Shown here: piece after piece, positions 1-33,693 of the stretch
How positions within the stretch are numbered: the stretch's first letter is position 1
How the letters are laid out: the number at the start of each line of letters is the position of its first letter
Assembly (NCBI GenBank): GCA_945905295.1
Contig: CAMDPX010000058.1
Span: 1 to 33,693 of the forward strand
Reading direction: 5' to 3'
From: Planctomyces sp. SH-PL62
Lineage (GTDB): Bacteria > Planctomycetota > Planctomycetia > Planctomycetales > Planctomycetaceae
Length of the DNA: 33,693 nt
Translations under genes and position numbers: made by a program
The notes under the pieces: model-generated
The model's input: the letters and a program-made list of their open reading frames with translations, nothing else
The model's database searches: none
What the model was told of the DNA's origin: nothing

Positions 1-42
1 GTCAGCCCCCCGGTCTGGCGGCAAATGCACCGGGGGGCTGAC
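1..42. repeat. Palindromic element, 14-bp perfect arms
   Basis: Positions 1-14 (GTCAGCCCCCCGGT) are the exact reverse complement of 29-42, with a 14-nt loop. The element may extend left, beyond the window. It lies just past the stop codon of the minus-strand PspA-type gene that ends at 73, so it is at that gene's 3' side. No run of T follows on the transcript strand, so a classical Rho-independent terminator is not supported. It is one of several palindromes in the window with similar design but different sequence. Confidence 0.75.
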
Positions 43-72
43 GCCGCCCCGCTCGCCAAAGCATTTCAAGAC

Positions 73-753
73 TTAGTTTTGCCCGGCCAATTGTTGCTTG
101 AGTCGCTCGAACTCATCGGCGACGTTCTCACGGCGTTCGGCTTCGTCGAATTGGCGTTCGAGTTCATCGACGTCCGGATCGTGCCCGTCCATCCGGTCGT
201 AGGCGGTTTCGAGAGCCTCGGCCCGATCGACACGCTGCTCCAAGCGATTGAACTGAGCGAACGCGGAGGAGCTGCCGGCTCGGTCGAGCGCGGCGTTGAT
301 GCGGCGTGACGAGTCGGCTCGCGCCAACCGAGCCATCAGCAGTGTCCGCTTCTGCCGCGCCTGCCGGATCTTGTCTTCGAGATCCCGCACCGAGTCTTGC
401 AGCTTGCGCGTCTGCGTCTTCTGCTTCTCGTGCTGAGCATGCAGGTCTTCAGCCCGCTTCTCGCCCAGCATCTTCTGCTCGAGTGCCGCCTTTGAGGTCG
501 TCTCATCGCCGCGCTTGAGAGCTTTGGTCGCACGATCGAGCCACTCCTTAGCGGCCTCACGCTCGCGGTCGACTTGTTTGCCGAGCTGAATCTCATCGGC
601 AATCGCCTCGGCCACGCTGCGGCGGACCGATTCCTGTTCTTCCTCCATGTCGATGATGAGCTGATGCAGCATCCGCTCCGGGTCTTCGATCTTCTCCCGC
701 AACGCGGTGATGCTGGACTTCATGACGAACGTGAACTGGTTGAGCCATTGCAT
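73..753 (-). CDS. PspA/IM30 (ESCRT-III-like) family protein
   Basis: A 226-residue, highly charged and almost entirely helical protein. Near the N-terminus it has the family pattern of a short amphipathic helix followed by a segment with EDPERMLHQLI at about residues 22-32, close to the AEDPEKML signature of PspA and Vipp1. Long coiled-coil stretches fill the rest. PspA-type proteins assemble on the inner face of the cytoplasmic membrane and protect or remodel it under envelope stress. The frame stays open upstream to 867, but the start at 753 is preferred: it is an ATG preceded by an AAGGAAG ribosome site, and it puts the family N-terminus at residue 1. The upstream extension would be coded by a palindrome. 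The gene lies downstream of a giant membrane-protein gene on the same strand, so they may be co-transcribed. No other psp genes are visible. Confidence 0.88.
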   Translation of the reverse strand: MQWLNQFTFVMKSSITALREKIEDPERMLHQLIIDMEEEQESVRRSVAEAIADEIQLGKQVDREREAAKEWLDRATKALKRGDETTSKAALEQKMLGEKRAEDLHAQHEKQKTQTRKLQDSVRDLEDKIRQARQKRTLLMARLARADSSRRINAALDRAGSSSAFAQFNRLEQRVDRAEALETAYDRMDGHDPDVDELERQFDEAERRENVADEFERLKQQLAGQN

Positions 754-764
754 GGGATTTCTTC

Positions 765-869
765 CTTTGGAGTGCGGTGTGTCAGCACCGCTTTGGATTT
801 GGAGAACTTTTTTGGAATCGGCTCGCCATGAGCCGATCCAAAGCGGTGCTGACACACCGCACTCCAAAG
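765..869. repeat. Palindromic element, 34-bp perfect arms
   Basis: Positions 765-798 and 836-869 are perfect reverse complements (34 bp), with a 37-nt loop that itself contains a small hairpin around CGGCTC/GAGCCG. The element fills the gap between the stop codon of the upstream minus-strand membrane-protein gene (871-873) and the start of the PspA-type gene (753). On the transcript, the last bases of the hairpin overlap the AAGGAAG ribosome site of that gene. No T-run follows, so it is not an obvious terminator. Confidence 0.92.
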
Positions 870-870
870 A

Positions 871-2166
871 TCACTTCCACGTTTGCAGTTCGGCCGCCAT
901 CACACGCAGGCGGGTCAGCAAACTCTCGCGATGGTTTTCGCAGATCGCTCCCAGCGTGATGACCGCCGCGCCAATGCCGAGACCGGCCAGCCACAGCAGA
1001 TTCGGATGGTCGATGCTGCCGCGAATCACCATCGCGAACAGGTCGGCAATCAGAAACGCCGTTCCGGAATAGACGAGCACTCGCAGTCGCAGGCCAATCG
1101 CCAGTAACGCGATCAACACCGAGCAGACCATCAGCGAAATCAGGTGCAGCCAACTGCCGCTGACGATGTGAAACGTCGGCGAGACGAGGATCGTCAACGC
1201 GGCCGCGTATCGCAGCGGGTCGCGATAGCGTTCGGGGATTTCACGCTTGAGCAATTCGACCAAGCCCAGAATCGTCAGTCCGGCGGGGATCATGAAGAAC
1301 TGTGGATCGGACCAATGCAGCTCGCGCCACAGCAGAGCCGACGCGACGTTGAGAATGATGGCCGACACGATGAAGCGGTCACGGCGAATCGCGATAAGGG
1401 GTCGGGAGTCTTTTTCCGAGCGGTTGTCGTCGGGGCCATCAGCAAAGGATTGATCGGAGCCGCTCGGAAAAAGACTCCCGACCCCGTCGATCCCTTGCCA
1501 GAAGTAAAACGCCGAAGACAGCAGCAGTCCGAGGCTGTGCATCCCCACGACATCTGATTCGCCGTGCGTCACATGCCGAGCGACTCCGATCACGGCCGCG
1601 GCCAGCGGCAACAGGTTGGCCGGAACGTCCAACGCTTCGGCAGCGAATCGTGTTTGCGGGAAGCGAGCACAGACTCGCGACACAACGGTCCAAGCGACGG
1701 CCGCACCAAGGCAACCAAACATTGCCCAGCCGTGGCCGATCTCAATAACTCCCGCCAACAGCAGCCATGCGAACGCCGCACCGATCAATCCTTGAGCCAT
1801 CCAGACTCGATCGGTTCTCTGCTGTCGAACGGCCAGTATGAACTCGGCGATTGCCAAGAGTGTGAATGTCGCGATGGCCGACGCGACTTGTCCGATCGTC
1901 AAAGCCGCCGACGGAACAAGCAGTCCCGCGATCAGAGAGGTCGCGAGTGCCGCGTTTCCCACGAAGCAATGAATGCCGAGCAACTCGTGTCCGACTTCGT
2001 CACGAGGTCGCAGCCGAATAACGCTCAGTCCAGCCGCCAGCGTCAGCGCGACAGGCAACGCGGCCATTGTCATTGCGGCACTCAGAACATCGTTGAGGCC
2101 GATCAGTTCGGGAGCCAAACATTTCACGACGAAGGCCGTCACCTGCCAATGCCCGATCGCGATCAC
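871..2166 (-). CDS. C-terminal part of a giant polytopic membrane protein (interrupted gene)
   Basis: This frame encodes about 431 residues dominated by hydrophobic segments of membrane-helix length. I do not recognise a named family. It is in exactly the same frame as the 817-residue frame upstream (2188-4641), separated only by one TAA (2188-2190) and seven sense codons. The nominal start is a GTG at 2166 with no ribosome site upstream, and hydrophobicity continues smoothly across the stop. The simplest reading is therefore the C-terminal third of one roughly 1256-codon gene broken by a nonsense change, not an independent gene. A hydrophilic loop in its middle is encoded by a perfect palindrome at 1398-1485. 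It could still be translated by reinitiation or readthrough. Confidence 0.6.
   Translation of the reverse strand: MIAIGHWQVTAFVVKCLAPELIGLNDVLSAAMTMAALPVALTLAAGLSVIRLRPRDEVGHELLGIHCFVGNAALATSLIAGLLVPSAALTIGQVASAIATFTLLAIAEFILAVRQQRTDRVWMAQGLIGAAFAWLLLAGVIEIGHGWAMFGCLGAAVAWTVVSRVCARFPQTRFAAEALDVPANLLPLAAAVIGVARHVTHGESDVVGMHSLGLLLSSAFYFWQGIDGVGSLFPSGSDQSFADGPDDNRSEKDSRPLIAIRRDRFIVSAIILNVASALLWRELHWSDPQFFMIPAGLTILGLVELLKREIPERYRDPLRYAAALTILVSPTFHIVSGSWLHLISLMVCSVLIALLAIGLRLRVLVYSGTAFLIADLFAMVIRGSIDHPNLLWLAGLGIGAAVITLGAICENHRESLLTRLRVMAAELQTWK
1398..1485. repeat. In-frame palindromic element inside a membrane-protein gene (26-bp arms)
   Basis: Positions 1398-1423 and 1460-1485 are perfect 26-bp reverse complements with a 36-nt loop. 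On the minus strand the element is fully open in the host frame. One arm encodes VGSLFPSG and the other RSEKDSRP, giving a hydrophilic stretch of about 30 residues between two membrane segments. It looks like a small mobile or repeat element accommodated in a loop. Confidence 0.9.
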
Positions 2167-2187
2167 CAGCCACAGCCGATCGCGGTG

Positions 2188-4641
2188 TTATCGCCGCAGC
2201 GAAGCCATCGCCAGCGCCGCCACCGCGATCATCCCGGCCAATCGCAGCGTCATCCCGAACGACAGCAACGTCAGCCCCGCCGTCAGCAGCAGCACTCCGA
2301 ACGTCACCGCATGGATCGGTGAGCGAATCATGTCCGACGGATCGTCATCGACACCGTCGCGCCGCAGCCAGGAGGTCATCAGCATTCCAACAGCAGACAG
2401 CACGCCCCATGCGACCGGAATGAATCGGATCGTCGCCGGGTCCAGCAATGCAATCGCGACGAACGAGAGCACGCTCAAGCAACCGAGCACCGACAACCCT
2501 CGCAGTTGGAACCGTCGAGCCGCATCGAATGGCCAGGCCAGCAGCAGCAACGCGGGCAACCAGATCGGCAGGACTTGTCCCGGTGGATATCCCAGGCGAG
2601 CGATCAGAAACTGCCCGTGAGCCAGCACCGTCATCAGCAACAACGCCACCGCGCCGACTCGCAGCGCGGGTCGGCCGAGAGCGCCGCTCATCAGCCGGAA
2701 CGCGCTAGCGTCCGGTTCTGATTCTCGAAAACCGGACGCTAGCGCGTTCCGGCTGACGATGACCACGGGAGATGTCACGCGGCCGGCGATCCACAGAGCC
2801 AGCGGCGCGAGCGTCCACAACAGCAACAACACATCCAGGTCTCTGTGCTGAGGCCAATTGTACGTCAGCGCGACTTTGACAATGCCGGCCAGCACGAAGC
2901 TCCAAGCCGCTTCGCCTAAGCCGCGACTCGGCCACTTCCAGGCTTGAGCCATCAACAACCCGGCCAGTGCGACACCGATGAACGTTCCGAATGATCTGGT
3001 GGACGACACCATCTCGTTGCCGAGCCAATAACCGGAGACACCCAGCGTGAAGAGAACGCTCGCGATACCGAAGATCGGCCCGGCCGCGGCTTCGTAGCCA
3101 AGCTCGCCAGAGCTTGGGAGGTCGCCACGAACCGCACCCAATCTCTGGCGAGATTGGCTACGAGAGGCAATCAGCAACACAGCAGCTCCGGCGGTCATCA
3201 GCAACTGATGCGTTTCCGTTGTGATCGGCAAGCCACACACCGAATTCAGGAAGATGCGAGCACTCACACACAAAGTGATCCATGCCGCTGCGGAACCAAC
3301 CAACAGCCGACGATTGCCAAACAGCTTCGCTTGCAACAAGAACGTCGCGGTCATCACCGCCGATACCGGGAAGATCGCTTTCGCATGCGTGAAACAGACC
3401 GCGAACAGCAACATCGCCACAAGCATCGCGAAGCGCCGAGCCGGCACTTCGATCAACCGATCGCCGGACCGAGATGCTCGAACCGACGCGAACGTCGCCG
3501 ACAGGATTAACGGCAACCACGTCAAACCGTAGAACGCGACCGGCAAGCGTGATTCATGAACGGCGGTCGCGGCGGAGTTGACCAACAGCTTGGCGGTTTC
3601 GCGGAAGTATGCCGGCACGGATTGATACGCGATCGCCGCAGCGATCAGCCCGGCCCAGACGAAGGCTTGATGACCGGTGCGTCGCGCGGCCATCAACATC
3701 ATCACCGCCGCCAACCCCGCTGCCGGAGCCAACGCCAACGAGAACGGAAATCCGATGGCGGACAAGCCCACTCCCACGCAGCACAACACCAAGCCGACGA
3801 ACAACGGCAACACGAGACTCCAAGGGAGCGGCCGAACGAGATCGCCGGTCCGTTGCTGAAAGACCTTCGCCACCGCATCGGTCGTGAAGAGCACGGGCAC
3901 GGCGGTCAACACGCAACCCAGTCCGATCCACGGCAGAGCCATCTGTTCCCAACAGGAAAACGCGAACAACGTCAAGAACTGAGTCCCCAAGACTGTGATC
4001 GGCAAGAAGCCGCAGACACGCGGCAGCCGATGCTCTTCCGCCAGCCAGAAGACTTGTCGCGCGGTCTTCACCGTGCCAACCGCGAAGATCGCCCACAACA
4101 CCAACGCGACCATCGGCGTGATGGCGGCGGACAACGGCGACAACACGCCTCCGGCCACGGCCAGCGCCACGTAACTCGCGACCAATGTCGGCTGAGAGCC
4201 TCGCAGGAACTGCGAGAAGATCCTCCGCGACGCAAACGCGGTCAGCACCGCATCGAGCAACAGCAAGCCGATCTGCTCACCCCGAACCAACCACCCGACC
4301 GATTCCGCAGCACTGTCAGCCAACCCGATCCGATGAATCGCCAAGAAGCTCAGCGGCAACAACAGCAACGTCAGCGTCCGCATCACCGTACCGGTGTTAC
4401 GCAGTCCCAGCCGGTCGTAACACAACTCTCCGCAACCAAACACCGCCGCCGAGTAACCGATCACGGCCAGTGCTTTCCACAGCGGTGCCCACTGGTCCCA
4501 CTGCTTCGTCACCAGCATCAGCGACGAGCCAAAGACGATCATCACCCCCAGCGCCAGCATCCATTTGATATTTCGTTCCTGAAAGAAGCTCTCCAGAAAC
4601 CATTCGGCAGGCGATCGTCGTTTCACTTCGCTCGACATCAT
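2188..4641 (-). CDS. Giant polytopic membrane protein, N-terminal part
   Basis: An 817-residue product, mostly hydrophobic helices separated by short charged loops (well over fifteen candidate membrane segments by eye). The N-terminus is short, cytoplasmic-looking and charged (SSEVKRRSPAEWFLESFFQERN), followed at once by a membrane helix. The start has tandem ATG codons at 4641 and 4638 behind an AAGGA site. No catalytic motif was recognised. The composition resembles large uncharacterised bacterial membrane proteins of the DUF2157/DUF2339 kind, but I cannot assign it. Translation ends at TAA 2188-2190, and the same frame continues as the 871-2166 ORF, so the intact protein was probably about 1256 residues. 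Two palindromes, at 2691-2756 and 3092-3163, are embedded in frame and encode hydrophilic loops. Confidence 0.75.
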   Translation of the reverse strand: MMSSEVKRRSPAEWFLESFFQERNIKWMLALGVMIVFGSSLMLVTKQWDQWAPLWKALAVIGYSAAVFGCGELCYDRLGLRNTGTVMRTLTLLLLPLSFLAIHRIGLADSAAESVGWLVRGEQIGLLLLDAVLTAFASRRIFSQFLRGSQPTLVASYVALAVAGGVLSPLSAAITPMVALVLWAIFAVGTVKTARQVFWLAEEHRLPRVCGFLPITVLGTQFLTLFAFSCWEQMALPWIGLGCVLTAVPVLFTTDAVAKVFQQRTGDLVRPLPWSLVLPLFVGLVLCCVGVGLSAIGFPFSLALAPAAGLAAVMMLMAARRTGHQAFVWAGLIAAAIAYQSVPAYFRETAKLLVNSAATAVHESRLPVAFYGLTWLPLILSATFASVRASRSGDRLIEVPARRFAMLVAMLLFAVCFTHAKAIFPVSAVMTATFLLQAKLFGNRRLLVGSAAAWITLCVSARIFLNSVCGLPITTETHQLLMTAGAAVLLIASRSQSRQRLGAVRGDLPSSGELGYEAAAGPIFGIASVLFTLGVSGYWLGNEMVSSTRSFGTFIGVALAGLLMAQAWKWPSRGLGEAAWSFVLAGIVKVALTYNWPQHRDLDVLLLLWTLAPLALWIAGRVTSPVVIVSRNALASGFRESEPDASAFRLMSGALGRPALRVGAVALLLMTVLAHGQFLIARLGYPPGQVLPIWLPALLLLAWPFDAARRFQLRGLSVLGCLSVLSFVAIALLDPATIRFIPVAWGVLSAVGMLMTSWLRRDGVDDDPSDMIRSPIHAVTFGVLLLTAGLTLLSFGMTLRLAGMIAVAALAMASLRR
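2691..2756. repeat. In-frame palindromic element (27-bp perfect arms)
   Basis: Positions 2691-2717 and 2730-2756 are perfect reverse complements of 27 bp with a 12-nt loop. Total length is 66 bp, an exact 22 codons. On the minus strand it encodes roughly SRNALASGFRESEPDASAFR, a polar loop between hydrophobic segments of the membrane protein. The arms read as protein in the host frame without a stop. Confidence 0.92.
3092..3163. repeat. In-frame inverted pair of TCGTAGCC hairpins
   Basis: Positions 3092-3112 and 3143-3163 are 21-bp reverse complements with one mismatch. Total length is 72 bp, exactly 24 codons. Each side is itself a hairpin: stem CCAAGCTC/GAGCTTGG at 3098-3117 and CCAATCTC/GAGATTGG at 3138-3157, both with 4-nt loops. 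The two stems differ by a compensatory base-pair change (G-C against T-A), so pairing is kept. The element encodes a polar loop of the membrane protein in frame. A third monomer of the same type lies at 26003. Confidence 0.88.
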
Positions 4642-4978
4642 GCGGATTCCTTGCGAGGACAGGGCGTCTTGACCATTGGACTGAGCAACCCCTTATCAAA
4701 CGGGGTGCCAATCCAGGCACAAACTTGGCCAGCGGGCGCAAGTGCCTGTCCAACCGCAGAATCAGCGCAGCTTGGATTTCGTCAGCGAGCGAACCACGGA
4801 GAAGATTGCAGCGACTTCACGGCACGTTGTCGCAGGAGATTCGCTGCGATCCGAACTGGATAGTCTCGCACAAGGAATTGGGTGGCACGCCCTGTCGCAT
4901 TGCGAAGGGCGTGCGAAGGGTCCACTCCCTTCAACGACTCAGGGAGTGTCACCCAGCGAAATCTCAACGTGGTTCTAC
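4642..4978. other. Intergenic region with a small hairpin and a branched palindrome
   Basis: No convincing gene is seen in these 337 bases between two minus-strand genes. Near 4689-4707 a short ACCCC/GGGGT hairpin lies upstream of the membrane-protein start. The right end carries the branched palindrome described at 4879-4955. A promoter for the 4641 gene is expected here, but no clear -35/-10 pair was identified. Confidence 0.5.
4879..4955. repeat. Branched (three-way) palindromic element
   Basis: An outer stem TGGGTG/CACCCA (4879-4884 with 4950-4955) encloses two hairpins. The first has a 9-bp stem GCACGCCCT/AGGGCGTGC (4885-4893 with 4906-4914), extended by TCGC/GCGA. The second has an 8-bp stem CACTCCCT/AGGGAGTG (4923-4930 with 4941-4948). 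It lies about 25 bp past the stop codon of the patatin gene on its transcript side. No T-run follows. Confidence 0.75.
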
Positions 4979-7900
4979 TTAGGGGCTTCGTTTGCGAACA
5001 AGTTGAACCATGCCGACATCGTTGTCGTTGTCTTGCACGAAGCCTAGCCGTTTGTAGAAATTCAACACATCATTTCGCTCGCGTCGGTGTCCCTCGTCGT
5101 TCTTGCCGTAACCGGTGCCTGGGGTGCGAGTGAGATCCACCGTCACAACGCAGCTCTTCCTGTTCACTCCGTCGAAGCGGAGCCACTCGCGTAAGGCTTC
5201 CGTTCCCAACCCGGTTCCCCACATTCCGTGAGCGATGAGGAAGTCTGCGTCGTTCCAACGAATATCCAGTTGGTTGTCATCCACATATCTCAGCACCGCA
5301 AACGGGAGATCGATCTTCTGTTGGCCTTGTAGCTCAACATCTTTGGACAAAATCCTGAAGACAACATATTCGAATTTCTGCGCTGCTGAGTTGGGCGCAT
5401 GGTCGGACGCGAATTTCCCGTCGATGGTGGCTCGATTCACAACCTCCCGGACCACATCGTTATCCGGTGTTCCGTATATTGCGGCAGAGACTTCATACGG
5501 TGCGAAGAAGTCTTCATTTGGATCTGCTGAATTGCCCGACTCAATTTTATTTTGATCTGCTGAATTGCCCAACTGAAAATGCTCCTTGGCGAATGCGCGC
5601 ATCCCCGGTGTATACAGCGGCCCCAGATACGGCCACCAAATGCGAAACGTTTTTGTGTGAGTCCACCGTCCAAACGCATTCATCCAGCCGAGCATTTTGG
5701 GATGGTTAAAGTTGCGGCCCAAGTCCGCCACAAGCCAGACGTCCTCAATCAACTGAATCATTTGCACGAGCAGATGGATCGCTTCACGTTCTTCGGTGAG
5801 GCGATCGCCTGGATTGGCCGGCGCGACCAGATCGGCCTGCGCGCGTTTCGTAGCGATCGGTTCGAGTTCGGGACAAAGCTCTTTCACGAACCATGCCGGT
5901 GCCTTTTCCGCCAACCGTTGCTCCAGCGCGACGAAGCGGCCATTGATTTCCACCAACGTGCGATCGAAGTCGGGGGGGGTTGGATACCACTTATTGCGCG
6001 CTTCGTTGAAGACCGATTGAATACGTTTCGCGGCAGCCGATGAGCCTTGGGTCGAATTGACGGTGTTGTTTCCTTCCATGAAGCCCAGAGCCGCCATGAC
6101 GGAGTGGGCTCCCAGGCGCCGATACGACTCCCACTGAGCTTCGTCGTAAAACTGATCGCCGGTGGATTCGTGCGGAAAGGCGGGATTCAACGCTCGATAG
6201 TTGGTGACGTCGGAGGATTCGTCACCTGTCAGAGCCGGCTTGAAGAAAATTAGCACGCCGACGTCGAAGTCCTTGCCATTAGGATCGAAGCGGATCGTAC
6301 CGACGGCCACATGCTGTTTGGACTTGCCATCCGAGCCGGGACGCAGCGGATCAAGGTCGATGTCGATGTCGACCCCGAAGTCTTCACGGATGCGGCGGAC
6401 GGCATTGCCAAAATCTTCAAAGGTGCTGTAGGGATCAGCGCCACAATCCGAGACGATGATGTAGCGGCAGTGTCGGCGAATGAGTTCGTACAACGCCATG
6501 TTTTCGAATTGCCCGGCATCCGATAGATGCACGTGGGACTTTGATTGGTCGCTGCTGTCCGAGAGGCCAAACATTTCGTGCAGAAACAACAATCCGCGAA
6601 ACCAGCGAGGTTGAGGCTTCGCTGAACCGGGACTGGCTACCCAAATCCCCAGCCGCAAATTGAGCACGCTCATCAAGAAACCAACCGCCGGTCCGAGCTT
6701 GATTGAGACTCCCCCCATCAACGAGTTAAACGCGGCGGCGGAAGCCGTCACCGCGTCCCCCAGAGAGATTTCAGGCCGCTCGGCCCATCTGTCACCGATC
6801 GACAATCCGCAGCAGGACAGCACCGCGCTGCGAGCACCTCGACTGAGCGTCGAAAGTTGGTCGCCTGAGAGATGGTTCGCGGTGCAACACACCAGATGCA
6901 GCGGAGCTTTCACGCTCTTCAAGTCCGTCAGCGGTAAGTCGTCGTTTTGTCGCACATCGGTGTAGCGGTTCTTGCGAGCCACGAAAGAATTTGTTTCCGT
7001 GTCAAAAGCGTTCGGATGCGAGGCACCGAGAAAAGCGCGGGTCAATCGGTCGCGATACAGCTTGTGCAGGCCAAATTCGGACGGGTCCAGGTGCAGAGCG
7101 AAGGCAATGCAGAGCCAGCAAACGAACCACGCAAACATCCAATTTGAAGGCGAATCCTTCAAGAAGGTCATCACCGCCGCGACGACAAGGGCATACATCA
7201 AGGCCACCGTCACATAGGCCAAGAGTTGAGGAACGTAGGGCTTCAACGCATCCCACTTGGTGTCCTTCTGCTGATTGGATTGAAGTTGAGCCAGCCAGTT
7301 CCGCATGAGAGCGAAGAGTCCGCCCGAACCAGCGGCACCGATCGAGGCTTTTCCCAGATGGCCTCCGCGATACAACACCACGCCCAATTCCCACAGTAGC
7401 CCAGCAGCGACAAACACTACGCCAAGAGCTAACAGTCGTAAGAGCACGCGATCGACCGCGGGCGAATGCTTCGCCGCACATTCTCTGGGCAATGAAGACC
7501 CAACCCAGACACGCAGGACGCTGATCGCCAATCCGACGACCAGCCAAATCGCGGGCACCTCAAACAGTCGAGCCGAAAAGTGCCATGACAACTTCTGGGG
7601 CGAAGGACTCAGGTTCGCATTGATCGTGGTCGTCCCAGACGCCGCAGTGGCGTTTCCCTCGGTGGCGTTTCCGCCGACTGCAAATTTGAATTCGCCAGTC
7701 AGTGTGGTCGTATTCGGAATAGGCTCTTTTGATCGACTCAAGGATGTCTCGATTCCCAAATGTTGCAACCAACTCGCCCAGGTGCCAGCCGTGCTCACTT
7801 GGCTCACGCCGTGGGGATGCATCCAAAAATCGCTGGATTCGACCCAGCGCGGCCCATAGAAGGAGATCAAACAAGAGAGAATCAATGCGAAACCTGCAGT

Positions 7901-9223
7901 CCCAAAATACGTCGTCGATGGCGTCTTGCTTTGGTCGGACTTCCGGTTTTTTCGCCAAGCCTCTTCCGCAAAAAAAAGAACGGCGGCTAAGGGAGCCACG
8001 ACGACAAAGGGCAACACCCAAAATGTATTCGGAAGGCTGAGATGCGTCGTTGTCACCAGCCAGCACATCTGTGCGATCGCTAGGACGACGACGCCGGTCA
8101 AGAGGGTCGGTCCCAAGCCAAACATGACCGCGATCAGCGCGATCCACATCTCTGTTTCAAACAACCCCCAACGTGGTGCCAGGAAGTTGCTGAATTCTCT
8201 CAGGTGCCGGACCTCATCCGGTTCGGGTTGGTCTGGTCGCTTCGTCGGAAAGACCTTCAAGTCCGCCCGACTCTCCGTTGGATTCTTGTCGGCGAACCGC
8301 TTTCGCCATGCCGACCACCAGCTTCCGATATACCCACCTCCGGAGACCGTGGAGAGGTAATCGAACATGGGCAACAGTTTCAGAAAATGAAGTCCTTGCA
8401 GCAAACCCAAATTAAAAGTGGAACTGCGAATGCCACCTCCGGACAGAGCGAGTCCAACCAATTCTTCCGGCTGATCCTGAATCCAAGGTTCGTCTCCCAT
8501 TGCCGCGACTGATGGCGGAGTAGGATCTCGCCTCACGACTTGCTCCGCGCGATACAACTCCGAAAAACGACGATGTCCTCGCTCAGCGTCTTGACTGCGT
8601 TCGATCACAGTGCGGCGAATAATCGCGAAGATGCTCGTGGTCAACCAAGCCACGACCAGTGACAGCAATGAAAACTTGATTTGCGCTGCAAAGCGAACCT
8701 TTGCCACGGCTTCTTCGGTGATGGTGTCAGGGTGGTTCAAGAACGCACCGAGTCCCGGATTCTCAAATCCGCAATCACTGGCGGCCGCAGCAACGAGACT
8801 CAACCCACAAAGCAAGGAAACGGCGTCGAGAATCCAGGCGTTTGATCGTGTTGAATCCAATCGCCAGTGTGCGCAGCACAGGGCTAACGCCAAGCTCACC
8901 AGATAGACTCGAATGTCAAAATCATCGTTCTTCAAGTTCTTAACGGCGACATCGATCAACGTTTCGCCATTTGGTGAGTCGTTGCCGGACACAGTCTGGC
9001 TTTGCCAGGTGCTCACAATCGCCTTCGCCGTCTTGGCCGAATCGCTCAGTTGAAGGCTCACCATTCCGTGGGGTGACTTGCCGTCAATTTTTAGACTTGG
9101 GGCACTTGTCCGACCGAGAACCCAAAACACGATCGTCAACAGCACAATGATCGGTGAGGCCCGCAGCAACCCATTCCCAAATGCCACTGGAATTGTGGTC
9201 GGCTGTTGAAGTGGCGTCGTCAT
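4979..9223 (-). CDS. Membrane-anchored patatin-like phospholipase with C-terminal GNAT-like domain
   Basis: A 1414-residue protein. Several N-terminal membrane helices precede a patatin block at about residues 257-305: the oxyanion motif SGGGIRSS and the nucleophile motif TVSGGGY (Ser about 294). The partner Asp lies much later, in SDAGQFENMALYEL, followed by YIIVSDCGADP. A second cluster of membrane helices sits between the two patatin halves, so the catalytic fold is split by a membrane insert. Patatins hydrolyse acyl chains from membrane lipids with a Ser-Asp dyad. The last roughly 120 residues contain WGTGLGTEALREWL and NFYKRLGF, which resemble the acetyl-CoA-binding loop and C-terminal motif of GNAT acetyltransferases. 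The start at 9223 (ATG, AGAAGGA upstream) is preferred over the GTG at 9241. A 33-bp tandem duplication sits at 5521-5570. Confidence 0.85.
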   Translation of the reverse strand: MTTPLQQPTTIPVAFGNGLLRASPIIVLLTIVFWVLGRTSAPSLKIDGKSPHGMVSLQLSDSAKTAKAIVSTWQSQTVSGNDSPNGETLIDVAVKNLKNDDFDIRVYLVSLALALCCAHWRLDSTRSNAWILDAVSLLCGLSLVAAAASDCGFENPGLGAFLNHPDTITEEAVAKVRFAAQIKFSLLSLVVAWLTTSIFAIIRRTVIERSQDAERGHRRFSELYRAEQVVRRDPTPPSVAAMGDEPWIQDQPEELVGLALSGGGIRSSTFNLGLLQGLHFLKLLPMFDYLSTVSGGGYIGSWWSAWRKRFADKNPTESRADLKVFPTKRPDQPEPDEVRHLREFSNFLAPRWGLFETEMWIALIAVMFGLGPTLLTGVVVLAIAQMCWLVTTTHLSLPNTFWVLPFVVVAPLAAVLFFAEEAWRKNRKSDQSKTPSTTYFGTAGFALILSCLISFYGPRWVESSDFWMHPHGVSQVSTAGTWASWLQHLGIETSLSRSKEPIPNTTTLTGEFKFAVGGNATEGNATAASGTTTINANLSPSPQKLSWHFSARLFEVPAIWLVVGLAISVLRVWVGSSLPRECAAKHSPAVDRVLLRLLALGVVFVAAGLLWELGVVLYRGGHLGKASIGAAGSGGLFALMRNWLAQLQSNQQKDTKWDALKPYVPQLLAYVTVALMYALVVAAVMTFLKDSPSNWMFAWFVCWLCIAFALHLDPSEFGLHKLYRDRLTRAFLGASHPNAFDTETNSFVARKNRYTDVRQNDDLPLTDLKSVKAPLHLVCCTANHLSGDQLSTLSRGARSAVLSCCGLSIGDRWAERPEISLGDAVTASAAAFNSLMGGVSIKLGPAVGFLMSVLNLRLGIWVASPGSAKPQPRWFRGLLFLHEMFGLSDSSDQSKSHVHLSDAGQFENMALYELIRRHCRYIIVSDCGADPYSTFEDFGNAVRRIREDFGVDIDIDLDPLRPGSDGKSKQHVAVGTIRFDPNGKDFDVGVLIFFKPALTGDESSDVTNYRALNPAFPHESTGDQFYDEAQWESYRRLGAHSVMAALGFMEGNNTVNSTQGSSAAAKRIQSVFNEARNKWYPTPPDFDRTLVEINGRFVALEQRLAEKAPAWFVKELCPELEPIATKRAQADLVAPANPGDRLTEEREAIHLLVQMIQLIEDVWLVADLGRNFNHPKMLGWMNAFGRWTHTKTFRIWWPYLGPLYTPGMRAFAKEHFQLGNSADQNKIESGNSADPNEDFFAPYEVSAAIYGTPDNDVVREVVNRATIDGKFASDHAPNSAAQKFEYVVFRILSKDVELQGQQKIDLPFAVLRYVDDNQLDIRWNDADFLIAHGMWGTGLGTEALREWLRFDGVNRKSCVVTVDLTRTPGTGYGKNDEGHRRERNDVLNFYKRLGFVQDNDNDVGMVQLVRKRSP
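5521..5570. repeat. 33-bp-period tandem duplication inside the patatin gene
   Basis: The 17-mer GATCTGCTGAATTGCCC occurs at 5521-5537 and again at 5554-5570, a period of 33 bp or 11 codons. On the minus strand it encodes two GNSAD(Q/P)N copies in a polar linker. The reading frame is kept. Confidence 0.85.
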
Positions 9224-9716
9224 CGGGTTGGTCCTTCTCACTTAGTGCGATTTGAAGAATCGAACAGAAACCTGAGGGCCGTCATCGCTGGCCTGCGGCA
9301 AGTCCACCGAATCCGCTGAGCGAACGCAGAAACTGCATCAACCAAGGATTCGGTCTCGGCCCAAGGACTGAGCAAGAGGAAGAAGATCCGTCGGTGACCA
9401 TTCTCACTCGCAGGATCCCAACATCGCCGCCGCTCGAGCTGAGTTCAGAGTACAAAGCGACTGCGAGGTGGCAAGCAGTTTGCCGCAACGAACCGCGGAA
9501 ACAGCGACTCGTGGCACGATACAAACGGGTATGACGGTTCCAACGATCCGATCAGCGAAGAACGCGGCGTGACGGCGTTTCGTAAACGGTTTGTTGTTGA
9601 ACACAACGATGCCATCCGTTGGAGTCCGGGGACTCAGCCTTTTTTTTCCAGCTATGGGTTTCTAACTTCGCCCACTCAATTGGCTGACGACAGGAAATTC
9701 TCAAAGGTGGCTTGCG
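9224..9716. other. Divergent intergenic region, no gene supported
   Basis: This stretch of about 490 bases separates the minus-strand patatin gene from the plus-strand aminotransferase gene, so it should hold promoters in both directions. Short open frames on both strands show no recognisable protein and no good ribosome site. No long palindrome like those in other gaps was seen. A run of eight or nine T lies near 9640. AAAGGTGG just before 9717 is the ribosome site of the aminotransferase. Confidence 0.5.
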
Positions 9717-10574
9717 ATGAAGATTTATTTGAGTGGCAAATTGGTGGATAAAGAGCAGGCGGTGGTCAGTGTGTTCGACCACGGGTTGTTGTACGGTGAC
9801 GGAGTCTTTGAAGGGATTCGCGTCTACGGCGGCAAAGTGTTTCTGCTCAAGGAACACATCGAGCGGCTGTATGAGAGCGCGAAGGCGATTCGGCTGACGA
9901 TTCCGATGTCTCTGTCTCAGATGATCGAGGCGACGAAGGAGACCGTTGCGGCGAATGGCATTGGCGACGGGTATGTCCGGCTGGTGGTGACGCGCGGTGC
10001 GGGGTCGCTGGGGTTGGACATCCGCAAGACCAGCAACCCGCAGGTCATCATCATTGCGGACACGATCACGCTCTATCCGCCGGAGATTTATCAGAACGGG
10101 ATGAACCTCATCACGGCCAGCACGATTCGCAATCATCCGGGGGCGCTGCCGGCTCGGATTAAGTCGTTGAATTACCTCAACAACATCCTGGCCAAGATCG
10201 AAGGGACCGATGCCGGGACCGTTGAGGCGCTGATGCTCAACCATAAGGGAGAGGTCGCCGAATGCACCGGCGATAACATCTTCATTCTCAAGAACGGGGT
10301 GCTGAAAACGCCTTCGACTGACGCGGGCATTCTGGAGGGGATTACTCGGAATGCGGTGTTGCGGTTGGCTCGCGAGGCGGGCATTCCGACTCAGGAGACG
10401 ACGCTGATTCGCCACGATTTGTATGTCGCGGACGAAATGTTCCTGACGGGGACGGCGGCGGAAGTCGTGCCGGTTGTGAGCTTGGACGGTCGCCTGATTG
10501 GCGACGGCAAGCCCGGCCCGATCACGCGGCGGTTGCTGGAGCTCTTTCATGAGTTCACGCGAGCGGCGGATTAG
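9717..10574 (+). CDS. ilvE: Branched-chain amino acid aminotransferase (class IV, PLP)
   Basis: A 285-residue protein, normal for the short class IV aminotransferases. It has FDHGLLYGDGVFEGIRVY near the N-terminus, the PLP-binding lysine at about Lys149 in RIKSLNYLNN, the cofactor-contact segment GEVAECTGDNIF (Glu182), and the C-terminal LTGTAAEVVPV loop. These are the standard fold-type IV signatures. The enzyme transfers amino groups between glutamate and the 2-oxo acids of Leu, Ile and Val in the cytoplasm. D-amino acid transaminase and aminodeoxychorismate lyase share the fold, but the N-terminal and ITRNAVLRLA motifs favour IlvE. The start ATG follows AAAGGTGG. The gene stands alone; no other branched-chain biosynthesis gene is next to it. 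Confidence 0.9.
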   Translation: MKIYLSGKLVDKEQAVVSVFDHGLLYGDGVFEGIRVYGGKVFLLKEHIERLYESAKAIRLTIPMSLSQMIEATKETVAANGIGDGYVRLVVTRGAGSLGLDIRKTSNPQVIIIADTITLYPPEIYQNGMNLITASTIRNHPGALPARIKSLNYLNNILAKIEGTDAGTVEALMLNHKGEVAECTGDNIFILKNGVLKTPSTDAGILEGITRNAVLRLAREAGIPTQETTLIRHDLYVADEMFLTGTAAEVVPVVSLDGRLIGDGKPGPITRRLLELFHEFTRAAD

Positions 10575-10575
10575 T

Positions 10576-10666
10576 GCGCTTGTAGTGACCCCATTGATGG
10601 GGTCGGGGTCGGGGTCGTGTGCGAAATCGTTTTCTTCGACCCCATGAATGGGGTCACTACGAGCGC
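10576..10666. repeat. Palindromic element after ilvE (30-bp arms, 2 mismatches)
   Basis: Positions 10576-10605 and 10637-10666 are reverse complements over 30 bp with two mismatches and a 31-nt loop. The core of each arm is GTAGTGACCCCATT plus ATGGGGTC, so each arm also folds by itself (GACCCCAT/ATGGGGTC). It starts one base after the ilvE stop codon and lies about 170 bp before the next gene. No T-run follows. Confidence 0.88.
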
Positions 10667-10833
10667 GGCGACCGGCAGAATTTTCCGATTGGCGGACGGA
10701 CCTCCGCAGGAAGTCTTCGCGAACGCCTCGAACGGTGAGAAATGCCGTTCCCCACTTCTTTTCTTGGGCACTAAAAGCCCGCCCGCGTCAACACAGGCGC
10801 GGCGGTTGGGCCACCAAGGAAGGATTGGGTCAC

Positions 10834-13800
10834 ATGAAGTTTTCATCGTGGTTGCGTAGTTGGATGGGTTTTTCCCGAGCTCAAAATCATCGCCGAAGCC
10901 GCTCAGGCGCGGAGCATCTGCGAGCCTGCGAGATCGCGGCCGTCCATCCGCACGTCGAGCCGTTGGAGCCGCGGTTGGTGTTGGATGCCAGTACGCCGGT
11001 GAATGATCTGGCGGCGTTCGCTCAGCAGTTGAACGCTGCCGGTGCGACGCTCTACGGGGCGGCTTGGGATGTGAACACCACCGCGCAGCGGCAACTCTTT
11101 GGTGACGGAGCGCAATTTCTGCCCTTCGTCGAAGTGACGAATACCAGTCACAACCCGAATCAGATCGCGCTCACCAACAACATCACGACCTATCCAACGT
11201 GGGTGTTTGCAGACAACAGCCGGCTGGAGGGAGTGCAGTCGCTCGCGGCGCTATCCGCACAGGCCGGGATTGCCATTCCGCAAGGATTCACGCCCGGCTT
11301 CGCGCCGATTGCGACGCAGACTGTGTTGGGTGGCTCGCCGCTGATGTTGCCGATTGACGGGTTCGATCCCAACGGCGATGACCTGACCTATTCAGTGACG
11401 ATCAACAACAACACGTCGGGCCTGACGGCGACGTTGCGTCCGCGAGTGGGCGCGTTGCGGATTACGGTGGCCGGTTATGGCGACATGCTGTTCAACACGT
11501 TTGACGATCTGGTCCCGCGCGTGACGCAGCGGATTGGTCAACTTGCCAACGACAGCTTCTACAGCAACGTCATTTTTCATCGAGTCATCAACAACTTTGT
11601 GATCCAGACGGGCGATCCGACCGGAACGGGCACCGGGAGTTCGACGCTGGGGCAATTCGCCGACCAGTTCAATACCAACCTGCAATTCAATCGCACGGGC
11701 CTGCTCGCGTTGGCGAAGCAGGACGCGGACGACACCAATGACTCGCAGTTCTTCATTACCGAAGGGGCGCAGCGGTCGCTCGATTTCAATTTCTCGATCT
11801 TCGGCGTGCAGGTGGAAGGGGAGTCGGTGCGTGAGGCGATCAGCAACACCGCTACGGATGCCAATAACAAGCCGGTGATTCCCGTGACGATGCAGTCGGT
11901 CGATGTGGTGCAGGACAACGAGAATGGGGTCGTCATGCTCAGCGCACCCGTGGGCGCGAGCGGCAGCGCGGACATCACCGTGCGAGTGACTGACACCGGA
12001 GGCAACTTCTCCGAGCAGACGTTTCACGTGATCGTGCAGCCGGACACCATCAACGGCAACAACCTCAATTCCAATCCGTTCCTGGACGACATCCCGCGAA
12101 TTCGCACCACTTCGGGGCAGGCGGTCTCCTTCGCACTGAATGCGCTTGAGGCGGCGAATCCATCGAACTTTCCCATCAATTTCTACCTCAATCAAAGTCT
12201 GCTGAATGGCAACGTGGTGACCGTCACGCCGCCGTCCAGCTTCGCCGGCACGGGCACCGTTACGGTGGCGACCGGCCTCGGCAACTCGTCGGTGCTCGAC
12301 ACTCAGGTCGTCCCCATCGAAGTCGTCCGAACCGCACAGAATTTGACGCTGTCGGCCACCAACGATCCGACTCACAACGCCGCGAACGACGGAGTGGCGG
12401 ATACCTTCCTGGTGCGCGTCACCAGCGGCAATTTGCTGGAGGTGTCGATCAACGGCAGGGTGGCTCAGTTGGCGACCGGGAACAGCGTGCAGACGCTGGT
12501 CATCAACGGTTCGGACGATGCGGACACGCTGATTGTGGACTTCAGCAACGGCAATCCGATTCCTTTCAACGGACTCCAATTCAATGCCGGCGCTCAGCCG
12601 ATCGGCGGTCGCGATGTGCTGGTCCTGAAGGGTGGTTCGACGGGCAACGAACTGCACAACATCTTCAATGCCACCGATGGGACGGTCTCGATCAATGGCG
12701 CGATACTCATCGCCCACTTTGGGACCGAGTCGGTGCGTGACGAGTTGATCGTCAGCGATCGCGGGTTCCAGCTTCCCTCCAGCAACGACGTCGTGACCTT
12801 GTCGGACGATGACGCAGTCGGAAACGGCATGTCGAAGATCCTGTTCGGCACGACGAAGGACTTCGTCTTCACCAACCCGACCACCTCGCTGACGATCAAC
12901 GGTGGAGCCGGTAATGATTCGATTTCTGCGACCGGCTTGGATTCCCTGTTTCCAGCGAACGCCAAGATCTTTTTCCAAGGCGAGACCGGGAACGACACGC
13001 TCAATGCCTCTGGAGCAAATCAGCCGTTCTTTCTGTTAGGAGGAGCCGGCAACGATTCGCTGGTGGGCAACGCGAGCAACGAAACGTTCGTGGCCGACGC
13101 CGGCAACGACACGATTGTCGGCAACGGACAGAACGATGTGCTGTCGGTGGTGGGACTGACTGGCAACGCGACGCTGACCGACTCGCTGATGACTGGCCTG
13201 GGAATCGACGTGCTGACGGGCATTGAGTCGGCGTCCATCGTTGCCGGCAACACGGCGTTGACGCTCGACGCCCACGCGTTCTCCGGTTCGGTGACTCTGA
13301 CCGGCGGCAACGGCAACGATTCACTGATCGGCGGCAATAGCGCGGATGTGCTCTTTGGAGGCCAGGGAAACGACACGCTGATCGGCGGCGCGGGAAATGA
13401 TTCGCTCACCGGCGATTTGAACAATGACCTCTTGGATGGCGGCACCGGCATCGACATCGTGATTGATGTGACCAACTCCAATGTCACGGTCACGGCCACT
13501 CAGATTCAGTGGGGCAGGGCGCTGGGCACGGACACTTACCGAAATATCGAAGGCTTGCAGATCACCGGCGACGGCTCGGCGAACAAGTTTGATCTCAAAT
13601 TGTTTACCGGCAACGCGACCTTGTTCGGCAATGGTGGAGCCGACACGTTGATCGGAGGCAGCGGCAACGATCTCTTGTCGGGTGACTTGGGCAATGACTT
13701 CCTGACGGGCGGCCTGGGCGATGACACGTTGACGGGCGGCATCGGCCTGGACCGCTTGATCGAATCGGCAGACGTCAGTTGGACGTTGGCGGAATCGTTG

Positions 13801-15144
13801 ACCGGGACGTTCTTGTCGGGCCAGGGGACGGATTCCGTCAGCGACATCGAGCAGGTGTCGCTGACCGGCGGGGCCGGCGACAACGTGCTCTACGCTGCGG
13901 GCTTCAGCGGAAACGTGACGCTCGATGGCGGTAACGGAAATGACACGATCCAAGGGGGCGACGGAGCTGACTCGCTGGTGGGAGGAAACGGAAACGATTC
14001 GATCTCCGGCCGGGCTGGCAACGACAGCATCCTGGGAGGCAACGGGAGCGATACGTTGGACGGCGGTGCCGGAGACGATCGGGTCGATGGTGGAATCGGC
14101 AGCGGCGATCAAGTGACCGGTGGCCTTGGGAAAGACACGCTGCTCGGCGGAGTTGGTTCCGATGACCTTCTGGTGGAGACCGCCGACGTGGCGGAACTCA
14201 CGCTGACGTCGTCGTCGCTCACGGGACTTGGTTCGGATTCGCTGTCTGGTTTTGAGGGAGCTCAAGTCACAGGAGGCGCGGGTAATAACAAGATCGACGC
14301 CAGTAAGTTCGCGGGCTCGACCACGTTATCGGGTGGAGCGGGCGACGACTCGCTGCTCGGCGGAACAAAGAGCGGCGTCCTGAACGGCGAGGACGGCAAC
14401 GACACGCTGGTGGGTGGTGCGGGCAACGATACCGTGGACGGCGGAGTCGGCAACGACTTGGTCACCGGTACGGCGAACAACAACGTCACCGTGACCTTCG
14501 CCGCGATTCAAGGTGGCAAGGCTCTGGGCACCGACTCGTTCACGAACATCGAGACCCTCCAACTGACGGGTGGCGGTGCGGCGAACAAATTCGATGTGTC
14601 CGCCTTCGCCGGTAACACGACTCTCCTGGGCATGGCGGGCAATGACACTCTGATCGGTGGTAACGGCAACGACTCCATCGCCGGCGGTGCGGGGAACGAT
14701 TCGCTGGTCGGTGGCGACGGCGGAGATTCCCTCTCTGGTGAAGCGGGCAACGATGTCGTGAAGGGGGGCCTCGGCAACGACACACTGACGGGCAATGACG
14801 GCAAGGACACGCTCAATGGCGGAACCGGCAACGATCAGCTCGATGGCGGCCTGGGGGACGATGCCCTGTCGGGATTTACGGGGAATGACATGCTGGTCGG
14901 CGGAGCGGGCAAAGACTCGCTGGTGGGGGGAGATGGCGACGACACCCTGCGCGGCGGAGACGACAACGATTCATTGATCGGCGGACTGGGTAACGACAAC
15001 ACCGATGGGGAATTCGGCGTCGATTCCGTCACCGGCGGAACCGGCAACAACGCTTTGCCGCAAGCGGGCGATACCCTGCCGGGCAATACTTCGGAAATCA
15101 ACGACGCGCTGACGATCATTGGGACATGGATCGACGATGTGTGA
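10834..15144 (+). CDS. Giant exoprotein: LEPR motif, pseudo-thioredoxin, cyclophilin, RTX repeats (paralogue 1)
   Basis: A 1436-residue protein. The planctomycete targeting motif LEPRLVLD is at residues 44-51. Residues 55-150 resemble the thioredoxin-like domain found with VKOR-type proteins (LYGAAW, then the conserved YPTW at 120-123), but the expected CxxC is replaced by WDVNTT at 78-83. Residues 207-360 are a cyclophilin-type prolyl isomerase: FHRV at 248-251 with the catalytic Arg, GDPTGTGTG at 260-268, SQFFI at 304-308. A beta-rich region follows, then from about residue 686 a long array of GGxGNDxLxGG nonapeptides typical of calcium-binding RTX repeats. A single Cys (about residue 32) precedes the LEPR motif. 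The start at 10834 is chosen because it has AAGGAAGGA upstream and matches the paralogue's N-terminus; the frame is open from 10648. It is probably exported and calcium-stabilised, with an adhesive or matrix role inferred. Confidence 0.87.
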   Translation: MKFSSWLRSWMGFSRAQNHRRSRSGAEHLRACEIAAVHPHVEPLEPRLVLDASTPVNDLAAFAQQLNAAGATLYGAAWDVNTTAQRQLFGDGAQFLPFVEVTNTSHNPNQIALTNNITTYPTWVFADNSRLEGVQSLAALSAQAGIAIPQGFTPGFAPIATQTVLGGSPLMLPIDGFDPNGDDLTYSVTINNNTSGLTATLRPRVGALRITVAGYGDMLFNTFDDLVPRVTQRIGQLANDSFYSNVIFHRVINNFVIQTGDPTGTGTGSSTLGQFADQFNTNLQFNRTGLLALAKQDADDTNDSQFFITEGAQRSLDFNFSIFGVQVEGESVREAISNTATDANNKPVIPVTMQSVDVVQDNENGVVMLSAPVGASGSADITVRVTDTGGNFSEQTFHVIVQPDTINGNNLNSNPFLDDIPRIRTTSGQAVSFALNALEAANPSNFPINFYLNQSLLNGNVVTVTPPSSFAGTGTVTVATGLGNSSVLDTQVVPIEVVRTAQNLTLSATNDPTHNAANDGVADTFLVRVTSGNLLEVSINGRVAQLATGNSVQTLVINGSDDADTLIVDFSNGNPIPFNGLQFNAGAQPIGGRDVLVLKGGSTGNELHNIFNATDGTVSINGAILIAHFGTESVRDELIVSDRGFQLPSSNDVVTLSDDDAVGNGMSKILFGTTKDFVFTNPTTSLTINGGAGNDSISATGLDSLFPANAKIFFQGETGNDTLNASGANQPFFLLGGAGNDSLVGNASNETFVADAGNDTIVGNGQNDVLSVVGLTGNATLTDSLMTGLGIDVLTGIESASIVAGNTALTLDAHAFSGSVTLTGGNGNDSLIGGNSADVLFGGQGNDTLIGGAGNDSLTGDLNNDLLDGGTGIDIVIDVTNSNVTVTATQIQWGRALGTDTYRNIEGLQITGDGSANKFDLKLFTGNATLFGNGGADTLIGGSGNDLLSGDLGNDFLTGGLGDDTLTGGIGLDRLIESADVSWTLAESLTGTFLSGQGTDSVSDIEQVSLTGGAGDNVLYAAGFSGNVTLDGGNGNDTIQGGDGADSLVGGNGNDSISGRAGNDSILGGNGSDTLDGGAGDDRVDGGIGSGDQVTGGLGKDTLLGGVGSDDLLVETADVAELTLTSSSLTGLGSDSLSGFEGAQVTGGAGNNKIDASKFAGSTTLSGGAGDDSLLGGTKSGVLNGEDGNDTLVGGAGNDTVDGGVGNDLVTGTANNNVTVTFAAIQGGKALGTDSFTNIETLQLTGGGAANKFDVSAFAGNTTLLGMAGNDTLIGGNGNDSIAGGAGNDSLVGGDGGDSLSGEAGNDVVKGGLGNDTLTGNDGKDTLNGGTGNDQLDGGLGDDALSGFTGNDMLVGGAGKDSLVGGDGDDTLRGGDDNDSLIGGLGNDNTDGEFGVDSVTGGTGNNALPQAGDTLPGNTSEINDALTIIGTWIDDV
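12889..15050 (+). repeat. RTX-type GGxGxDxLx repeat array (paralogue 1)
   Basis: Dozens of nonapeptides of the form GGxGNDxLx, encoded by recurring GGCAACGAC-like codons. They occur in blocks separated by spacers of 35-45 residues with their own consensus: LGTDxYxNIExLQ followed by ANKFDxxxFxGNxTL. Blocks and spacers alternate regularly, which gives a higher-order repeat. RTX nonapeptides bind calcium in a parallel beta-roll. Confidence 0.9.
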
Positions 15145-15157
15145 CGCAATTCAGACA

Positions 15158-15255
15158 GGGGTCAGGCACCGCAGAATTCAGAATTGGCGGAATTGAGTGG
15201 TGAGTTGAAATCACGCTTTGCCCCGCCAATTCTGAATTCTGCGGTGCCTGACCCC
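15158..15255. repeat. Palindromic element between the two giant paralogues (33-bp perfect arms)
   Basis: Positions 15158-15190 and 15223-15255 are perfect 33-bp reverse complements with a 32-nt loop. The outer end of each arm is GGGGTCAGGCACCGC; the inner part contains GAATTC palindromes. It begins 13 bp after the stop of paralogue 1. The 17-mer GCGGTGCCTGACCCCTG from its outer end recurs at 31017-31033. The remaining gap to 15388 holds no recognisable gene; GAAGGA before 15389 is the ribosome site. Confidence 0.93.
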
Positions 15256-15388
15256 GGACAAATGCCCGCCGGAAGGGGCAAGACCGGAGACAATTACCGT
15301 TTTCTTCTCCTTCCCTGAGACATTACAAGGACGCCCACTCTCACGAGATCGATTTTCTGGCGGGCCGCCAATTGAAGGATTTGTTTGC

Positions 15389-18300
15389 ATGAGACTGACA
15401 TCGTGGTTGTCCAATTGGACTCGATGGTTGGTGGCTCCGCGTCATGGCCGTAAGGCGAGTGGTCGAAATCGAAGTCGCGCCTTCCGAGTGGCGGACTTCG
15501 CCCGTGTGGCCGCGCCGCTGGAATCGCTCGAACCGCGGCTGGTGCTGGACGGCACGTTGGCCAATGACTTGGCCGCGTTCGCGAGAGTGTTGCGAGACAA
15601 CGGCGTGACGCTGTTCGGTGCCGCCTGGGATCCGACCACGACCGCCCAACGACAACTCTTTGGCGATGGGAGTCAGTTCCTGAACTTTGTCGAAGTCACC
15701 AACCCCAATCGCACGTTGAACGCGACCGCGACCGCGAACAGTATCACCACGACTTCCCCCACATGGACCTTCTCGGATGGTTCGCGGCTCACGGGCACGC
15801 AAACGCTGGAGGCTCTGGCGCTCCAGTTGTCGATCGCAGTCCCGGCTATTCCTAACGCGATTCCGCAGGGCTTCACGCCGGGCCTGGCTCCCATCGCGAC
15901 GCAGACTCTGCTGGCCGGTTCGCCGTTGCTGATCCCGTTGGATGGCTTCGATCCCAATAACGACAATCTGACGTACACGATCACTCTGACCAACAACACG
16001 GCCAACCTGACCGCCACGCAGCGGCCGCGGAATGGAGCGTTGCAAATCGCCGTTGCCGGTTACGGAAACATCCTGATCGACACGTTCGACGATCTCACCC
16101 CGCGCGTGACCGAGCACATCAAGCAGCTCGCCAATAACAACTTCTACGACGGCGTTATTTTTCATCGCGTCCTCAACAACTTCGTGATTCAAGGGGGCGA
16201 TCCGACTGGCACCGGCAGCGGCGGCTCGACCTTGGGGGACTTCGACGACCAATTCAACGTCGACTTGCAGCACAATCGCACCGGCCTGATCTCGATGGCC
16301 AAGACGACCGACGACACCAACGACTCGCAATTCTTCATCACCGAGGGACCGCAGCGGCATCTCGACTTCAATCACTCGATCTTCGGTCTCGTGGTCGAGG
16401 GAGAGTCGGTGCGCGACGCGATCAGCAACACGGCGGCCAACGGCGGCGGCGTGCCCACTTTCACCGTCACCATGCAGTCGGTGGATGTCGTCGCCGACAA
16501 CGAGAACGCCGTGCTGATGCTCAAGGTGCCCAACGGTGCCACCGGCAGCGCGAATGTGAGAGTCCGCGTCACCGATCCCAATGGGAATTTTTCTGAGCAG
16601 ACCTTCCTCGTCAACGTGCAAGCGGATACGGCGTCCTCGAATCCCTTCCTCGATGACATCCCGCTGATCCGCACGCTGCAAAACACGCCGATCTCGTTCA
16701 CAGTGCATGCCACGGACGCGGATGGTCAGCAGCCCGCCTACTTGGACCAAACATTCTTGGCGAACCGCCAACCGCCACTGCCGGTGCCCTATACCGCGAA
16801 CCCAACCAAACTGTCGTACTCGGTCAATCTGAGTACCGGCCTTACCACCGTCACACCGACCAGCACGTTTGTCGGCACCGAACAAATTACGATCGCTACG
16901 GGAGTCATCGTCTCCGCGATTGACTATCAGGTCAGCCCGATCGAAGTGGTCGCCGCCGCGACCGACCTGACGTTGTCCGCGCACAACGATCCGCGGCACG
17001 GCCAGCCCAACGACGCGATCGCCGACGCGGCCAATGACGGTCAGGCCGATGCGTTTTCTGTGCGACTCGTCCCCTACACAATCGGAGGCACGACGCGCAG
17101 CGCCATCGAAGTGTCGATCAACGGCCGAGTCGCGCAACTGGCGGAAATCGACAGTGTGCAGACACTGATCATTAACGGCTCGGACGACACCGACACGCTG
17201 ACGGTGGATTTCATCAACGGCGATCCGTTCTCGGCCGGCGGGCTGCAATTCCACGGAGGCAGTCAGGCGAACGGCGGCAAAGATCAATTGATCGTCAAGA
17301 ACTATGCCGGCCAGTTGATGAACTACTCGCTGTCCGCGGCCCACGACGGCACGCTGACGGACACCACCACCGCCGGCGGCACCCGCACGCTCGTGACCTT
17401 CACGGGCTTGGAGTCGGTCAGCGATTCGTCGACCGCCCCCAATCGCAGCGTGCAGTTCGCGGCGACGGGGGGCAGTGCAGTGCTCGCTGTCGATACGGCG
17501 GTGGCCGGGCAACTGAAGCTGGATTTCGGCCCGGATCTGAGCCTCAGTTTCAAAGCTCCAACCAACGCCATCACGGTCAACGGCGCGGAAGGGAACGACT
17601 CGCTGACGGTTGATTTCGCCAACGGAGTGCCCATTCCGGTCGGCCGGCTGCAATTCAACGGCGGCACTCAGGCCGACGGCGGCCAGGATCAGTTGCTGTT
17701 GAATAACGCCACCGCCCCGTCGATTGAGTACGCGCTGACTGGCGCTCAAGCTGGCTCGTTCGCGGCGAATGGCACCACGTTTATCAACTTCACGGGTCTC
17801 GAAGCGATCAATGACTCGTTGACGGCGGCCGCCAACAACGGAATGAACCGCACCGTGCAATACTCGTCCGACGGGCAAAGCGCGGTTCTGTCGGCCGAGT
17901 CTTCTGTCGGCAACGGCAGGCTGAAACTGCAATTCGGCACGGATCTGAGCCTCAGCCTTTCGTCGCCGATCAAAGCGCCCCCCAGCGCTGGGGCCAGTGC
18001 GCCGATCGGCTCGCTGACGGTCAGCGGCGGAGCGGGTGCCGACACGCTGACGGTCAGTTACGCCAACGGTAGCCCGATCGCGCCCGGCGGCGTGGTCTTT
18101 CATGGAGGGACTCAACCTTCCACGGGAGTCAACAATCGCGATCAACTGGTCGTCACGGGCACGACGGCGTCGACGATCCTGCACACGGTGACCAACGCGA
18201 CCGACGGAGCCATCGCCGTCAACGGAGCGGCCGTAATCACCTACGACGGCACCGAGTCCGTTGCGGACGAAGTCGTGGTCACCAATCGCGGCTTTCAGTT

Positions 18301-20701
18301 TGGTGCGAACGCCGACACGGTCGTCCTGTCGGACGATGGCATCGACGGCAACGGACAATCGAAGTTGACCTTCGGAGCCAAAGAATTCTTGTTCGCGAAT
18401 TCCACCGGCTCGCTGGTGATCAACGGTGGTAATGGAAACGACTTGCTCTCGGCTGTGGGGCTGGACGCGAGCTTCCCTTCGGACGCGAATCTGTTCCTGC
18501 AAGGCGAGCTCGGTAACGACACGATCGACACCTCGGAGGCCAGTCGCGCGTTTGTGATGGTCGGCGGCGACGGAAACGACGTGATCTCCGGCAACGGCAG
18601 CAACGAAGTGATCTCGATGGATGCCGGCAACGACATCATCAACGGCAACGGCGGCACCGATCGCATCGTCGCGTCGAACTTAAAAGGAGCGGTCACGCTC
18701 AACAACGCGCTGCTGAGCAACACAGTGCTCGGCGGCTTGGGAGCAGACATAATCAGCGGCATCGAAGAGGCTGAGCTTTCGGCGGGATTGCTCGCGGCTC
18801 AGATCAATGCCAAAGATTTTTCAGGCGTGGTGACGCTGACGGGTGGCAACGGCAATGACTCGCTCACCGGCACGGCTAACTCCGACGTGATCAACGGTGG
18901 GCTGGGCAATGACACGATCAAAGCCGGAGATGGAAACGACAGCCTGTCCGGCGGTGCGGGGAACGATTCGATCAATGGTGAAGCGGGAGACGATTTCCTC
19001 AGCGAAACCACCACCGGCAACGGCAACATCACTGTCACCGCGACTCAAATTCAGGGCGGTACGCCGCTCGGCACTGATTCGTATGCCAGCATTGCATCGA
19101 TGAGGTTCACTGGCGGCGCGCTGGCCAACAAGATCGACACGAAACTGTTCTTGGGCAACGTCACGTTGCTCGGCGGTGACGGAGCCGACACGTTGATCTC
19201 AGGAAGCGGCAACGACCGCCTGCAAGGACAGGGAGGGAACGATTTCCTCACCGGTGGAGCGGGCAATGACATCCTCGATGGCGGCAGCGGGGACGTGGAC
19301 CGTCTCATCGAGACCTTCGATACGAACTGGCTGTTGACCGATACCACGTTGACCGGGCTCGGCAGCGACACGCTGGTCTCGTTCGAGCAAGCCTCGCTGA
19401 CGGGCGGAGCTGGCAGCAATACACTCGACGCGCGGGACTACACCGGCAACGCCACGCTGGATGGCGCGGCGGGTGGTGACACGATCCTCGGCGGCACGGG
19501 AGCCAGTTCGCTTCTGGGCAACGCCGGCAACGATTTGCTCGTCGGGAACACCGGTAACGACACGCTGCTGGGGGGCAACGACACCGACACGCTGCTGGGC
19601 GGCGACGGCAACGACAGTCTCGATGGTGGCGCTGGCAACAACGATCGCGTCACTGGCGGTAACGGTCTCGACAAGCTCAACGGTGGCGCTGGAATCGGCG
19701 ACTGGCTGATTGAATCCAGCAACGCCGCGCTGATCACGCTCACCAAGACCACCTTGAGCGGCATCAGTTCAGACATCGACACGGTCACTGGGTTTGAAGG
19801 CGCGATGCTCACCGGCGGCGACGGCGATAACACGATCAATGCCGCCGAGTTCCTGGGGATGACCAATCTGACCGGCGCTGGCGGCAGCGACATCCTGCTG
19901 GCCGGGGCGGGAACCGCGACGCTCGACGGTGGAACTGGCAATGACACGCTCACGGGTGGCAAAGCAAATGATTCGTTGCTCGGAGGTGACGACAGCGACC
20001 TGATCCTCGAAAGCGGCAATGGCGGTCTCACGGCGACGATCAATGCCGCAGGAACGGTGACTCAATTCGTCGGCGGTGCCGTCTTTGGAACGGATACCTA
20101 CACCGGAATCGAAGCGGTGCGGTTGACTGGTGGAGTGGCTGCCAATCGCTTCGACCTCAAGTTGTTCGCCGGACCGGTGACGCTGGACGGTGGAGCGGGA
20201 AATGACACGCTGACCGGAACCGCGGTCAACGACTTGCTGATCGGAGGCGATGGCCTCGACTCGTTGGTCGGCAACGCTGGACTCGACACGCTGACGGGGG
20301 GCTCCGGGAACGATGTTCTCAAGGGAGGCCTCGATAACGACAACCTGTCAGGCGGCATCGGCAACGACACTCTCAACGGCGGCGATGGAAATGACACACT
20401 GGATGGCGGCGATGGCAATGATGGCCTGTCCGGTTTCCTCGGCGACGATCTGTTGATGGGCGGTCTCGGTGCCGACTCGATGGTCGGCGGTGCCGGGAAC
20501 GACACCCTGATGGGTGGCGGCGACAAGGACTCGCTGATCGGCGGCCTGGGTGCCGACAGCGTCAACGGCGAGGACGGGATCGATTCGGTCACGGGCGGAT
20601 CGGGAAACAACGCAATACCGGAAGTCGACGACGTCATCGCTGACCCGACCGAGATCAACAACGCCATGAAGATCATCGCCGCGTGGATCGACGCCGTCTG
20701 A
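15389..20701 (+). CDS. Giant exoprotein: LEPR motif, pseudo-thioredoxin, cyclophilin, RTX repeats (paralogue 2)
   Basis: A 1770-residue tandem paralogue of the 10834-15144 product, with the same order of parts. LEPRLVLD is at residues 47-54. The thioredoxin-like domain (about 58-155) has the active site replaced by WDPTTT (80-85) and keeps SPTW at 123-126. The cyclophilin domain (about 217-370) has FHRV (258-261), GDPTGTGSGG and SQFFI; LDFNHSIFG keeps the His that paralogue 1 has changed to Phe. Three copies of a beta-rich module of 130-150 residues (17155-18411) follow, against one in paralogue 1, then a long RTX array. The C-terminal tail (SVTGGSGNNAIPE ... EINNAMKIIAAWIDAV) matches that of paralogue 1. 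No cysteine was seen in the whole chain. The ATG follows GAAGGA. The export route is unknown; no type I secretion genes are nearby. Confidence 0.87.
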   Translation: MRLTSWLSNWTRWLVAPRHGRKASGRNRSRAFRVADFARVAAPLESLEPRLVLDGTLANDLAAFARVLRDNGVTLFGAAWDPTTTAQRQLFGDGSQFLNFVEVTNPNRTLNATATANSITTTSPTWTFSDGSRLTGTQTLEALALQLSIAVPAIPNAIPQGFTPGLAPIATQTLLAGSPLLIPLDGFDPNNDNLTYTITLTNNTANLTATQRPRNGALQIAVAGYGNILIDTFDDLTPRVTEHIKQLANNNFYDGVIFHRVLNNFVIQGGDPTGTGSGGSTLGDFDDQFNVDLQHNRTGLISMAKTTDDTNDSQFFITEGPQRHLDFNHSIFGLVVEGESVRDAISNTAANGGGVPTFTVTMQSVDVVADNENAVLMLKVPNGATGSANVRVRVTDPNGNFSEQTFLVNVQADTASSNPFLDDIPLIRTLQNTPISFTVHATDADGQQPAYLDQTFLANRQPPLPVPYTANPTKLSYSVNLSTGLTTVTPTSTFVGTEQITIATGVIVSAIDYQVSPIEVVAAATDLTLSAHNDPRHGQPNDAIADAANDGQADAFSVRLVPYTIGGTTRSAIEVSINGRVAQLAEIDSVQTLIINGSDDTDTLTVDFINGDPFSAGGLQFHGGSQANGGKDQLIVKNYAGQLMNYSLSAAHDGTLTDTTTAGGTRTLVTFTGLESVSDSSTAPNRSVQFAATGGSAVLAVDTAVAGQLKLDFGPDLSLSFKAPTNAITVNGAEGNDSLTVDFANGVPIPVGRLQFNGGTQADGGQDQLLLNNATAPSIEYALTGAQAGSFAANGTTFINFTGLEAINDSLTAAANNGMNRTVQYSSDGQSAVLSAESSVGNGRLKLQFGTDLSLSLSSPIKAPPSAGASAPIGSLTVSGGAGADTLTVSYANGSPIAPGGVVFHGGTQPSTGVNNRDQLVVTGTTASTILHTVTNATDGAIAVNGAAVITYDGTESVADEVVVTNRGFQFGANADTVVLSDDGIDGNGQSKLTFGAKEFLFANSTGSLVINGGNGNDLLSAVGLDASFPSDANLFLQGELGNDTIDTSEASRAFVMVGGDGNDVISGNGSNEVISMDAGNDIINGNGGTDRIVASNLKGAVTLNNALLSNTVLGGLGADIISGIEEAELSAGLLAAQINAKDFSGVVTLTGGNGNDSLTGTANSDVINGGLGNDTIKAGDGNDSLSGGAGNDSINGEAGDDFLSETTTGNGNITVTATQIQGGTPLGTDSYASIASMRFTGGALANKIDTKLFLGNVTLLGGDGADTLISGSGNDRLQGQGGNDFLTGGAGNDILDGGSGDVDRLIETFDTNWLLTDTTLTGLGSDTLVSFEQASLTGGAGSNTLDARDYTGNATLDGAAGGDTILGGTGASSLLGNAGNDLLVGNTGNDTLLGGNDTDTLLGGDGNDSLDGGAGNNDRVTGGNGLDKLNGGAGIGDWLIESSNAALITLTKTTLSGISSDIDTVTGFEGAMLTGGDGDNTINAAEFLGMTNLTGAGGSDILLAGAGTATLDGGTGNDTLTGGKANDSLLGGDDSDLILESGNGGLTATINAAGTVTQFVGGAVFGTDTYTGIEAVRLTGGVAANRFDLKLFAGPVTLDGGAGNDTLTGTAVNDLLIGGDGLDSLVGNAGLDTLTGGSGNDVLKGGLDNDNLSGGIGNDTLNGGDGNDTLDGGDGNDGLSGFLGDDLLMGGLGADSMVGGAGNDTLMGGGDKDSLIGGLGADSVNGEDGIDSVTGGSGNNAIPEVDDVIADPTEINNAMKIIAAWIDAV
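17155..18411 (+). repeat. Three tandem copies of a ~140-residue beta-rich module
   Basis: Copies begin near 17155, 17568 and 18012. Each opens with (I/V)NGxxxxDxLTVDFxNG and continues with a LQFxGGxQxxGGxDQL segment, then a FTGLExxxDS-like stretch. The period is 400-445 bp. Paralogue 1 has only one equivalent (about 12487-12888), so this block was expanded in paralogue 2 or lost in paralogue 1. Confidence 0.75.
18412..20610 (+). repeat. RTX-type GGxGxDxLx repeat array (paralogue 2)
   Basis: The same arrangement as in paralogue 1: blocks of GGxGNDxLx nonapeptides separated by spacers of the TxTQIQGGxxLGTDxY and ANKxDxKLFxGNVTL type. It ends shortly before the conserved C-terminal tail. A calcium-binding beta-roll is expected. 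Confidence 0.9.
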
Positions 20702-21145
20702 CTTGAGTGAGCCGCAAGACGTGCGACTCGTTCCGCATTCTTGGCGTTCATCCAGCGGCGTTTGTTTGAGCTGCTCCTGAAACCCATTCAGGTCGTCGCG
20801 CGTGTAGGCCAGCATGACCGGACGCTGGTGGCCGCTTTGCTCGAACGCGGTCAGCATGAGATCGAACTCACGCTCGGTGCCGCTGCGATACGGAGTTCCG
20901 CCCGGTCGCGACCACAGAATGAACACGGCAATGTCGATCGGCCGTTGATTGAGGATCAGCTCGATCGTCTCTTGAAACGACGCCGTGGCGGGGAGTGCGA
21001 GGTCTTCCCACAGAGCCGGCTGTAAGGTCATGTTGGGATAACGCTTTTGAAGTCCGTCAATGACGCGTCAGGCTTGGCTGCGTTCTTCAACGACGTCGCC
21101 GGGGCTGGAGATGAAGTTGCAGACGATTCGTGGGAAGGTGCTCAT
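20702..21145 (-). pseudogene. Decayed N-terminus of an ISSPGDV-type (DUF4062-like) effector gene
   Basis: Reading the minus strand from an ATG at 21145 gives STFPRIVCNFISSPGDVVEE and then SQA, followed by an in-frame TGA (21068-21070). The same frame continues with RVIDGLQKRYPN, then LQPALWEDLALPATASF, IDIAVFILWSRPG, YRSGTEREFDLML and RPVMLAYTRDD. From memory, this order is the N-terminal domain of large multidomain signalling or conflict proteins (ISSPGDV motif, often linked to NACHT/STAND NTPase and WD40 parts). The similarity fades near 20740, right beside the 3' end of the plus-strand RTX gene, and no downstream NTPase is present. One nonsense codon plus loss of everything beyond about 135 codons marks it as a remnant. 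The open frame continues to 20348 only as antisense of the RTX gene. Confidence 0.65.
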
Positions 21146-21155
21146 GGTTTGGCAA

Positions 21156-21254
21156 AATCATGGGTCACAAAATCATGAAAAATAATGACGGGCTTGATTG
21201 GGCGCATTCTTGGGAATCCCTCCGTCTGCTTTCATCATTTTGTGAAACATGATT
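21156..21254. repeat. AT-rich palindromic element (25-bp arms, 3 mismatches)
   Basis: Positions 21156-21180 and 21230-21254 are reverse complements over 25 bp with three mismatches and a 49-nt loop. Each arm contains AATCATG and TCACAAAAT. It fills the gap between the pseudogene start (21145) and the stop of the oxidoreductase gene (21260). Its base composition is clearly more AT-rich than its surroundings. Confidence 0.8.
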
Positions 21255-21259
21255 CTGTC

Positions 21260-23446
21260 CTACACCTCGGGCAGAATCTCAACCAGCACCGATTTGAAGC
21301 CGGGGGTTTTCGACTGCGGATCGACGGAGCGGGGAACCAAGATGTTGGCTTCGGGGTAATACGCCAGCGCGTTGCCGGGGCGGATGTCGAAGGGGCGAGC
21401 CAGCAGCCAGCGCATCTCGCCGGTCGCGCTGCGGACTCGGACTCGTTGATCCGGTTTGATGCCGAGGCGGTCGAAGTCGGTTGAGTTGAGTAAGAGAACG
21501 TCGCGGCGTTCTTGGGCGCGATAGATGTCTTCCTCGTCGTAGACGACGGAGTTGAATTGGCCTTCCGAGCGGACGGTCATCAGCCGCATTCGGCGGTCTT
21601 TCGGATCGGGTGGTGTTGGCAGCGCGACGGTCTGGAATTTGGCTCGGCCGGAAGGTGTCGGGAACTTGCGGCCAGCGAGGTCGCGGCCGGGGATGTGGAA
21701 CTCGCGTTTGGTTTGGTCGATGTCGCCGATCGGTTCGAGGCCAGGGATCAGGTCGGCGATCAAGCGGCGCACGGCGGAATGGCTGTGCAAGTCGGACCAG
21801 TTCAGCGAACCGCTGACCGAATTGCCGAGCACTCGCCGCGCGATCTCGACGAGAATCGAGACTTCGCTGCGTGCGCCGGGGACGCGCGACGCTCCGCCGG
21901 CGGAGAGGCGGACGAAGCTGAACATCGACTCTTGCGTGGTCGGCTGCGGTTCTTCGTCGCGCGGCAGCACGGGCAGGATCAGCGTTTCTTTCGCGCGGCC
22001 CCAGGCGTGTCCCGTGTTAAGCGTTGTACTGAGGTACGCGACGAGGTCGAGCTTCCCGATCGCCTCCTCGGCGAAGCGCGCGTCTGGGTTGCTGCCGAAG
22101 AGATTGCCGCCAAGACTGAGTGCGGCTTGCATCTCGCCACGAGAGGCTGCGTCCATGCAGGCCATCGTGTCGAGGCCCGGTGAAGTCGGTGCTTTCACGC
22201 CGAGACGTTGCTCGAACCGTTCCAGCAGCGCTTGCTTGAGCGTTGGGGTCACGCCGACGGAGCCGAGTCCTTGCACGTTGCTGTGTCCGCGGATCGGCAT
22301 CAGTCCGGCGTTCGGCCGGCCGACCATGCCGCGCAACAGCGCGAGGTTGGCGATCATCTGCACGTTCTCGACGCCGTGCAGGTGATGCGTGATGCCCATC
22401 GTCCAGCCGATGACGACGTTCTTTGCTCCGAGGAATGTCGTGGCCGTCTCTTCGAGAGATTGCCGCGTCACACCGGAGCCGGCTTCGATGTCGGCCCAGC
22501 TCGTCGACTCGACTTGCTGACGGAGCGCCTCGAAGTTTTCGGTGTGCTGGTCGATGAACTCGCGATCGAGGCCGCCTCGTTCGAGCACGATCTTGATCAC
22601 GCCGGTCAGCCAGGCGATGTCGCCGCCGATGTGCGGTTGCACGTATTGGCTGGCGATCTCCGAGCCGAACAGCAGGCTCCACGGATCGCTGGGGACTCGG
22701 AAGTTGACGAGGCCGAGTTCCTTGGCCGGGTTGACGACGATCACTTTGCCGCCGCGCCGCCGAATCTGCATCAAGCTGCGCATCAGACGCGGATGGTTCG
22801 AGGACGGGTTGCCGCCGATCAGGATGTAGAGATCGCAGCCGTCGAGGTCTTCCAAACGGATTGTGCCCGTGCCCTGTCCGACACTGCTGCCCAGTCCGAC
22901 TCCGCTGGCTTGATGACAGTAATACGAGCAATTGTTGACGTAGTTGGTCCCGAATAATCGGGCGAGCAGTTGCAGCAAGAAGCCCGCCTCGTTCGATGAT
23001 CGGCCGCTGGCGTAGAAGAAACTTTGTGTCGGCCCCGCTTCGCGCAGCTTCGCCGCGATCTTGTCGAACGCTTCGTCCCAGGAGATGGCTCGGTAGCCGG
23101 CGTCGTTGCGGCCGGCGAAGAGCGGTTCGCTGATCCGGCCGCTGATTTCTAGCTCGCGCGGTGTCAGTGCTCGCAGTTCGTTGAAGCCGTAGCGTGCGAA
23201 GAACTCCGGGCGGATGCCGGCTTGCAGGTCGGAGGCCATCGCCTGGAATGACTTCTTGCAGACCTCCGGGAAGTGGCCCCCCTCGTTGACCATGCCGCCT
23301 AACTGGCCTCCCATGCCGAGCGCGCAGGTTTTGCAGGCGTTGCGGCTGCTCATGGCTTGCCACATCCGCCGCCAGCCGACGCGGTTCGCCAGTCGCAGCG
23401 AATACCAGATGGCTTTCCAGCCTCCGCCACTTTTCATCGGCCGCAT
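21260..23446 (-). CDS. FdhF/YdeP-type molybdopterin oxidoreductase
   Basis: A 728-residue catalytic-subunit-like protein of the DMSO reductase superfamily. An N-terminal cysteine cluster (NACKTC at about 37-41, VCKKS at about 62-66) provides three cysteines where a classical Fe-S domain would have four. Further on are the typical Mo-bisPGD segments: NNCSYYCHQASGVGLGSSVG, where the Cys before His sits at the metal-ligand or Sec position of formate dehydrogenases, LIGGNPSSNHPRLM, and GHSNVQG. The C-terminal domain has EGQFNSVVYDEEDIYR and DRVRVRSATGEMRW. The family resembles formate dehydrogenases, but the substrate is often unknown. The start at 23446 is chosen over 23488 because AAGGAAACGCAA precedes it. 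No electron-transfer subunit or Mo-cofactor gene is adjacent. Confidence 0.85.
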   Translation of the reverse strand: MRPMKSGGGWKAIWYSLRLANRVGWRRMWQAMSSRNACKTCALGMGGQLGGMVNEGGHFPEVCKKSFQAMASDLQAGIRPEFFARYGFNELRALTPRELEISGRISEPLFAGRNDAGYRAISWDEAFDKIAAKLREAGPTQSFFYASGRSSNEAGFLLQLLARLFGTNYVNNCSYYCHQASGVGLGSSVGQGTGTIRLEDLDGCDLYILIGGNPSSNHPRLMRSLMQIRRRGGKVIVVNPAKELGLVNFRVPSDPWSLLFGSEIASQYVQPHIGGDIAWLTGVIKIVLERGGLDREFIDQHTENFEALRQQVESTSWADIEAGSGVTRQSLEETATTFLGAKNVVIGWTMGITHHLHGVENVQMIANLALLRGMVGRPNAGLMPIRGHSNVQGLGSVGVTPTLKQALLERFEQRLGVKAPTSPGLDTMACMDAASRGEMQAALSLGGNLFGSNPDARFAEEAIGKLDLVAYLSTTLNTGHAWGRAKETLILPVLPRDEEPQPTTQESMFSFVRLSAGGASRVPGARSEVSILVEIARRVLGNSVSGSLNWSDLHSHSAVRRLIADLIPGLEPIGDIDQTKREFHIPGRDLAGRKFPTPSGRAKFQTVALPTPPDPKDRRMRLMTVRSEGQFNSVVYDEEDIYRAQERRDVLLLNSTDFDRLGIKPDQRVRVRSATGEMRWLLARPFDIRPGNALAYYPEANILVPRSVDPQSKTPGFKSVLVEILPEV

Positions 23447-23707
23447 TTGCGTTTCCTTTTGTTGAGAGTTCCGCAGCAGTCTGGTCATTTTTCGCGGAGG
23501 TCGCCAGCAAGGATTTTGGGTTTGAGTTAGCGGCTTTCGGCGATCGGCTCACGGCTTTCGGCCGGGCAAAAGTCCTACTCCCCGAAATTGGGGGAACCGC
23601 TACGATCCGCGCGACGGCCACGGAAGGCTCGGCGGTGAAGAGGACTCGACCGCGCGACCGATAGGTGGCGATAGCGGCTCTGAGAACTCCATCAAGGAAA
23701 GTTTTCG
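23447..23707. promoter_or_regulatory. Divergent promoter region between the oxidoreductase and murC
   Basis: The two flanking genes point away from each other, so this 261-bp gap must hold both promoters. A repeated CGGCTTTCGG (near 23531 and 23551) and a small CCCC/GGGG hairpin near 23580-23594 are visible. No confident -35/-10 pair was found. AAGGAAAG before 23708 is the murC ribosome site. Confidence 0.4.
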
Positions 23708-25162
23708 ATGATCGTTGCTCCCGCGTTTACGGCGGTGCCTCGCGCTCGGTTGTCGGGATTGCCGACGGATCGCGAAAGCCCTGTGGCGCACCTCGTTGGC
23801 ATCTGCGGTTCGGGCATGAAGGCATTGGCCGAAATGCTCAGCGGACTGGGCTGGACCATCTCTGGCTCGGATTTGCAGCCCCCTCCCGACAGCTTGGAGA
23901 TGCTTGGCCGCAAAGGTTTCCAAGTGCATTGTGGACACGCCGCGGACTTTGTGCCGGGTGATGCGGACCTGCTGATTTACAGTCCGGCCATCGCCGCTTT
24001 TAACCCGGAACGAGTCCGGGCCGAGCAACTGGGCATTCCGCAGTGGTCGTTCAACGAACTGCTCGGCGAGCTGATGAAGACGCGCATCGGCGTCTCGATC
24101 GCGGGGACTCACGGCAAGAGCACGACGACGGCGATGGTCGCGTCTGTGCTGCGCGATGCGGGGTTGTCGCCGAGTGCGGTGATCGGGGCAGAACTCGTCT
24201 CCAGTGGAGTCTCCGGCTGGGCGGGCGAGAGCCAGTTGTTCGTCGTGGAGAGCTGCGAGTACCAGAAGAATTTTCTGACTCTATCGCCGACACACGCCGT
24301 GATGACGGGCATCGAGGCGGACCATTTCGACTGTTTCCGCAATCTGCTCGAGACGCGTGAAGCGTTTGCCGAGTTCGCCAGTCGATTGCCGTCGGACGGG
24401 CATCTGATCATTCGGGGCGATTGCGAGTCGACTCGTGTCGCGGCGGCGTCGAGCCTCGCCCAAATCGAGACGTTTTCTTTGCGAGACTGCTCGGATTGGT
24501 GGGCGGCGGATCTGCGGCCGACTTCGGACGGCTTGCACTTCCGCGTCTTCTACGGCGATCGGTTCTTCACCGAGGTCAGCTTGCGAGTTCCCGGCCGGCA
24601 CAATGTTTTGAATGCGATCGCGGCGGTGGCGATGTGCCATCATCTCGGAGTTTCGGCCAGCGCGGTGCGGGAAGGACTGAGCGACTTTCGCGGGACAAAG
24701 CGGCGGTTTGAAGTGCTGGGATCGTGGAATGGCGTGACGCTGATCGACGACTACGCTCATCATCCGACGGCGGTGAAGGCGACGTTGCAGACGGCTCGCG
24801 AGCAGTTCCCCGGCCGGCGGTTGCTGTGCGCGTTTCAGCCGCACCAGGAATCTCGCACGCGGGCATTGCTGGAGGACTTCGCGGAGAGCTTTGGGGGTGC
24901 CGACGAACTGTTCCTCGCGCCGATCTTCATGGCTCGCGAAGAAGGCTCGGCCACAGCCGAGCAAACGAACGCGGAACTGGCCGAACTCATCGCCTCTCGC
25001 GGCCAAGCGGTGCGCTTGTTGCCGTCGCTTGACCGGCTGATGGACGAACTAGACGATGCCGCCCGCCCTGGAGACGTGCTAATGACCATGGGGGCTGGCG
25101 ACATCAATCGGATTCAGCATGAGCTTACTCGAAGACTTCAGCGACATTCTGCAACACGATAA
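23708..25162 (+). CDS. murC: UDP-N-acetylmuramate--L-alanine ligase
   Basis: A 484-residue cytoplasmic Mur ligase that adds L-Ala to UDP-MurNAc in peptidoglycan synthesis. N-terminal Rossmann-like motif LVGICGSGMKALAEML at about 29-44, with SGSDLQ after it. The ATP P-loop is GTHGKSTTT at 133-141, with Ser where Thr is more common. The central domain has ESCEYQKNFL and IEADHFD, and the C-terminal domain has DDYAHHPTAV, FQPHQESRTR and TMGAGDI. All are MurC hallmarks; Mpl is a related alternative, but the MurB neighbour favours MurC. The start follows AAGGAAAG. The 3' end overlaps murB by 44 bp in another frame. No other division-cluster genes are in view. Confidence 0.92.
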   Translation: MIVAPAFTAVPRARLSGLPTDRESPVAHLVGICGSGMKALAEMLSGLGWTISGSDLQPPPDSLEMLGRKGFQVHCGHAADFVPGDADLLIYSPAIAAFNPERVRAEQLGIPQWSFNELLGELMKTRIGVSIAGTHGKSTTTAMVASVLRDAGLSPSAVIGAELVSSGVSGWAGESQLFVVESCEYQKNFLTLSPTHAVMTGIEADHFDCFRNLLETREAFAEFASRLPSDGHLIIRGDCESTRVAAASSLAQIETFSLRDCSDWWAADLRPTSDGLHFRVFYGDRFFTEVSLRVPGRHNVLNAIAAVAMCHHLGVSASAVREGLSDFRGTKRRFEVLGSWNGVTLIDDYAHHPTAVKATLQTAREQFPGRRLLCAFQPHQESRTRALLEDFAESFGGADELFLAPIFMAREEGSATAEQTNAELAELIASRGQAVRLLPSLDRLMDELDDAARPGDVLMTMGAGDINRIQHELTRRLQRHSATR

Positions 25163-25997
25163 GCCGCTGGCCCCGCTCACATGGATGAACCTTGGCGGCC
25201 CCGCTCAATTCTTTCTTGAGCCGCGCGATCAGGGCGAACTGCAACGTCTTGTCGTCTGCTGCCACGAGAACGGCCTTCCGATCCATGTCCTGGGGGGCGG
25301 TTCCAACCTGCTGATTCGAGGTGAGGGAGTCAGTGGCGCGGTCATCCGGTTGGCAAATGCCAGCTTCGCCGAGTTGACCGTCGATGGCACGACGCTGCGA
25401 GCCGGTTCCGGAGCATTGCTCTCGCAGGCGATTTCGATCAGCGTCCGTGCTGGTCTGGCGGGGCTGGAAGTCTTGGCCGGGATTCCCGGCACAGTCGGGG
25501 GAGCCCTCAAAGGGAACGCTGGCGGCCGATCGGGTGAGATTTCCGAAACGGCTTGCTCCGTCACGACGATGACGGCCAAAGGGGAGATCGTCACCCGCAC
25601 CGGGGACGACCTGAGCTTCGCCTATCGGTCCAGCAACATCGCCGAGCCTTTGATTTTGGAAGGGACATTCCAACTTCGTCCGGATGATCCGGACGACATC
25701 ACGACCCGGATGCGAAAGCTCTGGATCATGAAGAAGGCAACCCAGCCGCTGTCGGATCAGTCGGCCGGCTGCATCTTCAAAAACCCGCGCGGCCAGAGCG
25801 CCGGGGCGTTGATCGACCAGGCGGGTCTCAAAGGCACCCGCCTCGGTGGTGCCGAGATCTCCGACCGCCACGCCAACTTTGTCGTCACTCACGACGGCTG
25901 CAAGTCGGACGACGTGCTGCGGCTGATCGACTTGGTCCGCTCCAAGATCGCCGAGCAGTTCGGTGTCGACTTGGAGCTGGAGATTCAGGTCTGGTAG
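25119..25997 (+). CDS. murB: UDP-N-acetylenolpyruvoylglucosamine reductase
   Basis: A 292-residue FAD enzyme that reduces UDP-GlcNAc-enolpyruvate to UDP-MurNAc, the substrate of MurC. TWMNLGGPAQFF and LGGGSNLL (about 58-65) bind FAD; GIPGTVGGAL (about 121-130), the catalytic Arg in AYRSSN (Arg170) and the C-terminal Glu (about 289) are in place. The proton donor sits in AGCIFKNP, so it is Cys218 where most studied MurB proteins have Ser. The start lies 44 bp inside murC with only a weak ribosome site, which suggests translational coupling. In the pathway MurB acts just before MurC, although the gene order is reversed. Confidence 0.92.
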   Translation: MSLLEDFSDILQHDKPLAPLTWMNLGGPAQFFLEPRDQGELQRLVVCCHENGLPIHVLGGGSNLLIRGEGVSGAVIRLANASFAELTVDGTTLRAGSGALLSQAISISVRAGLAGLEVLAGIPGTVGGALKGNAGGRSGEISETACSVTTMTAKGEIVTRTGDDLSFAYRSSNIAEPLILEGTFQLRPDDPDDITTRMRKLWIMKKATQPLSDQSAGCIFKNPRGQSAGALIDQAGLKGTRLGGAEISDRHANFVVTHDGCKSDDVLRLIDLVRSKIAEQFGVDLELEIQVW

Positions 25998-26419
25998 CGC
26001 CGTCGTAGCCTGACTCTCCGAGTCGGGAGCCTTCGACGCCGAGCTGAAGCGACCGATCTAGTAGCGTTGCTGTCTCGTGTGCTACACGTCCCGCTGCAAG
26101 CGCTCAACTCGTCACTTTGCTTAAAAGTCATCGCCTGAAGAGGAATTCATGCGATGCGACAGGTTTCCTCAATTGTCCCGACCCATCCTGCCGTTATGGT
26201 TCTTGCGGCGATGCTTTCACAACACGTCTTCCTAGCATCCCAGATCAACTCGCCGCTGGACCTTCCCATCACCAACGACGTTGATCGCCACACCCACTGC
26301 CGAAGTGGTCTGGCTTCCAGAGCAACTTGCTCTGGGGCGAATGATTCGATCCTCCTACGGCGGTTCGTGCGTGTACCAACTCCAACCGAGTCTGCTCCGG
26401 CAGTCTCGCGAGGTGTGAC
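25998..26419. other. Intergenic region, mostly empty
   Basis: No convincing gene in about 420 bases between murB and the acyl-CoA ligase gene. It contains the hairpin at 26003-26029. An ATG at 26149 preceded by AGAGGA opens a 28-codon frame, which could be a leader peptide but has no recognisable content. A longer frame from 26154 runs into the ligase gene and looks like chance. GAGGTG before 26420 is the ligase ribosome site. Confidence 0.45.
26003..26029. repeat. TCGTAGCC hairpin monomer
   Basis: TCGTAGCC at 26003-26010 is followed by the stem TGACTC/GAGTCG around TCC, then GGGAG. Order and spacing match the monomers at 3092 and (inverted) 3163. It starts just after the murB stop codon (25995-25997). 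No T-run follows. Confidence 0.6.
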
Positions 26420-28285
26420 ATGCAAACCCTTGTTCCCGACACGGTCGGCCTGAAACCGGCCATTGAACGCCCCATCGACTTTGCCGCCCCTGTGACACAG
26501 TGGCATGGCATCGTGTCGAACAAGTTCAGCACAGAGCCGCCTCTGCCGACGAAGCCTTGGTTGGCTCATTATCCGGCAAAGGTGTCGGCGACGCTCAGCT
26601 ATCCCGACTTTCCGGCGTGGGGATTTCTCGCCAACACGGCGGCGACGTACCCGGATCGCATCGCGTGTCATTATTACAAGCAGCATTTGACGTTCGCCGA
26701 GGTTGCCGAGCAGGCTCGGCGAGTGGCCGCGATGCTCGTGAAATACGGCGTCCGGCCGGGAGACCGCGTCGGCATCCTGCTGCCGAATATGCCGGAGTAC
26801 ATCTCGGCCATCAATGGCGTCTGGATGGCGGGTGCGATTGCCGTTGCCCTCAGTCCGCTGAGCGTGCCCAGCGAGATCGAAAACATCCTCACGGCGACCG
26901 ACTGCCGCACGGTGATCTCGTTGGACCTGCTGGCTCCGCTGGTGCTCAAGGGAAACTACAAGCCCCGGCACATCATCTTCACGACCCTGCAAGACCGGCT
27001 GCCCGGTTGGATGCGGTTGGGATACGCCTTCGCACGGATGCGTCGATTGGGATTCTGGCCTCCCGTGGATGGTCCGAATCAACACGACTTCCATGATGAA
27101 CTCGCTCAGTGCCGACCGCTTCTCCAACCGGTCGTGCCGGCGTCCCTTTCTGACGCGGCATATATTCTGCCCACGGGAGGGACGACCGGCGCGCCGAAGG
27201 CGGTCACTCTCAGCCATCGCAATCTGGTGGCGAACACCTGGCAACTCGTCGCCTGGGCCGAGGGAGAAGTTGCTCAACACACCAGTCTCTCTGTCGCGCC
27301 GTTCTTCCATAGTTTCGGCCTGGTCGGCAATCTGCTCTGCGGGACGGCGCTGGCCACCACGCAGATTCTGCTGCACAGGTTCATCCCGCGCGTGGTCGTG
27401 CAATTGATCGAGCAGCACGAACCGTCCACTTTCAGTGCGGTGCCGGCGATGCTGGCTTCGCTCAACGAGATCTTCCGACACAAGCCGCTGCGAACGCGCA
27501 AGCTCCAGCACGTCCAAGTCGGCGGTGCTCCGCTGGACCCCAAGCTGGCCGAGGAATTTACGCGGCACACCGGTGCGGAAGTCGTCGAAGGCTACGGACT
27601 CAGCGAGTGCAGCCCGTGCGTGACGGCTGGCCCGCTGAGTGGCAATGCTCGCAGCGGCACGATCGGTCTGCCGTTGCCGGACACCAACGTGAAGATCGTC
27701 GACTCCGAAACCGGCGAACGCACGCTGTCGAACGGCGAAGTGGGCGAGCTGGTCGTTCAAGGTCCGCAGGTCATGCTCGGCTATTGGAACAACCCGGCCG
27801 CGACTGCTCAGGTCATTCGCAACGGATGGCTGCACACCGGGGACTTGGCGACGATCGACAGCGATGGGTTCTTAAAGATCGTCGATCGCAAGAAAGATCT
27901 CATCATCACCTCCGGCTTCAACGTGTATCCGTGCGATGTCGAGCTGATCCTCCGCCGTTTCCCTGGTGTTGTCGATGCCGCCGTCGTCGGAGTCCCGAAT
28001 CCAAACTTCGGCGAGCTGGTCAAAGCGGTGCTCGTGTGGAAGTCGGACGCCCGCTTCGACCGTCGGACGTTCGATGCGTACTGCAAAGAAAACCTCGCTG
28101 CCCACAAGCGGCCAAAGATTGTCGAGGTTCAGACCGACGATCTGCCGCGCAATTTCTTGGGCAAAGTCTTGCGTCGCCAATTGCGCGAACCCGCGCCCAC
28201 GAATCCACCACCAGTCACGTCAATCACTCACACCTCTCCTGCGCAGCGACGTGAAGAAGCCCTTGTCGCCACGCTGCGCGAATGA
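26420..28285 (+). CDS. AMP-dependent acyl-CoA synthetase (fatty acid--CoA ligase-like)
   Basis: A 621-residue ANL-superfamily adenylating enzyme. The phosphate loop is PTGGTTGAPK at 251-260, followed by VAPFFHSFG, VEGYGLSECSP, GWLHTGDLA, the hinge DRKKDLIITSGFNVYP, and the C-terminal catalytic Lys in NFLGKVLRRQL. These motifs and the length suit a medium- or long-chain fatty acid--CoA ligase: ATP activates the carboxylate to acyl-AMP, then CoA is loaded. An aryl or other carboxylate substrate is possible. The start ATG has GAGGTG four bases upstream. Its stop overlaps the next start as ATGA at 28282-28285, so the two genes are surely co-transcribed. A proline/threonine-rich tail after the last motif has no clear role. 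Confidence 0.87.
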   Translation: MQTLVPDTVGLKPAIERPIDFAAPVTQWHGIVSNKFSTEPPLPTKPWLAHYPAKVSATLSYPDFPAWGFLANTAATYPDRIACHYYKQHLTFAEVAEQARRVAAMLVKYGVRPGDRVGILLPNMPEYISAINGVWMAGAIAVALSPLSVPSEIENILTATDCRTVISLDLLAPLVLKGNYKPRHIIFTTLQDRLPGWMRLGYAFARMRRLGFWPPVDGPNQHDFHDELAQCRPLLQPVVPASLSDAAYILPTGGTTGAPKAVTLSHRNLVANTWQLVAWAEGEVAQHTSLSVAPFFHSFGLVGNLLCGTALATTQILLHRFIPRVVVQLIEQHEPSTFSAVPAMLASLNEIFRHKPLRTRKLQHVQVGGAPLDPKLAEEFTRHTGAEVVEGYGLSECSPCVTAGPLSGNARSGTIGLPLPDTNVKIVDSETGERTLSNGEVGELVVQGPQVMLGYWNNPAATAQVIRNGWLHTGDLATIDSDGFLKIVDRKKDLIITSGFNVYPCDVELILRRFPGVVDAAVVGVPNPNFGELVKAVLVWKSDARFDRRTFDAYCKENLAAHKRPKIVEVQTDDLPRNFLGKVLRRQLREPAPTNPPPVTSITHTSPAQRREEALVATLRE

Positions 28286-30108
28286 ATCGAACAGTCATGC
28301 TGACACGATCCCAGTTCCCTGCGTTCGGACGCAACTCTGGCGAGTTGACTCGCTGGCGGGATCGTTCTTCCGGCTCGCGCGACGACTTGCCGAGTCGCAA
28401 TCTCGCCACGCAGCCAGACGAGTTGCATGCCAGCCTCTCGGACTTGTATGCGCACCAGGCGCGCTGGTTGTTCGCGTCGCCGCGTGACCGCATCGAGTTG
28501 CTCGAACGCTGCATCACGACCATTGCCGAGTCCGCTCGCAACTGGGTCGATGTCGCCTGCGAGATCAAACACATTCCGTCCGACAACCCCTGCCGCGCTG
28601 AAGAGGTTCTCGCCGGCCCGGTCATCGCGCTGCGTTACCTTCGGCTCTTGCTCCGCAAAATGAATGCGCTCGACAACGGCAGTCCCAATCCGCTGCCGGG
28701 ACGGCTTGCCCAAACTTCCGATGGACGCTGGCAAGTCCCCGTCCTGCCGATCACCCGCGACCTGTTTGATCCGGTCTGCTTCGTGAACTTCCAAGCCCAC
28801 GTTCGCCTGAAATCGGGACTGTGCGAAGACGGCGCGATCGCCGCCACGCTGCCAATGGACAACCGGCTGCCCACGACCAGCTTGGTTCTAGGAGCCGGCA
28901 ACGTGACCGGCATTTTGGCTGCGGATGTGCTCGGAAAGATCTTTCAAGACCAACACGTCGTGCTCTTGAAGCTGCATCCGCTGACCGATCCACTGCGTCC
29001 GATTTTTGAACACGCCTTCTCGCCGTTGATTGAAGCTGGCTGCTTGCGAATCGTCTCCGGGGATGCCGCCTTCGGTTCACGAGCCATTGAGCACGACTTC
29101 GTCGACGCCGTTCACATCACTGGTTCGGTCGCCGCTCACGAAGCGATCGTTTGGGGAGCCGATCCCGCCGCGCGCAAACGCTCCGGGGAACCGCTGCTCG
29201 ACAAGCCGGTCACCAGCGAACTCGGCAACGTCACGCCGTGGATCATCGTGCCAGGTCACTACTCTTCGATGCAGCTTCAAGCTCAAGCCGAGAATGTCGC
29301 CGCCTCAATCGTCAACAACGCGGGCTTCAACTGCCTGGCGACACGCGTGCTGGTCACCTGGAAACACTGGCCGCAACGGGAGGACTTCTTGTCGCGTCTG
29401 CAGGTGATCCTCAGCCGGTTGCCGCGCCGAGTTGCCTACTACCCCGGTGCGCTCGATCGTTTTGAACGCTTCACAGGTTGCCCTTTCAACGGTGACGAGT
29501 CAGACCAACCCACAGCGGGCACCCGCCGCGATCTGCCGCAGCTTCCGTGGACTCTGTTCCGCGACGTGAATCCAGCCGACTCGCCGCTGTTCTGCCGCGA
29601 GGAATCGTTCGTCCCGGTCTGTGCCGAGATGCCGCTCGATGCCGCCGACGAGTTCAGCTTTCTCGGCCAGGCCACGGACTTCGTCAACGATGAGTTGTGG
29701 GGCACGCTCTGCGCGACGCTCACGGTCCCTTCGGCGTTTCGACATTCGGAACGGGGTCGCTTCGAGTTTCAAGCCGCGATCAACCGCTTGCGATACGGCA
29801 CGGTCTGCATCAATCAATGGCCGGGGATCGCGTTCGCTCTGCTGACTCTGCCGTGGGGCGGACATCCCAGCGGCACGATCTTCAATCCACAAAGTGGACT
29901 CGGCTGGGTTCACAATACGTTCGGCCTGCAATTCATCGAAAACACGGTCCTCGAAGGCCCGCTCGTCGTCGTTCCGAAACCAATTTGGACCCCCGGCCAT
30001 CGTCAGGCGGAGTCCATCGCTTGGAACCTTTTCAATCTCTATCACCAACCGTCGCTCCGCCACGTCGGCGAGCTGACCTATGCCGCCTTCGCGGCGTTGT
30101 TCAAGTAA
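28282..30108 (+). CDS. Aldehyde dehydrogenase-superfamily protein
   Basis: A 608-residue protein, longer than the usual 480-500 owing to an N-terminal extension of roughly 60 residues. ALDH-like features: the Rossmann segment LVLGAGNVTGI (about 201-211), VVLLKLHPLTDPL (about 226-238), HITGS (278-282), a Glu in TSELGNVTPW (Glu313) and the nucleophilic Cys in NNAGFNCLATR (Cys351). Both catalytic residues are therefore present, although the motifs are divergent from classical ALDHs. It could oxidise an aldehyde or, given the acyl-CoA ligase in front, reduce acyl-CoA to aldehyde. The start overlaps the ligase stop (ATGA), and the SDR gene begins 15 bp after its end. Confidence 0.8.
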   Translation: MNRTVMLTRSQFPAFGRNSGELTRWRDRSSGSRDDLPSRNLATQPDELHASLSDLYAHQARWLFASPRDRIELLERCITTIAESARNWVDVACEIKHIPSDNPCRAEEVLAGPVIALRYLRLLLRKMNALDNGSPNPLPGRLAQTSDGRWQVPVLPITRDLFDPVCFVNFQAHVRLKSGLCEDGAIAATLPMDNRLPTTSLVLGAGNVTGILAADVLGKIFQDQHVVLLKLHPLTDPLRPIFEHAFSPLIEAGCLRIVSGDAAFGSRAIEHDFVDAVHITGSVAAHEAIVWGADPAARKRSGEPLLDKPVTSELGNVTPWIIVPGHYSSMQLQAQAENVAASIVNNAGFNCLATRVLVTWKHWPQREDFLSRLQVILSRLPRRVAYYPGALDRFERFTGCPFNGDESDQPTAGTRRDLPQLPWTLFRDVNPADSPLFCREESFVPVCAEMPLDAADEFSFLGQATDFVNDELWGTLCATLTVPSAFRHSERGRFEFQAAINRLRYGTVCINQWPGIAFALLTLPWGGHPSGTIFNPQSGLGWVHNTFGLQFIENTVLEGPLVVVPKPIWTPGHRQAESIAWNLFNLYHQPSLRHVGELTYAAFAALFK

Positions 30109-30123
30109 CTTGGGAATGCAGCC

Positions 30124-31005
30124 ATGACGCAGCTTAAAGACAAACGAGTTCTGATTACCGGCTCCGGCCACGGCCTCGGTCGTGAATTGGCCAAGACCTT
30201 CGCCAAAGCCGGATGCGAGATCATCGTCACCGACCGCGAAGCGGATCGAGTCGCTGAAACAGTCGCCTCGCTGACGAAGTCCAACTTGCGCGCCTTCGGT
30301 TACGTGATGGACGTGACCAACGCCGCGAGCGTCCAAGACGTCCACGAACACGTCCTCTCCGAGCACGGTCCGATCGACATCCTGATCAACAACGCCGGCA
30401 TCGTCAGCGGCGGCACCTTCGAGAATGTGACGCTCGAACGTCATAAGGCGATCTTCGAGGTCAACTGCCTCGGCCCCGTCACCGTCACGCACACGCTGCT
30501 GCCGGAACTGCTCGCTCGGCCGGAAGCGCACATCGTCAACATCGCCAGCGCATCGGCCTTGCTGCCGCTGCCGTTCGCCGCGACGTACGCCGCCAGCAAA
30601 TGGGCGGTGCTGGGATTTTCGGAATCACTGCTGGCCGAGTTGCGGCTCACCGGCCACGGTCATGTTCATGTCACAACCGTCTGTCCCGGTTACATCGCAA
30701 CCGGCATGTTTACCGGTACCAAGACTCCGTTTCTGATGCCCATGCTGACCCCCGGCATTCTTGCCGAACGGATCGTCCGTGCCGTGAAATCCAATTGCGA
30801 ATTGCTGCAAACGCCCTGGCAGGTGAAATTCCTGCCGTTCATCACCACTCTTTTGCCCCGTCCCGTGCAACGCTGGCTGGGAGTCAAGCTCGGCGTCCTC
30901 ACCGGAATGCAGACGTGGCAAGGCATGGCCGAACCGCCACGATTCGCGAAGCCCACGCTCCAACCCTTAGCGTCGGATTCCGTGCCACGAGTGCTCAGCA
31001 AGTAG
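30124..31005 (+). CDS. Short-chain dehydrogenase/reductase
   Basis: A 293-residue classical SDR: NAD(P)-binding TGSGHGLG at 12-19, a TDREAD segment after the second strand, NNAG at 89-92, catalytic Ser at about 142-144 and YAASK at 155-159. After the core, a C-terminal part with hydrophobic stretches (FLMPMLTPGILAERIV and VKFLPFITTLLPRPVQ) suggests membrane association or lipid-like substrates. It is the third gene of the cassette with the acyl-CoA ligase and the ALDH-like protein, so a ketone/alcohol or aldehyde/alcohol step on a fatty substrate is likely but not shown. The ribosome site is weak (GGGAATG), in line with translation coupled to the gene before. Confidence 0.88.
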   Translation: MTQLKDKRVLITGSGHGLGRELAKTFAKAGCEIIVTDREADRVAETVASLTKSNLRAFGYVMDVTNAASVQDVHEHVLSEHGPIDILINNAGIVSGGTFENVTLERHKAIFEVNCLGPVTVTHTLLPELLARPEAHIVNIASASALLPLPFAATYAASKWAVLGFSESLLAELRLTGHGHVHVTTVCPGYIATGMFTGTKTPFLMPMLTPGILAERIVRAVKSNCELLQTPWQVKFLPFITTLLPRPVQRWLGVKLGVLTGMQTWQGMAEPPRFAKPTLQPLASDSVPRVLSK

Positions 31006-31016
31006 TTCGAAGAAGC

Positions 31017-31033
31017 GCGGTGCCTGACCCCTG
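31017..31033. repeat. Solo copy of the GGTGCCTGACCCC repeat end
   Basis: GCGGTGCCTGACCCCTG is identical to the reverse complement of 15156-15172, the outer left end of the palindrome at 15158-15255. No partner arm was seen nearby. It follows the SDR stop codon by 11 bp. Confidence 0.7.
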
Positions 31034-31089
31034 TTTGTAGACGCTCAGGAGTCCCCGCCGTGAGATGCTGCGAACCCTCCGAAGTTCGT

Positions 31090-31129
31090 TACCATGCGAC
31101 CGCATGGTAGAGGTTCCTCCGGAGGTGAT
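31090..31129 (+). promoter_or_regulatory. Short palindrome and strong ribosome site before the cytochrome gene
   Basis: TACCATGC (31090-31097) and GCATGGTA (31102-31109) form a perfect 8-bp stem with a 4-nt loop. It is followed by GGAGGTGAT at 31121-31129, the strongest ribosome site in the window, seven bases before the ATG at 31136. The palindrome could be an operator or a leader hairpin. An upstream in-frame ATG at 31094 lies inside it and would bypass the signal peptide. Confidence 0.5.
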
Positions 31130-31135
31130 TTCGTG

Positions 31136-33592
31136 ATGCGATTCACTGGCGTGTTCCTGTTGATCATCGGACTGCTGACTGGCCACACGAGTGCCCTGTA
31201 TGCAGCCGATCCGTCTGCCGAGGCGGTCGAATTCTTTGAAAAGAAGATCCGGCCGATTCTGGTGACTCACTGCTCTGAATGTCACAGCCGCGACAGCAAG
31301 AAGCAACAAGGCGGATTGCTACTCGACTCTCGCGATGGCTGGATGCGCGGGGGAGACTCCGGCGCGGTGATCGTCCCCGGCGATCCCGACAAGAGTCCGC
31401 TCATTCTCGCGGTGCGGCAGACCGACAAAGACTTGAGGATGCCGCCGAAACAGAAACTGAGCGACACGCAGATCGCAGACCTCGAAGCATGGGTGAAGAA
31501 CGGAGCCGTCGACCCACGCAAGGCGGCGGTGGGTCAGGTCGAGGAACTGACGACACGTCCCAAGTACGGGATGAGTCTTGAAGAGGGCCGCAAATTCTGG
31601 TCGTTTCAGCCGGTCAAAGATCCGGCGGTTCCGAACGCGCGAAACGCGAATTGGCCGCGCACGGCCGTCGACAATTTCATCGTCGCGCGGATGGAAGAAG
31701 CGGGCGTGAGTCCGGCTCCCGCTGCAGATGCGCGGACGTTGCTGCGACGGGTCACATTCGATCTCACTGGTCTGCCCCCAACTCCGGCTGAGATGGACGC
31801 ATTCTTGGCGGACACGTCGCCGCAGGCTTTCGAGAAGGTCGTCGATCGACTGCTCGATTCGCCCCGCTATGGCGAGCGCTGGGCTCGCCACTGGCTTGAC
31901 GTGGTCCGCTACGCTGACACCTGCGGCAATGCGTCGGACTATCCGGTGCCGCAAGCTCACCGCTATCGCGACTGGGTCATTCGCGCGTTCAATCGCAATA
32001 TGCCGTATGACCAATTCTTGCGTGAGCAGATCGCTGGCGACTTACTCCCCGGCGGAACGGAAGCCGAGCGATTTGAGCGCATCACCGCGACCGGATATCT
32101 CGCCATCGCGCGGCGTTTTGGCGGTGATCGGAAAGGCGAGCATCACCTCACGCTCGAAGACACGATCGACAATCTCGGCCGAGCGTTTCTGGGTTCGAGC
32201 ATCTCCTGTGCTCGGTGCCACGATCACAAGTTCGATCCCTTCACGATGAGCGACTACTACGGTCTGTACGGCATCTTCGAGAGCACGCGATACCCCTTCC
32301 CCGGTGCCGAGGCCGACAAGAAGCCGGCCGACTTCGTACCGTTGATGACTCAGCCCGAGATCGACGCGCTGCTCGCACCGCATCGTGAGAAACTCGCCAC
32401 GATCGACGCCGAGATCAAGACGCTCGAAGCCGCTGACGCCGAAGCGAAGAAGTTGCCCGATGGCCCCGACAAGAAGGCCGCCATTGATGCCGCTGCGAAG
32501 GCGTTGGCCGAGGCTCGCAAGAAACGAACGACGGTCGCTGCGGAAGCGCCGGCCATCAATGACGCCTACGCCGTCGCCGATGGAAAGCCTGCGAATACGA
32601 AACTGCAGTTGCGCGGCGATCCGAAACGGCTCGGCGATGAAGTCCCCCGTCACTTCCCAGCGATCCTGGGTGGGAATGAACTGCCGAAGGACGCCGCAAC
32701 CAGCGGTCGGCTGCAACTCGCCGAATGGATCACCGATCCCAAGAACCCACTCACGGCACGCGTGATGGCGAACCGCATCTGGCAGTTTCATTTTGGCCGT
32801 GGCATCGTGCAGACCCCGAACGATTTTGGCGCGCGGGGACAAGCTCCGACGCATCCCGAACTGCTCGACTTCCTCGCGAGCCGTTTCGTGGAGAGTGGCT
32901 GGTCGGTGAAGGCCATGCACAAGCAGATTCTGTTGTCGCAGTCGTGGCAACTCGCCAGCAGTTCCGATCGCGCCGCGATGGTTAAGAACGCGCAGCTCGA
33001 TCCCAACAACGATCTGTTCTGGAAGTTCAACCGTTACCGGCTCGATGCCGAGTCCATTCGGGACACGTTGCTCTTCGTCGGCGACGACCTGGACGAGTCA
33101 CCGGCAGGGACGCACCCGTTCCCGCCGCAACACACCTGGGGTTGGACACAGCACAATCCGTTTGTCGCCGCGTATGAGACTCGTCGCCGCAGCATCTATC
33201 TGATGCAGCAGCGTCTGAAGAAGCACCCGTACCTCGCGCTCTTCGACGGTGCCGATCCGAGTTCCAGCACCGGTGTGCGACTCCCGAGCACAACGCCGTT
33301 GCAAGCATTGTTCGTCATGAACGATCCGCTCGCCCATGCCGAATCAGCGAAGCTCGCGTCACGCGCGATCGGGTCGGCAACCGACGACCCGGCTCGGATT
33401 ACCGCCGCGTACCAGATCGCATGGAACCGCTCACCCTCTTCCGATGAACAGCAGGAATGCGCCGGCTTCCTGAAGCAATACCGTGAGCAGCTCGCGGAAC
33501 TGAAGACACCACCCGACCAGGCGGAACTCAAAGCATGGTCCGCACTGGCCCGCGTCTTGATGAGCAGCAATGAATTCGTATTTGTGGATTAA
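31136..33592 (+). CDS. Planctomycete cytochrome protein (PSCyt1-PSCyt2-PSD1 architecture)
   Basis: An 818-residue exported protein. Residues 1-23 form a signal peptide ending LYA-AD. A c-type haem motif CSECH (Cys46, Cys49, His50) lies in the PSCyt1 domain, with MPPKQKLSDTQIADLEAWVKNGA after it. The DUF1549/PSCyt2 part has WPRTAVDNFIVARM and RYGERWARHWLDVVRYADT and contains a second CxxCH, CARCHDHKFDP (Cys358). A charged, Ala/Lys-rich linker (about 415-480) leads into PSD1/DUF1553: NPLTARVMANRIWQFHFGRG, SWQLASSS, RYRLDAESIRD. The order and motifs are specific to planctomycetes and relatives; the function is unproven, with periplasmic redox or polysaccharide-linked roles proposed. The start is at 31136 behind GGAGGTGAT, not 31094. 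Such genes are usually followed by a DUF1501 gene, which would lie outside the window. Confidence 0.92.
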   Translation: MRFTGVFLLIIGLLTGHTSALYAADPSAEAVEFFEKKIRPILVTHCSECHSRDSKKQQGGLLLDSRDGWMRGGDSGAVIVPGDPDKSPLILAVRQTDKDLRMPPKQKLSDTQIADLEAWVKNGAVDPRKAAVGQVEELTTRPKYGMSLEEGRKFWSFQPVKDPAVPNARNANWPRTAVDNFIVARMEEAGVSPAPAADARTLLRRVTFDLTGLPPTPAEMDAFLADTSPQAFEKVVDRLLDSPRYGERWARHWLDVVRYADTCGNASDYPVPQAHRYRDWVIRAFNRNMPYDQFLREQIAGDLLPGGTEAERFERITATGYLAIARRFGGDRKGEHHLTLEDTIDNLGRAFLGSSISCARCHDHKFDPFTMSDYYGLYGIFESTRYPFPGAEADKKPADFVPLMTQPEIDALLAPHREKLATIDAEIKTLEAADAEAKKLPDGPDKKAAIDAAAKALAEARKKRTTVAAEAPAINDAYAVADGKPANTKLQLRGDPKRLGDEVPRHFPAILGGNELPKDAATSGRLQLAEWITDPKNPLTARVMANRIWQFHFGRGIVQTPNDFGARGQAPTHPELLDFLASRFVESGWSVKAMHKQILLSQSWQLASSSDRAAMVKNAQLDPNNDLFWKFNRYRLDAESIRDTLLFVGDDLDESPAGTHPFPPQHTWGWTQHNPFVAAYETRRRSIYLMQQRLKKHPYLALFDGADPSSSTGVRLPSTTPLQALFVMNDPLAHAESAKLASRAIGSATDDPARITAAYQIAWNRSPSSDEQQECAGFLKQYREQLAELKTPPDQAELKAWSALARVLMSSNEFVFVD

Positions 33593-33597
33593 GACCC

Positions 33598-33616
33598 CAT
33601 CCGGCTTGCCCGGATG
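33598..33616. terminator. Hairpin just after the cytochrome gene
   Basis: CATCCGG (33598-33604) and CCGGATG (33610-33616) form a 7-bp stem with a 5-nt loop six bases after the stop codon. No T-run follows, so terminator activity is only a possibility. Confidence 0.35.
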
Positions 33617-33676
33617 GTGAACAAGATGGAGAGCTAAAAGCGAGAAGCGACCGATCTCCCCCCAACTCTGCCGTTC

Positions 33677-33693
33677 CTCCGCCGAAGGCGGAG
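33677..33693. repeat. Short hairpin at the window edge
   Basis: CTCCGCC (33677-33683) and GGCGGAG (33687-33693) pair around GAA. It runs to the last base, so a longer element may be cut off. Confidence 0.4.

Follow-up and report, generated by a model that had tools for sequence, protein, structure and literature searches.

The stretch of DNA analysed here (the window, 33,693 nt, to which all coordinates refer) carries on its reverse strand a gene for a large polytopic membrane protein (871-4641), the product of which has no match in Pfam or NCBIfam. The gene is one reading frame, broken by an in-frame TAA (2188-2190, same strand) that is private to this genome; the codon is GAA in G010 and G002, two of the four congeners (G001, G002, G007, and G010, all Planctomyces MAGs) with which the gene was compared. 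The orthologues are single long frames, for example of 1232 codons in G010, and the recovered part of the G002 gene is open over 743 codons. Three palindromes, designated E1, E2, and E3, lie inside the gene; the TAA divides it into an 817-codon ORF, which contains E2 and E3, and a remainder of 431 codons, which contains E1. The first-pass annotation had assigned all three to one membrane-protein gene, which agrees with the single frame of the orthologues but overlooked the stop. A structure prediction of the 817-residue part had a mean pLDDT of 34 and was set aside as meaningless as a fold; the helix calls in that low-confidence prediction leave E2 and E3 as long, putatively non-helical stretches.

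Inverted repeats were found at all three places where that annotation had reported palindromes, and each is open in the host frame between hydrophobic segments, as it had also described. E1 (1398-1485, 88 bp, family GGGGTCGGGAGTCTTTTTC, encoding GVGSLFPSGSDQSFADGPDDNRSEKDSRPL) has fully complementary 26-nt arms at 1398-1423 and 1460-1485; its length is not a multiple of three, and what keeps the frame open is a net gain of 69 bp relative to the four orthologues. E2 (2691-2756, 66 bp, family TCAGCCGGAACGCGCTAGCGTCCGGTT, encoding VSRNALASGFRESEPDASAFRLM) has 27-nt arms that are 100% complementary, or 30-nt arms at 97% when extended to 2688-2759, and the net gain for this 66-bp element is 45 bp. 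E3 (3092-3163, 72 bp, encoding SRSQSRQRLGAVRGDLPSSGELGYE) is a GTAG-tagged REP doublet (GTAGCCAAGCTCGCCAGAGCTTGG) with arms of 27 nt and two mismatches; the arm lengths first given were thus right for E1 and E2, but not for E3, where 21 had been stated. The tag beside the hairpin is GTAG followed by CCAAGCTCGCCAGAGCTTGG in E3, while E1 (GGGGTC) and E2 (TCAGCC) lack GTAG. The start of E1, GGGGTCGG, agrees with the TIR/TIRYT terminal motif GGGGWSAS at seven of eight positions, short of a full match.

Similar palindromes elsewhere in the window lie between genes, as had been noted. One, of another family and with perfect 34-nt arms, separates the host gene from a pspA-like gene (765-869) and has an orthologous copy in G002; a second is GTAG-tagged and belongs to the GTAGTGACCCCATT family (10576-10666); the third, of the GGGGTCAGGCACC family (15158-15255), starts with GGGGTCAG, which fits GGGGWSAS, and has a relative that adjoins a Y1 transposase gene in L009.

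Palindrome families across the genome

A 1.23 Mb sample of the genome contained 355 palindromes, or 0.288 per kb against 0.0017 per kb in Markov sequence, where chance yields next to none, and 59 of them lay in frame inside genes (about a sixth of those classified). Genome-wide totals are extrapolated from this sample and come to approximately 400 in-frame palindromes per genome. At least 36 families were represented there by three copies or more, and the elements are high-copy inverted doublets of short palindromes, as REPs and REPINs are. The E1 family has about 173 exact arm pairs in the genome (none in a reversed-pattern control), and those of E2 and E3 have dozens of copies each. The arm search that had been proposed thus returned wide recurrence of all three, both between genes and in frame within genes.

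The in-frame hosts include the only murG and the only mfd of this genome, as well as genes for UvrA, a SecA-like protein, HypF, and a P-type ATPase. Survival in loops, as originally suggested for a membrane protein, was borne out but extends beyond such proteins, since the hosts include enzymes. The UvrA element coincides with an alignment gap against solved UvrA. Among in-gene copies of E1, 12 of 13 are read in one polar frame (GVGSLF...EKDSRPL or KKTPDP). The commonest in-gene form of E1 is 90 bp (30 codons), counting the C and the T that are nearly invariant at its two ends, and this unit reads alike in both orientations.

Occupancy of the sites in congeners

At the E1 site all four congeners lack the element and have a short polar loop instead. 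E2 is missing from G001, G002, and G010, and another palindrome occupies its site in G007; at the E3 site, G002 holds a member of the same family, and G001, G007, and G010 hold different palindromes. Over 47 sites, 117 comparisons, which share genomes and so are not independent, gave 43 short empty sites, 15 long sites without a palindrome, 5 remnants, 28 different palindromes, and 26 palindromes of the same family. Of 91 non-zero length differences from orthologues at these sites, which lie mostly in intact genes, 89 are multiples of three. In the relatives, palindrome density is 7.0 per kb up to 30 bp from the site and approximately 0.04-0.4 per kb further out.

The elements are accordingly present in frame in unrelated protein genes and absent from orthologues, as Rickettsia palindromic elements (RPEs) are. 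The first-pass annotation had predicted that orthologues would lack the segments at the palindrome borders; E1 and E2 are indeed absent or replaced by other palindromes, and E3 occurs in one congener of four, but the borders are sometimes imprecise, since the element often took the place of ancestral loop sequence instead of only lengthening the loop. No target-site duplication of the kind expected of a classical MITE is visible at the empty sites, where loops diverge too fast to exclude one.

Arms, centres, and transposase genes

Orthologous copies differ by 5.3% in their arms, compared to 27.6% in their centres and 25.3% at flanking four-fold sites, and four-fold sites within the arms differ by 6.9% (p=6.5e-12). 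Arms that diverge so much less than centres and four-fold sites are conserved as DNA, although the test is partly biased towards conserved arms: similarity of the arms served to identify same-family pairs, and the arms themselves were delimited by base pairing as found in this genome. Each copy has its own centre, even where the arms are identical. In mfd, E1 occupies the same nucleotide in G000 and G002 with arms that differ at 0 of 56 positions and unrelated centres that differ at 23 of 32. At a further site (L153:2355) the centre matches better inverted (60%) than direct (27%); inversion between the arms was rejected as a general process, being seen in only one of 23 cases. The idea that centres are captured host DNA, prompted by E1 (FADGPDD compared with TADDAEH), is not supported generally: empty sites fall well short of the elements in length, and the drifting centres are shared by orthologous copies.

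In L007, a Y1_Tnp gene is flanked by E1 on both sides; its best NCBIfam model is REP_Tyr_transpos at 70 bits, below the cut-off of 80. Several further families likewise flank Y1 transposase genes. For E2 or E3 proper no cognate transposase was found, only a gene with GCGCTAGC, a sister family of E2 (L324), and a search of the relatives for RAYTs flanked by E1, E2, or E3 proper found none. G002 and G010 still carry E1, with a best RAYT match of no more than 59% identity.

Discussion

We consider it very probable that E1, E2, and E3 each represent a different family of short, non-autonomous mobile palindromes (REP/REPIN/TIR kind), which RAYTs move and which persist in frame in tolerant loops. 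Orthologues and dispersed arms both support the original interpretation that small palindromes insert repeatedly and persist in loops. Y1 HUH transposases (RAYTs) would move palindromes of dozens of such families in trans, inserting them at many sites; gene-breaking copies would be lost, and those with an open frame in tolerant surface or inter-helix loops would persist, their translation giving polar linkers about 17-40 residues long. Few loops would tolerate insertion, so the same loop would be hit repeatedly, by different families in different species. Old copies may be trimmed by in-frame deletions, and while an element remains its arms would be kept as DNA and its centre would drift freely. 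E1 would enter a CGCGA/TCGCG-like, A/T-centred target, the inserted unit being 90 bp long; CGCGATCGCG, the target word, shows no unusual abundance in the genome.

The TAA in the host gene raises the thought that the gene is a decaying pseudogene and the palindromes within it no more than neutral debris, where an open frame means little. This is very improbable: the stop is private to this genome, E3 is common to G002, whose frame is open, and the elements in murG and mfd, together with the multiples of three at the 47 sites of other genes, most of them intact, largely refute it, because the frame is preserved in intact single-copy genes. Equally hard to credit is a local origin, by template switching or fold-back replication in loops, of palindromes that are not mobile; unique centres despite identical arms, arms that are near-perfect repeats of one another, and the frequent replacement of ancestral loop sequence would fit it, but identical arms at non-homologous sites, dispersed families of up to about 173 identical copies, the number of families with three or more copies, and the copies of these families on the flanks of Y1 transposase genes all speak for mobility.

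The constancy of in-gene arms at four-fold sites would also be expected if the elements were domesticated, that is, selected for a peptide or for a role of the DNA or RNA (transcript structure, gyrase or transposase binding). We regard this as unlikely, since the orthologous genes either lack an element or contain an unrelated one, and hence no particular element is needed. Moreover, the arms of E1 have diverged further in G007, where E1 is scarce (only 8-9 arm matches per strand), than in G002 and G010, which are rich in it (10/124 against 10/418 differences, p=0.006 in a small sample), which points to activity of the family rather than the host gene. Recurrent occupancy of a loop could also arise when recombination or element-targeted insertion exchanges one element for another, rather than by independent re-insertion, as the mfd pair and the inverted centre at L153:2355 might suggest; we find this rather doubtful, since borders usually lie several to tens of bases apart where families differ (for example L129:3827 and L146:6869) and several sites hold a different palindrome in one relative but are plainly empty in another. 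Less likely than not is an extension of the mobile-palindrome reading in which E1 is built for translation and in which, more widely, the arms of these elements are actively held constant in foreign genes, with centres as freely evolving linkers, so that the elements would form a clade-wide standing source of new protein loops.

The elements are best read as RAYT-type REP/TIR elements that behave like RPEs. Contrary to the first impression that no planctomycete equivalent had been described, intragenic REPs have been reported and REP families are listed in planctomycetes (R. baltica) (PMC3733652). Intragenic GTAG/CGTC-tagged REPs and dimers form in-frame doublets in ORFs that encode 20-30 residues; their hosts include uvrA and other repair genes, Opitutus terrae (a verrucomicrobium) has many intragenic copies, and recB of two Xanthomonas species carries different REPs at about the same site (PMC3733652). 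Our elements share with these the in-frame palindromic doublets and uvrA among the hosts, but comprise several tens of families and an extrapolated 400 or so in-frame places in one genome, recur in the same loop at many genes across congeners, and, for E1 and E2, carry neither a GTAG nor a CGTC tag; empty sites, frame arithmetic, and arm versus centre divergence were here measured.

RPEs are short in-frame palindromes in unrelated genes, species-variable, with peptides in tolerant segments (PMC10969869, PMC2996958), and RPE-4 and RPE-6 have been equated with CGTC REPs (PMC3733652). The likeness lies in short palindromes in frame in unrelated genes; here, however, the host is a planctomycete, the sequences are others, the element ends have no CGTC tag (the comparison being by tag), Y1 transposase genes are flanked by the same families, and the extrapolated in-frame copies compare with 44 integrations quoted for R. 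conorii. Inverted doublets, many families per genome, and Y1 HUH genes flanked by cognate repeats are shared with REPIN/RAYT and TIR/TIRYT systems, as is a likeness to the GGGG-starting motif of TIRs (PMC3116915, PMC3733652), but those are described as chiefly extragenic, unlike the sixth found in frame here. PARCEL repeats (PMC2996958) are likewise palindromic coding sequence that adds protein segments, but are tandem amphipathic repeats in surface proteins rather than single insertions in housekeeping and membrane proteins.

While intragenic REPs were already known, the scale, the recurrence, and the arm conservation look new, and the constancy of in-gene arms even at synonymous sites is a puzzle. 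Planctomycete stock inserts (GVGSLF...EKDSRP, GHVSNVP...GHVENVPH) should be treated as element-derived in annotation and structure work. What was a Rickettsia curiosity becomes a measurable process in a freshwater lineage that is free-living by appearance, and, since sister genomes show the same loop empty, filled, refilled, and deleted, the gain of protein segments from mobile DNA and its tolerance in single-copy core enzymes are open to comparative study.

Palindromes within a membrane-protein gene

The window corresponds to contig C58, part of a planctomycete genome of 8.6 Mb to which Planctomyces sp. MAGs are the closest named relatives. Between 4641 and 871, the minus strand encodes a large polytopic membrane protein that has no match in Pfam or NCBIfam, and the three inverted repeats that the first-pass annotation had placed inside this gene were all present: E1 at 1398-1485, E2 at 2691-2756, and E3 at 3092-3163. 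The segments they encode had mean Kyte-Doolittle values of -1.1, -0.3, and -1.1, respectively, with hydrophobic stretches on either side, in agreement with the polar segments proposed there. The picture of the host gene was amended in two respects, as E1 is 88 bp long and therefore not itself a multiple of three, and an in-frame TAA was found at 2188-2190 in this genome only, with GAA in two congener genomes (G010 and G002). The 431 codons downstream of this TAA are still open and the DNA is 92-94% identical to relatives at the 3' end; the TAA may be a recent nonsense change, a polymorphism, or an assembly error.

In all four congeners compared, the E1 loop was approximately 31-32 bp long and without a palindrome, a net gain of 69 bp in this genome relative to each. 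E2 was missing from G002 and G010 (net gain here +45), while the corresponding loop was without a palindrome in G001 and held a different one, from the related GCGCTAGC family, in G007. For the E3 loop, G002 contained the same family in the same place, G010 and G007 had another palindrome in common (CGGACGCCTACGTCC), and G001 contained a third (GTAGGACCGACACTCTTGCCCGTC). The first-pass annotation had proposed repeated insertion of such elements into loops; consistent with this, the congeners did not have the same loops built from non-palindromic DNA, and the arms were found elsewhere in the genome. In G007 (stretch L117), an additional insert (GRALLPVFEESTTGKSAHPTGAVLPP), probably also a palindromic element, occupies a different loop of the protein, in the downstream half of the gene.

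Abundance and site comparisons

E1, E2, and E3 each belong to a separate family of many copies. Exact matches to the 19-nt E1 arm numbered 173 on each strand of this genome, approximately 60-80 in G002 and G010, and 8-9 in G007; G001 and nearly all genomes from other genera had none, and a reversed control pattern gave zero matches. In a non-random sample of large contigs totalling 1.23 Mb, we counted 355 palindromes whose arms were 16 nt or longer (a density of 0.288 per kb versus 0.0017 per kb in Markov sequence), forming 91 clusters, 36 with three or more copies. Among 339 classifiable palindromes, 59 were in frame within coding sequence, three kept the frame and carried a stop, 12 separated coding stretches that were on one strand but in different frames, and the remainder were intergenic or unclear. 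Since 49% of random positions were in frame, palindromes are about threefold under-represented in coding sequence, which they nonetheless by no means avoid. Extrapolation to the whole genome would give approximately 2,500 palindromes and 400 in-frame copies. The contig starts (window 1-57) partway through a palindrome that belongs to the GGCGAGCGGGG family, which outnumbers every other family in the sample; this suggests that assemblies break at such elements. Elsewhere in the window, two adjacent long ORFs (10648-15144 and 15389-20701), with peptidyl-prolyl-isomerase-like and haemolysin-type glycine-rich repeat sequence, are apparently a tandem duplication, judging only from their translations.

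Comparison of 47 in-frame sites across species (117 site-by-species comparisons) revealed short sites without a palindrome in 43, longer sites without one in 15, one-arm remnants in five, a different palindrome in 28, and a same-family copy in 26. Non-zero length differences were multiples of three in 89 of 91 cases, although these comparisons share species and are non-independent. In the relatives' DNA, palindrome density was 7.0 per kb at distances of up to 30 bp from the site and about 0.04-0.4 per kb farther away. A clear deletion scar was seen at L183:1188, where 22 bp of an 88-bp E1 were left in G002 and G007 and 66 bp were lost. At L131:3914-3991, this genome has a full doublet and its relatives retain roughly one arm (L262 of G002 and L251 of G010), possibly a step from single REP to doublet or a half deletion. 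In mfd, E1 sits at the same nucleotide in L164:4160-4247 and in L226 of G002, with arms that are identical and centres that are unrelated, which may reflect re-insertion, conversion, or recombination among dispersed copies.

Hosts of the elements included MurG, Mfd, UvrA, a SecA-like protein, HypF, a heavy-metal P-type ATPase, and a SNF2-type helicase. Only one murG and one mfd in the genome scored above the curated cut-off, and each bears an element. In UvrA, the element comprises residues 161-193 and is placed at the interruption between two blocks of the alignment to the solved protein (its chain residues 256 and 261). That of MurG lies in a segment largely missing from the solved homologue, before the conserved LILGGSQGA motif.

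Conservation of the arms

For 23 same-family, same-length pairs, arms differed at 5.3% of sites and centres at 27.6%, and flanks differed at 4.4% of codon positions 1+2 and 25.3% of four-fold sites. Four-fold sites within arms differed at only 6.9% (17/248; p=6.5e-12 versus flanking four-fold sites), and the constraint is therefore on the DNA rather than the peptide, with the caveat that assignment of a pair to one family drew in part on how similar the arms were, and that base pairing in this genome decided what counted as an arm. The value without the arm-similarity filter was 8.8%, the sole added comparisons being three non-homologous ones. E1 arm divergence was 10/124 in E1-poor G007 versus 10/418 in E1-rich G002 and G010 (p=0.006), which in this small sample hints that arm upkeep depends on family activity. 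The centre at L153:2355-2450 matched that of the orthologous palindrome in L273 (G002) at 60% inverted versus 27% direct, as would be expected if the DNA enclosed by the arms had been flipped.

Probable mobility and relation to known elements

This genome contains 13 Y1_Tnp genes. One (L007) has an E1 copy on both sides (1356-1442 and 2158-2244), and its best curated model was REP-associated tyrosine transposase, at 70 bits against a cut-off of 80. The GTAGGTTGGGAC family accompanies two others (L011, L012), two more (L008, L009) lie amid GGGGTC-type palindromes, and Y1 genes of relatives are flanked by other families, including the GCGCTAGC sister family of E2 (L324). From these associations and known family biology, we infer that the elements may be moved by a REP-associated transposase (RAYT). 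Across the 34 different E1 copies whose ends were exact, the flanks A-C...T-T were nearly invariant in either orientation, within a weaker CGCG..../....CGCG halo, which suggests a 90-bp unit (C+88+T) that would enter an A/T-centred palindromic target. One codon phase was common to 12 of 13 in-frame E1 copies (p=0.003 versus two open frames, 1.7e-5 versus three).

Di Nocera and colleagues (PMC3733652) described REP families from over 80 species, planctomycetes among them. They also reported REPs within the ORFs of several species, with O. terrae and R. conorii having the most, uvrA among the host genes, and a single case of different REPs at about one recB site in two species. Together with the Rickettsia palindromic elements (RPEs), the classical in-frame palindromes, these reports mean that the kind is already known. 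Our elements resemble RPEs in how they work. E3 and E1 stand close to the REP and TIR elements, although E1 and E2 are without the GTAG tag of REPs and E1 is one position short of the TIR motif GGGGWSAS. As far as a non-exhaustive literature search shows, what is new is the scale, the fact that unrelated families have repeatedly refilled the same loops in different congeners, the presence of single-copy core genes among the hosts, the frame arithmetic versus empty sites, and the conservation at the DNA level of arms inside genes.
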